From NCBI GenBank assembly GCA_030538215.1, contig JAUNUM010000002.1:1-64000 (forward strand): a stretch of DNA of 64,000 nucleotides. The letters are read 5' to 3'. The translations under genes and the position numbers were made by a program. The notes below the pieces were generated by a model, which was not told the DNA's origin, did no database searches, and was given only the letters and a program-made list of their open reading frames with translations. The DNA comes from Bacteroidia bacterium (GTDB taxonomy: Bacteria > Bacteroidota > Bacteroidia > Bacteroidales > Dysgonomonadaceae). Below, in pieces: positions 1 through 64,000 of the stretch; position 1 is the first letter of the stretch; each line of letters opens with the position of its first letter.

Positions 1-7
1 AAAAAAA

Positions 8-103
8 GGGTAAGCTTACTATATCGCGCCGCTACAACCAAATACCCTTGCTTCGATCAAGACCTGGGGGATTCAATGGGAGCTGGCCGTATAGGACTTA
101 CCC
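8..103 (-). ncRNA. ffs: Signal recognition particle RNA (4.5S, small bacterial type)
   Basis: Read on the minus strand this is a ~96-nt RNA that folds into one long hairpin. The ends pair (GGGUAAG with CUUACCC), followed by CUAUA/UAUAG, GCU/AGC and AUUGAAU/AUUUGGU. The apical part carries CAGGUC and GAAGCA, the two sides of the conserved SRP domain IV that binds Ffh. The six bases between them are UUGAUC where E. coli has CGGAAG, so there is no GGAA tetraloop. A perfect Bacteroidetes promoter lies just upstream and a T-run (A-run at 1-7 on plus) follows the 3' end, acting as terminator. The RNA would work with Ffh in co-translational targeting of membrane proteins. Confidence 0.85.
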
Positions 104-108
104 AAGTG

Positions 109-138
109 CAAAGATACGGTTTTTTTTTTAGTTACAAA
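109..138 (-). promoter_or_regulatory. Promoter of the SRP RNA
   Basis: On the minus strand TATCTTTG (-7 element, plus positions 109-116) is preceded, 18 bases upstream, by TTTG (plus 135-138). This fits the Bacteroidetes sigma-ABfr consensus TTTG/TAnnTTTG well, and the SRP RNA starts about 6 bases downstream. Confidence 0.75.
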
Positions 139-175
139 ACGGCTGAATTGATTTTATTAAATAAAAGCCTTTTGT

Positions 176-183
176 TATCTTTG
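176..183 (+). promoter_or_regulatory. -7 element for pepT
   Basis: TATCTTTG matches the TAnnTTTG consensus and ends 21 bases before the ATG at 205. This supports the ATG at 205 over the longer reading frame that opens at 76 inside the SRP RNA region. No clear -33 TTTG is visible. Confidence 0.6.
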
Positions 184-204
184 TGCCAACTAAAGAAAAA
201 GATT

Positions 205-1422
205 ATGAACATTGTTGAAAGATTTATCAAGTACGTGAAAATAGACACACAGTCTGACGAAAATAACTCCCAAACACCGAGTACCCAAAAGCAGTTTAAC
301 TTGGCAAAGGAGGTTGAACGAGAAATGATTGAAATGGGTCTGACAGACGTTTCTCTCGATAACAATTGTTATCTAATGGCAACTTTACCATCAAATATCG
401 ATAAAGAAGTTCCCACTATTGGATTTATTGCACACTTTGATACAAGTCCCGATATGAGCGGAGAAAACGTAAATCCACGTATCGTAAAAAACTACGATGG
501 AAAAGATATTGTGCTGAACGAAGATCAAAACATCGCTTCATCGCCCAACGATTTTCCCGAATTATTGAAATTCGTAGGTGACGATCTTATTGTAACCGAT
601 GGAACTACGCTGCTCGGCGCCGACGATAAAGCGGGAATTGCCGAAATTATGACCGCAATGGAATACTTAATCGCGCATCCCGAAATAAAGCACGGAAAAA
701 TACGTATCGGATTTACTCCCGACGAAGAAATTGGGCGTGGTGCCGATAAGTTTGACGTGGAAAAGTTTGGAGCAGATTGGGCATACACCATGGATGGCAG
801 CGAAATTGGCGAACTGGAATACGAAAATTTCAACGCCGCTTCTGCCAAAATATCAATACAAGGAAGAAACGTTCATCCCGGATATGCAAAAAACAAAATG
901 ATAAACGCTTTACACGTGGCTAACGAACTTGTTCAGATGCTTCCTGTAAGCGAACGTCCCGAATATACGGAAAAATACGAAGGTTTCTTTCACCTGATTG
1001 CTATCAACGGAACGGTTGACGAAGCTTCCGTATCATACATTATTCGCGATCACGACAGACAGATTTTTGAAAACCGCAAAAAACAAATGGAACAAGCCGT
1101 TGCTTTCCTAAACACCCGATACGATAACAGACTGAAACTGGAAATGCGTGATCAGTATTATAACATGCGCGAGAAAGTGGAACCCGTGAAACATGTGGTA
1201 GATTACGCCTACAAGGCGATGAAAGAAGTAGGTATTACACCTATCGTGAAACCAATTCGCGGAGGAACAGACGGAGCAAGACTTTCTTTTATGGGACTGC
1301 CTTGTCCGAATATTTTTGCCGGAGGCATGAATTTTCATGGTCGTTACGAATTTATACCCATTAAAGCAATGGAAAAAGCTACAGAAGTGATTGTAAAGAT
1401 TGCGGAATTGGTAGCAGAATAA
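205..1422 (+). CDS. pepT: Peptidase T (tripeptide aminopeptidase)
   Basis: 405 aa, the normal length for PepT, a cytoplasmic M20B di-zinc aminopeptidase that removes N-terminal residues from tripeptides. Visible metal and catalytic residues are H77 and D79 in the AHFDTSPD motif, D140 in GADDKAG, and E174/E175 in [11 protein letters not shown]; a C-terminal His lies in NFHGRYEF. The frame stays open upstream to 76, but that stretch runs through the SRP RNA gene and its promoter, and the residues there have no PepT character. The ATG at 205 follows a -7 element at the right distance. gcvT follows in the same direction after 68 bases and may be co-transcribed. Confidence 0.95.
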
Positions 1423-1490
1423 TTTATGCTTTAAAATAATCACTATCCTTAAAGTCATTAAGTATGACACATATAAAACAAAAATAAACA

Positions 1491-2576
1491 ATGAAAAAAA
1501 CACCTTTTACAGACACTCACATTGCGCTTGGCGCAAAAATGCACGAATTCGCCGGCTACAATATGCCCATCGAATATTCAGGAATTATTGACGAACACCA
1601 AACCGTGGTAAACGCGGTGGGCGTTTTCGACGTTTCGCACATGGGCGAATTTTGGGTGAAAGGTCCCAAAGCGCTCGAATTCCTTCAAAAAGTAACCACT
1701 AACGACGTATCTAAACTGGAAGTGGGAAAAATACAATATACCTGCTTCCCGAACGAAAAAGGTGGTATAAAAGATGACTTCCTACTCTATCACTACGAAC
1801 CCGAAAAATATTTAATGGTGGTAAACGCAGGAAACATGGCAAAGGATTGGGAATGGTGCCAAAAAAACAACACCATGGGTGCAGAGTTGGAAGATGCTTC
1901 AAATCATACTGCTTTACTTGCCGTACAAGGACCAAAAGCTAAAGATACTTTACAAAAAATCACCGATATTAATTTATCGGATATTCCTTACTATACATTC
2001 GTTACCGGAAAAATGGGTGGTGTGGATAACGTGATTATCTCTAACACCGGATACACGGGCGCAGGCGGATTTGAACTTTATTTCTATCCCGAACATGGAA
2101 AGAAAATTTGGGAAGCTATTTTCCAAGCTGGAGCCGAATTCGGAATTAAACCCATCGGATTAGGCGCACGCGACACACTTCGTCTCGAAATGGGTTTCTG
2201 CTTATACGGAAACGATCTCGACGAAACTACCTCTCCACTGGAAGCCGGATTAGGCTGGATAACCAAATTTGTGGATGGAAACGATTTTATTGCAAAAGAT
2301 ATACTCGAAAAACAAAAAGCCGAAGGCGTTACACGTAAACTATGTGGTTTCACATTGCAAGACAAGGGCATTCCACGTCATGGATATGAAATTGTAAACG
2401 CCAATGACGAAGTTATCGGAACCGTAACATCGGGAACTATGTCTCCTATGCTGAAAATAGGTATTGGATTGGGCTACGTAAAACCAGAATATACAAAAGT
2501 CGGAACCGAAGTTTTCATAAAAGTACGCAACAAAAACCTGAAAGCAGAAATAACGAAACTGCCTTTTAGGAAGTAA
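1491..2576 (+). CDS. gcvT: Aminomethyltransferase, glycine cleavage system T protein
   Basis: 361 aa, full length. The T protein takes the aminomethyl group from lipoylated H protein and, with tetrahydrofolate, releases ammonia and 5,10-methylene-THF. The sequence shows the family pattern from the N-terminal [14 protein letters not shown], through FDVSHMGEF, the folate-binding core with [14 protein letters not shown], and [13 protein letters not shown], to the C-terminal beta-barrel domain ([21 protein letters not shown]). The other glycine cleavage genes (P, H, L) are not in the window, which is common in this phylum. Upstream neighbour pepT is in the same direction. Confidence 0.97.
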
Positions 2577-2577
2577 T

Positions 2578-2712
2578 TCATTCACTACGTTCATGTAATT
2601 CGGTTATAGCGTTATTCACTTTGTGTTATTGGTTGTGGCGGTGAACAGCTTCATCGCCACGATTAATAACTACCGAGTTACAACAGAATTACTACTGAAT
2701 TACAATTGAAAT
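2578..2712. repeat. Palindromic intergenic repeat, copy A
   Basis: The spacer contains an imperfect long inverted repeat: GTAATTCGGTT..TTATT pairs with AATAA..ACCGAGTTAC, and an inner GGTTGTGGCG pairs with CGCCACGATT around a ~14-base loop. The same word set (GTAATTC, GGTTGTGG/CCACGACC, AATTAC, TTACAATTGAA) recurs in the spacers at 7877-7983 and 9094-9234, so the three look like divergent copies of one family. Confidence 0.55.
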
Positions 2713-2714
2713 AT

Positions 2715-3710
2715 ATGAGTAAAACCAAAATAGTTACCAATCTATTTTTCTTTGTCGGGTTCGCCATTCTCGCCTATATGATCTACAAAATAGGGCTCGA
2801 CGTAATCTGGAACAACATAAAACTCACGGGCTGGTGGTTTGTCGCCATTATAGGAATTTGGGGTGTGGTTTATCTCGTCAACACCTTTGCTTTTCACACC
2901 ATTATCCGCGATGGTAGCCCCGAAGCAAAATCGGTAGGTTTTCTCAAAACATTCAAACTCACCATCAGCGGATATGCCATCAACCTTATCACTCCTTTCG
3001 GATTATTGGGCGGAGAACCCTATAAAATAATAGAGTTACAACCCAAATTGGGTATCCAAAAAGCCACCTCATCAGTGCTGCTATATATGATGATGCACTT
3101 TGTGTCGCATTTCATTTTTTGGATGGTTTCCATTCCACTGCTCTTCTTTATTGTTCCTAATGTATCTGTTCCCATCAGAGTAATTCTAATCATTGCCGGC
3201 ATAGCCTCTTTGTTGTTGCTTTGGTGGGCATTTACGGTTTACTCCAACGGTTTTATCAGCAAAGCACTATCTATAGCCGGAAAAATACCATTCGTGGGAA
3301 AAAAGATGAGAGCTTACAAGGAAAAACACATCGAAAAAATTGTGCAAATGGATTTTCTGATTGCCGATTTATATAAGAACCGAAAAAAAGATTTTATTAC
3401 CTCTCTTTCGTTAGAACTTTTATCGCGATACATTTTGTGCATCGAGGTAATTTTTATGATGTATGCCATTGGGCTACCTATCGGTTTTGCGCAAAGTGTT
3501 ATTATAGAATCCATACAATCTATGGTAGGCAACCTGTTCTTCTTTATGCCTATGCAGTTGGGCGCTCGCGAAGGCGGATTTATTCTGGTTTTCGGTATAT
3601 TATCCTTACCTGCCGCACATGCAGTTTACGTAAGTTTGTGTATTCGCATCCGTGAATTGGTTTGGACACTAATAGGACTGGGGCTAATGAAAGTGGGGAA
3701 GAAAGGATAG
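2715..3710 (+). CDS. LPG synthase TM-domain / UPF0104 family membrane protein
   Basis: 331 aa polytopic membrane protein with about seven to eight hydrophobic segments. It resembles the flippase-like transmembrane part of MprF/lysylphosphatidylglycerol synthase and AglD (UPF0104): a central region with GYAINLITPFGLLGGEP and a late motif MPMQLGAREGGF, both typical of the family. There is no soluble acyl/aminoacyl transferase domain, so a role in lipid or glycolipid translocation is only an inference. I start at the ATG at 2715; a TTG nine bases upstream is in frame but less likely. The gene follows repeat copy A and is in the same direction as gcvT. Confidence 0.85.
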   Translation: MSKTKIVTNLFFFVGFAILAYMIYKIGLDVIWNNIKLTGWWFVAIIGIWGVVYLVNTFAFHTIIRDGSPEAKSVGFLKTFKLTISGYAINLITPFGLLGGEPYKIIELQPKLGIQKATSSVLLYMMMHFVSHFIFWMVSIPLLFFIVPNVSVPIRVILIIAGIASLLLLWWAFTVYSNGFISKALSIAGKIPFVGKKMRAYKEKHIEKIVQMDFLIADLYKNRKKDFITSLSLELLSRYILCIEVIFMMYAIGLPIGFAQSVIIESIQSMVGNLFFFMPMQLGAREGGFILVFGILSLPAAHAVYVSLCIRIRELVWTLIGLGLMKVGKKG

Positions 3711-4042
3711 CTGGGCTTTTATTGCGTACAACATACTTACACTACTTCTCTGCGACTTAAGCTATGGATGTCTAGATAATTCTGAAAACTATTTAGATTG
3801 AAATACAAATATTGAATTTAAAATAACTTGTATTCATCTTAAACTTAAGCAAAACAGGCTTATATTCAGCAAGATACCGCAAAGGCAAATTGCATTAAAA
3901 GTAATAACCTTTATAAAAACTTAGCTTTCAATAATTAATTTATTTATTTTAACGATTCCAATATAGGGGTTTTTTTGAAACTTACGTCTTAATAATGCAT
4001 ATAATTTAAATTAGAATTATTAATCATTAAAAGACAAAAAAA
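3711..4042. other. AT-rich non-coding spacer
   Basis: About 330 bases without a credible gene on either strand. The sequence is strongly AT-rich with long A-runs near 4035-4050. No clear promoter matching TAnnTTTG and no strong hairpin were found, so nothing specific can be assigned. Confidence 0.5.
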
Positions 4043-5143
4043 ATAAAAAAAATCAATTATTTAATTGCTATTACTATACTTATGGCTATTTTTTCAGCAT
4101 GTAAAAAGAGTGAGCTACTAGATGTTTCAGATAGCAATAACCTCAATACAATGACAGTAAAAGATGATAAAGTAGATATTCTCTCGTTTAATAACGAGCA
4201 AGAATTTAATAACTTGGTAGAAAGTATTCGTAATAATGAAGCTACAGAAAATGCCTATTCAAGAACCCGAAGCACAGCTAAGAACTTTAAATCAATATTT
4301 GATGAATATAATGAAGCTATGAGAGTTGCTGATGAGTACTACCAACGAGAAGGCGGTTATGAAGAATTTAAGAAAATGTTTCCTAATTTATATTATCCAG
4401 AACATGGAGAAGATTATGCAGCTTTCTTACCAGTAAGTGATGAAGCAGTCGCAAAACTCCTTAATAAGGAAGGAAAGGTAATTATAAATGGAAAAGAAAG
4501 AGATTTAAGAGATATTTTCTCATATGACAAATTACAAGAACTTGGGTTAGCACTCCCAAGCCAGTCAGAAATAGCTTCAACTAGATTTATAAGCACAAGT
4601 CCAGTAATAAACCCAGAAGTAGCCTACAATGTAGTTCTTACGACTTCTAAAGTAAGATATAACAATAGGAGGAGGATGTGGGTAACGATTAGAGGCATAG
4701 AAAAAGAATTACATAATCTTCCATATGCTAAAGTAAAAGAAGCAAGAATTGATTTTTGTTAGAGAAAAAGGGGGTGGCTAGGTTGGTATAATGGAAAATT
4801 ATATGGATACCCCACAATTGTGACTTTAGATAAAAAGAAGTTTGAATTAGATCGTAAATATGAATATTCTCCTATGAAGTTTCCAGTAATGAGAGAGTTC
4901 TCTATAAAAGTTAAAGATTTTCCAAAAAATTCGCCATTAGATGTCTATGTGAGATTTGAAAGTAAAGAGACCTATGCCGATTTTACAGCAGTTTATCCTG
5001 CAAATTTAAAACAAATACTGGAGCTCAATAATGGAGATGGTTTTTGGGAGCAATTTAGTGGTAAATTTAAACATGCTCTAGCTCAATACGCTAGTAAATA
5101 TGGTAGTAAATATGCCTCTGAATATTGGAATAACAACAAATAA
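4043..5143 (+). pseudogene. Lipoprotein of unknown function, interrupted by a TAG and with ATA at the expected start
   Basis: One reading frame runs from 4043 to 5143 (367 codons) but contains a single in-frame TAG at 4760-4762. Before the stop lies a textbook lipoprotein signal (KKINYLIAITILMAIFSAC-KKSE), but the codon where its Met should be is ATA (4043-4045). The first ATG (4082) would leave only six residues before the lipobox Cys, too short for a signal peptide. After the stop, coding-like sequence continues in the same frame (RKRGWLGWYNGKLYGYP... to YASEYWNNNK), with a GTG at 4820 as the only nearby restart. I do not recognise the family; an N-terminal FNNEQEFNNLVESI stretch resembles Bacteroidetes surface lipoproteins. 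Two transitions (ATG to ATA, and for example CAG to TAG) would explain it as a decaying gene. A sequencing error or true recoding cannot be excluded. Confidence 0.6.
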
Positions 5144-5153
5144 AGTAAATAAA

Positions 5154-5762
5154 ATGAAAAAAATTACATTTCTAACAACTGTTATACTACTAATATCTTC
5201 TCTTGTCAGTGGTTTTGCTCAAGAGAAAAACAAATTAGGCGTACATCTAGAATTAGGATATTCGGCGGAGTTCACAAAACTTGGAAATACTGTAACTGGT
5301 CCACATCTTCTTATTACACCCCTATATGCAATAAATAACAATATGAGCGTAGGAGTCGGTAGTGGTATAAAACTATTTAGCGATGGTAGTGGAAGTACAA
5401 TTTCGGCATTTCCCCTCTATGCTGAGGCACAATATAAATTTGATACAAAAAAAATCATTCCCTATATTGAAGGAAAGCTAGGCTATCAGTTTATAAACAA
5501 AAATTATACGAGTAAACTATCTAATTATTTCCCCGAACATCCAGGAACAGTAGAAATTCACACCCAAAAAGGAGGAGGATTTTTCTTCTCGCCGGCAGTA
5601 GGTGTATTTTTTCCGATAAAAGGCAAACAAAAGATTTCTTTATCCGCAGCCTATCTTTTAGAGCAGGATTCTTTTAAAGCATATCTGGTTCAATTAAATA
5701 GAACCGATAAAGGAACAAACATTCATCACTCAGTTGCACTGCGAATTGGATATACTTTTTAG
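5154..5762 (+). CDS. Outer-membrane beta-barrel protein
   Basis: 202 aa. A signal peptide (MKKITFLTTVILLISSLVSGFA-QE) is followed by alternating amphipathic strands (for example LGVHLELGYSAEFTKLG, MSVGVGSGIKLF, FPLYAEAQYKF, IPYIEGKLGYQF) and ends in ALRIGYTF, a C-terminal Phe typical of outer-membrane barrels. It is a small eight-strand type barrel of the OMP_b-brl kind; ligand unknown. I take the ATG at 5154; the frame extends to 5100 inside the preceding gene but would bury the signal peptide. It begins 10 bases after the broken lipoprotein frame, so the two probably formed one operon. Confidence 0.8.
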   Translation: MKKITFLTTVILLISSLVSGFAQEKNKLGVHLELGYSAEFTKLGNTVTGPHLLITPLYAINNNMSVGVGSGIKLFSDGSGSTISAFPLYAEAQYKFDTKKIIPYIEGKLGYQFINKNYTSKLSNYFPEHPGTVEIHTQKGGGFFFSPAVGVFFPIKGKQKISLSAAYLLEQDSFKAYLVQLNRTDKGTNIHHSVALRIGYTF

Positions 5763-5779
5763 AGTATTAATCCGGATAT

Positions 5780-5817
5780 ACCTTTGTCAAAATCCGAAAT
5801 TTTGACAAAGGTTTTTC
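5780..5817. terminator. Hairpin with T-run between convergent genes
   Basis: ACCTTTGTCAAAAT pairs perfectly with ATTTTGACAAAGGT around a 5-base loop and is followed by TTTTC. It can terminate the plus-strand barrel gene. Its core words CTTTGTCAAA/TTTGACAAAG recur in hairpins at 23642-23674 and 53565-53593. Confidence 0.75.
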
Positions 5818-5846
5818 ATTTATTTGCCTAAAGCTTTTATCTGCTT

Positions 5847-6590
5847 TCACACATAAATCATTTTCTTCGTCATTCCACCATCGATGGTGAAATTTTGTCC
5901 GGTAATAAATCCGTTTGCCTCATCAAGCAGAAACATAACCATTTGTGCGATATCGAAAGCGTTTCCCACTCTACCTGCAGGATGCTGCAAATGATCTTCT
6001 TTCGATAATTCTATTTGTCGCGCTTTGGCTTTTTTCTTTACTGCCGAAACATCTATCCAACCCGGACTGATGCTGTTTACCCGTACATGGGGCGCCAAAC
6101 TCATTGCCATGGAATGAGTAAGCGAAAAGATTCCGCCTTTGCTGGCCGAATAAGATTCGGTATCGGGCTCCGATTGAAACGCGCGTGTGGAGCACATATT
6201 CACGATACTTCCTTTGGATTCTATTAGGTGCGGAGTGCAAAATTTTGAGCAAAGAAAAGTTCCCGTAAGGTTGGTTCCGATGGCACGATTCCACTCTTCG
6301 AGCGTGAGTTCGCTCATGGGCTTGAATGCTTCGTAAACAGCATTGTTAACCAATCCGTAAATCGAATCGAACTTTCTTAACGATGCTCTTATCGAAGATC
6401 TGACACTTACTTCACTCGAAACATCGGTGATGAAAAATGAACACCGTTTTTTATCGAAATGCGGTTTTATTTCCTCCATAGCTTCGGCATCAATATCAAA
6501 AATTGATACGTAATAACCCACTTTAATCAGCGACTGTGCCACAATTCGTCCGATCCCTTGTGCACCTCCGGTTACAATAACGTGTTTCAT
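5847..6590 (-). CDS. SDR family oxidoreductase
   Basis: 247 aa classical short-chain dehydrogenase/reductase. Visible are the nucleotide-binding TGGAQGIG near the N-terminus, the NNA motif (VNNAVYEAF), a catalytic Ser in NMCSTRAF, the YSASK catalytic Tyr/Lys pair, and a late GQNFTIDGG motif. An acidic residue at the end of the second strand (FDIDAEAM) hints at NAD(H) preference. The substrate cannot be told from sequence. It stands alone on the minus strand, convergent with the barrel gene and divergent from rlmN. Confidence 0.92.
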   Translation of the reverse strand: MKHVIVTGGAQGIGRIVAQSLIKVGYYVSIFDIDAEAMEEIKPHFDKKRCSFFITDVSSEVSVRSSIRASLRKFDSIYGLVNNAVYEAFKPMSELTLEEWNRAIGTNLTGTFLCSKFCTPHLIESKGSIVNMCSTRAFQSEPDTESYSASKGGIFSLTHSMAMSLAPHVRVNSISPGWIDVSAVKKKAKARQIELSKEDHLQHPAGRVGNAFDIAQMVMFLLDEANGFITGQNFTIDGGMTKKMIYV

Positions 6591-6821
6591 AAACCTTTGA
6601 ATTTTGTTAAGGAAAGCTTTAAAAAATAATGTATTACTCTTTTTCCGTCATCAGGAGAATGCGCTATGCGGTTTGGAATCGCAAGGCGCGTACAAAAATT
6701 AAATAAAATGTGCAACTTATTAAGCTCTTGAATTTTATTGAGCTCAAAAATAGTAAATTTTTCTAAAACTAATTCATACAATCTGGTTTTTAATCAAAAT
6801 CGTAAATCCAAGATTTCTACG

Positions 6822-6829
6822 TATCTTTG
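6822..6829 (+). promoter_or_regulatory. -7 element for rlmN
   Basis: TATCTTTG ends 21 bases before the ATG at 6851, the usual Bacteroidetes spacing. It overlaps the longer frame opening at 6827 and so rules that start out. Confidence 0.6.
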
Positions 6830-6850
6830 CACCTGAAAAATAAGAAGTCA

Positions 6851-7876
6851 ATGGATCAACAACATCTGCTCGGCATGACGTTTTCTGAAATTCAGAAAGA
6901 AATTTCGGAACTTGGATTGCCTAAATTTACCGCTAAGCAAATTGTCGATTGGGTTTACGTGAAATGCGTAAAAAGTATCGACGAAATGACCAATATCTCT
7001 ATCCGAAACAGAGATATTCTCAAAAAACGCTACGATGTAGGGCGTATTGAACCTATTGACATAAAAACATCGGTTGACGGAACGCAAAAAATGCTGTTTC
7101 CCGTAAAAAGCGGTAAATTCATAGAATCGGTAAATATCCCTGAGGACGAACGCTTGACTATTTGTGTTTCATCGCAGGTGGGATGTAAAATGGATTGCAG
7201 TTTTTGCATGACCGGAAAAATGGGATTTCTAGGAAGCCTTACGGTAAACGAAATTCTGAATCAGGTATATTCAGTTCCCGATGCCGATGAGCTTACAAAT
7301 TTGGTTTTTATGGGAATGGGCGAACCGCTAAACAATTTCGATAACGTGATGAAAGCTATCGAAATTCTTACGGCCGATTACGGCCTGGCGTGGAGTCCCA
7401 AGCGCATCACGCTTTCTACCATCGGTGTAATTCCTAACCTGAAAAGATTTCTTGATGAAAGCAAGTGTCATCTTGCAGTAAGTCTGCACAGTCCGCTTTC
7501 TGGTCAACGACAAACGTTGATGCCGATTGAGAAAACCTTCAAAGCTGCCGATATCATAGAATTGCTTCGGGAATACGATTGGAGCCATCAACGCCGTTTG
7601 TCGTTCGAATACATTATGTTCAACGGTCTGAACGATTCCCAGGTATTTGCTCGTGAACTCAGCAAACTATTATCGGGATTGGATTGTCGTGTCAACCTGA
7701 TTCGCTTTCATAAAATACCCGGTAGCGACCTGGCGCCATCAACGGAAGAAACAATGATTAAGTTTCGCGATTTTCTTACAGCCAAAGGTTTCACTTGCAC
7801 CATTCGTGCATCACGCGGAGAAGATATTTTTGCTGCCTGCGGCATGCTGTCAACTAAAAAAACAGAGATTCAGTAG
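6851..7876 (+). CDS. rlmN: Dual-specificity RNA methyltransferase RlmN (23S rRNA A2503 / tRNA A37)
   Basis: 341 aa radical SAM enzyme that makes 2-methyladenosine at A2503 of 23S rRNA and at A37 of some tRNAs, tuning peptidyl-transferase accuracy. The radical SAM cluster motif CKMDCSFC (CxxxCxxC), the GMGEPLNN motif and the substrate-activating Cys near the C-terminus (AACGML) are all present. The in-frame TTG at 6827 lies in the promoter and is rejected. The gene ends at the first base of repeat copy B. The following DUF4837 gene and pdxA run in the same direction. Confidence 0.97.
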   Translation: MDQQHLLGMTFSEIQKEISELGLPKFTAKQIVDWVYVKCVKSIDEMTNISIRNRDILKKRYDVGRIEPIDIKTSVDGTQKMLFPVKSGKFIESVNIPEDERLTICVSSQVGCKMDCSFCMTGKMGFLGSLTVNEILNQVYSVPDADELTNLVFMGMGEPLNNFDNVMKAIEILTADYGLAWSPKRITLSTIGVIPNLKRFLDESKCHLAVSLHSPLSGQRQTLMPIEKTFKAADIIELLREYDWSHQRRLSFEYIMFNGLNDSQVFARELSKLLSGLDCRVNLIRFHKIPGSDLAPSTEETMIKFRDFLTAKGFTCTIRASRGEDIFAACGMLSTKKTEIQ

Positions 7877-7983
7877 TAATTCGGTTGTAATTCAATAGAT
7901 ATTCGGTTGTTTAGTTGAATATTTCAACACCACGACCAATTACTATCGAATATCGCGCGAAGCGCAAATTACAATTGAATTAC
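7877..7983. repeat. Palindromic intergenic repeat, copy B
   Basis: Begins with TAATTCGGTTGTAATTCAAT at the rlmN stop and ends with AATTACAATTGAATTAC, its near inverse. The middle has GATATTCG/CGAATATC and CACCACGACCAATTAC. It shares these words with copies A (2578-2712) and C (9094-9234). Confidence 0.6.
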
Positions 7984-8101
7984 ACGAAGTGAATGCAAAC
8001 AACTACATCAAAATTATAAATAATCATAAATCGAAACGATTTGTTTCATTTACAATCAAATAATTGTAATTTTGTTAAAAATAAATCCTAAAGAAAATAT
8101 T

Positions 8102-9088
8102 ATGAGACTAATTAATTTACTTTTAGCGCCATTTTTAGCAGTACTCATATTTACTTCGTGCGATGGAGGTGGTTTTCTATCGGCTTCTTCCATGTCGAGC
8201 GAAGTTTTGGTAATTATGGAAAAAGACCAATGGGAGAGCGAAACAGGACGTGCACTTTTTGATGTGTTGAATTCACCCGCTAAGGGATTACCACAGTTTG
8301 AACCAAATTTCAGAATAATACAACTCACACCGGAAAATTTTACCAGCACATTTAAAGTTGCTCGGAATATTATTATGCCGGAAATTTCGAATATTTATAG
8401 TACTGCAAAACTCTCGTCCGAACTCGATAAATATGCATCGGGACAAGTAATTATGACTGTTAGAGCTCCAGATACCACAGCATTTATCAATTTTCTGAAA
8501 GAAAACAAAGAAGGTATTGTTGACTACATCCTAAATAAAGAGATGGAGCGCACCGCTCAATGGCTCATTAAGGATTCCGATACACCGCAATCGCACATTC
8601 AGCAAGTGTTTGGCTTTAATATTCATTATCCGAAAGGATTATCCAATATTACCGAACATCCCAATTTTTATTGGGCTACCAATAGCGCGGGTCGAGCCAG
8701 AAAAGATATCGTTATCTATCAGTTTCCATATACCAGTGAAACAGTTTTTGAGAAAGATTCGCTCATTGCCACCCGTAATCGAATTTTAGGAGAATACATT
8801 ACCGGTTCTTTCGACTCGCATATGGCAACCGCTACCGCTTATAGTCCCGATTATCGAAAATTGGAATATAATGGACTTTTTCGTGCCGAATTGCGCGGAC
8901 TATGGGAAATGACCAAAGATATGATGGGCGGACCGTTTGTTTCTCATGCTTTCGTGAATGAAAACACCAATATGGTGGTGGTAGTAGAAGTCTTTATTTT
9001 TGCACCCGAAACCGATAAACGCAATATAATGCGCGGTATGGAGGGTTCGCTTTACACCATAAAAGTACCTGAAAAAGATAAAAAATAA
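8102..9088 (+). CDS. DUF4837 family lipoprotein
   Basis: 328 aa. MRLINLLLAPFLAVLIFTSC is a lipoprotein signal with Cys as the acylated residue, so the protein is membrane anchored and exported. The rest matches the Bacteroidetes DUF4837 family: VLVIMEKDQWESETGRALFDVL near the start, then NFRIIQLTPENFTSTFKVARNI. Function is unknown. It lies between rlmN and pdxA, separated from each by one copy of the palindromic repeat. The ATG at 8102 is chosen because it starts the signal peptide; an upstream in-frame TTG at 8072 is not convincing. Confidence 0.88.
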   Translation: MRLINLLLAPFLAVLIFTSCDGGGFLSASSMSSEVLVIMEKDQWESETGRALFDVLNSPAKGLPQFEPNFRIIQLTPENFTSTFKVARNIIMPEISNIYSTAKLSSELDKYASGQVIMTVRAPDTTAFINFLKENKEGIVDYILNKEMERTAQWLIKDSDTPQSHIQQVFGFNIHYPKGLSNITEHPNFYWATNSAGRARKDIVIYQFPYTSETVFEKDSLIATRNRILGEYITGSFDSHMATATAYSPDYRKLEYNGLFRAELRGLWEMTKDMMGGPFVSHAFVNENTNMVVVVEVFIFAPETDKRNIMRGMEGSLYTIKVPEKDKK

Positions 9089-9093
9089 GAACC

Positions 9094-9234
9094 CAATTGT
9101 AATTCTATCGTAATTGCCTAAGGACGAACGCTGTTTCAGTAGATATTCAGTTGTTTGTTGAATGTTTTAACGCCGCGACCAATTACGCGAACGGAGAGAG
9201 CAAATAACGCGAAGCAGAATTACCATTGAATCAC
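9094..9234. repeat. Palindromic intergenic repeat, copy C
   Basis: Contains CAATTGTAATTC, TAGATATTCAGTTGTTTGTTGAAT, CGCCGCGACCAATTACGCG and AGAATTACCATTGAATCAC in the same order as copies A and B, with extra short insertions. It fills the spacer between the DUF4837 gene and pdxA. Confidence 0.55.
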
Positions 9235-9250
9235 TAAATATAGAAGAAAA

Positions 9251-10348
9251 ATGTCAGAACAAATAAAAGTAGGTATCACGCACGGAGATATTAATGGCGT
9301 GGGATACGAAATATTGCTGAAAACTTTTGCCGATGAACGCCTCCAAGAACTTTTTGTACCGGTAATTTACGGCTCATCCAAATCGGCTTCCTATCACAGA
9401 AAGGTACTTGATTACAGTCCCGTAAACTTTCATATCATAAACCATGCCGAAGAATGCAGTGAAGGAAAAATAAACTTGCTCAACTGTGTGAAGGAAGAGG
9501 TGAGAATAGAGTTAGGAACTCCAACCACTGAAGCGGGTGAAGCGGCATTTATCGCTCTTGATAACGCGACCAGAGATCTTGCAGCAAAAAAAATAGACGT
9601 TTTAGTAACGTTGCCCATCAACAAAGACACCATTCAGAACGACAAATTTCACTTTCCGGGACATACGGAATTTTTGCAAGACCGATTTGCAGAAAACTCT
9701 AAGGCGTTGATGATTTTAGCCAATAATTCATTACGAGTTGCGTTAGTAACTACTCATATTCCCATTGCAGAAGTTTCAGGAAAAATATCGAAAGAGCTTA
9801 TCACCGAAAAACTTACGACACTCAATCTTTCTCTTAAACGCGATTTTCGCATAGAAAATCCTCGTATTGCAATCCTTGGACTAAACCCGCACTCGGGAGA
9901 AAACGGATTGCTGGGAAAAGAAGAAATCGAAATAATTGCCCCTGCCGTAAAAGAGTCTCAGGAAGCGGGAATATTGTGTGTTGGTCCCTTCGCAGCCGAT
10001 GGATTTTTCGGCACCGGAAAGTATCGCGAATTTGATGCTGTTCTGGCTATGTATCACGATCAAGGATTGATACCATTTAAAACCATAGCCATGGATTCGG
10101 GTGTAAACTTCACCGCCGGATTACCCATTGTTCGCACTTCTCCCGATCACGGCACAGCCTACGATATTGCCGGAAAAAACATGGCATCGGAAGAATCATT
10201 CCGTCAGGCAATTTATATGGCGATGGATATTTTCACCAATCGTTGTGCTTACGATGAAGCTCGCGAAAATCCGCTACGCAAAATGTTCTTCGATCGCGGA
10301 AAAGACGATGTGAAATTAGATTTAACTGAAGGGGAAGAAGCAGAATAA
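9251..10348 (+). CDS. pdxA: 4-hydroxythreonine-4-phosphate dehydrogenase
   Basis: 365 aa. PdxA oxidises 4-phosphohydroxy-L-threonine for the DXP-dependent pyridoxal phosphate pathway; the product condenses with deoxyxylulose phosphate through PdxJ. The N-terminal ITHGDINGVGYE, the metal-binding His in FPGHTEFLQ, the Asp/His region in AMYHDQGLIPFK and the C-terminal TSPDHGTAYDIAG are all family motifs. It is about 35 residues longer than the E. coli enzyme, as is usual for Bacteroidales PdxA. pdxJ is not in the window. A strong hairpin follows the stop. Confidence 0.96.
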   Translation: MSEQIKVGITHGDINGVGYEILLKTFADERLQELFVPVIYGSSKSASYHRKVLDYSPVNFHIINHAEECSEGKINLLNCVKEEVRIELGTPTTEAGEAAFIALDNATRDLAAKKIDVLVTLPINKDTIQNDKFHFPGHTEFLQDRFAENSKALMILANNSLRVALVTTHIPIAEVSGKISKELITEKLTTLNLSLKRDFRIENPRIAILGLNPHSGENGLLGKEEIEIIAPAVKESQEAGILCVGPFAADGFFGTGKYREFDAVLAMYHDQGLIPFKTIAMDSGVNFTAGLPIVRTSPDHGTAYDIAGKNMASEESFRQAIYMAMDIFTNRCAYDEARENPLRKMFFDRGKDDVKLDLTEGEEAE

Positions 10349-10371
10349 ATTCACGATTTTATAAAAATAAT

Positions 10372-10402
10372 AACGGCTGACTTTGAAAGTTGGCCGTTTG
10401 TT
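10372..10402 (+). terminator. Terminator after pdxA
   Basis: AACGGCTGACTTT pairs with GAAAGTTGGCCGTT with one or two wobble pairs and is followed by TTTGTTAAT. It sits about 25 bases past the pdxA stop. Confidence 0.65.
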
Positions 10403-10647
10403 AATATGAAAACATTAAAAGAGAAGGCAGTTTAGATAAACTCACCGTAAACGGTACGCTGGTGCATATCACCGCCATTTTCGGGTTTACGCTGAGTGAG
10501 TTGGTGGTGGAGAATTGTAATGAAAATGCTGAAACAACTCTTTGCCCAAAGCTCTTAATTCACCAGTTCAAAATGACGAAATGAAACTGTTATCTGAACC
10601 AATACTAGTACACCGACTCATACAAAATCATTTCTACACAATTATAG
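10403..10647. other. Spacer with a possible gene remnant
   Basis: Between the pdxA terminator and the yitT-like stop there is a short open stretch, about 10405-10583 on plus, with higher GC than its surroundings; it reads as DKLTVNGTLVHITAIFGF and onward to a TGA. It has no convincing start codon or promoter and I do not recognise it. It may be a decayed gene fragment or chance. Confidence 0.2.
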
Positions 10648-11523
10648 TCACTTTATCTGATCAAAACCTTTACCATAAACTCCCACCACGTTGCTTTGAG
10701 AGATAAATGCATCTTTATCGATACGTTTAACAAGCCTGAATATGGAAGTGGATTCGGTTTTTCGTGCAAGCACGATTAATATTTTTTGTGGGTGCTGAGA
10801 ATACCAGCCAACTCCATCAATTACCGTGCAACCACGACGTAATTCGGAGTTAATATGCGATGCAATTTCGTCGTATTTATTAGAAAAAATAAAGAACTGT
10901 ACCGATTGCCGTGCTCCGCTAATCACCATGTCCACAACATAATACAGAACAGCTATAATTATAAGCCCGTAAATAATTTTCTCAAGACTTTGAAACAAGA
11001 ACCACGAGCTAAGAATAATTACAACGTCCACATACATTAAACCGCGTCCCATACTCACGTAGTGGTATTTAGTAATAATTGCACCCACAATATCGGTTCC
11101 GCCCGTTGTGCTATTCATCGAATATACCAACCCAAGTCCAACACCGCAGCAGATTGCTCCAATAATACTTGCCATAAGTGGATCGGCACTAGGGAGCAGT
11201 GAGTGAGTAAGGTATTTTTCAGCGATTCCAATAATCAGCGTAAGCCCCAATGCGCCAAAAAGTGTCTTAAAAACAAAGCCACGCCCCAAAATAAACCACG
11301 CAAAAATTAACAAAGTACAATTGATAACTAATATGGAAAGCCACACGGGAATACCCGATGAATAATTTATAAGCAGCGAAACACCAGCCAATCCGCCCGT
11401 TACAATTTTGTTTGGGATTAAGAACCCGGTCAGACCTATTGCATAGAGTATCAGTCCAATTACAACAACAATGTAATCGCGCCACTCAAACGATTTCAAG
11501 TATTTTTTAGTAGGTAAATTCAT
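10648..11523 (-). CDS. YitT family membrane protein (DUF161/DUF2179)
   Basis: 291 aa. Five to six hydrophobic segments in the first ~210 residues (for example YIVVVIGLILYAIGLTGFLI and IIGAICCGVGLGLVYS) with the family motif SMNSTTGGTDIVGAII, followed by a soluble DUF2179 domain (SELRRGCTVIDGVGWYS... VLARKTES). This is the normal YitT architecture. The transport or sensing role of the family is not established. It lies 46 bases downstream of leuS on the same strand and may be transcribed with it. Confidence 0.9.
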   Translation of the reverse strand: MNLPTKKYLKSFEWRDYIVVVIGLILYAIGLTGFLIPNKIVTGGLAGVSLLINYSSGIPVWLSILVINCTLLIFAWFILGRGFVFKTLFGALGLTLIIGIAEKYLTHSLLPSADPLMASIIGAICCGVGLGLVYSMNSTTGGTDIVGAIITKYHYVSMGRGLMYVDVVIILSSWFLFQSLEKIIYGLIIIAVLYYVVDMVISGARQSVQFFIFSNKYDEIASHINSELRRGCTVIDGVGWYSQHPQKILIVLARKTESTSIFRLVKRIDKDAFISQSNVVGVYGKGFDQIK

Positions 11524-11569
11524 ATTTGAGTCCTGTGTTTACAATATAATGACAATAAATTCTAACTTT

Positions 11570-14500
11570 TTATATTACAATATTTACAATCTTCTTTGGT
11601 ACAATAATTACCTTCTTCGGAGTTTTTCCATCCATCCATTTTTGCGAATTGGGATGCTCCAAAACTGTTTTCTCAATTTCCTCGTTAGATGCATCGGCAG
11701 AGAATTCAAGTACAAATCGTGACTTACCGTTAAATGAAATAGCATAAGGAAATGTATCTTCTTTTAAATATTCCTCGATGAATTTGGGAAATTTGGCATC
11801 ACAAATGGTTTGTTTATTTCCTAATTTGTGCCACAACTCTTCGGTAATATGCGGTGCAAAAGGAGCAAGACAAATCAGCAAATCGCTGAGAATGGTTTTT
11901 TTGTTGCATTTCAACTGCGACATTTCATTCACACAAATCATAAATGCCGAAACTGATGTATTGAACGAGAAATTCTCGATATCGAACGCTACTTTTTTGA
12001 TAAGTTTGTGCAGCGATTTCAATTCTTCTCTTGTCGGATTCTCGTCTGTAACCGTAAATTCTCCGTTAGAGTGGAACAAGTTCCAAAGTCGGCGCAAGAA
12101 ACGATGAACACCATCAATACCATTGGTATCCCACGGTTTGGAAAGTTCCAGCGGGCCTAAAAACATTTCGTAAAGACGCAATGTATCGGCGCCGTAATTC
12201 TCCACAATATCATCGGGATTTACCACGTTGTACATCGACTTCGACATCTTTTCTACAACCCATCCACACACATATTTGCCGTCTTCGAGAATAAATTCGG
12301 CCGTTTTATATTCGGGATTCCAGTTTCGAAAAGACTCAATATCAAGAATATCGCCGTGTACAATATTCACATCCACGTGTATAGGCATTACATCGTATTG
12401 ATCTTTAAGATTCAGTGAAACAAATGTATTGGTTTCTTTAATGCGATACACGAAATTGCTCCGCCCTTGAATCATCCCCTGATTCACAAGTTTTTTAAAC
12501 GGTTCCTCTTCGCAGGAAACACCTAAATCGAACAGAAATTTATTCCAAAATCGGCTGTAAATCAAATGTCCCGTAGCATGTTCCGTTCCACCAACATATA
12601 AATCTACGTTGCGCCAATATTCATTTGTTTCTGTTGAAACCAATGCTTTATCATTTCGTGGATCCATGTAACGCAAGTAATATGCCGATGAACCGGCAAA
12701 GCCGGGCATGGTACTCAGTTCCAACGGATACCCCTCCCCGACCCTCCCCACAGGAGAGGGAGCGGACTTCGATTCACTGTTTCCTGAAATATTTTGTTGT
12801 TCTTCTTCAATGTGAGATGAAGACAACTGCGATTTATCATTCTCTAAATCTTCATCGGAGTTGTCTCCCTCTCCTTTGGAGAGGGCTGGGGGGAGGTACA
12901 TCCAATCCTTCGCTCTTCCCAGCGGTGGTTCACCCGTTTCGGTAGGCAGGTATTTATCCACTTCGGGAAGTTCGAGCGGAAGCTCGTTCTCGTCCAGCGT
13001 GTAGGGCATTCCGTTTTTATAATAAATCGGGAATGGCTCACCCCAATAACGCTGACGGCTGAAAATAGCATCGCGCAATCGGAAGTTTACTTTTCGAAAT
13101 CCGAGTTTTCGTTTTTCTACTTCATCAATTGCGGCGGGAATAGCCTCTTTCACGGTCATACCGTTTAGAAAATCGGAATTCATCATAATGCCTTCCTTCG
13201 CATCGAAACTTTCTTCCGATATATCACAGCCCTCAATCAAAGGGATAATAGGTAAATTGAAGTGTTTAGCGAAAGCGTAATCGCGACTGTCGTGACCGGG
13301 AACGGCCATAATTGCACCTGTTCCGTAACCTGCCAGCACATAATCCGAAATCCAAATTGGCAACAGTTTTCCGGTAAACGGGTGCGAAGCATAAGAACCG
13401 GAAAAAACGCCACTCACCGATTTATCGGCAATGCGTTCACGCTCGGTGCGTTTTTTGGTTTTCTGTATATATGCTTCTACCTCTTTGCGTTGTTCGTCGG
13501 TAGTAAGTTGTTCTACCAACTCGCTTTCGGGGGCGAGAACCATAAAGGTAACGCCGAAAATGGTGTCGGCACGAGTGGTGAAGATGTCGAAGCTTTTAAC
13601 CTCCCCTCTATCCCCTCCAGAGGAGGGGAAGGCGGACAGAGATGTGTCTTCGGAATATTGATAATCGGGAAGTTCTGCGAGTTTCTTGGATATTTTATGA
13701 AGTACAAAGTCGATATCTTCAAATATTTCTTCGTTTCTGAAGCGTAAGATAGTATAGCCTATTTTTTCGAGAATGCTTTCTCTGTATTCATCAGCTTCTA
13801 GTTGTTCTTTTGTCTGATGATATCCCCCGTCAAGTTCGACAATCAACCTTTTTTGGAGACATACAAAGTCAGGAATAAATGTTTCAATCGGATGTTGTTG
13901 CCTGAATTTGTAACCTAATTGTTTTGCATTTATCCTATTCCACAAGTTTTTTTCAGCAATAGTTGGTTCTTTTCTATTTTCTTTTGCATTTTGCTGCAAT
14001 AAAAACCAATCATTTTTCTCAGCCGTATAATATCTCGGCTTTTCCCCTTCCTGTGGAGGGGGGCAGGGGGAGGTTTCAGACGAAACAACTTCAAACCTCA
14101 TTTCAGCGCCGACTGATTTTCCAATCCAATTCCTTTGCGTTTCTTTCAACGACTCTGTCCAATCCACATTATCGAGTCCGTCAAGCAAACGCTGTGCATA
14201 AGCCGATACGCGCAGACACCACTGGCGCATTTTCTTCTGCTCAACCGGATATCCTCCACGAATAGAAAGTCCTTCACTCACTTCATCGTTGGCGAGAACA
14301 GTTCCCAGTTGTGGACACCAGTTTACCATTGTATCACCCAAATATGCAATACGATAATTCATCAAAATCTCCTGCTGTTCTTTTTCAGATTTCGCATTCC
14401 ATTCTTTGGCAGTAAAATTCATCGGTTCGCTTTGAGCCAAATCCAATCCATCAGTTCCTTGTTGCAAGAAAACTTCTATAAGTTCCGAAATAGGGCGTGC

Positions 14501-14959
14501 TTGTTGTGCCTGATTGCAATAGTAAGAATGAAACATTTTGATAAATGCCCACTGTGTCCACTTGTAATATTCGGGATCGCAAGTTTGTATCTCGCGGCTC
14601 CAATCGTAAGAAAAGCCAATTTTATCCAATTGCTCACGATAGCGGGCAATGTTGTTTTTGGTAGTTATCGCCGGATGTTGTCCGGTTTGTATGGCATATT
14701 GTTCCGCAGGAAGTCCGTAGGCATCGTAACCCATTGGGTGAAGCACGTTAAATCCTTGCAGGCGTTTATATCTCGAATAAATATCGGAAGCGATGTAACC
14801 CAGCGGATGTCCCACGTGCAAACCGGCTCCCGAAGGATATGGAAACATATCAAGCACGTAAAATTTGGGTTTGGATGTATCTTCTGTAACTTTGTATGTC
14901 TGATGGTCGGCCCAATATTGTTGCCACCGCTTTTCTATTTCTCCGAAATTATATTCCAT
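11570..14959 (-). CDS. leuS: Leucyl-tRNA synthetase carrying two in-frame insertions
   Basis: 1129 aa, against roughly 915-945 expected for Bacteroidales LeuRS. Core parts are intact: HVGHPLGY (HIGH) near residue 45, the CP1 editing domain with TTRADTIFG, the catalytic region [27 protein letters not shown] (KMSKS) near residue 905, the anticodon-binding domain and a C-terminal domain. The excess is two insertions. One (about residues 296-453) sits at the entry to the editing domain between [12 protein letters not shown] and the strand [10 protein letters not shown], and encodes a DUF559 nuclease-like domain. The other (about 688-743) sits between RAKDWMY and [11 protein letters not shown] and is low complexity. 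Both keep the frame and both are bounded by inverted GC-rich repeats. Since the gene is essential unless duplicated, the enlarged enzyme presumably works. A TAnnTTTG promoter lies upstream. Confidence 0.95.
12732..12896 (-). mobile_element. Short in-frame insertion element in leuS (MITE-like)
   Basis: 165 bp with GC-rich inverted ends: the left end contains CCTCCCCGACCCTCCCC then AGGAGAGGGAG, and the right end is its near inverse, CTCCCTCTCC..GGAGAGGG..GGGGAGG. TAC flanks both sides, a possible 3-bp target duplication; 165 plus 3 keeps the leuS frame. The encoded ~55 residues are acidic and Ser/Asn/Gln-rich ([20 protein letters not shown]), with repeat-derived [10 protein letters not shown] and SPVGRVGEG at the ends. 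It has no recognisable domain. Confidence 0.6.
13600..14073 (-). mobile_element. DUF559-encoding in-frame insertion element in leuS
   Basis: 474 bp, exactly 158 codons. Its two ends are inverted copies of a ~30-bp GC-rich sequence: CCTCCCCTCTATCCCCTCC then AGAGGAGGGG at the low-coordinate end, and the near complement (CCCCTTCCTGTGGAGGGG, then GGCAGGGGGAGG) at the other. Between them is a complete DUF559 domain (Vsr/PD-(D/E)xK-like nuclease fold) with [21 protein letters not shown]364 in FIPDF, E375 and D377 in IVELDGGYH, and a late [10 protein letters not shown]. These candidate active-site residues are intact. The ends translate as [10 protein letters not shown] and [10 protein letters not shown] inside LeuRS. 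Whether the element still moves, or the nuclease is active, is unknown. Confidence 0.7.
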
Positions 14960-14982
14960 TATTTGACTTTTAAAAAACGGTA

Positions 14983-14990
14983 CAAAGATA
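14983..14990 (-). promoter_or_regulatory. -7 element for leuS
   Basis: On the minus strand TATCTTTG ends 23 bases before the leuS ATG (14959). No well-spaced TTTG is evident upstream. Confidence 0.55.
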
Positions 14991-15075
14991 GCAAAAAAGT
15001 TCTCAAATCCAGAGTTTAAGATTTGGAGTTTTGCGATACAAAACCGTTCTCATATCAAGATTTTAGTTTTTTAAT

Positions 15076-16881
15076 TTACCCCATATATATTTCGTCAATT
15101 ACATTGACATACCGCTGAAGAATAACCTTTCTTTTCAATTTCAACGTATTGGTAAGTTCTCCCGATTCCATGGTAAATGGATGTGGCAGCAGTCTTATTT
15201 TCTTTATTTTTTCGTACGATGTAAACTGAGCCTGCAAAAGTTCGATTCTACCGAATATAAAATCGTGAATATCTTTATTTTCAACTAATTCCTCTATTGA
15301 TTTATATTGAATATTATGCTCTTGAGCATACTCCTTCAGAACTTCGAAATTAGGAATAATTAATGCGCTTACAAATTTTCGCTCATCACCAATTACGGCA
15401 ATCTGGTCGATGAATTTATCTTCGGTCATGCGTGTTTCAATCATTTGCGGAGCAATATACTTCCCGTTTGAAGTTTTATAAAGGTCTTTTATTCTATCGG
15501 TTAGGATAATTTCGTTGTTCTCTGTTAGTTTTCCCGCATCGCCTGTTCTGAAAAAGCCATCTTCTGTAAAGGCAGCAGCCGTTTCAGCAGGTTTTTTATA
15601 ATATCCTTTCATTACTGTTTTGCCTTTCACCAAAATTTCATCGTTCTCGCCAATTTTCACTTCTACTTCGGGCATAATTTTCCCAACAGTGCCAATTGTA
15701 AAACCTCTTGCCGGAAAACAACTTACCGTAGCTGTAGTTTCAGACAATCCGTATCCGTAAATCAAATGGACATCAATGGATTGCATAAATTCATTAATCT
15801 TATCAGATAACGGTGCTCCGGCCACAGGAAAAAAGTTTCCTCTATCTATACCTACTACTTTTTTAATCAAATAGAATATGGTGAATTTATAAATAAAAAA
15901 CTTTATTGCATTGCCAATAGGCGCTCTTTTTCCTTGATTTCTGTACAACAGATTGTGTTTCTTTCCCACCTTAACGCTATCTTCAAAGAGCCATTTCAAC
16001 AATCCACTCGCAGTCTCAATTCTTTCCTGAATACCTTCATACACTTTCTCCCAGAACCGGGGAACATTACTCATCAATGTTGGGCGTATCTGCCTAATAG
16101 TTTGTTGAATTTTAGTTGGATCTCTGTTCACGGCAACGGTCATTCCCTTGTGTAAACAGTAATATGTCCATGCTTTTTCAAAAATATGCGTTAGTGGCAA
16201 AAAGCACATCGATAAATCTTTATCGGAACATTTTGTCAGGCGTATATCGTGAATCTTAAACGCTTCAATATAATTATCGTGTGTGAGCATAACGCCCTTG
16301 GGCTCTCCGGTTGTGCCTGACGTATAGATGATAGTTGCCAAATCGGAGCCTTTAAGCTGACGTAATCGGGCATTAACTAACGCCAATGATTCGGAATTAT
16401 CACCCGTAGTGATAAAGTCATCGAAATAAATGGAAGTCTTATCTTCGGGTTTCAGCACCACATCTCTATCGAAAACGATTATTTTTTTGAGAACCGAGCT
16501 TTCTTGCTGAACTTTATACGCATTATTATACTGAAACTGTTCACCCACAAAAATCACTTTTACTTGTGCATCATTCACAATATACTCCACTTGCGAGGGC
16601 GACGAAGTGGCATACATGGGCGTCATTACCGCTCGATTGGCATAAGCAGCGAAGTCCGTAATAAGATATTTTGCCATGTTTTGTGAATAAATCCCAATAT
16701 TGTCTTCGGGTTTTATTTGCATTTCAGCCATAGCCTGCGCGGTTTTCATTATTTTATCCGAAAACTCTTCCCACAAGATATGTGTCCATACACCGTTTGA
16801 CAGTAAAAACTTTAACGAGGTTTTATTCTTATATTTTTGTGCTTGATTGTGAATTAACTCTCCCAAATGATAATAAGCCAT
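15076..16881 (-). CDS. Long-chain fatty acid-CoA ligase (AMP-forming)
   Basis: 601 aa, full length for bacterial long-chain acyl-CoA synthetases. It activates fatty acids with ATP and CoA through an acyl-adenylate. The P-loop YTSGTTGEPKGVMLTHDN (near residue 190), LSMCFLPLTHIFE, YGYGLSETTATVS, FRTGDAGKL and the C-terminal NGKYIAPQMIE region mark the ANL superfamily. No signal peptide. It is on the same strand as leuS, upstream of it, with about 115 bases between, and has its own -7 element, so it is probably transcribed separately. Confidence 0.93.
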   Translation of the reverse strand: MAYYHLGELIHNQAQKYKNKTSLKFLLSNGVWTHILWEEFSDKIMKTAQAMAEMQIKPEDNIGIYSQNMAKYLITDFAAYANRAVMTPMYATSSPSQVEYIVNDAQVKVIFVGEQFQYNNAYKVQQESSVLKKIIVFDRDVVLKPEDKTSIYFDDFITTGDNSESLALVNARLRQLKGSDLATIIYTSGTTGEPKGVMLTHDNYIEAFKIHDIRLTKCSDKDLSMCFLPLTHIFEKAWTYYCLHKGMTVAVNRDPTKIQQTIRQIRPTLMSNVPRFWEKVYEGIQERIETASGLLKWLFEDSVKVGKKHNLLYRNQGKRAPIGNAIKFFIYKFTIFYLIKKVVGIDRGNFFPVAGAPLSDKINEFMQSIDVHLIYGYGLSETTATVSCFPARGFTIGTVGKIMPEVEVKIGENDEILVKGKTVMKGYYKKPAETAAAFTEDGFFRTGDAGKLTENNEIILTDRIKDLYKTSNGKYIAPQMIETRMTEDKFIDQIAVIGDERKFVSALIIPNFEVLKEYAQEHNIQYKSIEELVENKDIHDFIFGRIELLQAQFTSYEKIKKIRLLPHPFTMESGELTNTLKLKRKVILQRYVNVIDEIYMG

Positions 16882-16903
16882 AACTTTTATTTTTTTTGTT
16901 TTT

Positions 16904-16911
16904 CAAAGGTA
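16904..16911 (-). promoter_or_regulatory. -7 element for the acyl-CoA ligase
   Basis: TACCTTTG on the minus strand fits TAnnTTTG and lies 22 bases upstream of the ATG at 16881. Confidence 0.5.
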
Positions 16912-17071
16912 ATCTAAATTGAAGAAAATTGAGTATAAACAGTGTCTTTATTTGCCTAAAAAGTTCAACTTTAGAGGGTTTTTCCAAAATATTTACTTAA
17001 CAATCTATAAATATGGCTATTAATTAACTACACTTAACGCGTTTTTAAGTATTCAAATAAAACAATAGTAT

Positions 17072-17079
17072 TATTTTTG
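17072..17079 (+). promoter_or_regulatory. -7 element for the DUF4294 gene
   Basis: TATTTTTG fits TAnnTTTG and ends 11 bases before the ATG at 17091. Confidence 0.45.
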
Positions 17080-17090
17080 CTTCGGAATTT

Positions 17091-17726
17091 ATGAAAAGAA
17101 TTGTTCAAATATGGTTGTTTATAGCCGTGGTTTTTGCTCACAATGCAAAAGCTCAGGACTTAATTGCCGATAACACAACGCCGGCAACACAGAGAACAAC
17201 CATTTACTTATTGCCCAACGTGTATCCCGCCGTAATTATTGATGGCGACACGGTTGCCTGCATGAGCTTGCACGATTTCATTAAATATTCTCCACTTCGC
17301 TTTGCCAGCAACAGAGAACAAGTGCAATATACCAAACTAATTCGTGACGTAAAAAAAACCCTCCCTTACGCGAAAGAAATTGCAGTTATCATTACCGAAA
17401 CCTACGAGTATATGGAAACTTTGCCCAACGACAAAGCCAAACAGCAACACCTGAACCAAATGGAGAGGCACTTAAAAGATGTTTATACTCCTAAAATGAA
17501 AAAGTTAACCCGTTCGCAAGGGCAATTGCTGATAAAATTGGTGGATAGAGAAACAAACTCTTCATCCTATCATATTGTTGATGCATTTATGGGAAGCGGG
17601 AAAGCTTTTTTCTGGAACGCATTTGCCAGCATATTTGGCAACAGCCTTAAAAAGAGGTACAATCCTTATGCCGAAGATCGCTTAACAGAACGCGCTTGCG
17701 TGCTTGTAGAACAAGGCGCTTTCTAA
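17091..17726 (+). CDS. DUF4294 domain-containing exported protein
   Basis: 211 aa. A signal peptide (MKRIVQIWLFIAVVFAHNAKA-QD) precedes a DUF4294 domain that fills the rest: PAVIIDGDTVACMSLHDF, then QYTKLIRDVKKTLPYAKE and the conserved MKKLTRSQGQLLIKLVDRETN...AFFWNAFASIFGNSLKKRYNP. This family is widespread in Bacteroidetes and its function is unknown. It is a single gene with its own promoter, upstream of the SulP transporter gene. Confidence 0.88.
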   Translation: MKRIVQIWLFIAVVFAHNAKAQDLIADNTTPATQRTTIYLLPNVYPAVIIDGDTVACMSLHDFIKYSPLRFASNREQVQYTKLIRDVKKTLPYAKEIAVIITETYEYMETLPNDKAKQQHLNQMERHLKDVYTPKMKKLTRSQGQLLIKLVDRETNSSSYHIVDAFMGSGKAFFWNAFASIFGNSLKKRYNPYAEDRLTERACVLVEQGAF

Positions 17727-17766
17727 ACTTTACACCATACAATTTCATTTTTATCCTTTAAATTGT

Positions 17767-17774
17767 TAATTTTG
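17767..17774 (+). promoter_or_regulatory. -7 element for the SulP transporter
   Basis: TAATTTTG fits TAnnTTTG and ends 22 bases before the ATG at 17797. Confidence 0.5.
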
Positions 17775-17796
17775 CAGTCAAATACTGAATTGACAC

Positions 17797-19524
17797 ATGC
17801 AAAAAAAATTTCTAAAGGATTTTCAACCTGCCCTTTTCTTATCTCTAAAAAACTATAACAAGGAGAAGTTCATAGCCGACTTAATGGCAGGTCTTATTGT
17901 AGGAATTGTGGCTTTACCATTAGCCATCGCTTTTGGAATTTCTTCGGGTGTTACGCCCGAAAAAGGAATTGCAACTGCTATTATTGCAGGTTTTATCATC
18001 TCCTTTCTTGGCGGCAGCAAGGTGCAAATTGGGGGACCAACCGGCGCTTTTATAGTTATTGTTTACGGCATTGTGGAACAATACGGCATTACAGGATTGG
18101 CAATTGCTACAGTTATTGCCGGAATTATGCTGGTTCTGATGGGTGTTCTTAAACTCGGCACCGTTATTAAATTCATCCCCTATCCAATTGTAGTTGGGTT
18201 CACGGCAGGTATTGCACTCACTATTTTCTCCACACAAATAAAAGATTTATTTGGGCTTAGCATCCAAAAAGTACCTTCCGATTTTTTTGCCAAATGGGGA
18301 GTATATTTTCAACATATTGGAACAATAAATTGGTGGGCAACAGGAATTGGAGTACTCAGCATTGCTATAATTTTTCTCACTCCAAAAATCTCGAAGAAAA
18401 TTCCCGGATCGCTTATAGCAATCATTTTAATGACTATACTTGTGTTAATACTGAAAAACTATTTGGGAATTACAGGTATTGAAACCATTGGCGATAGATT
18501 TCAAATAAACAGTCAGTTACCACAAGCAACACCTATCGGATTCAGTCTTGAGAGCATTCGCATTCTGTTTCCTTCTGCTTTTACCATTGCTATGTTGGGC
18601 GCAATTGAATCTCTTTTATCCGCTACTGTTGCCGATGGCGTGATTAGCAAACGCCACAACTCAAATATGGAGCTAATAGCGCAGGGGGCAGCCAACATTA
18701 TTACACCATTTTTTGGTGGAATCCCTGCCACGGGAGCTATCGCTCGCACAATGACTAATATCAACAACGGTGGACGAACACCCGTTGCAGGAATTATTCA
18801 TGCCATAGTTTTATTGCTCATTTTATTGTTTTTGGGCGATCTTACCAAGCATATTCCAATGGCTTGCTTAGCCGGAGTTTTGGTTGTGGTTGCTTATAAT
18901 ATGAGTGAATGGCGTACATTTCGCTCATTGGTAAAGCAGTCTCGTGGAACACTTTCTATTTTGCTGACAACATTTATTTTAACGGTAGTTTTCGATCTTA
19001 CCATTGCCATTGAGGTGGGCTTACTGCTTGCCGTTTTTGTATTCTTGAAACGTATGGCCGATAGCACACAAGTATCTGTTACCACCGATAAAGTAGATAT
19101 CTCGAAAGATATTGAATCGCATTCGGGAAGACTGCAAGATGAAGTACTGCATTTGCCTAAAGGTGTGGAAGTGTACGAAATTGACGGTCCATTTTTCTTT
19201 GGCGTAGCCAACAAGTTTGATGATATTATGCGCGAAATCGGCGATAAACCCAATATTCGTATTATTCGTATGCGGAAAGTGCCGTTTATTGATGCTACAG
19301 GAATAAACAACCTGGAAAATCTTGTCAAAAACTCAAGAAAAGAAAAAATTCAGATTATTCTCTCGGGAGTAAACGATCATGTAAGGGTAAGCCTCAAAAA
19401 ATCTAAAATACCAAATATCGTAGGACAAGAAAATATTTGTTCGAATATTCACCTGGCGGTGGAACGGGCAATTCTATTGGACGAACAAATAAGAGAAGAG
19501 AAACCGAAGAAACAAAAGCATTGA
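17797..19524 (+). CDS. SulP family inorganic anion transporter
   Basis: 575 aa inner-membrane carrier of the SLC26/SulP family, which moves sulfate, bicarbonate or other anions. The N-terminal two thirds hold the transmembrane core with the signature region ADLMAGLIVGIVALPLAIAFG and IGGPTGAFIVIVYG, and GGIPATGAIARTMTNINNGGRTP. A STAS domain occupies about residues 445-555 (VYEIDGPFFFGVANKFDD, IRMRKVPFIDATGINNLENL). The substrate cannot be assigned; bicarbonate and sulfate are both plausible. The YgiQ gene follows after three bases, so the two are probably co-transcribed. Confidence 0.92.
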   Translation: MQKKFLKDFQPALFLSLKNYNKEKFIADLMAGLIVGIVALPLAIAFGISSGVTPEKGIATAIIAGFIISFLGGSKVQIGGPTGAFIVIVYGIVEQYGITGLAIATVIAGIMLVLMGVLKLGTVIKFIPYPIVVGFTAGIALTIFSTQIKDLFGLSIQKVPSDFFAKWGVYFQHIGTINWWATGIGVLSIAIIFLTPKISKKIPGSLIAIILMTILVLILKNYLGITGIETIGDRFQINSQLPQATPIGFSLESIRILFPSAFTIAMLGAIESLLSATVADGVISKRHNSNMELIAQGAANIITPFFGGIPATGAIARTMTNINNGGRTPVAGIIHAIVLLLILLFLGDLTKHIPMACLAGVLVVVAYNMSEWRTFRSLVKQSRGTLSILLTTFILTVVFDLTIAIEVGLLLAVFVFLKRMADSTQVSVTTDKVDISKDIESHSGRLQDEVLHLPKGVEVYEIDGPFFFGVANKFDDIMREIGDKPNIRIIRMRKVPFIDATGINNLENLVKNSRKEKIQIILSGVNDHVRVSLKKSKIPNIVGQENICSNIHLAVERAILLDEQIREEKPKKQKH

Positions 19525-19527
19525 TAG

Positions 19528-21363
19528 GTGGAAAACAAAACACATCAATTAAATCATTTTCTCCCCACCACCAAAAAAGAAATGGATTTGCGTGGATGGG
19601 ACTACGTGGATGTGATTCTCTTTTCGGGCGATGCTTATATCGATCATCCTTCGTTTGGTACGGCGGTTATCGGGCGATTGCTGGAGAGTCTGGGATTGCG
19701 CGTGGCCATTGTGCCGCAACCCAACTGGAGAGACGATTTACGCGATTTCAAGAAACTGGGCACTCCACGTATGTTTTTCGCTGTAACGGCGGGCGTAATG
19801 GATTCGATGATAAATCACTACACTGCCAACAAACGGTTGCGATCCAACGATGCCTACACGCCCGACGGCAGAGCAGATATGCGTCCCGACCGTGCGGTTA
19901 CCGTTTATTCCCATATTCTAAAAAAAATGTATCCCAACATTCCGATTCTTATCGGAGGTGTGGAGGCTTCGCTCAGAAGAATAACGCATTACGACTATTG
20001 GGACGACAAGCTCATGCCAGGTATTTTGGCAGATACGCAAGCCGATTTATTGATTTACGGAATGGGTGAATTGCCGATTACGCGAATTGTGCGAGAGTTG
20101 CAAAGCGGAAAATCGGTTGCCGATTTATGCAGTATTCCGCAAACGGCTTTCTTGGCTGAAAAAAACAGTATTCCGCAAAACGTTTCCGGAAATGATATTC
20201 GTCTTTTTTCTCACGAAGAGTGTTTGAAAGACAAACTGAAACAGGCGAAAAACTTTCGTATGGTAGAAGAGCAATCCAATATGATGCACGCTTCGCGTAT
20301 TTTGCAAGATGTGGGCAACCAAACGATTGTGGTAAATCCACCTTTTCCACCAATGACTGAGCAAGAGATAGACGCATCGTTTGAGCTGCCATACACTCGT
20401 GTGCCGCATCCAAAATATAAGGACAAACATATTTCGGCATACGAAATGATAAAATTTTCGGTCAATCTGCATCGCGGCTGTTTTGGTGGATGCGCTTTTT
20501 GCACCATATCGGCACATCAGGGTAAGTTTATCGCTTCGCGATCGAAAAAATCCATTCTCGAAGAAGTTAAGAAAATTACCGAAATGCCCGATTTTAAGGG
20601 ATATATCAGCGATCTGGGCGGTCCGTCGGCAAACATGTACAAAATGCAGGGCAAGGATTTGTCGATATGCGAAAAGTGCAAACGCCCATCGTGTATTCAT
20701 CCCAAAATTTGTCCAAATTTAAATACAGACCATTCAGCATTGCTGGATATTTATCGTTCCGTTGACAATCTCCCAAAGGTGAAAAAATCGTTTATCGGAA
20801 GCGGTGTACGGTACGATATGCTGTTGCATCGGGGAAAAGACGAGGTTGCCAACAAAGCCGCTGAAGAATATACAAAAGAGCTTATCGTTAAGCATGTTTC
20901 GGGCAGACTTAAAGTTGCTCCCGAACACACGTCGGACAAAACGCTCAACGTGATGCGTAAATCATCTTTCAGCCAATTTTATCAGTTCAAAAAGATTTTT
21001 GATTCAGAAAACAAAAAACACAATCTTAACCAGCAATTAATTCCTTATTTTATCTCATCGCATCCGGGTTGCACGGAAGAAGATATGGCAGAACTGGCTG
21101 CCATAACCAAAAATCTGAACTTTAAATTGGAGCAAATTCAAGACTTCACGCCGTCACCCATGACATTGGCTACCGAAATTTATTATACCGGTTACCATCC
21201 ATATACGCTTGAAAAGGTTTACACCGCAAAATCTCCTTCACAAAAAGAAAGCCAGCGACAATTTTTCTTTTGGTACGACAAGCAGAATAAAAAGAAATTA
21301 ATTACAGAACTAAAAAATCTAAAGCGTAACGATTTAATTGAAAAACTCTATCCAAAAGGCTAA
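19528..21363 (+). CDS. YgiQ family radical SAM protein
   Basis: 611 aa member of UPF0313/YgiQ. The radical SAM motif is CFGGCAFC (CxxxCxxC), preceded by an N-terminal domain with DVILFSGDAYIDHPSFG and VAIVPQPNW; the C-terminal part has the characteristic ICEKCKRPSCIHPKICPN cysteines and FTPSPMTLATEIYYTG. The biochemical role is unknown. I use the GTG at 19528 because the family-conserved LPTTKKEM region lies upstream of the first ATG (19582). It starts three bases after the SulP stop. Confidence 0.92.
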   Translation: MENKTHQLNHFLPTTKKEMDLRGWDYVDVILFSGDAYIDHPSFGTAVIGRLLESLGLRVAIVPQPNWRDDLRDFKKLGTPRMFFAVTAGVMDSMINHYTANKRLRSNDAYTPDGRADMRPDRAVTVYSHILKKMYPNIPILIGGVEASLRRITHYDYWDDKLMPGILADTQADLLIYGMGELPITRIVRELQSGKSVADLCSIPQTAFLAEKNSIPQNVSGNDIRLFSHEECLKDKLKQAKNFRMVEEQSNMMHASRILQDVGNQTIVVNPPFPPMTEQEIDASFELPYTRVPHPKYKDKHISAYEMIKFSVNLHRGCFGGCAFCTISAHQGKFIASRSKKSILEEVKKITEMPDFKGYISDLGGPSANMYKMQGKDLSICEKCKRPSCIHPKICPNLNTDHSALLDIYRSVDNLPKVKKSFIGSGVRYDMLLHRGKDEVANKAAEEYTKELIVKHVSGRLKVAPEHTSDKTLNVMRKSSFSQFYQFKKIFDSENKKHNLNQQLIPYFISSHPGCTEEDMAELAAITKNLNFKLEQIQDFTPSPMTLATEIYYTGYHPYTLEKVYTAKSPSQKESQRQFFFWYDKQNKKKLITELKNLKRNDLIEKLYPKG

Positions 21364-21567
21364 TTATAAATCATATTGGGTGAACTTTCTATTTAGAAAC
21401 TGTTTTGAATTTTTTCAGACAATGTTTTTTATCGACCATTTTTTCCATTTAAAAACATTTTTAACAGCACACATATATCATTTGTCAGAAAAAGTCTCCG
21501 GAAAAGGCGAATAATTGCAGTTTTTTTTGTTCTTTTGTAAGTATATTACTTCAAAATAATAATTACT

Positions 21568-22455
21568 ATGATTCACAGTTTATCGGAATTGGTAGAAAAA
21601 GCCAAACACAAACCTAAACAAAAAATTGCCGTTGCAGCGGCAGAAGACGAACCGGTATTAAAATCACTTAAAGCCGCAATAAACGATGGCATTGTTACTC
21701 CCGTACTTGTTGGGAATAAAGCCGAAATTGAAAAAATTGCCCAAACCATCGATTTTAATTTAAACGAAATTGAAATTATCCATAACGACAAAGGTGCCGA
21801 CATTTCAGCCCAGCTTGCCGTATCAATGATAAAAAACGGGGGAGCCGATGTTCTCATGAAAGGCTTCGTTAGCACGGGAGCTTTGCTAAAAGCTGTTCTT
21901 GATAAAGAAAACGGATTGCGAAAAGGAAATACTTTGAGTCATATGGCGTTTTTTGAATCACCATACTATCATAAACTGCTGGGTGTAACCGATGTAGCTA
22001 TGAATATAGCTCCGGATTTAGACACCAAAGTGCACATTATCAACAATGCGGTTGAAGCGTGCCACAAAATAGGTATAACAACACCCAAAATTGCTGTAAT
22101 AGCTGCTGTAGAAACCGTAAATCCGAAAATGGAAGCTACCGTACACGCGGCAGAACTAAAAAAAATGCAATGGCAAGATTGTATTGTGGATGGCCCATTC
22201 GCTATTGACATAGCCGTGGATAAGGAAGCCGCTATTCACAAAGGCATTGTTAGCGAAGTAGCAGGAGATTGTGATGTAATTTTGGCTCCCGATATTGAAG
22301 CGGGAAATATGTTTTACAAAGCTCTCAATTTCTTGGGAGGAGCCAATTCGGCAGCGGTAATCATGGGTGCAACAGTTCCCATTGTGCTTACATCGCGCTC
22401 CGACTCCGAAACCAGCAAAATGCTTTCCATCGCTTTGGCCGCGGCTATGGACTAA
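21568..22455 (+). CDS. ptb: Phosphate butyryltransferase
   Basis: 295 aa member of the phosphate acetyl/butyryltransferase family, lacking the N-terminal domains of long Pta enzymes. It converts butyryl-CoA and phosphate to butyryl phosphate. Motifs include LMKGFVSTGALLKAVLDKENGLR, LSHMAFFE, and NFLGGANSAAVIMGATVPIVLTSRSDS near the C-terminus. Directly upstream of butyrate kinase, which fixes the call as Ptb and not acetyl-specific Pta. The pair gives ATP from butyryl-CoA, or from branched-chain acyl-CoAs, during fermentation. Confidence 0.93.
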   Translation: MIHSLSELVEKAKHKPKQKIAVAAAEDEPVLKSLKAAINDGIVTPVLVGNKAEIEKIAQTIDFNLNEIEIIHNDKGADISAQLAVSMIKNGGADVLMKGFVSTGALLKAVLDKENGLRKGNTLSHMAFFESPYYHKLLGVTDVAMNIAPDLDTKVHIINNAVEACHKIGITTPKIAVIAAVETVNPKMEATVHAAELKKMQWQDCIVDGPFAIDIAVDKEAAIHKGIVSEVAGDCDVILAPDIEAGNMFYKALNFLGGANSAAVIMGATVPIVLTSRSDSETSKMLSIALAAAMD

Positions 22456-22518
22456 CATTAGTGGCAGAAGCATGCGATATAGAATCTAATTTCACCTAAT
22501 ACTCAAAATGTTACTATT

Positions 22519-23598
22519 ATGGACAACCAACCTCGAATTCTCGCTATTAATCCGGGTTCAACCTCTACAAAAGTTGCCGTTTATAAAGGCGATAATGTAA
22601 TTTTTCTAAAAACCATCCGCCATTCGGCCGAAGAATTAAGTCAATTCAAGAAAATAGCAGATCAGTACGAATTTCGTAAAAACATCATTTACGACGAATT
22701 AAAAAATGCTGATATAAAGTTAGACCTAATTAAAATTGTTATTGGACGAGGCGGAATAGTTAAACCCATTGTATCAGGAGTTTACAGGATAAATGATGCG
22801 ATGAAAAAAGACCTCATTGAAGCAAAAAGAGGAGAACATGCCAGCAATTTGGGTGCATTAATTGCTGATGATATCGCAAAACAACTTCCCTCGGCAGAAG
22901 CTTACATTGCCGATCCGGTAGTGGTGGACGAGTTAGAGCCTATTGCCCGATATGCCGGACATCCGCTTTTTCAGAGAATTTCTATTTTTCATGCGCTCAA
23001 TCAAAAAGCTATTGCCCGCGCTCACGCTAAATCCGTGATGAAAAAATACGAAGATATGGATCTTATCGTGGCGCACTTGGGCGGAGGAATATCAGTAGGC
23101 GTGCACCACAAAGGACGTGTAATTGATGTAAACCAAGCGCTTGACGGCGATGGGCCAATTTCACCGGAACGTTCGGGTACACTTCCCGTGGGCGAACTCT
23201 TGAAAATGGCTTTTAGCGGCAAATATACATACGATGAAATGAAATCGATGGTTGTGGGCAAAGGAGGATTATATGCTTATACCGGCCTCAACAATGCTTA
23301 TGAAGTGGAAAAAGCTGCTCAAGCCGGAGATAAAAAGTGCAACGATGTATTGGAAGCAATGGCTTATCAAACGGCAAAAGAAATCGGTGCATTTTCAACT
23401 GTTCTGAAAGGAGATGTTGATGCTATTCTTATCACGGGAGGAATGGCAAACAGCAAGTGGTTCTGCAACTTAATTATCGAGCGCATTCATAAAATTGCAC
23501 CGGTTTACGTGTATCCGGGCGAAGATGAAATGAAGGCTCTGGCAGAAAACGGCACACTTATTCTGAGTGGCGAGATTGAGCCGAAGGAGTACGTTTAG
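22519..23598 (+). CDS. buk: Butyrate kinase
   Basis: 359 aa member of the acetokinase family (ASKHA fold). It transfers phosphate from butyryl phosphate to ADP. Visible are the phosphate-1 motif ILAINPGSTSTKVAVYKG, VAHLGGGISVGVH, DGDGPISPERSGTLP and ILITGGMANSKWF. It follows ptb by 63 bases and is read as one operon with it. A hairpin of the TTTGTCAAAG family follows at 23642. Confidence 0.95.
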   Translation: MDNQPRILAINPGSTSTKVAVYKGDNVIFLKTIRHSAEELSQFKKIADQYEFRKNIIYDELKNADIKLDLIKIVIGRGGIVKPIVSGVYRINDAMKKDLIEAKRGEHASNLGALIADDIAKQLPSAEAYIADPVVVDELEPIARYAGHPLFQRISIFHALNQKAIARAHAKSVMKKYEDMDLIVAHLGGGISVGVHHKGRVIDVNQALDGDGPISPERSGTLPVGELLKMAFSGKYTYDEMKSMVVGKGGLYAYTGLNNAYEVEKAAQAGDKKCNDVLEAMAYQTAKEIGAFSTVLKGDVDAILITGGMANSKWFCNLIIERIHKIAPVYVYPGEDEMKALAENGTLILSGEIEPKEYV

Positions 23599-23641
23599 CT
23601 GGTTATTAGCTGTCAACTATCAGCTTTTGGCGAATAAAGAC

Positions 23642-23674
23642 AACTTTGTCAAAGCTCAGAACTTTGACAAAGTT
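23642..23674 (+). terminator. Hairpin after buk
   Basis: AACTTTGTCAAAG pairs perfectly with CTTTGACAAAGTT around CTCAGAA. The T-run is weak, so termination is likely but not certain. Shares its core with the hairpins at 5780 and 53565. Confidence 0.5.
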
Positions 23675-23722
23675 TGAACACGCATTCATTCCCAAATCCG
23701 CTATCGTAAATTGCAATTTTTT

Positions 23723-24910
23723 ATGTATCTTTTCAATCCCGATAACGATTTAGCATTGGCAAATTTCAGCCCTCACTACACTCCACCGGTGTCGGCGCTG
23801 AATATTGCGAAAGATTTGGCTCTTCTACCTGTGTGGTATGCATCAAACGGAGAAAAAATTATCGTGGAAGGAGAAGAAAACGAGAAGTTTTTATCAGGTT
23901 TAAAAGAGAAGTTTGCTATAGAAAACACCCTCATTTCTTTTTTCGATATTGCACAATTTCCGCAGGAAAAAATTATTCCTTGGGGGTGGAATCCGGTATT
24001 GAGAAAAAGATTGACCGCTGTAGGTGTACACGAAGAAAACCTGCCTTCGATTGATGATTTAAAGCTATTGCGACAATATTCAAGCCGGCAAAACGCGGTA
24101 AAAATGCTTCACGAATTACAAGAGAATCGGGAAGGCTTTTGTGGCGAATCATATTTTTTTGATAACGTTACGGATTTGCTGGATTATCTTTCAACAGAAA
24201 TATACTCTGTGCTGAAAATGCCCAATTCCGGTAGCGGAAAGGGACTTGTGTGGATTAAAGGTAATATAACCGATAAACAGACCGATTGGGCAAATCGTGT
24301 TATTCGCGAACAAGGCGGCGTAGTTGCCGAGCCGGTTTTAAACAAAACGCAGGATTTTGCCATGGAGTTTTTCGCAAAAAACGGCAAAACAGATTTTTCG
24401 GGATATTCATTGTTTAAATCGGCCGATTCGGGAGCATATATGGGAAATTTTTTGTTGTCGGACAAAAAAATCGAAGAGGAGTTAACAAAATACATTTCAT
24501 TGGAAACAATAAGCTGGATAAAAGACTTTTATCTGAAAAAGTTACCCGAATATTTTCCGCACTACAATGGATATATCGGCGTGGATATGATGATTTGTGA
24601 AGCCTCTAATGAATATAAGGTTCAGCCATGTGTGGAAATAAATTTGCGGATGAATATGGGAATGGCGGCACGGATTTTTCACGATCGCTTCGTGCATCTC
24701 AATTCATCGGGAAGATTTGTGGTGGATTTTTTCAAAAAACAAGGTGAAGCTTTAGCCTATCAACAAAAAATGCAAAATGATTTTCCTCTTGTAATCAATG
24801 CGGGAAAAATCGTATCGGGATTTTTGAATTTAACACCGGCTTTGGAAGAGACAAAGTATATGGTTTGGGTGTTAATCAATAATAGAACAAGCGTGTTCCC
24901 ACTCGCTTGA
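23723..24910 (+). CDS. Conserved hypothetical protein, ATP-grasp-like
   Basis: 395 aa cytoplasmic protein that I cannot name. It starts MYLFNPDNDLALANFSPHYTPP. In the middle, VLKMPNSGSGKGLVWI resembles the ATP-binding lysine strand and glycine-rich loop of ATP-grasp enzymes, and VVAEPVLNKTQDFAMEFF and CVEINLRMNMGMAARIF resemble the later metal-binding strands (E and N residues), so an ATP-dependent ligase is a fair guess. An in-frame TTG at 23711 is less likely than the ATG at 23723. It lies downstream of buk across a hairpin and is convergent with the M20 dipeptidase. Confidence 0.7.
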   Translation: MYLFNPDNDLALANFSPHYTPPVSALNIAKDLALLPVWYASNGEKIIVEGEENEKFLSGLKEKFAIENTLISFFDIAQFPQEKIIPWGWNPVLRKRLTAVGVHEENLPSIDDLKLLRQYSSRQNAVKMLHELQENREGFCGESYFFDNVTDLLDYLSTEIYSVLKMPNSGSGKGLVWIKGNITDKQTDWANRVIREQGGVVAEPVLNKTQDFAMEFFAKNGKTDFSGYSLFKSADSGAYMGNFLLSDKKIEEELTKYISLETISWIKDFYLKKLPEYFPHYNGYIGVDMMICEASNEYKVQPCVEINLRMNMGMAARIFHDRFVHLNSSGRFVVDFFKKQGEALAYQQKMQNDFPLVINAGKIVSGFLNLTPALEETKYMVWVLINNRTSVFPLA

Positions 24911-24920
24911 ATGAAAAAGA

Positions 24921-24942
24921 AAAGCGACCCGAAAGTCGCTTT
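24921..24942. terminator. Bidirectional terminator
   Basis: AAAGCGAC pairs with GTCGCTTT around CCCGAAA between two convergent genes, with an A-rich run on the left and TTATTTCTT on the right. Confidence 0.7.
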
Positions 24943-24946
24943 AGCC

Positions 24947-26320
24947 TTATTTCTTCATCTCTTCTACAAAATACTTGTAGAACAATGGAATGGTGCGGAT
25001 ACCGTTATAGAACTGCTCCAACGGATAGTTTTCGTTGGGCGAGTGAATGGCATCTGAACCTAAACCGAAGCCCATAAGTACCGATTTTATACCGAGAATT
25101 TCTTCAAACGTGGCAATAATCGGGATGCTGCCGCCCGAACGAACCGGAACGGGAGTTTTTCCATACACATCCGCATAAGCTTTTTCCGCGGCTTTGTATG
25201 CCGGTAAATCAATGGGACAAACGTATGAAGGTCCGCCATGCAAGTATTCTACTTTCACCTTCACCGATTTTGGCGCAATACTTTCGAAATACTTCACAAA
25301 CAGTTTCGCAATCTTATTGTGATCTTGGTTCGGCACTAAGCGAGTACTGATTTTAGCATACGCTTTGGATGGAAGCACGGTTTTTGCTCCTTCGCCCGTG
25401 TAGCCGCCCCAAATGCCGCACACATCAAAAGTGGGACGAATGCCCGTACGTTCGTTAGTGCTATATCCTTTTTCACCGAAAACATCTTTTATATCCAGCG
25501 ATTTCTTGTAATTTTCAAGTGAGAATGGCGCTTTTGCCATCATTTTCCGCTCTTTATCGGACACCTCCACCACGTCGTCGTAAAATCCCGGAATTAAAAT
25601 CCGTCCGTTGTCGTCCATGGTTTGCGCAATCATTTTTGCCAACGCGTTAATGGGATTTGCTACCGCTCCGCCAAAAAGTCCCGAGTGCAAATCCACGTTC
25701 GGACCGGTAACTTCCACCTGCCAGTATGCCAAACCACGCAAACCGGTGGTTATTGAGGGAACATCGGGCGCAATCATCGATGTATCCGAAACCAAAATTA
25801 CATCGGCCTGCAACATTTTTTTGTGCTTCTTGCAGAATTTGGGCAAACTGGGCGAACCCACCTCTTCCTCACCTTCGATCAGGAATTTCACGTTGCAATT
25901 CATTTTTTTCGACTTCACTAAATATTCAAACGCTTTTGCGTGCATAAAACCCTGACCTTTATCGTCATCGGCACCACGCGCCCATATTTTTTTGTCTTTT
26001 ACAACCGGCTCAAACGGATTGGTTTTCCACAAGTCAATCGGGTCAACCGGCATCACGTCCATGTGGGCGTAAACCATTACCGTAGGTGCTTTAGGATCGA
26101 TTATTTTTTCGCCATACGTTACCGGATTTCCATCCGTTTCAAAAACTTCCGCTTTATCGGCTCCGGCAGCAAGTAAAATTTCTTTCCATTTTTCAGCCGC
26201 TCTGTACATATCGGGCTTGTGTTCGGGCAAAGAGGAGATGGACGGGATTCGGATCAGTTCAAAAAGTTCGTCCAAAAAACGTTGTTTGTGGGTTTCTACA
26301 TACTTGTTAATTTCGTGCAT
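24947..26320 (-). CDS. M20 family dipeptidase
   Basis: 457 aa di-zinc metallopeptidase of the M20 family (carnosinase/DUG1-like group). Metal ligands and catalytic residues are visible: VYAHMDVMPVD (His, Asp), RGADDDKGQG (bridging Asp), IEGEEEVGSPS (catalytic Glu pair), VLVSDTSM, and SIPIIATFEEILG with a late GSDAIHSPNENY His. The dimerisation lid domain lies between. No signal peptide, so it is cytosolic and probably finishes peptide breakdown, in line with pepT in the same window. Confidence 0.93.
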   Translation of the reverse strand: MHEINKYVETHKQRFLDELFELIRIPSISSLPEHKPDMYRAAEKWKEILLAAGADKAEVFETDGNPVTYGEKIIDPKAPTVMVYAHMDVMPVDPIDLWKTNPFEPVVKDKKIWARGADDDKGQGFMHAKAFEYLVKSKKMNCNVKFLIEGEEEVGSPSLPKFCKKHKKMLQADVILVSDTSMIAPDVPSITTGLRGLAYWQVEVTGPNVDLHSGLFGGAVANPINALAKMIAQTMDDNGRILIPGFYDDVVEVSDKERKMMAKAPFSLENYKKSLDIKDVFGEKGYSTNERTGIRPTFDVCGIWGGYTGEGAKTVLPSKAYAKISTRLVPNQDHNKIAKLFVKYFESIAPKSVKVKVEYLHGGPSYVCPIDLPAYKAAEKAYADVYGKTPVPVRSGGSIPIIATFEEILGIKSVLMGFGLGSDAIHSPNENYPLEQFYNGIRTIPLFYKYFVEEMKK

Positions 26321-26427
26321 ATTAATTTAGTTTTAGGGTTTGGGCGTAAAACTACAAAAAAAAATGCTCCCGAGCACAAACTCTTCACTTTTTATGTGTT
26401 AATAAATTTATATTTCTCGTTTTTAAT

Positions 26428-26435
26428 TACCTTTG
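26428..26435 (+). promoter_or_regulatory. -7 element for the metallopeptidase lipoprotein
   Basis: TACCTTTG ends 30 bases before the ATG at 26466 and excludes the longer frame that opens at 26433. Confidence 0.6.
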
Positions 26436-26465
26436 CACCATCTTAATTTATTAAACGTGAAAAAG

Positions 26466-28520
26466 ATGAAACCTTTATTATTCATTTCGACATTGTTGGT
26501 ATTGCTTATTTCCTGCAATGCCAATTCATCAAAAAAAGAGAATGAAATGTCAAAAAACAATTTTATTACGGAAATGAAAACGAACGATGTTATTTCGGTA
26601 TTGAAAGATTCGCTTGGAGAAACGGCAACTTCCCGCATCGAACGCGGCGTTCAACAAGTTGCCAATCTTTGGCAGAAATCAGACGGAACGACAGAAGAGT
26701 TCACCGAATTCTGTAAAACGAATTTCGTTGCAGACGATGCCCAGATCGATAAGCTTTTCAACACACTGGAGCGAAATTTTGAAGTATTCGACGGATATTT
26801 TCACAAAATCGATGTCTTATTAAAAGAACCTCTACAACTGGAAGGCGATGATATTACACCCGTAGATATGATGTTTGGCAGTTACAATGCAAGCTCTCAC
26901 CTAAATGATGACTTGTATGCCAATAAAATAGCTTTTCTCACGGCATTGAATTTCCCGTTTTATACGTTGCAAGAAAAAACGGAATTAGGAAAAGAATGGA
27001 CCAGAAAAGAGTGGGCATACGCGCGAATGGGTGACCGATTTATCGCACGTATTCCGGCAGATATTCAACAAAATATATCGAAAACGCTGACCGAAGCCGA
27101 TGCTTATATCTCCGATTACAACATCTTTATGGGAAAACTTCGCAACGACAAGGGAGAACAACTTTTCCCCGACGAAATGAAGCTGATCACGCACTGGGGA
27201 CTGCGCGATGAATTGAAATCGAATTATGCCGATAACACAAAAGGATTGGAAAAACAACGTATGGTATATGCGGTAATGAAGCGCATTATTGACCAATCTA
27301 TTCCGCAACAAGCTATTAACAACGATAAATTCACGTGGAACCCAATTGCCAACAAATTATATGAAAACAACGCCGAAGTAGCTGTTTCTTCCGAGCCCGA
27401 CACCCGGTACAAGACTTTCCTCGGCAACTTTCACGCCATGCGTCAACTGGATGCTTATTATAAGCATTATCCCACACAAATTTCACGTGCTTTTGATGCT
27501 ACCATGGAAATTCCACAGAAAGATGTGGAGACGCTTTTCAAAGGCTTGCTCTCATCGCCTCAGGTGAAAGAAGTAGCGGCATTTATCGAGTCGCGTTTGG
27601 GACGAAAATTAGAACCGTTCGATATTTGGTATAACGGTTTTAAAGCTCGTGGCGGAATACCCGAAGATCAGCTTACGGCAATTACTTCAAAAAAATATCC
27701 GAATCCTAAAGCACTGGAAGCCGATCTTCCGAATATTCTGGTAAAACTCGGCTGGAAACCCGAAAAAGCCAAAGAAATTTCGTCACTCATAACAGTTGAT
27801 CCATCGCGTGGCGCAGGTCATGCCTGGGGTGCAAGCATGCGCAACGATATCTCTCGCTTGCGTACAAGAATTGGCGCAAACGGCATGGATTATAAAGGAT
27901 ATAACATTGCCGTACACGAATTTGGACACAACGTGGAACAAACCATTACCATGAACGATGTGGATTTTTACACCCTTAACGGAGTTCCAAACACGGCATT
28001 TACCGAAGCCGTGGCTTTTCTTTTTCAAAAACGTGATTTGGAATTGTTGGGACTAAAAAATCCAAATCCCGAAGACGAATATTATTTGGCATTGGATAAT
28101 TTCTGGTCAAGTTACGAAATAATGGGTGTTTCTCTTGTCGATATTCAGGTGTGGGAGTGGCTATACAAAAACCCCAATGCAACTCCGGCACAATTAAAAG
28201 AAACCGTTATAAATGCGGCTAAAGATGTGTGGAATACATATTATGCGGGAATATTGGGTGGAAAAGATGAAATTTTGCTCGGAATTTATTCGCATATGAT
28301 CGATTATCCGCTTTATCTACCCAATTATCCTATGGGACATCTTATCGATTTCCAAATCGGACAACAAGTGCGTGGCAAAAATTTAGCCGACGAAATGGAT
28401 AGAATGTACACACAAGGTCGCATTATTCCGCAGTTATGGATGGAAAATGCGGTAGGTTCTCCCATAACAACCACACCCCTTCTAAAAGCAACAAGCGAAG
28501 CTTTAAAAGCATTAAAATAG
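26466..28520 (+). CDS. Zinc metallopeptidase-like lipoprotein
   Basis: 684 aa. MKPLLFISTLLVLLISC is a lipoprotein signal with Cys17 as anchor. The C-terminal half has a zinc-binding HExxH (H484-EFG-H488, in AVHEFGHNVEQ) and a likely third ligand E514 in FTEAVAFLF 26 residues on, which is a gluzincin pattern as in the M2, M3 and M49 families. Upstream the sequence is helical, with KEVAAFIESRLGRKLEPFDIW. I cannot place it firmly in a MEROPS family. It is transcribed from its own promoter, divergent from the M20 dipeptidase. The substrate would be peptides or proteins in the periplasm or at the cell surface. Confidence 0.75.
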   Translation: MKPLLFISTLLVLLISCNANSSKKENEMSKNNFITEMKTNDVISVLKDSLGETATSRIERGVQQVANLWQKSDGTTEEFTEFCKTNFVADDAQIDKLFNTLERNFEVFDGYFHKIDVLLKEPLQLEGDDITPVDMMFGSYNASSHLNDDLYANKIAFLTALNFPFYTLQEKTELGKEWTRKEWAYARMGDRFIARIPADIQQNISKTLTEADAYISDYNIFMGKLRNDKGEQLFPDEMKLITHWGLRDELKSNYADNTKGLEKQRMVYAVMKRIIDQSIPQQAINNDKFTWNPIANKLYENNAEVAVSSEPDTRYKTFLGNFHAMRQLDAYYKHYPTQISRAFDATMEIPQKDVETLFKGLLSSPQVKEVAAFIESRLGRKLEPFDIWYNGFKARGGIPEDQLTAITSKKYPNPKALEADLPNILVKLGWKPEKAKEISSLITVDPSRGAGHAWGASMRNDISRLRTRIGANGMDYKGYNIAVHEFGHNVEQTITMNDVDFYTLNGVPNTAFTEAVAFLFQKRDLELLGLKNPNPEDEYYLALDNFWSSYEIMGVSLVDIQVWEWLYKNPNATPAQLKETVINAAKDVWNTYYAGILGGKDEILLGIYSHMIDYPLYLPNYPMGHLIDFQIGQQVRGKNLADEMDRMYTQGRIIPQLWMENAVGSPITTTPLLKATSEALKALK

Positions 28521-28607
28521 AGGAAAAACGGGTGCAAATAGTGTTAATTATTTTTTAATTTAAGATAATTTGATAGGGCAAAATATACCAATATCTTTTT
28601 ATTTGCC

Positions 28608-28615
28608 TACATTTG
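28608..28615 (+). promoter_or_regulatory. -7 element for the NlpE-like gene
   Basis: TACATTTG fits TAnnTTTG and ends 28 bases before the ATG at 28644. Confidence 0.5.
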
Positions 28616-28643
28616 CCGTGTTTAATTTAAAAAAGAAAAAATT

Positions 28644-29087
28644 ATGAGAACAATGAAGTTATTTTTAGTGTTGACTGTTATTGCAGCAATGGTTAGCTGT
28701 ACCGGACAAAAGAAAACAGATGCTCAGCAACAAGACAGTTCAACAGTAGCTTCCGACATGCACACTTCGGAAATGGTGTTGGATTACAAAGGTGTTTATG
28801 AAGGAACTCTTCCTTGCGCCGACTGCGAAGGTATTAAAACTACGTTGACAGTTAACGAGGACAACACTTTCGTATTAATTAGTGAGTATTTAGGTAAAAA
28901 AGGTGAAACTTTTGAAGATAAAGGCACTTATTTTATTGAAGACGGAGAAGTTTTAGTTATCCAAGACGAAGAGGGTGACCAAAAATACTTCAAACTGATG
29001 GAAGGTAGTCTTGCTCAATTAGACGCCGACAAAAAAATGATTGAAGGGGAAATGGCTCCTCTTTATGTCCTTACAAAAGTACAATAA
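28644..29087 (+). CDS. NlpE-like lipoprotein
   Basis: 147 aa. The signal MRTMKLFLVLTVIAAMVSC ends in a lipobox Cys. The mature part is an NlpE N-terminal-type beta-barrel: YKGVYEGTLPCADCEGIKTTLTV with the family CxxC, then DNTFVLISEYLGK and TYFIEDGEVLVIQ. In E. coli NlpE links envelope or copper stress to Cpx; Bacteroidetes homologues are shorter and their role is unproven. It is monocistronic, with a promoter and a strong terminator. Confidence 0.88.
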   Translation: MRTMKLFLVLTVIAAMVSCTGQKKTDAQQQDSSTVASDMHTSEMVLDYKGVYEGTLPCADCEGIKTTLTVNEDNTFVLISEYLGKKGETFEDKGTYFIEDGEVLVIQDEEGDQKYFKLMEGSLAQLDADKKMIEGEMAPLYVLTKVQ

Positions 29088-29100
29088 GACTTTTTTAATA

Positions 29101-29136
29101 TCAATAAAGCCGACTTGTTGAAGTCGGCTTTATTGA
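29101..29136 (+). terminator. Terminator between the NlpE-like gene and tRNA-Ser
   Basis: TCAATAAAGCCGACTT pairs perfectly (16 bp) with AAGTCGGCTTTATTGA around GTTG. It ends four bases before the tRNA, so it may also shape the tRNA leader. Confidence 0.8.
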
Positions 29137-29140
29137 ATTT

Positions 29141-29227
29141 GGAAAGATGCCGGAGTGGTCGATCGGGGCGGTCTCGAAAACCGTTGTACTCTCGCGGGTA
29201 CCAAGGGTTCGAATCCCTTTCTTTCCG
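29141..29227 (+). tRNA. tRNA-Ser (anticodon CGA)
   Basis: An 87-nt class II tRNA. The acceptor stem is GGAAAGA/TCTTTCC with discriminator G, the anticodon loop CTCGAAA gives anticodon CGA (reads UCG), the long variable arm pairs GTACTC with GGGTAC, and the T arm has GGTTCGAATCC. The 3' CCA is not encoded (GCAA follows). Confidence 0.95.
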
Positions 29228-29389
29228 CAAATACCACAAAGTTTAACCTTAAAAATCTTACACTTTTTAAAAAATAATAAGAAGGCGAGTTTTCTTTAAG
29301 CAACTTTTTTCTCACTAATATCTCTCACATCTGCCACTTTCAATAGTTTAACGGTTGATCTGCAACAGTCAACCATCTTACTAATTTTT

Positions 29390-30067
29390 TCACCCGTTCT
29401 GACTAATCATTTTCAACAGTTTTTTATCGAGAATTTTCACATTTCTTCCGGTCATCTCAATAATATTGTCGGCCGTAAATTCCGAAAGGGCGCGATTAAT
29501 GCTCTCCCTGCCCGCATCAACCCAATTCCCGATATCTGATTGCGAAATAGGAAGAACAAACTCATCAGAATTAAAAATATTGTCGGAAAAATCCAATAAC
29601 ACATCGGCCAAATTTCCGCGAGTTTGCTTTTGTGTGCGGTTAGCACATCGGCGATAAGACTCCAGTTCACTTTTAGAGAGTTCCATAATGATATACGAAG
29701 AAAATTCACGGTTCTCTTCCAAAACCTTTCTAAAGACTTCAATATCAATAAAACACACCTCAGAATCCAACACCGCCGTTACGCTATATTGGTTTATTTT
29801 ATTACCCAACGTGGTAGGCAAACCCAAATACGTTGGCGCTTTTATCAAACGAACAATCTGTTCGCGATACGGTCCGGTAATATGAATTTGCGCCAATCCT
29901 TTCCGAAGAAATACCACGTTTGTGGAAAAAACTCCTTGCTTAATAATGGAATCTCCCTTGCGAAAACCCACCACCGCGTGGTTATTTTCCAACAGTTCAA
30001 TCTGGCAATTCTTTAACGTGCTCGATGATTTTATCACACAGGCACAATCGATACATTCGCTCTTCAT
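29390..30067 (-). CDS. CRP/FNR family transcriptional regulator
   Basis: 225 aa. A cyclic-nucleotide-binding-type beta-barrel (about residues 20-120, with FRKGDSIIKQG) is followed by a long dimerisation helix and a winged helix-turn-helix. The recognition helix reads GRESINR (residues 186-192); R187, E188 and R192 correspond to CRP residues R180, E181 and R185, which contact TGTGA. A perfect TGTGA-N6-TCACA palindrome lies 21 bases upstream of its start. The N-terminus has Cys5, Cys8 and Cys10, a possible but unproven Fe-S or redox site. The gene is divergent from the sulfur-carrier/Hdr-like gene run and is the obvious candidate regulator of it and of itself. Confidence 0.9.
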   Translation of the reverse strand: MKSECIDCACVIKSSSTLKNCQIELLENNHAVVGFRKGDSIIKQGVFSTNVVFLRKGLAQIHITGPYREQIVRLIKAPTYLGLPTTLGNKINQYSVTAVLDSEVCFIDIEVFRKVLEENREFSSYIIMELSKSELESYRRCANRTQKQTRGNLADVLLDFSDNIFNSDEFVLPISQSDIGNWVDAGRESINRALSEFTADNIIEMTGRNVKILDKKLLKMISQNG

Positions 30068-30087
30068 ACCACAAAATTAGATAAAAA

Positions 30088-30103
30088 TGTGACATATGTC
30101 ACA
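30088..30103. promoter_or_regulatory. Predicted CRP-type operator
   Basis: TGTGACATATGTCACA is a perfect 16-bp palindrome with the TGTGA-N6-TCACA form. It is 21 bases upstream of the regulator start (29390-30067) and 98 bases upstream of the first DsrE-type gene (30201). This placement suits autoregulation and control of the divergent gene run. Confidence 0.7.
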
Positions 30104-30200
30104 AAATAATGTAAGAATGTGCACCCCAGCAAAGACGATTAATTAAAGAAAAATATCTTTAATTTGCATCGTATTAATTCACTCAAAAATATCTGTTTAA

Positions 30201-30767
30201 ATGGAAACTACAAATGCTATAACTATGGAGAGGCTTCAAGCGGAACTGGAAACCCTGAAAGCACAGACCAATCAGCTTAAAGATTCCCGTAAAGACCAAT
30301 TGTCTATTGCCATTGTGTCGGGCGATATGGATAAAATTTTGGCAGCAATGATTATCTCGTTAGCTGCAGCAGCTATGGATACACAGGTAAAACTGTTTTT
30401 CTCTTTTTGGGCATTATCGGCTCTTCGCGACCCGAAAAAGAAAGCCAAAGGCAAAGATTTTATCTCAAAAATGTTTGGAATAATGCTTCCCAACGGACGA
30501 AATAAGCTCAAATTATCGAATATGAATATGATGGGAATGGGACCGATGATGATTAAAAGCCTGATGAAAAAGCAAAACGTAATGTCGCTCGATGCCATGT
30601 TTAAAGAAGCAGCCGACTTAGGTGTAGAAATTACGGTTTGCGAAATGTCGATGAATCTGATGGGATTCAAAAAAGAAGAAATTATCGATTATCCGCATCT
30701 TCGTTACGCCGGTGCTACTACATTTGTTGCCGATGCCGGTGAAAGCAGCATGCAGTGGTTTATTTAA
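30201..30767 (+). CDS. DsrE2-type sulfur carrier family protein
   Basis: 188 aa member of the DsrE/DsrF/DrsH-like family (DsrE2 type). After an N-terminal helix (residues 8-30, coiled-coil-like), the core has LSIAIVSGDMDKILAAMIIS and a conserved region around C147 in EITVCEMSMNLMGF, the likely persulfide-carrying cysteine; the end is DAGESSMQWFI. Hydrophobic and Met-rich stretches (NMNMMGMGPMM) are typical of DsrE2. Family members pass sulfane sulfur with TusA and rhodaneses. It heads a co-directional run of eight genes to 36333 and follows the regulator's operator. Confidence 0.85.
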   Translation: METTNAITMERLQAELETLKAQTNQLKDSRKDQLSIAIVSGDMDKILAAMIISLAAAAMDTQVKLFFSFWALSALRDPKKKAKGKDFISKMFGIMLPNGRNKLKLSNMNMMGMGPMMIKSLMKKQNVMSLDAMFKEAADLGVEITVCEMSMNLMGFKKEEIIDYPHLRYAGATTFVADAGESSMQWFI

Positions 30768-30777
30768 GCTTACGATA

Positions 30778-31137
30778 ATGAAAAAAATACTTATCATTTA
30801 CAATCAAAATCCGTACAACGGAACAGATGTAATCTGGAATGGCTTACGATTAGCAGAAACTTTACACAAGAACGGTCAATCGGTAAGAATTTTCTTGATG
30901 AACGATGCCGTTGATATGGCTCGCGAAGAATGCAAGCCGCCTGCAAGTTACGATCAAGATTTAAGTGCGATACTGAAAGAATTAATCAAATTAGGAATTC
31001 CCGTTAAAGTATGTGGAACCTGTATGGCGCGCTGTGGTGTGTATAAAAACAAACCTTATTTCGAAGGTGCTGAAAAATCAACTATGCAAGTATTGTCGGA
31101 ATGGGTTATTGATTCTGACCAAGTATTGACTTTCTAA
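30778..31137 (+). CDS. DsrE family sulfur relay protein
   Basis: 119 aa, a compact DsrE/YchN fold: MKKILIIYNQNPYNGTD, then LRLAETLHKNGQSVRIFLMNDAVDMA and a cysteine-rich VCGTCMARCGVY with C79, C82 and C86. One of these is probably the sulfur-accepting Cys. I start at the ATG at 30778, ten bases after the previous stop; the frame is open upstream to a TTG at 30712 but that lies inside the preceding gene. It likely works with the neighbouring DsrE2 and TusA. Confidence 0.88.
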   Translation: MKKILIIYNQNPYNGTDVIWNGLRLAETLHKNGQSVRIFLMNDAVDMAREECKPPASYDQDLSAILKELIKLGIPVKVCGTCMARCGVYKNKPYFEGAEKSTMQVLSEWVIDSDQVLTF

Positions 31138-31174
31138 AAGACCATCAAACATTAATAATTAAATACTTAAAATT

Positions 31175-31426
31175 ATGACAACAGAAGAATTAAGAGCTTT
31201 AGCAGTAGCTAAATCAGTAGATGCTCGCGGAACGGCGTGTCCGGGACCGCTTTTAGAAGCAAAAAAAGCTATTGGCACCATCAATTCAAACGATGTAATG
31301 GAAATTCTTTCGGCAGACGAAGGAACCAAAGTAGATATTCCAAAATGGTGTGGCAAACAAGGTCACGAATACTTAGGCGCCGTAGAAGAAAACGGTTACT
31401 TTAAAGTATATATGAAAAAGAAATAA
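31175..31426 (+). CDS. TusA family sulfurtransferase
   Basis: 83 aa. The hallmark CPGP motif (C22, in GTACPGPLLEAKKAI) accepts and passes on persulfide sulfur. Length and fold match TusA/SirA/YeeD. In dissimilatory sulfur pathways TusA hands sulfur between DsrE-type proteins and redox enzymes; here it lies between the DsrE pair and the Hdr-like genes, which supports that kind of role over tRNA thiolation. Confidence 0.93.
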   Translation: MTTEELRALAVAKSVDARGTACPGPLLEAKKAIGTINSNDVMEILSADEGTKVDIPKWCGKQGHEYLGAVEENGYFKVYMKKK

Positions 31427-31439
31427 TGTACTCCCAGTA

Positions 31440-31465
31440 TAGAGACGGTGCATACACCGTCTCTA
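31440..31465. repeat. Hairpin repeat related to the 54298/59298 palindrome
   Basis: TAGAGACGGTG pairs perfectly with CACCGTCTCTA around CATA. The same stem is found as a 28-bp perfect palindrome within both giant secreted-protein genes (54298-54325, 59298-59325). Here it sits in the 61-base gap after tusA and could attenuate transcription into the next gene. Confidence 0.65.
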
Positions 31466-31487
31466 CAACAAATCAATCCATTACAAC

Positions 31488-31895
31488 ATGGCTATTGCTA
31501 ATAAAAAAACAGCAAAAATATTAGTTTTTTCTACCGAAAAAATATCCGATCCGGCTATCGATATGGCAGGATTACTTAAACTGCATTATCCACCAACGGT
31601 TTATACTATTACCATTCCGTGCTCAAGCGGAATAAAACCAAGTTGGATTTTGCACGCTTACGAAAAAGAATTCGACGGAGTGTTTATTGCTGCCGATGGT
31701 AGTGATTGTGTTTTTGGAGAAACATGTACAGAAAAAACCGGAAATGTGGTCTCCGTAACACACAATAAAATGAAGGAAACCGATATCGATCCGGCACGTT
31801 TACGTATGGCTGCCATCTGTTCGGTATGCAGCGAGTCTTTCGTGAAGCAAATACGCAGCTTCAACGATTATCTGATTAAAACATTACATGCATAG
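31488..31895 (+). CDS. FlpD/MvhD-like iron-sulfur subunit
   Basis: 135 aa, a stand-alone version of the FlpD/MvhD domain (PF02662 type), which in methanogen Mvh-Hdr and in QmoB links an electron donor to an HdrA-type flavoprotein. The pattern TIPCSSGIKPSWILHAYEKEFDGVFIAADGSDC is recognisable; cysteines C45, C74, C80, C111 and C114 could hold a [2Fe-2S] cluster as in MvhD. It lies six bases before the first HdrA-like gene. In QmoB this domain is fused to an HdrA-like part; here it is separate. Confidence 0.8.
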   Translation: MAIANKKTAKILVFSTEKISDPAIDMAGLLKLHYPPTVYTITIPCSSGIKPSWILHAYEKEFDGVFIAADGSDCVFGETCTEKTGNVVSVTHNKMKETDIDPARLRMAAICSVCSESFVKQIRSFNDYLIKTLHA

Positions 31896-31901
31896 ATTTC
31901 G

Positions 31902-33209
31902 ATGAACGAAGAAAGAAAAGTTATCAAATACGACGCGTTAGTTATAGGTGGCGGAATTGCCGGCGGCGAAGCTGCGCTTAATTTAGCAAATACCGGATAC
32001 AAAGTATTACTGGTAGAAAAAGATCGCTCGCTGGGCGGAAAAATGATACTTCTAAGCAAGGTTTTCCCCACGTTGGACTGTTCGGCTTGTATTACCACGC
32101 CCAAAGTATCGGAAATTGCACGACATCAAAACATCACCATTTTTACGGAAAGCGAGGTATCTGATATTGTTAAGAAGTCAGAAAATAATTTTACTGCTCA
32201 AATTACAAAAAAGCCACGCTATGTTCGTGTAGAAGACTGCACGGCTTGTCAGTTGTGCGAAAAAGCCTGTCCGGTAAGTGTTCGCGATGAATATCAATTT
32301 GGATTGATTGGCAGAAAAGCGGCTTTTATTCCTTTCAGTATCGCCAATCCCAAAGCGGCAGCAATTGATATTGAAAACTGTACACTTTGTGGCGCATGCG
32401 AAAAAGTGTGCCCCACACACTGTATCGATTTCACAATGGAAACCGAATATTACGAATTGCACACAAAAACTGTTATATTGGCTACCGGATTCAATTTATT
32501 TGATCCGCTTGAGATACCAAGATACGGTTACGGACAATACAAAAACGTGATTACTTCGATGCAAATGGAGCGCGAAATTGCTCCTACACGCCCATTTAAT
32601 ACCATTTTAAGACCGGGCGATGGAAAAGTGCCCGACAAAATTGCTTACGTGCTGTGCACCGGTTCACGCGATGCAACCGTTGGAAATCCCATCTGCTCAC
32701 AAATCTGTTGCATGTATTCCATCAAGCAAGCGCAATTGCTGATGGGCGCACTACCAATGGCCGATGTAACAATTTACTACATCAACATTCGCTCATTCGG
32801 GAAAGGATTTGAAGAGTTTTATCAACAAGCTAAAGGAATGGGAGTAAACTTTGTGAAAGGGAAAATTGGAAAAATAAACGAAAAAGAAGACGGAAATCTC
32901 ATTCTTACATACGAAGATATCAACGAAGGTGTAGTGAAAGAAGCCGAGCATGATATGGTAGTACTTTCGGTGGGTGCAAAATCCAACCCCACAAACGGAA
33001 AAATGTTCGGTCAGGAAAAACTGAAATTAGATCCGTTCAATTTTATAGCACAAGACGACTTGCAAGGCAATCCTTCCAAAACAAACATTAATGGTGTTTT
33101 TGTAGCCGGAACAGCCTCTGCTCCAATGGATATACCAGATTCCATACTTTCGGCAGGATCGGCATCATCCGAGGCAATTAGTTATTTAATTCAACATCAA
33201 GAGGCATGA
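31902..33209 (+). CDS. HdrA-like flavoprotein (QmoA-like)
   Basis: 435 aa. An FAD-binding GGGIAGGEAA near residue 16, the HdrA-type cysteines C60/C63 in LDCSACITTPKV, two [4Fe-4S] ferredoxin motifs (C113/116/119/123 and C160/163/166/170) and the HdrA signature CTGSRDATVGNPICSQICCMYSIKQA. The short length without an extra N-terminal domain fits QmoA. Such proteins pass electrons through FAD and may bifurcate them. Its last four bases overlap the next start (ATGA), so the two are translationally coupled. Confidence 0.88.
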   Translation: MNEERKVIKYDALVIGGGIAGGEAALNLANTGYKVLLVEKDRSLGGKMILLSKVFPTLDCSACITTPKVSEIARHQNITIFTESEVSDIVKKSENNFTAQITKKPRYVRVEDCTACQLCEKACPVSVRDEYQFGLIGRKAAFIPFSIANPKAAAIDIENCTLCGACEKVCPTHCIDFTMETEYYELHTKTVILATGFNLFDPLEIPRYGYGQYKNVITSMQMEREIAPTRPFNTILRPGDGKVPDKIAYVLCTGSRDATVGNPICSQICCMYSIKQAQLLMGALPMADVTIYYINIRSFGKGFEEFYQQAKGMGVNFVKGKIGKINEKEDGNLILTYEDINEGVVKEAEHDMVVLSVGAKSNPTNGKMFGQEKLKLDPFNFIAQDDLQGNPSKTNINGVFVAGTASAPMDIPDSILSAGSASSEAISYLIQHQEA

Positions 33210-34930
33210 AAGAGAGAATAGGAGTATATATCTGCCATTGCGGAGGAAATATTTCCGATTACGTGGACGTGGAAAAAGTACGGCTGGCAGTGGAAAATGA
33301 TGAAGGAGTGGCTTTGGCAAGAACAACCGTATTTGCCTGTTCAGACTCCAATCAGAACGATATGGTTGACGACATAAAAAAGTATAATTTAGATGGCGTA
33401 ATTGTAGCTTCTTGTTCACCGAAATTACACTTGGTAACATTCAGAAACGTTACAGAGAGAGGCGATTTAAACAAATACACTTATGTGCACACCAATATTC
33501 GCGAGCAAGCATCGTGGGCGCATTCCGATGATAAAACGGGAGCTACCGAAAAAGCTATTCGCTTGGTAAAAGCAGCAATAGCCAAATCGCGTTATGCAGA
33601 GCCGCTATATCCCAACCAATTTGAAGCAGAAAAAACCATTGCCGTTATTGGCGCCGGAATATCGGGAATGAAAGCGGCAGCATCGCTTTCCGATAAAAAC
33701 ACAAATGTTATTCTTATCGAAAAAGAGAATAAAGTGGGTGGACACGTAGCTACATGGGATTCGCTAATTATGTCGGATGAAAAAGGAAGCGAACTTACCA
33801 ATCGTATCTACACCGATTTGCAAAAGCGCAAAAATGTAACTATTCTGACTAATTCGGAAGTAATATCATCAAAAGGAAGTATTGGAGATTTTACATTAAA
33901 AATCCGCAAAAAAGCCCAACAAATAGGCGATCCGATTGAAACAGCAGAGTTTAAAGTAGGATCTGTGGTTGTAGCAACCGGCTTCGATTCTTATACACCC
34001 AAAGAAGGAGAATTCGGATTCTCTTCTTACCAAAACGTAATCACACTTCCCGATTTTAAACATCTGATAGACTCATCATCAGGCAAACAACTGGAGTATC
34101 AGGGAAAGAAAATCAACAATATAGCTTATATCTATTGCGTGGGAAGCCGCCAATCCGACGGAGAAAACACCTATTGCTCGCGTTATTGCTGTACAGCAGT
34201 TATTCATGCAGCCAATCAGGCAAAAAAGAAATTCAAAAACATTTACAATTTCCACTTTAATCGTGGAATTCGCACATACGGAAAACAAGAGTTATTGTAT
34301 GCCGAATCGTTGCAGCAAGGCGATATTTATCTTCAATCGTTTGAAGATGCTCCGCCGCAAGTTTATGCCGAGAATGGGAAAACAAAAGTGAAAATAAAGG
34401 ATATTCTGACCAAAGATAAAGAGTTGGAAGTAGAAGCCGATTTGATAGTGCTGGTTACCGGAATGGTTCCGCGTAGCGATAGCTCAATTGGAACAATACT
34501 AAAACTACCAAAAGGCAGAGATAAGTTTTTCAACGAAATACACATGAAACTTCGTCCCGTGGAAACGGTTATAGACGGAATTACTATTGCCGGAACTTGT
34601 CAGGGACCTAAAAATATTATGGAATCGGTTAATTCTGCGTTATCGGCTGCGGCAAAATCATATTCATACATTAGCAAGGGAATTCTCGAAACCGAGCCAA
34701 TTGTTGCCAATGTAGATACCGATTTATGCACTTGGTGCGAAAAATGTGTCGAAGCTTGTCCTTTTGACGCCATTATCCAAAAAGAGATAAACGGAAAATT
34801 GATAGCAGAAATCAATAATTCGGTTTGTAAAGGCTGCGGAATGTGTACGCCGGTTTGTCCGCCCGATGCCATTAATTTGATAAATTATTCGAGCGAAGAA
34901 ATAATGAGCATGATTGATGCATTGGCATAA
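33206..34930 (+). CDS. HdrA-like flavoprotein (QmoB-like, without the FlpD domain)
   Basis: 574 aa. It starts with the HdrA N-terminal domain (IGVYICHCGGNIS, C10 and C12; SCSPKLHLVTFRN), followed by FAD-binding AVIGAGISGMKAAASL near residue 148, CVGSRQSDGENTYCSRYCC, and two C-terminal [4Fe-4S] motifs (C508/511/514/518 and C541/544/547/551). This is close to QmoB, but the C-terminal FlpD domain is missing and encoded separately at 31488-31895. Paired with the shorter HdrA-like protein it probably forms a heteromeric soluble module that docks to the membrane subunit at 35278. Confidence 0.88.
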   Translation: MKERIGVYICHCGGNISDYVDVEKVRLAVENDEGVALARTTVFACSDSNQNDMVDDIKKYNLDGVIVASCSPKLHLVTFRNVTERGDLNKYTYVHTNIREQASWAHSDDKTGATEKAIRLVKAAIAKSRYAEPLYPNQFEAEKTIAVIGAGISGMKAAASLSDKNTNVILIEKENKVGGHVATWDSLIMSDEKGSELTNRIYTDLQKRKNVTILTNSEVISSKGSIGDFTLKIRKKAQQIGDPIETAEFKVGSVVVATGFDSYTPKEGEFGFSSYQNVITLPDFKHLIDSSSGKQLEYQGKKINNIAYIYCVGSRQSDGENTYCSRYCCTAVIHAANQAKKKFKNIYNFHFNRGIRTYGKQELLYAESLQQGDIYLQSFEDAPPQVYAENGKTKVKIKDILTKDKELEVEADLIVLVTGMVPRSDSSIGTILKLPKGRDKFFNEIHMKLRPVETVIDGITIAGTCQGPKNIMESVNSALSAAAKSYSYISKGILETEPIVANVDTDLCTWCEKCVEACPFDAIIQKEINGKLIAEINNSVCKGCGMCTPVCPPDAINLINYSSEEIMSMIDALA

Positions 34931-34999
34931 TCTTCTAAAGGAAAAAGCACTAAATTATTTAAATGAAAATATACCGTTCATAGATTCAGATATGATATT

Positions 35000-35278
35000 A
35001 TGGAAGTAGAAGTAGGAAAAACAGCTAAATATCTTCGGGAAAAGCAAGGTGTTCCCGAGCACATAAAAGAGGAATTAAAGGAGTTCAATCGGATAAAAAG
35101 AGAGATAACCAATGCCTTGCAAAACGAAGAACTTACGATAGCACAACTGTCGGAAAAGCTACAAATGTCCACATACGACGTTACGTATTATCTAATGTCG
35201 CTAGTAAAATATGGAATTGTGGCTACGGGTGAAATAGACGATATGGATGAATATTATTCGTATAAACTGGTAAAATAA
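35000..35278 (+). CDS. Small winged-helix-like protein in the Hdr-like operon
   Basis: 92 aa. The first third is a charged helix (EHIKEELKEFNRIKREITNALQ); the rest looks like a winged helix (TIAQLSEKLQMSTYDVTYYLMSLVKYGIVATGE). It has no cysteine and no metal site. Its stop overlaps the next start by one base (TAATG), so its product is needed in step with the membrane subunit. It may be a DNA-binding regulator or, more likely given the coupling, a structural or assembly factor. I do not recognise a named family. Confidence 0.75.
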   Translation: MEVEVGKTAKYLREKQGVPEHIKEELKEFNRIKREITNALQNEELTIAQLSEKLQMSTYDVTYYLMSLVKYGIVATGEIDDMDEYYSYKLVK

Positions 35279-36333
35279 TGGCAAGCAAAATAAATCCAAA
35301 ATTCTCGGAAGAACTAAAGAAATATGGTTCTGTAAACTTTAACGCCTGTTACAATTGTGGAACATGCACGGCTGTGTGTTCACTATCTACAACAGATAAT
35401 TCCTTTCCACGCGAAATGGTTAGGCTAAGTGCACTTGGACTTGAAAGCGAAATAAAAAAATCACTAAAACCCTGGGAATGTTATTATTGTGGAGAGTGTA
35501 CAAGCAATTGTCCACAAACGGCAAATCCCGGCGAATTAATGATGTCGCTGCGAAGATGGCTTACTGCTCAATACGATTGGACGGGATTATCGGGATTGTT
35601 GTACAAGTCGCTAATTGCAACTATTTTAGCATTGAGTATTGTAGCTGTTGGAGTTTGGTATTTTGCCCATTCTGTTGGTTACGAAACAAAAACAATGTTG
35701 CATACCGGGCACCTTTTTGAGATGATTGCCATTGGCACGGTATTTTTACTGATTTTTGTACCGAATCTACTCAGAATGTGGTATTTTACAGTGGTAAAAA
35801 ACAATGCAAAAGCACCAATAAAACATTATTTTACGGCGTTAGCCGATTTATTTGTTCACATGTTTACTCAAAAACGGTCAAAAGACTGTGATGAGAAAGA
35901 TAATTTTCGTTGGATGGAACATTTTGTATTGGTAATTGCTTATTTATCGTTGCTTTTCACTACTGTTTTTCTTAACTGGTTTGCCACCGAAAGTATTTTT
36001 ATAATTCTGCTTGGATATGTGGAGAGTTTTTTAGTATTCTTAATTACGGTACACTTTGTATCGGGCAGAATTCAAAAGAGTAAATCGTTAAATAAGTTCT
36101 CGCAACCATCCGATTGGCTTTTTGTTATCTGGTTATTACTAATGGGGTTAACTGCATTTTTGGTTCGTTTGTTTATTGATCTTGACATTCTTGAAACTAA
36201 TAAATGGATATACATTATTCACTTAACGGTTCTTGCTCAATGGGCATTAATTATCGTTCCTTTTGGTAAATGGTCGCACTTTTTATATCGATCGTTTGCC
36301 ATGTATTTTGCAAAAATCAATAAATCACTCTAA
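35278..36333 (+). CDS. QmoC-like membrane iron-sulfur protein (HdrC domain plus cytochrome b-type membrane domain)
   Basis: 351 aa. The N-terminal HdrC-type part has two four-cysteine motifs (C24/27/30/34 and C68/71/74/78, the second in CYYCGECTSNCPQ). From about residue 108 onward there are five to six membrane helices with several histidines (for example HSVGYETKTMLHTGHLFEM, MEHFVLVIAY and VHFVSG) that could ligate heme b, as in QmoC and HdrE. This subunit would exchange electrons with the quinone pool. It closes the operon, and its stop overlaps the stop of the convergent mnmD. Confidence 0.88.
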   Translation: MASKINPKFSEELKKYGSVNFNACYNCGTCTAVCSLSTTDNSFPREMVRLSALGLESEIKKSLKPWECYYCGECTSNCPQTANPGELMMSLRRWLTAQYDWTGLSGLLYKSLIATILALSIVAVGVWYFAHSVGYETKTMLHTGHLFEMIAIGTVFLLIFVPNLLRMWYFTVVKNNAKAPIKHYFTALADLFVHMFTQKRSKDCDEKDNFRWMEHFVLVIAYLSLLFTTVFLNWFATESIFIILLGYVESFLVFLITVHFVSGRIQKSKSLNKFSQPSDWLFVIWLLLMGLTAFLVRLFIDLDILETNKWIYIIHLTVLAQWALIIVPFGKWSHFLYRSFAMYFAKINKSL

Positions 36334-36998
36334 CGTTTTTCGGCTCTTAACATTTCTCTTTTCCCCGGAGGACCCGATAAGCGCTCAACGCTAAAACCCG
36401 CTGTTTGCAGCATTCTTCTCACAACACCTTTAGCACAATAGGTGGTTAGGATTCCATTCTCGGCAGAGATAGAATAAATTTTATCAAAGATGTCTTGTGT
36501 CCACATTTCGGGTTGTTTATCGGGAGCAAAAGCATCGAAAAAAATCACATCATACTTACTTTCAGTATGAAAATTTGATGGATTACTGAAATCAGTTTTT
36601 AGTTTCAACAACGAAAAATAGAGTGTTATCTGATTCCATTTTCCCCAATCTGCCTTATGTAATTCGTTAAAAACATTTTTCGCTGATGTATCCATTAGCT
36701 CGGCATAATTCAACTTTTTGGTATCAACCAACGGAATGGGATAAAGCTCAAGTGATGTAAAATCAATCTTTTTACTTGTCTTTTCGGCTTCCAGCAAAGT
36801 CAAGAATGCATTTAATCCGGTTCCAAATCCTATCTCCAACACTTTTATTTCGCTTTTTGTGCAATGGCGCAATCCGGCATCAATAAACACGTGCATCGAT
36901 TCCTGAATGGCGCCATGTGTGGAATGATAATGCTCATTCAGCTCCGGTACAAAAAGCGTATGCGAACCGTCTTTAGTAATTTCAAACTCAATATTCAT
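36330..36998 (-). CDS. mnmD: tRNA 5-methylaminomethyl-2-thiouridine methyltransferase MnmD
   Basis: 222 aa, the stand-alone methyltransferase (DUF752) that in E. coli is the N-terminal half of MnmC. It methylates nm5(s2)U34 in tRNA. SAM-binding VLEIGFGTGLNAFL, the catalytic-region DVIFFDAFAPDKQPEMW and the late YCAKGVVRRMLQTAGFSVERLSGPPGKREML are all diagnostic. The FAD oxidase half of MnmC is absent, as in other stand-alone forms. It is convergent with the Hdr-like operon, with the two stop codons overlapping. Confidence 0.93.
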   Translation of the reverse strand: MNIEFEITKDGSHTLFVPELNEHYHSTHGAIQESMHVFIDAGLRHCTKSEIKVLEIGFGTGLNAFLTLLEAEKTSKKIDFTSLELYPIPLVDTKKLNYAELMDTSAKNVFNELHKADWGKWNQITLYFSLLKLKTDFSNPSNFHTESKYDVIFFDAFAPDKQPEMWTQDIFDKIYSISAENGILTTYCAKGVVRRMLQTAGFSVERLSGPPGKREMLRAEKR

Positions 36999-37017
36999 AT
37001 CAACCTTTATTGGTAAA

Positions 37018-37025
37018 CAAAATTA
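37018..37025 (-). promoter_or_regulatory. -7 element for mnmD
   Basis: TAATTTTG on the minus strand ends 19 bases upstream of the ATG at 36998. Confidence 0.45.
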
Positions 37026-37066
37026 GAAATTCTTTGTTTATAACTTTCCTATTGCGCTATTTATCT

Positions 37067-37074
37067 TAATTTTG
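37067..37074 (+). promoter_or_regulatory. -7 element for the metal-binding lipoprotein gene
   Basis: TAATTTTG ends 37 bases before the ATG at 37112. No Zur- or Fur-like palindrome is obvious around it. Confidence 0.45.
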
Positions 37075-37111
37075 TAACAAATTTCATTAAAAAATAATTA
37101 ATCTGAGTAAA

Positions 37112-38002
37112 ATGAATAAATATATTTTTGTACTTGCATTCTCTTTTATATTTCTGGCATGCAACTCCAAGCGTGAAGGCGAATCAAACGTGCTAACGGT
37201 TACTATTGAACCGCAACGCTATTTTTTGGAGCAAATTGTGGGTGATAAATTTCAAATAAACACACTGGTTCCTCCCGGCTCAAGTCCCGAAACTTATGAA
37301 CCCTCACCTTCGGCCATGATAAAGTTAGGAAACAGCAAAGCGTATTTTAAAGTGGGATTTTTAGGCTACGAAAATGCATGGACAAGTAAACTTTCCGAAA
37401 ATAATCCGGATTTGAAAATCGTAGATTGCTCTTTGGGAATTGAACTGGCTTACGGTGGACATGGGCATCACGACCATTCGCACGGCGATGCTCACCATGA
37501 TCACAACCACGGTGACGCTGCCGATCCGCACGTATGGAGTTCAGCTAAAAATGCTATTTTTTTCTCACAAAATATGTTGAACGCAGTAATAGATTTGGAT
37601 GTTGAAAATGCCGATTTTTATCGTGCCAACTTTGAGAAACTAACACAAAAAATAATCGAAACCGACTCTGTTTTAACTCAGTTACTACAAGATATTTCCT
37701 CGCGAAGTTTCATTATTTATCATCCGGCATTGGCCTATTTTGCGCGCGATTACGATTTGGAGCAACACAGCATTGAGTTTGAAGGAAAAAATCCATCGCC
37801 TGCTCAAATGAAAGAATTGGTAGATTTAGCAAAATCCGAAAATATCAAAATTGTTTTTGTTCAGCAGGAGTTTGATGTGAAGAATACCGAGGTTATCGCT
37901 AAAGAAATCGGTGCAAAATCGCACACCATAAATCCTCTTTCTTATGAGTGGGCCAAGGAGTTGATTCGTATTGCGCAAATTTTAGCGGACCAAGATAAAT
38001 GA
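37112..38002 (+). CDS. Metal (zinc-type) ABC transporter substrate-binding lipoprotein
   Basis: 296 aa, cluster A-I (ZnuA/TroA) binding protein. The signal MNKYIFVLAFSFIFLAC gives a lipid-anchored protein. A His/Asp-rich loop (GHGHHDHSHGDAHHDHNHGD, residues ~111-130) is the zinc-handling loop of ZnuA; metal ligands are likely His in DPHVWSS, His in YHPALAYFARDY and Glu/Asp in VQQEFD. Zinc is the likely cargo. Its stop overlaps the start of the ATPase gene (ATGA). No permease gene is next to the pair. Confidence 0.92.
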   Translation: MNKYIFVLAFSFIFLACNSKREGESNVLTVTIEPQRYFLEQIVGDKFQINTLVPPGSSPETYEPSPSAMIKLGNSKAYFKVGFLGYENAWTSKLSENNPDLKIVDCSLGIELAYGGHGHHDHSHGDAHHDHNHGDAADPHVWSSAKNAIFFSQNMLNAVIDLDVENADFYRANFEKLTQKIIETDSVLTQLLQDISSRSFIIYHPALAYFARDYDLEQHSIEFEGKNPSPAQMKELVDLAKSENIKIVFVQQEFDVKNTEVIAKEIGAKSHTINPLSYEWAKELIRIAQILADQDK

Positions 38003-38805
38003 ATCCGATTATCGAAATACAGAATTTGAACGTTGGTTACGAAAACAAACCTGACGTACTGAAAAACGTTTCGCTCACTGTTTTCGAGAACGATTTTTTG
38101 GGAATTATCGGTCCAAACGGTGGCGGAAAAACCACATTACTAAAAGCAATATTGGGATTGATACAACCCGCTTCGGGCAGTATCACATTTTTTAATGCCG
38201 AAAAAAAAGTAAACCACATCAATATCGGTTATCTGCCTCAAATCAATCAAATCGATAAAAAATTCCCCATCAACGTGCGCGAAGTTATCCTTTCCGGGCT
38301 GACACTCAGGGGAAAACTCATTAAAAGATATACTGCGGAAGATAAACGGAAAGTTCTTCCGATTGCCGAAAAAATGGGAGTGGAAAATTTACTCGATAGA
38401 GCCATTGGTGAACTTTCGGGTGGACAATTGCAACGCGTGCTGCTGGGACGTGCTATTATCGATAATCCCAAACTCATTATTTTAGATGAACCAAGCTCAT
38501 ACGTGGATAAACTTTTTGAAACTAATTTTTATAAACTGCTCGACGAAATCAATAAAAATATTGCTATCGTGTTGGTTTCTCATGATGTAGGAACTATTAT
38601 TTCGCAAGTAAAAAATATAGCTTGTGTTAATCAAAACCTGCATTACCACTGCGGAAGCGATATTTCTCAAGAATGGCTGATGGGAGCTTACGATTCGTGC
38701 CCGATTGAAATACTTGGACACGGCTCACTGCCGCATCGGGTGCTTTTACAACACGATCACGATCATCATCACGAAAAAGACACATCATGCCCGAACCATT
38801 ATTAA
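37999..38805 (+). CDS. Metal ABC transporter ATP-binding protein with histidine-rich tail
   Basis: 268 aa. Walker A GPNGGGKTTL, signature LSGGQLQR, Walker B LIILDEPSSYVD and the H-loop VLVSHD are complete. The last ~23 residues (HRVLLQHDHDHHHEKDTSCPNHY) are rich in His plus Cys, unlike ordinary ATPases, and could bind the transported metal. Translationally coupled to the binding protein. The downstream gene is a DUF456 protein and not a ZnuB permease; it overlaps by 19 bases. Confidence 0.9.
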   Translation: MNPIIEIQNLNVGYENKPDVLKNVSLTVFENDFLGIIGPNGGGKTTLLKAILGLIQPASGSITFFNAEKKVNHINIGYLPQINQIDKKFPINVREVILSGLTLRGKLIKRYTAEDKRKVLPIAEKMGVENLLDRAIGELSGGQLQRVLLGRAIIDNPKLIILDEPSSYVDKLFETNFYKLLDEINKNIAIVLVSHDVGTIISQVKNIACVNQNLHYHCGSDISQEWLMGAYDSCPIEILGHGSLPHRVLLQHDHDHHHEKDTSCPNHY

Positions 38806-39269
38806 TTTCCCTTGCCGCAATCTGTGTTATTGTTGGTGTCATAGGCACGGTTGCACCAATATTGCCGGGTGTTCCGCTTTGCTGGGCAGGATTGTTGATT
38901 CTGAAATTTGTACCTTCGGTAAAAGATGGTGTGTCGTGGGTAATAATCGTTATTTTAGGAATTATCACCATTGGTGTAACCATTTTAGACAATATTTTAC
39001 CAATGTGGGGAACCCAAAAAATGGGCGGAAACAAAAAAGTAGTTTGGGGAGCGACAATCGGTTTGTTGGTTGGATTTTTCTTGGGTCCGTTGGGAATTAT
39101 TTTCGGTCCGTTTGTTGGTGCTTTAGTTGGCGGATTATTATCGGGTTCTAAATTTATGCTTGCCACCAAACACGCAACCGGAGCGTTTATCGGCTACATT
39201 TCCGGATTAATCATAAAACTAATAACCGTGGGGTTAATTGTTTTCTTTTTTGTAATAGCATTACTGTAA
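38787..39269 (+). CDS. DUF456 family membrane protein
   Basis: 160 aa with about four hydrophobic segments: LLISLAAICVIVGVIGTVAPILPGVP (DUF456 start), the glycine-rich WGATIGLLVGFFLGPLGIIFGPFVGALVGGLLSG typical of the family, and a C-terminal helix. It overlaps the metal ABC ATPase by 19 bases, so it is in that operon. It is too small and lacks the helices and motifs of a ZnuB permease. Function unknown. Confidence 0.88.
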   Translation: MPEPLLISLAAICVIVGVIGTVAPILPGVPLCWAGLLILKFVPSVKDGVSWVIIVILGIITIGVTILDNILPMWGTQKMGGNKKVVWGATIGLLVGFFLGPLGIIFGPFVGALVGGLLSGSKFMLATKHATGAFIGYISGLIIKLITVGLIVFFFVIALL

Positions 39270-39288
39270 AACGAAAGAAAGTTGTGGT

Positions 39289-39340
39289 AAAGCAATTTCT
39301 CGTCAAAACGAGCAAACAAGTTCGAGCGAGAAATCGCTTT
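39289..39340. terminator. Inverted repeat between convergent genes
   Basis: AAAGCAATTTCTCG pairs with CGAGAAATCGCTTT (one mismatch) with a 24-base loop that holds a second CGAG-type stem. It is placed to end transcription of both the DUF456 operon and gnd. Confidence 0.5.
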
Positions 39341-39350
39341 ATCTCATATT

Positions 39351-40805
39351 TTACACTTGATACATTGATGAAGCGGTACTTCCTCCACGGCCGGTCCAGT
39401 CGGTATGAAAGAATTCTCCACGCGGTTTATCAATTCTTTCGTATTGATGTGCTCCAAAATAGTCACGTTGTGCCTGTAGCAAATTAGCGGGCAAGCGATC
39501 ATTACGGAAACCATCAAAGTAAGATAAAGCTGATGTTAGCGCCGGAACCGGAATTCCGTTTTCAAGTGCGGTAGCACACACCCTGCGCCAACTTTCCTGC
39601 GCCGTTTCAACTGCATTTTTGAAAAACGAATCAAACAACAGGTTTTCAAGTTTCGGATTATTTCGAAATGCTTTTTCGATATCTCCTAAAAATACCGACC
39701 GAATGATACATCCGCCGCGCCACATCAAAGCAATTCCTCCATAATTTAAATTCCAGTTGTACTCTTTGGCGGCCTCCATCATCAGATCATACCCTTGCGC
39801 GTACGAAATAATTTTGGATGCATAAATCGCTTGTTCCAAATCGTTAATAAACTGCTGTTTGTCTCCTTTGAAAGCCGGCTTTTTTCCAATAATGGTTTTC
39901 GATGCCTTTATCCGAATATCTTTTTGTGCCGAAAGGCAGCGTGAAAAAACAGATTCTCCGATAAGTGTAAGTGGAATTCCTAAATCGAGCGCTGTTACAG
40001 CCGCCCATTTTCCGGTACCTTTTTGTCCGGCCGTATCAAGAATTTTTTCTACTAATGGATTTCCATCCTCATCTTTGTAGGCAAGGATATCTCTTGTAAT
40101 TTCAATCAGATATGAATCTAATTTTCCGGTGCTCCATTTCTTAAATACTTCGTGTTGCTCAAAAGCATCCATTCCAAGCAGTTCTTTCATCAGATGATAA
40201 GCTTCGTTAATTATTTGCATATCACCATATTCAATTCCGTTATGCACCATTTTTACGAAATGTCCGGCACCATCTTCACCTACCCAATCACAACAGGGCG
40301 TTCCATCGTCCACTTTTGCGGCAATATCCTGAAATATTTTTTTCACATGAATCCATGCTTCCGGCGAGCCACCCGGCATCATCGAAGGTCCTTTAAGAGC
40401 ACCTTCTTCACCTCCGGAAACACCGGCTCCAACATAAAGTAATCCTTTACTTTCTGCATATTTTGTACGGCGAACCGTATCGGGAAAATGGCTGTTTCCG
40501 CCGTCGATAATGATATCATCGGGTTCAAGAAGCGGAATAAGTTTTTCGATAAAATCGTCAACCGGTTTTCCGGCTTTTACCAACATCATTACTTTACGTG
40601 GGCGTTTGAGAGAGACTACAAACTCTTCGAGTGAACGTGCACCGATAAAATTTTTCCCCTTGCCTCTTCCATTCACAAAAGTATCTACTTTTTCAACCGT
40701 ACGGTTATAAACGGCTACCGTGTAACCTTTGCTTTCCATATTCAGCACAAGGTTTTCGCCCATTACGGCCAAACCTATTAATCCTATATCTGCCTTTTCT
40801 TTCAT
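39351..40805 (-). CDS. gnd: 6-phosphogluconate dehydrogenase, decarboxylating
   Basis: 484 aa. It oxidises 6-phosphogluconate to ribulose 5-phosphate and CO2, producing NADPH, in the oxidative pentose phosphate pathway. Visible are ADIGLIGLAVMGENL (dinucleotide fold), VYNRT (the Arg suits NADP), IDGGNSHFPDT, GVSGGEEGALKGPSMMPGG, the catalytic Lys in HFVKMVHNGIEY, and QRDYFGAHQYERID near the end. I use the ATG at 40805; the frame extends 16 codons further to 40853 without family character. zwf and pgl are not in the window. Confidence 0.96.
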   Translation of the reverse strand: MKEKADIGLIGLAVMGENLVLNMESKGYTVAVYNRTVEKVDTFVNGRGKGKNFIGARSLEEFVVSLKRPRKVMMLVKAGKPVDDFIEKLIPLLEPDDIIIDGGNSHFPDTVRRTKYAESKGLLYVGAGVSGGEEGALKGPSMMPGGSPEAWIHVKKIFQDIAAKVDDGTPCCDWVGEDGAGHFVKMVHNGIEYGDMQIINEAYHLMKELLGMDAFEQHEVFKKWSTGKLDSYLIEITRDILAYKDEDGNPLVEKILDTAGQKGTGKWAAVTALDLGIPLTLIGESVFSRCLSAQKDIRIKASKTIIGKKPAFKGDKQQFINDLEQAIYASKIISYAQGYDLMMEAAKEYNWNLNYGGIALMWRGGCIIRSVFLGDIEKAFRNNPKLENLLFDSFFKNAVETAQESWRRVCATALENGIPVPALTSALSYFDGFRNDRLPANLLQAQRDYFGAHQYERIDKPRGEFFHTDWTGRGGSTASSMYQV

Positions 40806-40995
40806 TAAATATAATCTTTGGGATGATTTTAATAATTCGGGTAGGCTTTGCAATTAAATTTTCATTTGCAAAAGACTACTACGCTTACCAACATAGCGTG
40901 CTTCATAAACAATTGTTGACTAAAAGATGTTCATTCATATAAAATCTCTTGCACATGATAAAAACATTTCTCTTTTTCCAACGTTAAATTAATCG

Positions 40996-41754
40996 ATGAA
41001 AAGAGAAAAAATAACATTCAAAAATTCAAACGGAGTTACACTTTCCGGCTTAATTGAGTTGCCCGAAAATTCTTCTCCCAAGGCGTTTGCCATTTTTTCG
41101 CACTGCTTCACGTGCAATAAAAATCTTATAAACGTAAAGTATATCTCTGAGGCGCTGAGCGAGAAAAAAATAGCGGTTCTTCGTTTCGACTTTACAGGAT
41201 TGGGCGATAGCGAAGGCAATTTTGTTGAAACTACTTTTACATCAAATATTGATGATCTATTAAAAGCAGCTGAATTTTTAACAAATAATTACGAAGCACC
41301 CAAGTTGCTTGTTGGACACTCATTGGGAGGCGCTGCATCTATTTTGGCTGCAGAACAATTGGATTCTGTGAAAGCGATTTCGTTGCTGGGTACTCCATCA
41401 ACATTGGATCATATAAGCCGATTGTTCAAAAATAAATTAGATGAAATAAATCTCTTTGGAAGCGCCATGATTGACGTAGCAGGAAGGGATGTGGAAATTG
41501 GAAAAGACTTTGTTGATGATTTGTCAAACTACAGCTTAAAAAAAACGCTAAATAGCTTAACCAAACCACTTTTAGTCCTGCATTCTCCTCAAGACGAAAT
41601 GGTTAGCATTGAACACGCAACGGCAATTTTTATGGCTGCCAGACACCCAAAAAGTTTTATTGCATTAGACGGTATCGATCATTTAATCAAAAATATTAAA
41701 GATGCAAGATATGTTGGTGGCCTGATTGGTGAATGGGCTATGCGATATTTCTAA
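40996..41754 (+). CDS. Alpha/beta hydrolase (OsmC-partner type, no OsmC domain)
   Basis: 252 aa serine hydrolase. The nucleophile elbow is GHSLGG, the acid lies in HSPQDEMV, and the His in DGIDHLI. The N-terminal KITFKNSNGVTLSGLIELP and AIFSHCFTCNKN, with RFDFTGLGDSEGNF, match the hydrolase half of bifunctional hydrolase/OsmC proteins. Here the frame stops after the hydrolase domain and no OsmC gene follows. Substrate unknown. Convergent with the M15 peptidase, three bases apart. Confidence 0.88.
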   Translation: MKREKITFKNSNGVTLSGLIELPENSSPKAFAIFSHCFTCNKNLINVKYISEALSEKKIAVLRFDFTGLGDSEGNFVETTFTSNIDDLLKAAEFLTNNYEAPKLLVGHSLGGAASILAAEQLDSVKAISLLGTPSTLDHISRLFKNKLDEINLFGSAMIDVAGRDVEIGKDFVDDLSNYSLKKTLNSLTKPLLVLHSPQDEMVSIEHATAIFMAARHPKSFIALDGIDHLIKNIKDARYVGGLIGEWAMRYF

Positions 41755-41757
41755 AAA

Positions 41758-42420
41758 TCATCTTTTCTCAAAATGGTGGTCGTCGTAATACTTTGAGAAA
41801 GTATGCCCCCAGCGAAAACCTAATCTCTTAAATTCTTTAACTACAACGTGCTCAGGATGCAACGCTCCGTTTACGGTTGTATCTAAAACCGCGTCTTTAG
41901 GCTGATTAGGTCGATTTATTTTTTTCCACCGCAACGGATTGAACCTTGGATTTATATCGATTGCCATTCCGCGAGCATGCTTTGAATACGAAATGTTGCG
42001 ATAGCAGAAACTGTAGGTATTGTTATCGTCCATCGATAAACTGTCACTCCAATTATAATGGACAATGGGAATGGCTTTTTCGACTGCAAAATTGTTTTCG
42101 AGCATAAAATCGAATATTTGCCGGATATCGGGTTCAATTTTTTTGTTCGTCAGAATTTGCCCTTGATGTAGTTTTCCGTCGGTTGATAGGTAAAGGACAT
42201 CGAAAAGAATCAGTTCGTTAATGATGGACTGGGGAGCTTTTGTTCCGGAAATGGCTTCCTCGAAAGAGAGGCTAGAGTCGATGATAACTGTCTCTTTTTC
42301 TTCTTCGATTGTATCAGTTAGGGGCAAAAAAACATTTTCATCTTTCTGTGATTTATTTCTTTGACAAGCAAATAGAAAAAATAGTGCACAACCAATCAGA
42401 AGAATAGATTTTATTTTCAT
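41758..42420 (-). CDS. M15 family D-Ala-D-Ala carboxypeptidase-like lipoprotein
   Basis: 220 aa. The signal MKIKSILLIGCALFFLFAC provides a lipobox. The zinc site is HARGMAID (HxxGxAxD) and the C-terminal DDHHFE, the M15 pattern of VanY-type enzymes that trim peptidoglycan stem peptides. CYRN (before the first motif) and the GFRWGHTFS segment also fit this family. The start overlaps the dnaX stop (TAATG), so it is coupled to dnaX. Confidence 0.87.
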   Translation of the reverse strand: MKIKSILLIGCALFFLFACQRNKSQKDENVFLPLTDTIEEEKETVIIDSSLSFEEAISGTKAPQSIINELILFDVLYLSTDGKLHQGQILTNKKIEPDIRQIFDFMLENNFAVEKAIPIVHYNWSDSLSMDDNNTYSFCYRNISYSKHARGMAIDINPRFNPLRWKKINRPNQPKDAVLDTTVNGALHPEHVVVKEFKRLGFRWGHTFSKYYDDHHFEKR

Positions 42421-44153
42421 TAACTCAACTCCAAATCAAATTCATCCGAAAGTTTTTGCAGTGCCGGATTTTGCTGCACCAATTCATCAAAAATCTCTCG
42501 CGATGTCAATGGTTTTTTAACCACAGTTGCTTCCGAAATTTTAATAGCCATCGTAATATCGTCGTTCAGCAAATTTTCACGCAAATGAGCTAAGATGGCG
42601 TTTCCGTGGTCTTCTAAATAACTCTTATTAATTTCCGTACTCACTTCTACTTCAAAAACCGTATTCCCAAGCATTTTAGGCTTATAAAGCATCATGGTGT
42701 TTTTCAACAGCTTCTCCTCATTAAGGACTTCTGCAAAGGATAACCATGCTCTTTGCAACTCTTCTTCGGAGAAAAGTTGATTATTTTGTGTGGAAACTAC
42801 TTCTTGGGGTTTATCTTTTTCGAGTGGTTTTTCCTGACTTTCTTCCGATAGCGAAGACAATGAAACTCCCAATCCGGCAAGAGATTTGGCAACAGGTTTT
42901 ATCTCGTTTTGAGGTGTGGATTTTATTTCCGGTTTAGGCTCAGAAACAATATTTTGAGTTGGAGCAGGTTCTGTTTTTTCTTTCGGTCTATCTTTTTCCG
43001 ATGGTGTTATGGGCTTAAGCTCGTTTTTTTTTTCAACCTCGTTTTTTAATTCCGACGGACTGCCTGATAACTGGCAAAGTTTAATGAGCGTGAGTTCAAG
43101 CAACAATCGTTTGTTTTTACTCAATCGATAGTTTAAGTCGCAATCGTTCGCAATTTCAATAGCTCTATACAGAAAATCGTTGCTACATTGTTTTGCGGTA
43201 GCAACATATCTATCTCGGATAGAAGCGCCTACTTCAAACAATTTTGCCGTAACAGGATCTTTACAAACCAACAAATCGCGAAAATGCGATGTAATTCCGC
43301 TAATAATGTATTGCCCTTCAAATCCGCGATTCAAAATATCGTTCAAAACCAACAGGCAATCTACAACACTTCCGGCAAGAATAGCATCGGTAAGTCTAAA
43401 ATAATACTCGAAATCGAGCACATTGAGATTTTCGATAACCGATTTGTACGTAACATTTCCTGCTGTGTAACTCACCGTTTGGTCGAAAATAGAAAGTGCG
43501 TCGCGCATCCCACCATCCGCTTTTTGAGCGATGATATTTAACGCTTCGGGTTCGGCAGTAACATTTTCTTCCTGTGCCACATATTGCAAATGATTTACAA
43601 TATCGGCAATGCTTATGCGGTTGAAATCGTAAACCTGACAGCGCGAAAGAATAGTGGGAATTATTTTATGCTTTTCGGTGGTTGCCAAAATAAAAATGGC
43701 ATGTGCCGGTGGCTCTTCCAGCGTTTTCAAAAACGAGTTAAATGCCGCTGTAGAAAGCATGTGAACCTCATCAATAATATACACTTTATACTTGCCAATT
43801 TGAGGCGGAATACGAACTTGGTCTATGAGAGAGCGAATGTCGTCAACAGAATTGTTAGACGCAGCGTCGAGTTCGTGAATATTATAAGAGCGTTGTTCGT
43901 CAAATGCAACACACGATTCACATTGGTTGCATGCCTCATTTTCCGATGTCGGATTCAGGCAGTTTATCGTCTTGGCAAAAATACGGGCACATGTTGTTTT
44001 GCCCACGCCTCGCGGGCCACAAAACAGATAAGCATGCGCAAGTTTATTTCCCGCAATAGCATTTTTGAGCGTGGTAGTCAATGCCTCTTGCCCCACAACA
44101 GAGCGAAAAGTCACCGGCCTGTATTTTCGAGCCGAAACAATATAATTGTCCAT
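42420..44153 (-). CDS. dnaX: DNA polymerase III subunit gamma/tau
   Basis: 577 aa clamp-loader ATPase. Walker A CGPRGVGKTTCAR, a zinc-binding four-Cys module (from CLNPTSENEACNQCESC), Walker B VYIIDEVHML and the SRC motif LSRCQVYDF lie in the first 200 residues; a Lys/Glu/Pro-rich linker (about 380-450) precedes the tau C-terminal domain. I start at MDNYIVSARKYRP (44153), the family start; the frame continues eight codons upstream. No AAAAAAG-type slippery site was recognised for gamma production, but I did not test this thoroughly. Confidence 0.96.
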   Translation of the reverse strand: MDNYIVSARKYRPVTFRSVVGQEALTTTLKNAIAGNKLAHAYLFCGPRGVGKTTCARIFAKTINCLNPTSENEACNQCESCVAFDEQRSYNIHELDAASNNSVDDIRSLIDQVRIPPQIGKYKVYIIDEVHMLSTAAFNSFLKTLEEPPAHAIFILATTEKHKIIPTILSRCQVYDFNRISIADIVNHLQYVAQEENVTAEPEALNIIAQKADGGMRDALSIFDQTVSYTAGNVTYKSVIENLNVLDFEYYFRLTDAILAGSVVDCLLVLNDILNRGFEGQYIISGITSHFRDLLVCKDPVTAKLFEVGASIRDRYVATAKQCSNDFLYRAIEIANDCDLNYRLSKNKRLLLELTLIKLCQLSGSPSELKNEVEKKNELKPITPSEKDRPKEKTEPAPTQNIVSEPKPEIKSTPQNEIKPVAKSLAGLGVSLSSLSEESQEKPLEKDKPQEVVSTQNNQLFSEEELQRAWLSFAEVLNEEKLLKNTMMLYKPKMLGNTVFEVEVSTEINKSYLEDHGNAILAHLRENLLNDDITMAIKISEATVVKKPLTSREIFDELVQQNPALQKLSDEFDLELS

Positions 44154-44174
44154 TTTTCCTGAAGTTATGAAAGA

Positions 44175-44182
44175 CAAATGTA
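44175..44182 (-). promoter_or_regulatory. -7 element for dnaX
   Basis: TACATTTG on the minus strand ends 21 bases before the ATG at 44153, which supports that start over the one at 44177. Confidence 0.55.
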
Positions 44183-44276
44183 CAAAAAAAACTCAATTTC
44201 TCCATTCATTTAATGAATAGCTTGAGAACTTCGATGATTTTTTTGTATTTTTACGGCAGACAAAAAGAAATGAATT

Positions 44277-45254
44277 ATGAATCAATATTTTTTCAAATCA
44301 GTTTTTGTACTCATCGCGGTTTTAGCGATTTATTCTTGTTCATCGAGTAAAAAAGCACAATCGGATGTACCCGAAGAAGATTCTCCAATACAAACACAAA
44401 TTATTGTCCCCGATACGTTTGTTTTGCCCGATGTTCCGACGGAAATTACAAATCCCGATGCCAGAGCCGCGTATCTGGTAATGCATTATTGGGATAGATT
44501 CGATTTTGCCGATGAAAAACTCATTCTTCGTCCCGAAATTACCGAGCAAGCTTTTGTGGATTACATCAATATTCTCTCGTATGTTTCACTCGACAAAGCC
44601 AAAAAATCGCTTAATTACACGCTAAAAAAAGCCGAAATAAACCATACGATGTATCAGCATTTCGGCACTCTTTTTGATAAATATTTTTACGATGCCAACT
44701 CTCCATTTCGCAATGAAGAGTTTTATATACCTGTTTTGCAGGAACTTGTGAAATCGGATTTTATTTCCGAAACAGATAAATCCAACTATCAATTTCAACT
44801 TGATATGGTAATGAAAAACAGGGTAGGACAAACTGCCAATGACTTTTCTTACACGCTGGCATCGGGGGAGTCGCAAAAACTTCACTCCATTAAAACCGAA
44901 TATCTGATTTTGATGTTTTCAAATCCCGGATGTTCAACCTGCACTTCTGTTATCAATGCTTTAACAAAATCGCCGGCACTTAATCAGGCTTTTTCCATGA
45001 ACTCTTCTTCCCGCACAATGATTACTGCTTTAACTGTTTATCCCGATGCAGATATTAACGAATGGGTAACACATTTACCACAAATGCCCGCAAACTGGAT
45101 TCATTCATACGACAAGGGAATGGTTATCACTCAGAAAAAACTATACGATATCAAAGCCATTCCAACTCTGTATTTGTTGGATAAGGATAAAAAAGTGATT
45201 CTCAAAGATACTTCTATCGAAGCGATTGAAGCATTTTTTATAAGACCGAATTAG
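44277..45254 (+). CDS. DUF5106/thioredoxin-fold lipoprotein
   Basis: 325 aa. The signal ends in AIYSC (Cys21). The first half, PDARAAYLVMHYWDRFDFADE onward, matches the Bacteroidetes DUF5106 domain; the second half is thioredoxin-like, with YLILMFSNPGCSTCTSVINAL carrying a CSTC redox motif and a cis-Pro region in IKAIPTLYLLDKDKKVI. It is probably a cell-envelope thiol-disulfide protein. Upstream gene dnaX is divergent. The DUF1080 gene follows after 36 bases. Confidence 0.87.
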   Translation: MNQYFFKSVFVLIAVLAIYSCSSSKKAQSDVPEEDSPIQTQIIVPDTFVLPDVPTEITNPDARAAYLVMHYWDRFDFADEKLILRPEITEQAFVDYINILSYVSLDKAKKSLNYTLKKAEINHTMYQHFGTLFDKYFYDANSPFRNEEFYIPVLQELVKSDFISETDKSNYQFQLDMVMKNRVGQTANDFSYTLASGESQKLHSIKTEYLILMFSNPGCSTCTSVINALTKSPALNQAFSMNSSSRTMITALTVYPDADINEWVTHLPQMPANWIHSYDKGMVITQKKLYDIKAIPTLYLLDKDKKVILKDTSIEAIEAFFIRPN

Positions 45255-45290
45255 AGACTGTTTCCGATTTTATTTAAAAATAAAAAAATC

Positions 45291-46088
45291 ATGAAAAAAG
45301 TGTGTTTATTAATGGGTGTGCTCGTTCTGATACTTTTATCGGTATCTTGCAACCAAAAGAAAAGCAGCGAAGCTGCAGAAGAATGGGTTCAACTTTTTAA
45401 CGGAAAAGATTTAGCCAATTGGACAGTAAAAATCAAAGGCTACGATGTTGGCGACAATTTCGGAAATACGTTTCGTGTAGAAGACGGAATCATAAAAGTA
45501 CGTTACGACCAGTACGATTCGTTGCGTACCCGTTTCGGACATTTGTTTTATAAAGATGAGTTTTCGCATTATAAACTTCGAGTAGAATACCGTATTGTTG
45601 GCGAACAATGCCCGGGCGCACCGGGTTGGGCTTACAAAAATTCCGGTATCATGATTCACGGACAAACTGCTCAAACAATGGAGAAAGATCAAGATTTCCC
45701 CACTTCCATTGAAGTGCAATTGCTTGCAAGCGATTCGCTGATACAAAGAACAAATATGAATGTGTGCACACCCGGAACAAATATTGTTGTAAATAATGAA
45801 TTGATTCTCGACCATTGCGTAAATTCTTCTTCCGAAAACTTTTACGGTGAAAATTGGATAACTGCCGAAGTGGAAGTAAGAGGGAGTAAGGTAATTCACC
45901 ACATTATCAACGGCGATACTGTTTTAACTTACAATCAGCCACAATTGGACGAAAGAGATGCTAGTTATGCAAAACTTGTTGAATTGAATGATGGAAACAT
46001 AATGCTGAGTAAAGGGACTATTTCGCTTCAAAGTGAAGGACATCCCATCGATTTCAGAAAAGTGGAAATTTTGGTGTTGGAAGATTGA
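45291..46088 (+). CDS. DUF1080 (3-keto-disaccharide hydrolase-like) lipoprotein
   Basis: 265 aa. Lipobox signal MKKVCLLMGVLVLILLSVSC, then a concanavalin-like DUF1080 domain: WVQLFNGKDLANWTVKIKG, FRVEDGIIKVRYD, NSGIMIHG, and LQSEGHPIDFRKVEIL at the end. Members include 3-keto-glycoside hydrolases and carbohydrate-binding proteins; activity here is not known. It may be co-transcribed with the DUF5106 gene. Confidence 0.9.
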   Translation: MKKVCLLMGVLVLILLSVSCNQKKSSEAAEEWVQLFNGKDLANWTVKIKGYDVGDNFGNTFRVEDGIIKVRYDQYDSLRTRFGHLFYKDEFSHYKLRVEYRIVGEQCPGAPGWAYKNSGIMIHGQTAQTMEKDQDFPTSIEVQLLASDSLIQRTNMNVCTPGTNIVVNNELILDHCVNSSSENFYGENWITAEVEVRGSKVIHHIINGDTVLTYNQPQLDERDASYAKLVELNDGNIMLSKGTISLQSEGHPIDFRKVEILVLED

Positions 46089-46224
46089 TTTTGGCTATAA
46101 ACCCCCCCATAGTATAAATTTATTCTATATCTATTATTCTTATATCATTTTTATAGATATATTTTTTGTTGTAATTTTATCGCAAATAACAAATTAGTCA
46201 AATTAAAATTTTAAAACAAAAAGA

Positions 46225-46938
46225 ATGGAAACAAATCAAAACATTACAACAATGCCTCGTATCGGCGACAAAGCACCCTCTTTTAAGGCAGTAACTACAC
46301 AAGGTGACATCAATTTTCCCGAAGATTATAGCGGAAAATGGAAAATCCTTTTCAGCCATCCGGCCGATTTTACACCGGTTTGCACATCGGAGTTTATGAC
46401 ATTTGCAAGCCGTCAGGCAGAGTTTGAAGCACTTAACTGTCAATTGGTAGGACTCTCTGTGGACGGATTGTACAGCCACATAGCATGGTTGCGTACTATT
46501 AAAGATAAAATCGAATACAAAGGAATGAAAGATGTGGAAGTTGTTTTTCCACTTATCGAAGATATCACAATGGAAGTTGCCAACATGTACGGCATGATGC
46601 AACCGGGCGAAAGCTCTACAAAAGCGGTTCGTGCAGTTTTCTTCATCGATCCGAAGAACATCATCCGCACCATTATTTATTATCCACTGTCATTAGGACG
46701 TAATTTCGACGAACTTTTACGCGTACTGAAAGGCTTGCAAACTGCCGATAACTTCAGCGTCGCGCTTCCTGCCGACTGGCAACCGGGCGATGATGTTATC
46801 GTTCCCACAGCAGGTTCTTGCGGAACAGCAAAAGACCGCATGGATGGAAAAGAAGAAGGAGTAACTTGTCACGATTGGTTCTTCTGTACGAAAAAACTCT
46901 CGAAAGAAGCCGTTGAAGGTGCACTATACAAAAGCTAA
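46225..46938 (+). CDS. Peroxiredoxin (Prx6/AhpC-type)
   Basis: 237 aa. IGDKAPSFKAVTT and the active-site HPADFTPVCTSEF with peroxidatic C53 place it in the Prx6-like group; RAVFFIDPKNIIRTIIYYP is also typical. Extra cysteines near the C-terminus (GSCGTAKDR and CHDWFFC) could serve for resolving, as in archaeal and anaerobe Prx6 homologues. Cytoplasmic; it reduces peroxides. A strong terminator follows. Confidence 0.94.
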   Translation: METNQNITTMPRIGDKAPSFKAVTTQGDINFPEDYSGKWKILFSHPADFTPVCTSEFMTFASRQAEFEALNCQLVGLSVDGLYSHIAWLRTIKDKIEYKGMKDVEVVFPLIEDITMEVANMYGMMQPGESSTKAVRAVFFIDPKNIIRTIIYYPLSLGRNFDELLRVLKGLQTADNFSVALPADWQPGDDVIVPTAGSCGTAKDRMDGKEEGVTCHDWFFCTKKLSKEAVEGALYKS

Positions 46939-46992
46939 ACAGACAAATAATCAGTTGGTTTTGAGCCAGCAAATGGCTTGGATATACTAAAA

Positions 46993-47026
46993 AAATCCCG
47001 CTCTCAAATGAGGCGGGATTTCTTTT
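46993..47026. terminator. Bidirectional terminator between peroxiredoxin and pckA
   Basis: AAATCCCGC pairs with GCGGGATTT around TCTCAAATGAG and is followed by CTTTTT on plus; the A-run on the left serves the minus strand. A second short palindrome (CCCCTTTAGGGG) follows at 47028. Confidence 0.8.
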
Positions 47027-47053
47027 TCCCCTTTAGGGGTTAGGGGTATTTTT

Positions 47054-48664
47054 TTACAATTTCGGACCGGCAGCAACCAATGCTTTACCTGCGTCGTTTC
47101 CTGTAAATTTAGCGAAGTTTTTGATGAAACGTCCGGCAAGGTCTTGTGCTTTTTCGTCCCAAACTTTTGCGTCAGCGTAAGTGTTGCGTGGGTCGAGGAT
47201 GTTGGTGTCCACTCCCGGAAGTGCGGTTGGCACTTTGAAGCCGAAGTATGGAATTTCTTTGGTTTCGGCTTTGTCGATAGAACCATCGAGGATAGCGTCG
47301 ATGATGCCGCGGGTATCTTTAATGGAGATACGTTTTCCGGTTCCGTTCCATCCTGTGTTCACCAAGTAAGCTTTTGCACCTGATTTTTCCATTTTCTTTA
47401 CCAACTCTTCTGCATATTTGGTTGGGTGCAACGATAAGAATGCAGCACCAAAACAAGCAGAGAATGTAGGAGTTGGCTCGGTAATACCGCGCTCTGTTCC
47501 GGCTAATTTTGCAGTAAATCCCGAAAGGAAGTAGTATTTTGTTTGTTCAGCATCCAAGATAGATACCGGAGGCAGCACACCGAATGCGTCAGCCGATAGG
47601 AAAATAACTTGTTGTGCGGCAGGACCTTTTGAAATCGGTTTTACGATGTTGTCGATGTGGTAAATCGGGTAAGAAACACGGGTGTTTTCAGTAGCCGATT
47701 TATCGTTGAAGTCGATTTTACCGTTAGCATCTACTATTACGTTTTCAAGCAGTGCATCGCGACGGATAGCTTTGTAAATATCGGGTTCGGCTTCTTTGCT
47801 CAAGTTGATAACTTTTGCGTAGCATCCGCCTTCGAAGTTAAATATGCCTTCGTCGTCCCATCCGTGCTCGTCGTCACCGATTAGCAAACGTTTCGGGTCG
47901 GTAGAAAGAGTCGTTTTTCCTGTTCCTGAAAGTCCGAAGAATACAGCTGTATTTTTTCCTTCCAAGTCGGTATTTGCCGAGCAGTGCATTGAAGCCATTC
48001 CTTGAAGCGGAAGCAGGTAGTTCATATAAGAGAACATACCTTTTTTCATTTCGCCGCCGTACCAAGTTCCGCCGATAAGTTGCATCTTTTCGGTAAGGTT
48101 GAATACGGTGAAGGTTTTAGAGTTCAATCCAAGTTTTTCCCAATTGTCGCCAGCATCGGTTTTAGAGCCGTTGATAACCACGAAATCAGGTTCGCCGTAG
48201 TTTGCCAATTCTTCAGCCGTAGGGCGGATAAACATATTGGTAACGAAGTGTGCTTGCCAAGCTACTTCCATAATGAAGCGGATTTTCAAGCGAGAGTTTT
48301 CGTTAGCACCGCAGAAAGTATCCACAACGAAGAGGCGTTTGCCTGAAAGTTCTTTTCCTACGATTTTTTTCAATTCCACCCAAGTAGATTGTGGCAGTGG
48401 TTTGTTGTCGTTTTTATATTCGTCGGAAGTCCACCAGATCGTATCTTTAGACACGTCGTCTTTGATAAAGAATTTATCTTTAGGAGAACGTCCTGTGTAA
48501 ACGCCGGTCATCACGTTCACGGCACCCAATTCAGTTACTTGTCCTTTTTCAAAACCTTCCAATCCCGGTTTTGTTTCTTCAGCATAAAGCTGGTCGTATG
48601 ACGGGTTGTGTACAATTTCTGTCACACCTGTAATGCCATACTTTGTTAAATCTACATTCGCCAT
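47054..48664 (-). CDS. pckA: Phosphoenolpyruvate carboxykinase (ATP)
   Basis: 536 aa. In fermenting Bacteroidales PckA works largely in the direction PEP + CO2 to oxaloacetate, conserving ATP on the route to succinate and propionate. The kinase-1a P-loop [11 protein letters not shown], the metal-binding [31 protein letters not shown] near the N-terminus and [11 protein letters not shown] near the C-terminus are clear. Codon bias is strong (few rare codons), as expected for a highly expressed gene. It has its own promoter upstream. Confidence 0.97.
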
Positions 48665-48732
48665 TTTTGTTAAATTAAATTATTGTGATATATGTTATGA
48701 ATCCCATTGATTTTTAACCTAAAACAAGATTA

Positions 48733-48740
48733 CAAAAGTA
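48733..48740 (-). promoter_or_regulatory. -7 element for pckA
   Basis: TACTTTTG on the minus strand fits TAnnTTTG. It lies 68 bases upstream of the ATG at 48664, leaving a longer 5' leader than is usual here. Confidence 0.5.
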
Positions 48741-48863
48741 CGTATTATTTCGGAAGAATAAAAGCAATTAAAGAAAAATTTCTTTAATTGTTGTCTCTTT
48801 ATGTTTAACCTCAACTTGGAACAAAAAAAAGATGAAAATGTTTATAGTTGAAGCCAAAAATAT

Positions 48864-48871
48864 TACCTTTG
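48864..48871 (+). promoter_or_regulatory. -7 element for upp
   Basis: TACCTTTG fits TAnnTTTG and ends 43 bases before the ATG at 48915. Confidence 0.5.
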
Positions 48872-48914
48872 TTTTTCGAAAAACAGATGGTGCTAACACT
48901 TTACTATTATAGAA

Positions 48915-49574
48915 ATGAAAGTAATTGATTTTTCGAAGACTAACTCGCTCTTGAACTCTTTTGTCCGTGAAATTAGAGACGTAACTATTCAAAACGATAG
49001 ACTCAGATTTCGTAGAAATTTAGAAAGAATTGGTGAAATAATGGCTTACGAGATTAGTAAGACATTAAGTTACAAAACAATTTCAGTAACAACACCACTC
49101 GATATCGCTCAAGCTTCTGTTCTTGATGATGATATTGTTATTGCCACAATACTCCGCGCAGGACTGCCATTTCACCACGGTGTACTTAATTATTTCGATT
49201 GTGCAGGAAATGCTTTTGTGTCGGCTTACAGAAAATACAAGGAAACGGGGCATCAATCATTTGACATTCATATTGAATACATTGCATCGCCCGAAATTGA
49301 TGGAAAAACCCTTATACTTACCGATCCAATGCTCGCCACGGGCAGTAGTATGGAGTTAACTTATCGCGCACTGCTGACAAAAGGAACGCCCAAACATATA
49401 CATATTGCTACAATTATTGCCAGCAAACAGGCTATTGAATATTGCATGAAGAGTTTTCCCGAAAGCAAAACCACCATTTGGGCGGCTGCTATTGATCCGG
49501 AGTTGAATGAATCGTCCTACATCGTGCCTGGAATTGGGGATGCAGGTGATTTGGCGTATGGGGAAAAAAGCTAA
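48915..49574 (+). CDS. upp: Uracil phosphoribosyltransferase
   Basis: 219 aa. It salvages uracil with PRPP to UMP. The PRPP-binding loop is ILTDPMLATGSSM, with ILRAGLPFHHG earlier and the uracil-binding IVPGIGDAGDLAYG at the C-terminus. The length and N-terminus (SLLNSFVREIRD) match Bacteroidetes Upp. Divergent from pckA and convergent with the glycosyltransferase. Confidence 0.95.
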   Translation: MKVIDFSKTNSLLNSFVREIRDVTIQNDRLRFRRNLERIGEIMAYEISKTLSYKTISVTTPLDIAQASVLDDDIVIATILRAGLPFHHGVLNYFDCAGNAFVSAYRKYKETGHQSFDIHIEYIASPEIDGKTLILTDPMLATGSSMELTYRALLTKGTPKHIHIATIIASKQAIEYCMKSFPESKTTIWAAAIDPELNESSYIVPGIGDAGDLAYGEKS

Positions 49575-49606
49575 GCTGAAATAATTCGATAAATATTTGC
49601 TTCGTG

Positions 49607-50596
49607 TTATTCGTAAAACTTTTTCTCAAAAGCTTTAAACTCTCCTTTTCTCATAATCAATCGCTTCCAAACGGCGGAAATAAATCCTGTGCCGTATCCG
49701 AAGAGTTGTGTCCAAGCGGCTATGATACTGTAAAGTCCAACTTTTATCGATCTGTTTTTTATAGTTGAATCAATTAAAACCAAGAAACTGTATAAAATGG
49801 GTACAAGAATGAAAACAGGAAAAAATAGGGATAAAAGCAGGGAAATAATCATTGCTTTTACAAAAAATGACGGTAAGAAGTGAACTAATTTTAATGATTT
49901 CGGGTGGGCTAAATACAAGTTTATCCGAGCAATTCCCGAATTATAAACCTGTTTAAAAAACTGTCTGAAAGTTGATCTTCTTTTGTGATAAACGTAAGCT
50001 TCGGGAATTAATACCGTTTCAAAGCCTTTTTCAAGCAGCCGAAGGCTAAAATCAATATCTTCGCCAAAACGCATCTTTCCGTATCCGCCAAGGGCATCGA
50101 ATGCTTTTTTTGAAACTCCCAAATTGAAACTTCGAGGATGAAACTTATCCATCGATTTTTTTCCGCCCCGAATACCACCAGTAGTAAAAAAAGAGGTCAT
50201 GGAATAATTTATTGCTTTTTGCACCGTTGTAAAAGTAGGCAAAGCCTTATCGGGACCGCCGTAGGCGTCAATAAATTTATTTTTGAGATAAGAAGAAACA
50301 TTTTGGATGTAGTTTTCGGGGATAATGCAATCGGAATCGAAGAAAATTAAATAATCGTGTTTTGCTTTTTCGGCACCCGCATTTCGTGTTTGTCCGGGAC
50401 CTGAGTTGGGCTTTTCGAAATAAATAACTGAAAGTTCCGACACGTATTTCTCAACGACGGAGTTACATTTCTTAGACGATCCGTCTTCAGCAATAATTAC
50501 TTCAAAATTCTTGTTAGATTGACGCGTTAAACTATCCAAAAGTTCATCAATCTCTTCGGGACGGTTGTAAACAGGAATAACAATGGAAAAATTCAT
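49607..50596 (-). CDS. Family 2 glycosyltransferase with C-terminal membrane segments
   Basis: 329 aa. The GT-A fold starts MNFSIVIPVYNRPEEIDELL; IIAEDGSSKKC, FDSDCIIPENY (DxD-like) and FGEDIDFSLRLLEKGFE are typical GT2 motifs, and the later RRSTFRQFFKQVY fits membrane-associated GT2 enzymes. Two hydrophobic segments near residues 230-280 anchor it to the inner membrane. Sugar donor and acceptor unknown. The start is ATG at 50596; the frame reads nine codons further to 50623 over the predicted promoter. Confidence 0.9.
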   Translation of the reverse strand: MNFSIVIPVYNRPEEIDELLDSLTRQSNKNFEVIIAEDGSSKKCNSVVEKYVSELSVIYFEKPNSGPGQTRNAGAEKAKHDYLIFFDSDCIIPENYIQNVSSYLKNKFIDAYGGPDKALPTFTTVQKAINYSMTSFFTTGGIRGGKKSMDKFHPRSFNLGVSKKAFDALGGYGKMRFGEDIDFSLRLLEKGFETVLIPEAYVYHKRRSTFRQFFKQVYNSGIARINLYLAHPKSLKLVHFLPSFFVKAMIISLLLSLFFPVFILVPILYSFLVLIDSTIKNRSIKVGLYSIIAAWTQLFGYGTGFISAVWKRLIMRKGEFKAFEKKFYE

Positions 50597-50620
50597 TTTC
50601 GAGAAATTGAAATTACTATG

Positions 50621-50628
50621 CAAAGCTA
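50621..50628 (-). promoter_or_regulatory. -7 element for the glycosyltransferase
   Basis: TAGCTTTG on the minus strand ends 24 bases before the ATG at 50596. Confidence 0.5.
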
Positions 50629-50731
50629 ATTAAATAAAATGATTTTTTCTTGTAATTATAGCCATTTCCATGTTTTTTACAAAAATGATTAAAAATATGT
50701 GAAAATATATTGAAATATTAAAGTAAATATT

Positions 50732-50739
50732 TATCTTTG
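50732..50739 (+). promoter_or_regulatory. -7 element for the DUF4369 lipoprotein operon
   Basis: TATCTTTG fits the consensus. It lies 90 bases upstream of the GTG at 50830, so the transcript would have a long leader. Confidence 0.45.
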
Positions 50740-50829
50740 TCAACTTTCAATATTATCTGAATTTTCGAAGATGGTTGGAAAATCAGGGAAAAGTAAAAAT
50801 CCGATTCAAAGAAACAAAAAATAAATTGA

Positions 50830-51939
50830 GTGAACTTTTTAAAACTCTATATATCAATTATTATAAGTATCTTGTTGTTTTCTTGCAACAACGACAACAA
50901 CTCCATTACACTTAAAGGCAATATTTCTAATTTAGAAGATACCCAAATTCTAATTTCGTATTTTGCCGCCGACACCCTTGCTATTGACACAATTACATGC
51001 AGTAAAAGCGGTAAATTTACTTATAAAAACAGGATAGATACCCTGACCACTTTTTCATTATACTTTAACAATCAAAGCTCTTCAATTATGGTTTTTGCTA
51101 ATCCTAATGATAAAATATCGATCAAGGGAGATGCACAAATATCTGATTTAATTAAAGTTAACGGAAACGAAATAAACAATGAGCTTAGTTTATTTAAGGA
51201 GTCAAATAAAGACTTACTCCAACAACGAACTTTTTTACTCCAAAATTTAAATCAAGTCTCAAACGACAGAGTTTTAGCCAATGCCGATGAAGTGTCCAAA
51301 ATAAATTCCTTCAATCAGGAACTGACATTGAACGCTGAAGAATACATCAAAAAAAATCCGACAAAAATGTCGAGCCTGATTCTTATCAACGAATTTTTTG
51401 CCAACTCCGAAAATTCAAACCGACTTGAGCGAGTAATGGAATATATGCAGGGCGATATTTTAAAATCGAAGATGGGATTAAATCTGAAAGCCTATTCCGA
51501 AAAGATCAATCGCTCCGCTGAAGGCACATCTATGCCTTATTTTCGCTTAGTGAATAAAACGGGCGACACCATTCAGTCGTACGATTATCGTGGAAAATAT
51601 TTGTTACTGTCCTTTGTTTCAACCACAGGAATCGACTCTCGTGAGACCATTAAATCTCTTAAGCAAACATATAAAAACGTAAATAAAGATAGCGTGGAAT
51701 TTATTTCCATATATATCGATTCCAATATTTATCCTATAAGTTATATCGAAAACGATTCCATCCCCTGGACAGTTGTGCCCGAGAAAAAAAGTTGGGCATC
51801 GGATATCGTGGAAGCATATAATATTGAATTTGCCCCTAATAATATCTTGATTTCCCCTGCCGGCATTATTAACGACAGAAATGTACCTGCCATTGCAGTG
51901 GAAAATGCACTTAAAAATTCTGTAAAAAACAATCGTTAA
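50830..51939 (+). CDS. DUF4369/thioredoxin-fold lipoprotein lacking redox cysteines
   Basis: 369 aa. The signal NFLKLYISIIISILLFSC gives a lipoprotein. The N-terminal DUF4369 domain (ITLKGNISNLEDTQILISYF... NPNDKISIKGD) is followed by a helical linker and a TlpA/AhpC-type thioredoxin domain (TSMPYFRLVNKTGDTI, KYLLLSFVSTTGIDSRETI). Where TlpA has CxxC, this protein has TTGIDS with no Cys, so it is probably not a disulfide oxidoreductase. The start is GTG (50830); no in-frame ATG precedes the signal peptide. The comM-like gene follows after four bases. Confidence 0.83.
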   Translation: MNFLKLYISIIISILLFSCNNDNNSITLKGNISNLEDTQILISYFAADTLAIDTITCSKSGKFTYKNRIDTLTTFSLYFNNQSSSIMVFANPNDKISIKGDAQISDLIKVNGNEINNELSLFKESNKDLLQQRTFLLQNLNQVSNDRVLANADEVSKINSFNQELTLNAEEYIKKNPTKMSSLILINEFFANSENSNRLERVMEYMQGDILKSKMGLNLKAYSEKINRSAEGTSMPYFRLVNKTGDTIQSYDYRGKYLLLSFVSTTGIDSRETIKSLKQTYKNVNKDSVEFISIYIDSNIYPISYIENDSIPWTVVPEKKSWASDIVEAYNIEFAPNNILISPAGIINDRNVPAIAVENALKNSVKNNR

Positions 51940-51943
51940 TACT

Positions 51944-53482
51944 ATGCTCGTTAAAGTGTTTGGTGCCGCAGTTCAAGGCATCAACGCCACGCTTATTACT
52001 ATTGAAGTTAATGTTACAAAAGGAATCAAATTCTTTCTGGTAGGTCTTCCCGATGCATCGGTAAAGGAGGCGCACGAAAGAATAGTATCTGCCATTCAAG
52101 TAAACGGCTTTAAATTCCCTCGCCAGCAAATTGTAATTAACATGTCTCCTGCCGATATTCGAAAGGAAGGATCGGATTATGATTTGCCCTTAGCAATGGG
52201 TATTTTGGCAGCTTCCGAAACCATTAAGAGTGATAAATTATCGGATTACCTCATCATGGGCGAGTTATCGCTCGATGGAAATATCCTGCCCATAAAAGGC
52301 GCTCTTCCCATAGCCATAATGGCAAAAGAAAACGGTTTTAAAGGTTTTATTCTTCCTACGGAAAATGCGAAAGAAGCCGCCGTGGTAGAAGGATTGGATG
52401 TTTATGGCGTAGAGAATATTCGCCAAGTTATCGGTTTTGCCAACGATGAACTTGAGCTCGAAAAGATGATTGTAGATATTGAACAGGAGTTTTTGTTCAG
52501 TCAGACCAATTTTGAGTTCGATTTTAGCGATGTAAAAGGACAAGAAAACGTGAAGCGTGCACTGGAAGTGGCTGCTGCCGGTGGACATAATATTATTATG
52601 GTTGGTCCTCCAGGCGCGGGAAAATCGATGATGGCAAAACGAATGCCGTCAATTCTTCCACCTTTTACTATGGAAGAAGCTCTCGAAACCACAAAAATTC
52701 ACAGCGTTGCCGGAAAATTAGAAAAAAGCATATCGCTTATGTCTCGAAGGCCATTTCGATCGCCACATCATACTATCAGCGATGTCGCCATGGTTGGTGG
52801 CGGAACTTATCCACAGCCCGGTGAAATCAGCTTGGCACACAACGGAGTTTTATTTCTGGATGAACTGCCCGAATTTAATCGCAGCGTTCTCGAAGTTATG
52901 CGCCAACCGTTGGAAGATAGGCAAATAACTATTTCGCGTGCAAAGTTTTCGGTAGAATATCCGGCCAGTTTTATGTTGGTATCAGCCATGAACCCCTGTC
53001 CATGTGGCTATTATAATCATCCCGATAGAGAGTGTGTTTGTCCGGGTGGAGCCGTTCAAAAATACCTGAACAAAATCTCCGGGCCTTTATTGGATAGAAT
53101 TGATATCCACATTGAAATTGTACCTGTTCCGTTCGAAAAAATATCCGACCGAACTCCCGCAGAACATAGCTCCGAAATTGTAAAACGTGTGGTAAAAGCC
53201 CGACAAATACAAGCAGAACGATTCAAAAATGTATCCGGTATATACTGCAACGCACAAATGACATCGAAAATGCTGCACAAGTACGCCGCTCCCGATGCCG
53301 CCGGATTACAATTACTCAAAACCGCCATGGATAGGCTCAATCTTTCCGCACGAGCTTACGACCGTATCTTAAAAGTTTCTCGCACCATTGCCGATTTAAA
53401 CAGCGATGAAAAGGTTCTTCCCGCTCATTTGGCAGAAGCCATAAACTATCGGAACTTGGATAGGGAGAGTTGGGCCGGATAG
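51944..53482 (+). CDS. YifB/ComM family Mg-chelatase-like AAA ATPase
   Basis: 512 aa. It has an N-terminal Lon-protease-like (ChlI) domain (VKVFGAAVQGINATLITIEV), the AAA+ core with Walker A GPPGAGKSMMAKR and Walker B VLFLDELPEF, a Cys cluster in NPCPCGYYNHPDRECVC, and the Mg-chelatase C-terminal domain (LSARAYDRILKVSRTIADL). ComM is a branch-migration helicase used in natural transformation in other bacteria; the role here is inferred from family. It starts four bases after the previous gene. Confidence 0.93.
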   Translation: MLVKVFGAAVQGINATLITIEVNVTKGIKFFLVGLPDASVKEAHERIVSAIQVNGFKFPRQQIVINMSPADIRKEGSDYDLPLAMGILAASETIKSDKLSDYLIMGELSLDGNILPIKGALPIAIMAKENGFKGFILPTENAKEAAVVEGLDVYGVENIRQVIGFANDELELEKMIVDIEQEFLFSQTNFEFDFSDVKGQENVKRALEVAAAGGHNIIMVGPPGAGKSMMAKRMPSILPPFTMEEALETTKIHSVAGKLEKSISLMSRRPFRSPHHTISDVAMVGGGTYPQPGEISLAHNGVLFLDELPEFNRSVLEVMRQPLEDRQITISRAKFSVEYPASFMLVSAMNPCPCGYYNHPDRECVCPGGAVQKYLNKISGPLLDRIDIHIEIVPVPFEKISDRTPAEHSSEIVKRVVKARQIQAERFKNVSGIYCNAQMTSKMLHKYAAPDAAGLQLLKTAMDRLNLSARAYDRILKVSRTIADLNSDEKVLPAHLAEAINYRNLDRESWAG

Positions 53483-53564
53483 CGGCGACGAGGTAATCAG
53501 GCGATTGAGAGGCTGATCGAAAGAGAGGATAGGAAGACCTTTGCGACTAAAAAATGGCGTTATC

Positions 53565-53593
53565 TTTGTCAAAGCTTTGAGCTTTGACAAAGT
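53565..53593. terminator. Hairpin between convergent genes (TTTGTCAAAG family)
   Basis: CTTTGTCAAAGCT pairs perfectly with AGCTTTGACAAAG around a 3-base loop. It separates the ComM-like gene from the convergent giant secreted-protein gene. No strong T-run is present. Confidence 0.5.
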
Positions 53594-53657
53594 TAATCAC
53601 TTTAGATTAAAACATCATAAATAGTTAAGACACAGCATCAATCCTGCAGTACCCAAC

Positions 53658-56600
53658 TTAATTTACTACCCTTTTTACTTCATTTACCGTTTTCCCGATA
53701 ACTTTCACTACATACACGCCCTGTATAGGGATATTGAGATATTCTGTGGTTTTCGCTTTCACAGCACGTTGTGCCGACAGTCTGCCGCCGGCATCATAAA
53801 CATACGCCGTGCAGTTTTCGTCGGAGTGATTCACCACTGATATGATACGATCATGTGCAAATACTTCTACCGATGAAAGCACATTAGAAATGGCAGCTTC
53901 CGATACCACGCGAAAGCGATTACCTGCATCGCCCTTATATCCCGAAACCATAACCTCAACACCATTGCGAATGGGTATAAGCTGTTTACTACGCAAATCG
54001 CGAAGATATAGGCGACGAGTTTCCACATCCGGTGTTACTGCAAAATTCACCGTATAATTTTCGTTGGCATCGGCAACGAAACTAAACTCCGTTCCCACCA
54101 TATCGGGAACGGTGGCAACTTGAAGTTTGCTGTTATCCGTCCCGATTACATACAACTGAGCAATACCCGTTTCAAGCATTTTTGTTCCATCCCAACCATT
54201 ATCGAAACCACCTGTGGTAGAAGGATTCTCGAAAAGCCATACACGATCGGCAGACCGGGAGCCAATCACATCCATTACCAAATATGGATTTTGCGATGTA
54301 GAGACGGTGTGCACACCGTCTCTACCGGAGCGCCACGCCATACCGTTTACCAAATCGTTTTTCAACAAAGCTCCATAGTTAATCGTCAAAGAAGGGGTTG
54401 TTCCTGTAACCTTTACCATAAAGGCGTGCATGGATGGAATTCTATCGGGTAACCCTGCCGCGCCGGCATTATTGATGGGAACCGCTAAATACGTACCGCT
54501 TTGTATACCTCCGGTTGCACTTGTCACCGGTGTGGAGCCGTTTAGTTTTCGCCACTCGTCGCGTGTGCCGGTATTGAACAAATAAACCGTGCTGTTGATG
54601 CTTCCCGAGAAAGTAAGTCCTGCCGTAGTTATGGGTATGGCTGCCGTATAAGAATTACCGATCAGGTTCATCCCAATATAGTTTACACCACTTGTATAAG
54701 TCAGCGTACGGGGTGTCAAGGGTGTCGTATTTGTTCCGAAATTAATCGTTCTGTTTCCTGTTATCAATTGTCCGGTAAAGGGATAAATAGTAGTTGGAAC
54801 GGTTGTGCTCGTACTGGTTATCTCGTAACCTTCAAACGCATTCAGAGCGGATGTTGCAAGATTGCCGACCCATTTATTACCGTTTATGAACTCATCCCAC
54901 CGGTTAACAGTTAATCCTGTCGTGGGATTGGGAAAAGCAGAAGCCGACAACACCGGTATTCCAAAATATTGCCACTTTTGCGGATAAAAACCGCAGTTGC
55001 AGTTGTAGCCTTTGTTGTAAAACTCAACAGTAGATTGGACATTGCTATTATTAGCAGGATTGGCAAACAAAAGCGTTCCAGTGGATTGATCGGGAGCCGA
55101 TTGTACAATAAGAGTTCCAGCTGTGGTGTTTCCATCTTGTACCGTACCTTCAACGGTTAATTGTTTCCCTGTGGTTACTACTAAATTTTTATCTGATGCA
55201 TTGATTAAACTACCTATAATACGATCTGTATCTAAATGTAGATTGTTTACAGCAGCCGTTCCATAGTTATTCACTGTTGCAAACTCAATATCCTGCCCGG
55301 TTTCGGGTATATATTTGGCAGTCCAATTGTCCAAGTCTGCCCAGTTTTGTTTTGCAGTATCAGTTACTCCATTACCTCCCATCCAATAATTAGTTTTTCC
55401 CCAGACTTTTACAGTTATTTTAAATGTACTGGAACAAATTGAGTTATTGGCTGTCACAGTATAAGTTACAATTTGAGATGACGTAGCAGTATTCGTTAGT
55501 GTTCCTGTTATCGAACTTAAATTACTACCCGAGTTATATCCTGTAATAACAGCTGGGGTTGTTGGAGCACTCCAAGTATAGGTAGTCCCTGAAGGAATTA
55601 CACCATTAACAGCATTTACGGGAGTATAAGAAAATGTTCCTCCCGACACTATTGTTATAGTATAATCATTAACGGTTGGCACAAGATTAAGCTTATAGTC
55701 AATTACTCCATCTACTGAGCTCTGAGTCCCTGCAATATCTTCAAATACGTAAGTAAAATTAATGATAGATTGATTAATATCTACTCCGGTGGTGAAGATA
55801 AGTTTTGCGGGTTCGTATGCTGCAATAGTAAAAGGCAAAGAAGATATAGATATAGGTACTCCATCATAAGCTAACGTTCCATTTGTTTGATTAAGTGTTT
55901 TAATTATCACTTTTTTTCCTATTCCATTATTGAAATTAGGATCATCATCCACTCCATATAAGTCAGGTAACCTATAATTATATGATTTTGATGTTATACA
56001 CACCAATCCCGAAGCATCGGCAGCAATAGGTGGAGATTGGATACCAAAGTTTACATTGGTTTGGCTAGAACCTGCAGAAAAAGATGGAGAAATACCATTT
56101 ATATCTCCGGTAGGAGTTGTTCCTCCTAAGGCTTCACCAGTCCAGAAATAATTGGGATTTAAAGTCGAAGTATTTAGTGTGCCCCCATTAGACACAGTCG
56201 TATTATTTATAATCACTCGTGTACCTCCTGTTGCTCCACTTATACCTGTTATGGTATATGTGCCATCATTATTAATTTTAGTACTGCTTATTACCTTGCC
56301 AGATGCATCAGTTAAAATAGCATATAGCCCACCACTAGCCCCAATATTTGTAGGAGTAGAAATTCCATTTAAACCGGGACCATTATAATCTACAAATACT
56401 TTGCCGGAAATAGTTGGACAAGTTGATGCATTCACCGTAAATGAGGTATAAGATGCGGCAGGACAGCCAGAGCAAGTTGATATTGTTTCTAAATAATAGG
56501 TACCGGGGCCAACTTTTGATGGATCAGCCACCAAAGGGGAACCAATGGTGCTTGTAGTATGCCAAGCATATTTGTAGTTTGCAGCCGTAGCAGTAGGAGT

Positions 56601-58253
56601 GACGGTTCTTAGATCGAATGTAGTGCCCGGACAGATGATTGATCCCGTTGTTGTAGTTGGATTTTGGGGAATAGGACCTTTATTTATTATTGATATATTA
56701 TCTAAATATGGCCAAGCTCCTTCATTAACTGCAAATTCCAACATAGGATTAGCTGAGGCAGTTACCGGAAAAGGAAAGTCAAATGTAACAGAATGTAGTA
56801 TGCTGCGATCTAGAACAGTACCTCCTGAAAAGTTAGTAGCACAGTAACCATTATCTCCATTACAGCCTCCTGTAGGTGGCGTGTATGGATTCCCGTCAAC
56901 TTTAAAATTTGTAATTGTAGAATTGATTTTCATTATTGCTATACGGTCACCTGCGATATCATGTCGATACACTAAATCAAACAAACGAATTCCGCCTAAT
57001 GAAACCTCTACTGTTCTATTTTGATCCAAAAGTGCATTATTTTTCATTCCAAAGGTCATACTATACCCCAGCACATCACCAGGGCAAGCCTTAATCACCT
57101 GTGTCAAAGATGCTTTTGTATATGTTGTAGGATCCATTTGCAAGACAGTATTGCCATTTAAATATGAACCAATACTAATTTGGTCAAATTGATATTGATT
57201 GAATGTCCACTTGTCTATGGATGACAAGAATGTATCGGCAGTATTTGGTGTAAATACATCAAAGCCACCATTACCAACGAGATTTGTACCGCAACATCCG
57301 GCAGGTTTAGATACGGTAAATGCTACAGAAGCGGGGCTATAACAATTGCTTCCGCAAGTGTTAAACATGTACAAATAATAAGTCCCCAGTCTAACATCTA
57401 AGGCCGTTGTTGAAGTATTCACATCTACAGCTTTTGTTGCAGCTGAAGGATTATTTGACACAGTATGCCATTCATATGTATACCCCGCAAGAGGAGTATA
57501 TGGAGCCGCAGCTGTTAAATCAAAAGTAGCGGCATCGCATGACGCCAACGTACCGCTTGTTGTATTGAGAATTGGCCGTGGTACCGCATCATACAAGTAT
57601 ACATTATCAAGTCGTATTTGACGAGAAATACCACCTGTTCGATTATATTCAAATGATAAAGCCCCATTTACATAATTAGGAACATATAAGGTAACTTCAT
57701 GCCAAACATTATTCCAAATAATATTATCAGAAATAGGGCCTTCTTGGGTAAACCGCCGATCAACGATAGATGAAGTAACTCCCGATCCTATGGTAATTTT
57801 TGATTGCGACATTATGCCATTTTCACTGAAAGTAGCAATTATATTACTCCCTAATTTAACATTAAAGGTAAAAGCACCTACATTACCTGCATTATAATAA
57901 AATTTAACTATTTTAGGTGAATTAGGACACGGAGTGGCACTAAGTATAGGAGTAGCCATATAAGATCCTATTCTATCTATAAAAAGATAATCACCATAAA
58001 TGGAAAGATAGTTTTTTTTCCAACCCAAAGTAGCATCCCCTGCAGGATTAAATGTCCAGTCGGTTACTGAAGTTGAATTATTGGCATCTATCGCAAAAGT
58101 TGAATTTCTAATATAATTAGTAGTACAAATGGTATAGTTAACCTGTGCCTGAAGAAAAGAAAAAAACGAAAACACAAAAAGATAAATTATTAAAAAGATG
58201 AGTTTGCTTTGTTCCCCTCTTCTTATAAAGATAACATAATTTATTGTTTTCAT
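53658..58253 (-). CDS. Giant secreted protein with type IX secretion C-terminal domain (paralogue 1)
   Basis: 1531 aa. The start is set at MKTINYVIF (58253), which opens a signal peptide ending FSFLQAQ-VNYT; the frame reads 32 codons further without sense. The mature protein has lectin-like modules in the first ~550 residues, Ig/PKD-like segments (TFDLTAAAPYTPLAGYTYEWH), an SdrD-B-like segment (SGKVFVDYNGPGLNG), a domain starting NYWMGGNGVTD, a long domain nearly identical to the next gene, and a ~75-residue C-terminal domain (SSVEVFAHDRIISVVNHSDEN ... VYVVKVIGKTVNEVKRVVN) of the Por/type A kind recognised by the T9SS. It is predicted to be surface-attached or released; it is probably an adhesin, with no enzyme domain seen. 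Confidence 0.85.
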   Translation of the reverse strand: MKTINYVIFIRRGEQSKLIFLIIYLFVFSFFSFLQAQVNYTICTTNYIRNSTFAIDANNSTSVTDWTFNPAGDATLGWKKNYLSIYGDYLFIDRIGSYMATPILSATPCPNSPKIVKFYYNAGNVGAFTFNVKLGSNIIATFSENGIMSQSKITIGSGVTSSIVDRRFTQEGPISDNIIWNNVWHEVTLYVPNYVNGALSFEYNRTGGISRQIRLDNVYLYDAVPRPILNTTSGTLASCDAATFDLTAAAPYTPLAGYTYEWHTVSNNPSAATKAVDVNTSTTALDVRLGTYYLYMFNTCGSNCYSPASVAFTVSKPAGCCGTNLVGNGGFDVFTPNTADTFLSSIDKWTFNQYQFDQISIGSYLNGNTVLQMDPTTYTKASLTQVIKACPGDVLGYSMTFGMKNNALLDQNRTVEVSLGGIRLFDLVYRHDIAGDRIAIMKINSTITNFKVDGNPYTPPTGGCNGDNGYCATNFSGGTVLDRSILHSVTFDFPFPVTASANPMLEFAVNEGAWPYLDNISIINKGPIPQNPTTTTGSIICPGTTFDLRTVTPTATAANYKYAWHTTSTIGSPLVADPSKVGPGTYYLETISTCSGCPAASYTSFTVNASTCPTISGKVFVDYNGPGLNGISTPTNIGASGGLYAILTDASGKVISSTKINNDGTYTITGISGATGGTRVIINNTTVSNGGTLNTSTLNPNYFWTGEALGGTTPTGDINGISPSFSAGSSQTNVNFGIQSPPIAADASGLVCITSKSYNYRLPDLYGVDDDPNFNNGIGKKVIIKTLNQTNGTLAYDGVPISISSLPFTIAAYEPAKLIFTTGVDINQSIINFTYVFEDIAGTQSSVDGVIDYKLNLVPTVNDYTITIVSGGTFSYTPVNAVNGVIPSGTTYTWSAPTTPAVITGYNSGSNLSSITGTLTNTATSSQIVTYTVTANNSICSSTFKITVKVWGKTNYWMGGNGVTDTAKQNWADLDNWTAKYIPETGQDIEFATVNNYGTAAVNNLHLDTDRIIGSLINASDKNLVVTTGKQLTVEGTVQDGNTTAGTLIVQSAPDQSTGTLLFANPANNSNVQSTVEFYNKGYNCNCGFYPQKWQYFGIPVLSASAFPNPTTGLTVNRWDEFINGNKWVGNLATSALNAFEGYEITSTSTTVPTTIYPFTGQLITGNRTINFGTNTTPLTPRTLTYTSGVNYIGMNLIGNSYTAAIPITTAGLTFSGSINSTVYLFNTGTRDEWRKLNGSTPVTSATGGIQSGTYLAVPINNAGAAGLPDRIPSMHAFMVKVTGTTPSLTINYGALLKNDLVNGMAWRSGRDGVHTVSTSQNPYLVMDVIGSRSADRVWLFENPSTTGGFDNGWDGTKMLETGIAQLYVIGTDNSKLQVATVPDMVGTEFSFVADANENYTVNFAVTPDVETRRLYLRDLRSKQLIPIRNGVEVMVSGYKGDAGNRFRVVSEAAISNVLSSVEVFAHDRIISVVNHSDENCTAYVYDAGGRLSAQRAVKAKTTEYLNIPIQGVYVVKVIGKTVNEVKRVVN
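54268..54674. repeat. 407-bp block identical to 59268-59674
   Basis: Aligned by eye line by line, this stretch has no mismatch with 59268-59674, while flanking coding sequence on each side is similar but clearly diverged. It is inside paralogue 1 and contains the 28-bp palindrome. Confidence 0.9.
54298..54325. repeat. 28-bp perfect palindrome inside a coding sequence
   Basis: GTAGAGACGGTGTG is followed directly by its exact complement. In the minus-strand frame it encodes RDGVHTVST, between AWRSG and SQNPYLVMD. The same stem is intergenic at 31440-31465. Confidence 0.85.
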
Positions 58254-58654
58254 TGTGTTATGTTTTATATATGATGTATAGTACTTAATCATCTGTTTAT
58301 AAGTTATTATATATCTTACCCACCGCACATTTGGAAGTGCTTCAAACATATGAAGAATAAGAGTTTAGCAATATAAGTCCTGTTTGCACACACATTATTT
58401 TTCTATTATAAACCCTCTACTAAAAAATTGGACACTGTATCTTTCTCTCTCAACTTTATTAACAAATAACCCTTATCCGAAGTTCACAATATTATATAAT
58501 AATAAATACTTACCAATAAAGTAGTTGGCAACTTTCTCTTTTATCTTTTCAAAATCTTTAAATAGTGTTATATTAGAGATACATAACTTCCGATAGTGGT
58601 AGAGATATTATGGTGCAATATCTCTAATTTGTCTTCGAAAATTCGTTATCTAAC
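58254..58654. other. Spacer between the two giant secreted-protein genes
   Basis: About 400 AT-rich bases. It holds the probable promoter of paralogue 1 (58343-58350) and no credible gene. The stop of the second paralogue is at its right end. No strong terminator hairpin was seen for it. Confidence 0.5.
58343..58350 (-). promoter_or_regulatory. -7 element for paralogue 1
   Basis: TATGTTTG on the minus strand fits TAnnTTTG and lies about 90 bases upstream of the ATG at 58253. It suggests the gene has its own promoter apart from the upstream paralogue. Confidence 0.4.
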
Positions 58655-61600
58655 TCAATTTACCACCCTTTTCACTTCATTTACCGTTTGTCCCATAACT
58701 TTCACCACGTACACGCCTTGTATGGGAATGTTGAGGTATTCTGTGGCTTTAGCTTTCACGGCACATTGTGCCGACAGTCTGCCTGATATATCATAAACAT
58801 ATGCCGTACAATTTTCATCAGAGTGATTTATCACGGAAATAATACGATTATTAGCAACTATTTCAACAGATGATGATATTTTATCGACAACAGTAGTTCC
58901 CGATACTACACGAAAACGACTGCCTGTATCACCTTTAATACCCTTTACCATTGCCTTTGTACCGTTACGAATAGGAATAAACTGTTTGCTGTGCAAATCT
59001 CGAAGATAGAGACAACGGCTTTCTATTTCAGCCGTTACATCAAAGACTATGGTGTAATTCTCATCGACATCGGCTACAAAACCGAATTCCGTGCCTGTTA
59101 TATCGGGAACGGTGGCTACCTGAAACTTATCGCCTTCGGCGCCCGAAACGTACAGTTGCACTATTCCGCTTTCAGTAAGTTTGTGTCCGTCCCAACCGTT
59201 ATCGAAGCCACGCGTGGTGGAGGGATTTTCGAAAAGCCAGACACGGTCGGCAGACCGGGAGCCGATTACATCCATTACCAAATATGGATTTTGCGATGTA
59301 GAGACGGTGTGCACACCGTCTCTACCGGAGCGCCACGCCATACCGTTTACCAAATCGTTTTTCAACAAAGCTCCATAGTTAATCGTCAAAGAAGGGGTTG
59401 TTCCTGTAACCTTTACCATAAAGGCGTGCATGGATGGAATTCTATCGGGTAACCCTGCCGCGCCGGCATTATTGATGGGAACCGCTAAATACGTACCGCT
59501 TTGTATACCTCCGGTTGCACTTGTCACCGGTGTGGAGCCGTTTAGTTTTCGCCACTCGTCGCGTGTGCCGGTATTGAACAAATAAACCGTGCTGTTGATG
59601 CTTCCCGAGAAAGTAAGTCCTGCCGTAGTTATGGGTATGGCTGCCGTATAAGAATTACCGATCAGGTTCATCCCGATATAGTTTACACCACTTGTATAAG
59701 TCAGCCTACGGGGTGTTGTTCCGAAATCAATCGTCCTGTTGCCCGTTATCAATTGTCCCGTGAAAGGATAAATAGTAGTTGGAACGGTTGTGCCCGTACT
59801 GGTTATCTCGTAACCTTCAAAAGCATTCAGAGTGGATGTTGCAAGATTGCCGACCCATTTATTGCCGTTTACGAACTCATCCCACCGATTAACAGTTAAT
59901 CCTGTAGTGGGATTGGGGAAAGCAGAAGCCGACAACACCGGTATCCCGAAATATTGCCACTTTTGCGGGTAAATACCACAGTTGCAGTTATAACCTTTGT
60001 TGTAAAACTGCACGGTAGCATTTACGGTTTGCGTTGGAGATGCAGTCGTATAAGCCTCGCTGGTAAACTTCAACGTACCGGTGGATTTGTCGGGTGCCGA
60101 TTGTATCACAAGCGTTCCGGTGCCTGTATTTTGCACCGTTCCGGCAATGGTGAGCATACTGCCGGGTGTTACCGCCAGATTTTTATCCGTGGCATTGATG
60201 AGGTTGCCGATGGTTTTGCCTCCATCAACAACCGGAACGTTCAAGTCGCTTGCCACAGGCCCCTTTTTGGGATCGGCAACATCTGCCGATCCGTTTTTGG
60301 CCGCGGTTGCAAACTCCACATCATCTCCCGGCATCGGTATATGCCCCATACTCCAATTATCCTTTACATCCCACGCGTTAGCAGTTGCCCTGCCTACCCA
60401 CAAATACGGATTGGGACAAACAGGAACTATAAGCGACGAGGCGCCCTCTGCCATTTCTATGGCATCGCAAGGGATGATGGGAGCCGCTTTGTCCATACTT
60501 AACGATTGAATAACGGTTATTTGTGTCGAAGTATCCGAGATATTATTGGGCGCTGTTACCGTAAAAGTCAGCGTTTGTGTGCCGGGAGCCACGGTTATGC
60601 CCGAAACATTCAGAGAACCATCGGCAGTAGCCACAGCTGTACCACTCGAAACACTGTTGGCTACATACGTGAATCCGGCGCCCAAAATCATGTTGGCCAT
60701 AATTCCCTGATAACTGTACGAGGCGTTCGGATTATTAAATGTAAGCACAACCTTTACCTGTCCTCCCTTTTTAATACACGTAATTCCTTCAGCCGGCGCA
60801 AAGCCCAATACCTTCAACGGTTTTTGCGGCGGCACATCGCCGGTTGCCGTCACAACAGTATTTTCGGTGGCGTAATAGGTATCCACGCTTTGGTACGTGT
60901 TGCCATTTCCCATCGTAAGTGTTGCCCGATTATTAAATGTACCCACGGCATTAAACCTTGCTTTTGCTTTTATAACAACGCTTGAACCACCGGGTATGGT
61001 AAAGTTGGTAATTGTGAGCGTTTGCCCGTCGGCATAGGCATTGGCAGTTACACTTGTTCCCAGCAAGCCCGTGAGCGAATTGTCTACCCAATACATTCCG
61101 GCAGGTAAGTTATCGGTTATATTGACTGTTTGCGGAAAACAACGGGTGTTATTGAGCCTGATGCTGTATTCTACCGCTTCGCATGTGAGTGCGGCGGCTT
61201 TGGATACATCTTTTGTAATGGAGACTCCGTCGGCGGGAACAGGCGGCGGAGGCGGCGGACACGAAAATCTAAAATCGTCTAAACCAATATCCTGAGAGTA
61301 ATCTCCTCCCCCGCCGGTAGTAGAGTAGGTAATGTTTATTTCTTTTACCGCCGTAGTAAATTCCACCAGCATTTTCCCCTGCATATCGTCGTATCCGTGC
61401 GGCCCTATATTGGGGTTGGATATGGCGTTATCCGGCAGCGTATAATAACTGCCGTTGCGCAATATGGAAAGTTTGGGTTTTACGGTTGCCGTACCGCAAA
61501 CACCGGTAATGGTTACTTTGTCGTGCCTTCCCTGCCATTCGTCCAAGTCTTTTACGTAGAATGAGACTAATGCGGCGCTTGACATAGTTATTTTAGCTGT

Positions 61601-64000
61601 TACAGTTTCTTGCTTTTTTTGCAAGATAATACCGCTTCTCCAAAACTCACGGGGTGTATTGCCGTCAAATGTACCGGTAAAATTAAAGGTAGCTGTAAAA
61701 TCGTCTGCCGGATCCGGCGTTGGACCTTCATTTACCGTCCACGTCCAGTTTTGTCCGGGAGTGAATACTTTGGCAGCACTTCCGGGAGAATTGGCAAAAT
61801 TGATGGTGTTTACACCTTGAAAAGTACAACTTTCGCATATTCCGGGAATAACAACACCGCCAAAACTCACAAATACATCCTTGGTAAAGGTGTATTGGAA
61901 AGTGGCTTTGCCATTCTTTACTGCCGACATCGGAACAACCGATACGTTTTGCGAGAAAGCCTCATCGTCGGCTACCACCATAAATGCTTCGGCGGTGATG
62001 CCATAGGGCGATAAATCTACCTGCCCGAAAATAGGATATGTGCCTCCGTCTTTGGGTTGCATCAGCCACTTTCGCTTTATCATTTGTTTGGCAACTCCCG
62101 TTGCAGACGGCGTTACGCACACGGTTGAAGGTACTGCCTCTAATCCGTCTGCTCCGGTAAGTACTACTCCGTTACTTCCGAACAAGATGTAATCGTTGGG
62201 TGTCAATGAGGTACGTGTAGAAACATTGTTTAACGAAGTAAAGTCGTTGTTGGTAGCAATGGTAAGTATTTTCGATACTGAAAATAAACTGGAACTTTGT
62301 GCAATACGTTGATCTAACGGTGCTAAATTTGCTAATCCGGCAATGGTAAAATTATACCTTCCTCCTCCCAGCGTATTGTTCCACATAACTACATCGTTTA
62401 AATCGGTATAACCTTGTCCATTTTCAAGCGTACCTCCATATTTAATCGCCAGGTAAGTTTGAACCTTTTTGGTTATAGCTTCATTATGAGCAGTATTATA
62501 AACTATTACTTCAGAGATATCGCCATCCCAATCGTCAGGTCCATTACTTTCATCTCCTCCAATAAAAAACTGACTTTCTGCCGTGTGATTGAAACGATTG
62601 GATGTTGTTTCTACCCTGTTAAGTCCATTGGCAGAATAAAAAAGTTGTGTGCCATTATCTCCGGCTACCACAACTTTTGCTCTTCCGTCTTCCCAAAAAG
62701 ACGATAATCTCTCATTATTATAATATTGACCGATAGACAAACTTCTTGCCGTTCCTATATCTCCCACGGTAAGCCCGCCTGTGTTAGATTGTTTGGTTAT
62801 GGAAAAGTGGTCTCTGGTTCCTCTTCCTCTTGCTATCAAATAGTAAGTTTGTGGTGTTTGTCTTCCTGGCCAGCCTGTAAGTGTGGTAGTTGTTCTGTAT
62901 TTTTGTGCCTGATTGCCGGGAGCATCAAAAAAAGGTTGTCTGTTGAAGTTTACTGTAGTTATATTAACATTATTACCGGTATTGGTGGTGTTATTAGCCG
63001 CACTAATGACATCTGGCCAAGTGCCGGAGGTAGCATTTTCTCCTTTGTACCACGCTACTATATTTTCTCTCGGCACCATTGTTGGAACATAAGGCACCAT
63101 AAAGGCAACATATTGGTCTTTGGTAAAGGTATATTCAAAAGTTGCTTTTTTATTATTTTCTACAGAAGTGTGCGGAATGACAGTTACATTTTGGGTAAAA
63201 CCGGCATCATCCGCAACAACCATATATACCTTATTATATACCCCATCAAAACTAAGGTTGTATTTAGTAAGGTCTATTTGTGCATACAGCTTATAGCTGC
63301 TGTTGTCTTTAGGTTGTACCATCCATTTGCGAGATGTAAGCCTATAGGTTTTTTCAGGATGAGGGTTGATAACTGTTGCAGGAAGCGATTCAAGTGCTGT
63401 AGTGGTTATATTATTGGCTCCAAAAAGTATATATTCCCCCTCGGCAAGCGATGTACGGGAAGTGACAGTATTTAACGAAGTAAAATCGTTATTGGTAGCT
63501 ACCGTTAAAATACCTTCCGTGCCATTAGTATTGGAGCTTTGAGATACTTTTTGATTGAGTTCCTCCAATTTTGCCAAACCGAATATGCTGTTGTTAAAGC
63601 CTGTGGTAGCTGTCCACATTCGCGTATTGCTACTACCTGTTACGTAGTCTTGTGTGCCTTGCAACGTTAGTCCGTATTTAATGGCAAGATAAGTTTCCAC
63701 ACGTTTGGCTTGTTCGGGCGTATGTGTTCCACTATAAACAATTACTTCGCAAACTTCACCACTCCAATCTTCGTCGTTCGTTTGCCTTCCCCCTATATAA
63801 AAAATACCATTGTTACCCTCAGTAAAACGATTAGCATTGGTAGTTCTTGCTTCCCCGTCTATACTATAAAAAAGCTGACTCCCATTATCTCCCATAGTAA
63901 TTACCTTAGAAGCATAGGGATTCCATGTTTTACCTGTTATACCGTTAGTATAGCTATTGCCTATTACTACCCGATTATCGGAATGTCGTCCCGAAGTAAG
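58655..64000 (-). CDS. Giant secreted protein with type IX secretion C-terminal domain (paralogue 2, 5' end missing)
   Basis: The frame is open to the right edge, so the start and signal peptide are outside; 1781 residues are visible. Two tandem modules of ~330 residues lie at the N-terminal side, each with an LFYS...FYIGG lectin-like start, a VEVIVYSGTHTPEQAKRVETYLAIKYG-type segment, an ATNNDFTSLN motif and a VVADDAGF-F-VPYV end. Then come a ~200-residue domain (ESCTFQGVNTINFA), a DUF11-like repeat (DNLPAGMYWVDNSLTG), a cell-wall-type segment starting PYLWVGRATANAWD, the long block shared with paralogue 1, and the same type A T9SS sorting domain ending VNEVKRVVN. Likely a surface adhesin or filament-like protein; no catalytic domain is recognised. 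Confidence 0.85.
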   Translation of the reverse strand, partial: LTSGRHSDNRVVIGNSYTNGITGKTWNPYASKVITMGDNGSQLFYSIDGEARTTNANRFTEGNNGIFYIGGRQTNDEDWSGEVCEVIVYSGTHTPEQAKRVETYLAIKYGLTLQGTQDYVTGSSNTRMWTATTGFNNSIFGLAKLEELNQKVSQSSNTNGTEGILTVATNNDFTSLNTVTSRTSLAEGEYILFGANNITTTALESLPATVINPHPEKTYRLTSRKWMVQPKDNSSYKLYAQIDLTKYNLSFDGVYNKVYMVVADDAGFTQNVTVIPHTSVENNKKATFEYTFTKDQYVAFMVPYVPTMVPRENIVAWYKGENATSGTWPDVISAANNTTNTGNNVNITTVNFNRQPFFDAPGNQAQKYRTTTTLTGWPGRQTPQTYYLIARGRGTRDHFSITKQSNTGGLTVGDIGTARSLSIGQYYNNERLSSFWEDGRAKVVVAGDNGTQLFYSANGLNRVETTSNRFNHTAESQFFIGGDESNGPDDWDGDISEVIVYNTAHNEAITKKVQTYLAIKYGGTLENGQGYTDLNDVVMWNNTLGGGRYNFTIAGLANLAPLDQRIAQSSSLFSVSKILTIATNNDFTSLNNVSTRTSLTPNDYILFGSNGVVLTGADGLEAVPSTVCVTPSATGVAKQMIKRKWLMQPKDGGTYPIFGQVDLSPYGITAEAFMVVADDEAFSQNVSVVPMSAVKNGKATFQYTFTKDVFVSFGGVVIPGICESCTFQGVNTINFANSPGSAAKVFTPGQNWTWTVNEGPTPDPADDFTATFNFTGTFDGNTPREFWRSGIILQKKQETVTAKITMSSAALVSFYVKDLDEWQGRHDKVTITGVCGTATVKPKLSILRNGSYYTLPDNAISNPNIGPHGYDDMQGKMLVEFTTAVKEINITYSTTGGGGDYSQDIGLDDFRFSCPPPPPPVPADGVSITKDVSKAAALTCEAVEYSIRLNNTRCFPQTVNITDNLPAGMYWVDNSLTGLLGTSVTANAYADGQTLTITNFTIPGGSSVVIKAKARFNAVGTFNNRATLTMGNGNTYQSVDTYYATENTVVTATGDVPPQKPLKVLGFAPAEGITCIKKGGQVKVVLTFNNPNASYSYQGIMANMILGAGFTYVANSVSSGTAVATADGSLNVSGITVAPGTQTLTFTVTAPNNISDTSTQITVIQSLSMDKAAPIIPCDAIEMAEGASSLIVPVCPNPYLWVGRATANAWDVKDNWSMGHIPMPGDDVEFATAAKNGSADVADPKKGPVASDLNVPVVDGGKTIGNLINATDKNLAVTPGSMLTIAGTVQNTGTGTLVIQSAPDKSTGTLKFTSEAYTTASPTQTVNATVQFYNKGYNCNCGIYPQKWQYFGIPVLSASAFPNPTTGLTVNRWDEFVNGNKWVGNLATSTLNAFEGYEITSTGTTVPTTIYPFTGQLITGNRTIDFGTTPRRLTYTSGVNYIGMNLIGNSYTAAIPITTAGLTFSGSINSTVYLFNTGTRDEWRKLNGSTPVTSATGGIQSGTYLAVPINNAGAAGLPDRIPSMHAFMVKVTGTTPSLTINYGALLKNDLVNGMAWRSGRDGVHTVSTSQNPYLVMDVIGSRSADRVWLFENPSTTRGFDNGWDGHKLTESGIVQLYVSGAEGDKFQVATVPDITGTEFGFVADVDENYTIVFDVTAEIESRCLYLRDLHSKQFIPIRNGTKAMVKGIKGDTGSRFRVVSGTTVVDKISSSVEIVANNRIISVINHSDENCTAYVYDISGRLSAQCAVKAKATEYLNIPIQGVYVVKVMGQTVNEVKRVVN
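59268..59674. repeat. 407-bp block identical to 54268-54674
   Basis: Second copy of the identical block, exactly 5000 bases from the first, in paralogue 2. The sharp loss of identity at both edges suggests recent gene conversion or strong local constraint. Confidence 0.9.
59298..59325. repeat. 28-bp perfect palindrome inside a coding sequence
   Basis: Identical to 54298-54325 and in the same codon phase; it encodes RDGVHTVST in paralogue 2. Confidence 0.85.

Follow-up and report, generated by a model that had tools for sequence, protein, structure and literature searches.

Among the described systems, HcpR of Desulfovibrio is, by analogy, the nearest functional parallel to the regulator studied here. 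The consensus of HcpR is wTGTGAnnnnnnTCACAw, and its predicted repression targets include apsBA, sat, and possibly qmoABC (PMC1274295, PMC545781). The HcpR regulon centers on hcp, and proteins of the HcpR groups do not carry the FNR-type cysteines (PMC1274295). Our regulator resembles HcpR in being a Crp/Fnr protein with the equivalent of Arg180, the same consensus, and a tie to sulfur energy genes. In contrast, it keeps three cysteines (Cys5, Cys8, and Cys105). Since the HcpR groups are without such residues, we do not claim membership. Of the two exact sites in the genome, neither lies at an hcp gene.

The CRP of Escherichia coli shares the fold, the TGTGA-N6-TCACA operator, and the equivalents of R180, E181, and R185. 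However, its cAMP contacts Glu72 and Arg82 are not kept in our regulator, and its target set is global instead of local. The FNR proteins of E. coli and A. fischeri also have this fold, and their Cys20, Cys23, and Cys122 align with Cys5, Cys8, and Cys105. Nevertheless, the regulator has no conserved cysteine at the Cys29 column. It goes with TGTGA instead of the FNR half-site TTGAT, and has Arg187 where FNR has Val208. The solved structures nearest to our model are 2GAU, a structural-genomics entry for a Crp/Fnr protein of Porphyromonas gingivalis, and the A. fischeri FNR (Foldseek ranks 2, 3, and 10, E about 1e-16). 2GAU is the top structural match (TM 0.89) and also the top PDB sequence match. 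However, it is only 24% identical and presents Val and Ser at the R187/E188 columns of the phmmer alignment.

The divergent locus and its regulator

We analyzed a window of 64,000 nucleotides, the whole stretch under study, which comes from a 2.92-Mb draft genome (180 contigs, 97% complete). In this window, a divergent spacer of 133 bp is flanked by the ATG of the regulator (30067, minus strand) and the ATG of a DsrE2 gene (30201, plus strand). The regulator is a Crp/Fnr-family protein of 225 aa with cNMP_binding and HTH_Crp_2 domains (29390-30067, minus strand). Opposite to it, eight genes run on the plus strand (30201-36333). They encode a DsrE2-like protein (DrsE_2, 30201-30767), a DsrE-like protein (30778-31137), a TusA-like sulfur carrier (31175-31426), and an FlpD/MvhD-like protein (31488-31895). 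These are followed by an HdrA/QmoA-like flavoprotein (31902-33209), an HdrA/QmoB-like flavoprotein (33206-34930), a winged-helix protein of 92 aa with a weak HTH_5 match (35000-35278), and a QmoC/HdrC-like membrane subunit (35278-36333). The top NCBIfam match of this last subunit is qmoC, with 139.9 bits against a cut-off of 300.

The QmoABC complex has AprAB as its partner in dissimilatory sulfate reduction. A family search in this genome (97% complete) gave no match to the aprA or dsrA families. Therefore, the Qmo-like subunits probably work outside ordinary sulfate reduction here. The window also contains three copies of a 22-nt inverted repeat, GAGACGGTG(N4)CACCGTCTC, at 31442-31463, 54301-54322, and 59301-59322, with 0 expected by chance. 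The first copy lies inside the operon, between the TusA and FlpD genes. It looks like a dispersed palindromic repeat.

The regulator has the Crp/Fnr superfamily fold. PF00027 and PF13545 score above their cut-offs, and the structural model (mean pLDDT 85.6) and Foldseek agree with them. The initial annotation had equated R187, E188, and R192 of the recognition helix with R180, E181, and R185 of CRP (mature numbering), and our alignment places them in the same columns. The RE...R motif was not found in any other Crp/Fnr paralog found in the genome. The expectation that the signal is not cAMP also agrees with the alignment, where the columns of the CRP contacts hold other residues. Leu83 stands at the Glu72 column, and Gln93 (or Tyr94, with a shift of one residue) at that of Arg82; Ser95 is near the CRP Ser83 column. 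These substitutions make cAMP an unlikely ligand.

An N-terminal trio, Cys5/Cys8/Cys10, had been pointed out as a possible redox or sulfur sensor. Cys5 and Cys8 are indeed conserved, but Cys10 is not, and Cys105 had been overlooked. Every one of the 43 regulators with RE...R has Cys5, Cys8, and Cys105, and 39/43 have Cys141. Three of the four FNR cysteine columns are then kept, C29 being the exception, and Cys141 is extra. In the alignment of 81 regulators described below, the eight without Cys105 are also without Cys5, although some of their starts are possibly misplaced. Cys10 and Cys21 were considered as ligands and rejected, as neither is conserved. Residues 1-12 of the model have a pLDDT under 50 and are not reliable, and they give no usable geometry for Cys5 and Cys8. 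In the Fnr of Bacillus subtilis, the cluster is held by three cysteines and one other ligand. By analogy, a cluster of this type is possible in our regulator. Fe-S or thiol sensing is plausible, as is a redox or sulfur signal.

The probable operator O1 and its conservation

The primary operator, O1, is the sequence TGTGACATATGTCACA at 30088-30103. As first annotated, it is an exact TGTGA-N6-TCACA, and it forms a perfect 16-nt palindrome inside the 133-bp spacer, with no strand of its own. From the base composition of the window, chance alone would give 0.07 occurrences in the window, 3.4 in the genome, and about 1e-4 in a spacer. For perfect 16-nt palindromes of any kind, the window has 5 against 1.35 expected. 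The genome contains two exact copies of the pattern against about 3.4 expected, which is far from the many random palindromes that would have spoken against the site. The second copy falls within a 584-aa ORF. A refined 16-mer with two mismatches allowed gave 21 strand matches in this genome against 14 for the control, with no clear extra targets. Across 31 genomes, the exact pattern is scarce, its counts are near those of the reversed control pattern, and no recurrent second locus was noticed. In a same-genus genome for which no close ortholog of the regulator was found, eight TGTGA-N6-TCACA palindromes occur in about 360 nt (G003:C130:4625-4982). The match of O1 by itself is only suggestive and proves little. 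Therefore, our argument rests on comparison.

All 16 loci with 60-100% protein identity (L003-L018, window included) have the palindrome in their spacer with 0-1 mismatch. Among named relatives, the regulator is 77% identical to those from MAGs of Proteiniphilum and Petrimonas. We then considered 80 loci from named genomes together with the window (81 regulators), and counted a palindrome when it had at most one mismatch and lay within 300 nt upstream of the regulator. It is present for 37/43 regulators with R187/E188/R192 (0.3 expected from shuffles) and for 2/38 without these residues (0.4 expected); the compared loci share ancestry, and these counts are not independent trials. One of the two exceptions is a close ortholog with a frameshift (L072). 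Six of the 43 RE...R loci have no site within 300 nt, and among them L074 has a perfect copy 369 nt away. This co-occurrence of RE...R with TGTGA upholds the proposed match between operator and recognition helix. The pairing observed here agrees with a published rule for the Crp/Fnr family, in which R180 and E181 are associated with positions G3 and A6 of the binding site (PMC1274295).

The spacing of O1 stays fixed even among regulators with only about 40% identity. At L134, a regulator with 42% identity adjoins the operon, and the palindrome there is also perfect. Regulator and operon lie apart in five genomes (G061-G065), and each side has its own perfect palindrome: the detached operons 105-114 nt before DsrE2, and the detached regulators in their own upstream region. 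Only two genomes with DsrE2 have no close regulator found (G004 and G048, DsrE2 identity 85% and 63%). The best match upstream of their DsrE2 has 3 mismatches. The G004 locus is also decayed, so the absence of O1 there is supporting evidence only. Its operon remnant (L127, G004:C1:1194500-1204500) consists of DsrE2 and TusA followed by a transposase-like ORF of 630 aa, with neither regulator nor operator. Conservation in orthologous spacers makes the palindrome secure, and by sequence comparison its assignment is close to certain: O1 is very probably the binding site of the adjacent regulator.

Some regulators have other neighbors. In L087, a more distant regulator with RE...R (37% identity) lies divergently to genes for a molybdopterin reductase, a ferredoxin, and an NrfD-like protein, a set judged by eye to be of the polysulfide/thiosulfate-reductase type. 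The best palindrome in the 300 nt upstream of this regulator carries 2 mismatches. In L079 and L080, the divergent neighbors of the regulators are genes for rhodanese-domain proteins and multihaem cytochromes instead of the DsrE2 operon.

Predicted promoter elements and the second site O2

Bacteroides-type promoters have a -7 element with the consensus TAnnTTTG. We located promoter elements as matches to consensus, and the start sites are predicted. On the regulator side, the predicted -7 element, TAATTTTG (30072-30079, minus strand), is an exact TAnnTTTG 8 nt from O1. The predicted -33 element, TTTG (30102-30105, minus strand), overlaps the end of O1. By its position, O1 covers this -33 element and the spacer between -33 and -7. 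In the operon loci, a CAAA occupies O1 offsets 14-17 (C14 in 27/27, A15 in 26/27, A16 in 20/27, and A17 in 16/27). An exact TAnnTTTG is present 5-9 nt from O1 in 29/37 loci, while the start codon of those 29 varies between 17 and 131 nt from O1. Within 60 nt of O1 on this side, the exact element occurs in 31/37 loci against 1.9 in shuffles. In the window, the predicted -7 ends 4 nt before the ATG of the regulator (30068-30079), likewise in several orthologs. The regulator transcript may therefore be leaderless.

On the operon side, the predicted -7 element, TTAATTTG (30159-30166, plus strand), has one mismatch to TAnnTTTG and starts 55 nt after O1. Most operon loci have a TnnnTTTG that begins 53-55 nt beyond O1. 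When the 27 operon loci were anchored on O1, no conserved -33 element was observed for this promoter. A hairpin in RNA was also considered as a reading of the O1 palindrome. It was rejected because O1 is upstream of both predicted transcription starts.

The same anchoring of 27 operon loci detected a second, degenerate operator. This site, O2 (TGTAAGAATGTGCACC, 30110-30125, plus strand), lies 22 bp from O1, which corresponds to two helical turns. A second dyad appears only at offset 22, where mismatches average 3.3/10; elsewhere between offsets 17 and 39, the averages are 5.6-9.1. The O2 of the window has 3 mismatches. Its distal half-site CAC (offsets 34-36) is present in 23/27 operon loci and in 5/5 detached operons, which also have an exact TAnnTTTG at +54. 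In contrast, the CAC is found in 0/5 regulator-only loci, the detached regulators having none at the O2 position. From this distribution, O2 goes with the operon promoter. With two helical turns between the sites, two dimers could sit on the same face of the DNA. The initial annotation was right about O1, but it had overlooked O2, the elements of both promoters, and the proposed dual role of O1.

Proposed regulation and its alternatives

We propose that a regulator dimer bound to O1 would cover the -33 element and spacer of its own promoter, and the natural reading of this position is a likely autorepression. From O1 and the weaker O2, the regulator would also act on the divergent DsrE2-DsrE-TusA-FlpD-QmoABC-like operon. 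This effect would most likely be an activation from upstream. If the -7 octamer of the operon spans about -11 to -4, the center of O1 would be at about -73 and that of O2 at about -51 relative to the predicted start. The regulator would be local, with essentially this single target locus. Its signal would probably be redox or sulfur and not cAMP, with Cys5, Cys8, and Cys105 sensing it through a cluster or as thiols. We give a probability of roughly 0.78 to this reading as a whole, in which O1 is the regulator's operator for autorepression and, with O2, for operon activation.

The regulator might instead repress the operon, as HcpR does in the predictions for apsBA, sat, and possibly qmoABC from the same consensus (PMC1274295, PMC545781). 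However, O1 and O2 are upstream of the predicted -7 and -33 region of the operon and do not overlap it. In addition, the operon lacks a conserved -33 element, as activator-dependent promoters usually do. The position of the sites makes activation more likely, and we regard repression as unlikely.

It could also be argued that the palindrome serves another, global CRP-like protein and is beside this regulator incidentally, since the 16-mer fits the general CRP consensus. Nevertheless, the presence of the site tracks the helix residues of this regulator, and these differ in the other Crp/Fnr paralogs found in this genome. The separated regulators and operons each keep a site, which is absent in the two regulator-less genomes. 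Exact sites are few in the 31 genomes, about equal to the reversed control. A global protein is thus very improbable. Still less credible is a chance palindrome, with a probability close to nil. The genome totals (2 found, about 3.4 expected) and the refined near-matches, not clearly above control, would agree with chance, but the site persists at constant spacing even among loci whose regulators are only about 40% identical.

Autorepression from O1 and activation of the operon with O2 remain our preferred reading. A broader proposal is more tentative. It is possible that a Crp/Fnr subgroup extends through the Bacteroidales, combining a CRP-type helix with a three-cysteine FNR-like site. Such regulators would switch a TusA/DsrE/Qmo-like operon for persulfide electron transfer without AprAB/DsrAB. 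A non-exhaustive literature search returned no description of this gene cluster with its regulator in Bacteroidales. For this Qmo/Hdr-like sulfur operon of Bacteroidales, the regulator, its exact operator, and the target genes form one testable unit. Knowing the signal by which the regulator is released or recruited would show when these anaerobes use sulfur-linked electron transfer, and probably for what reason.
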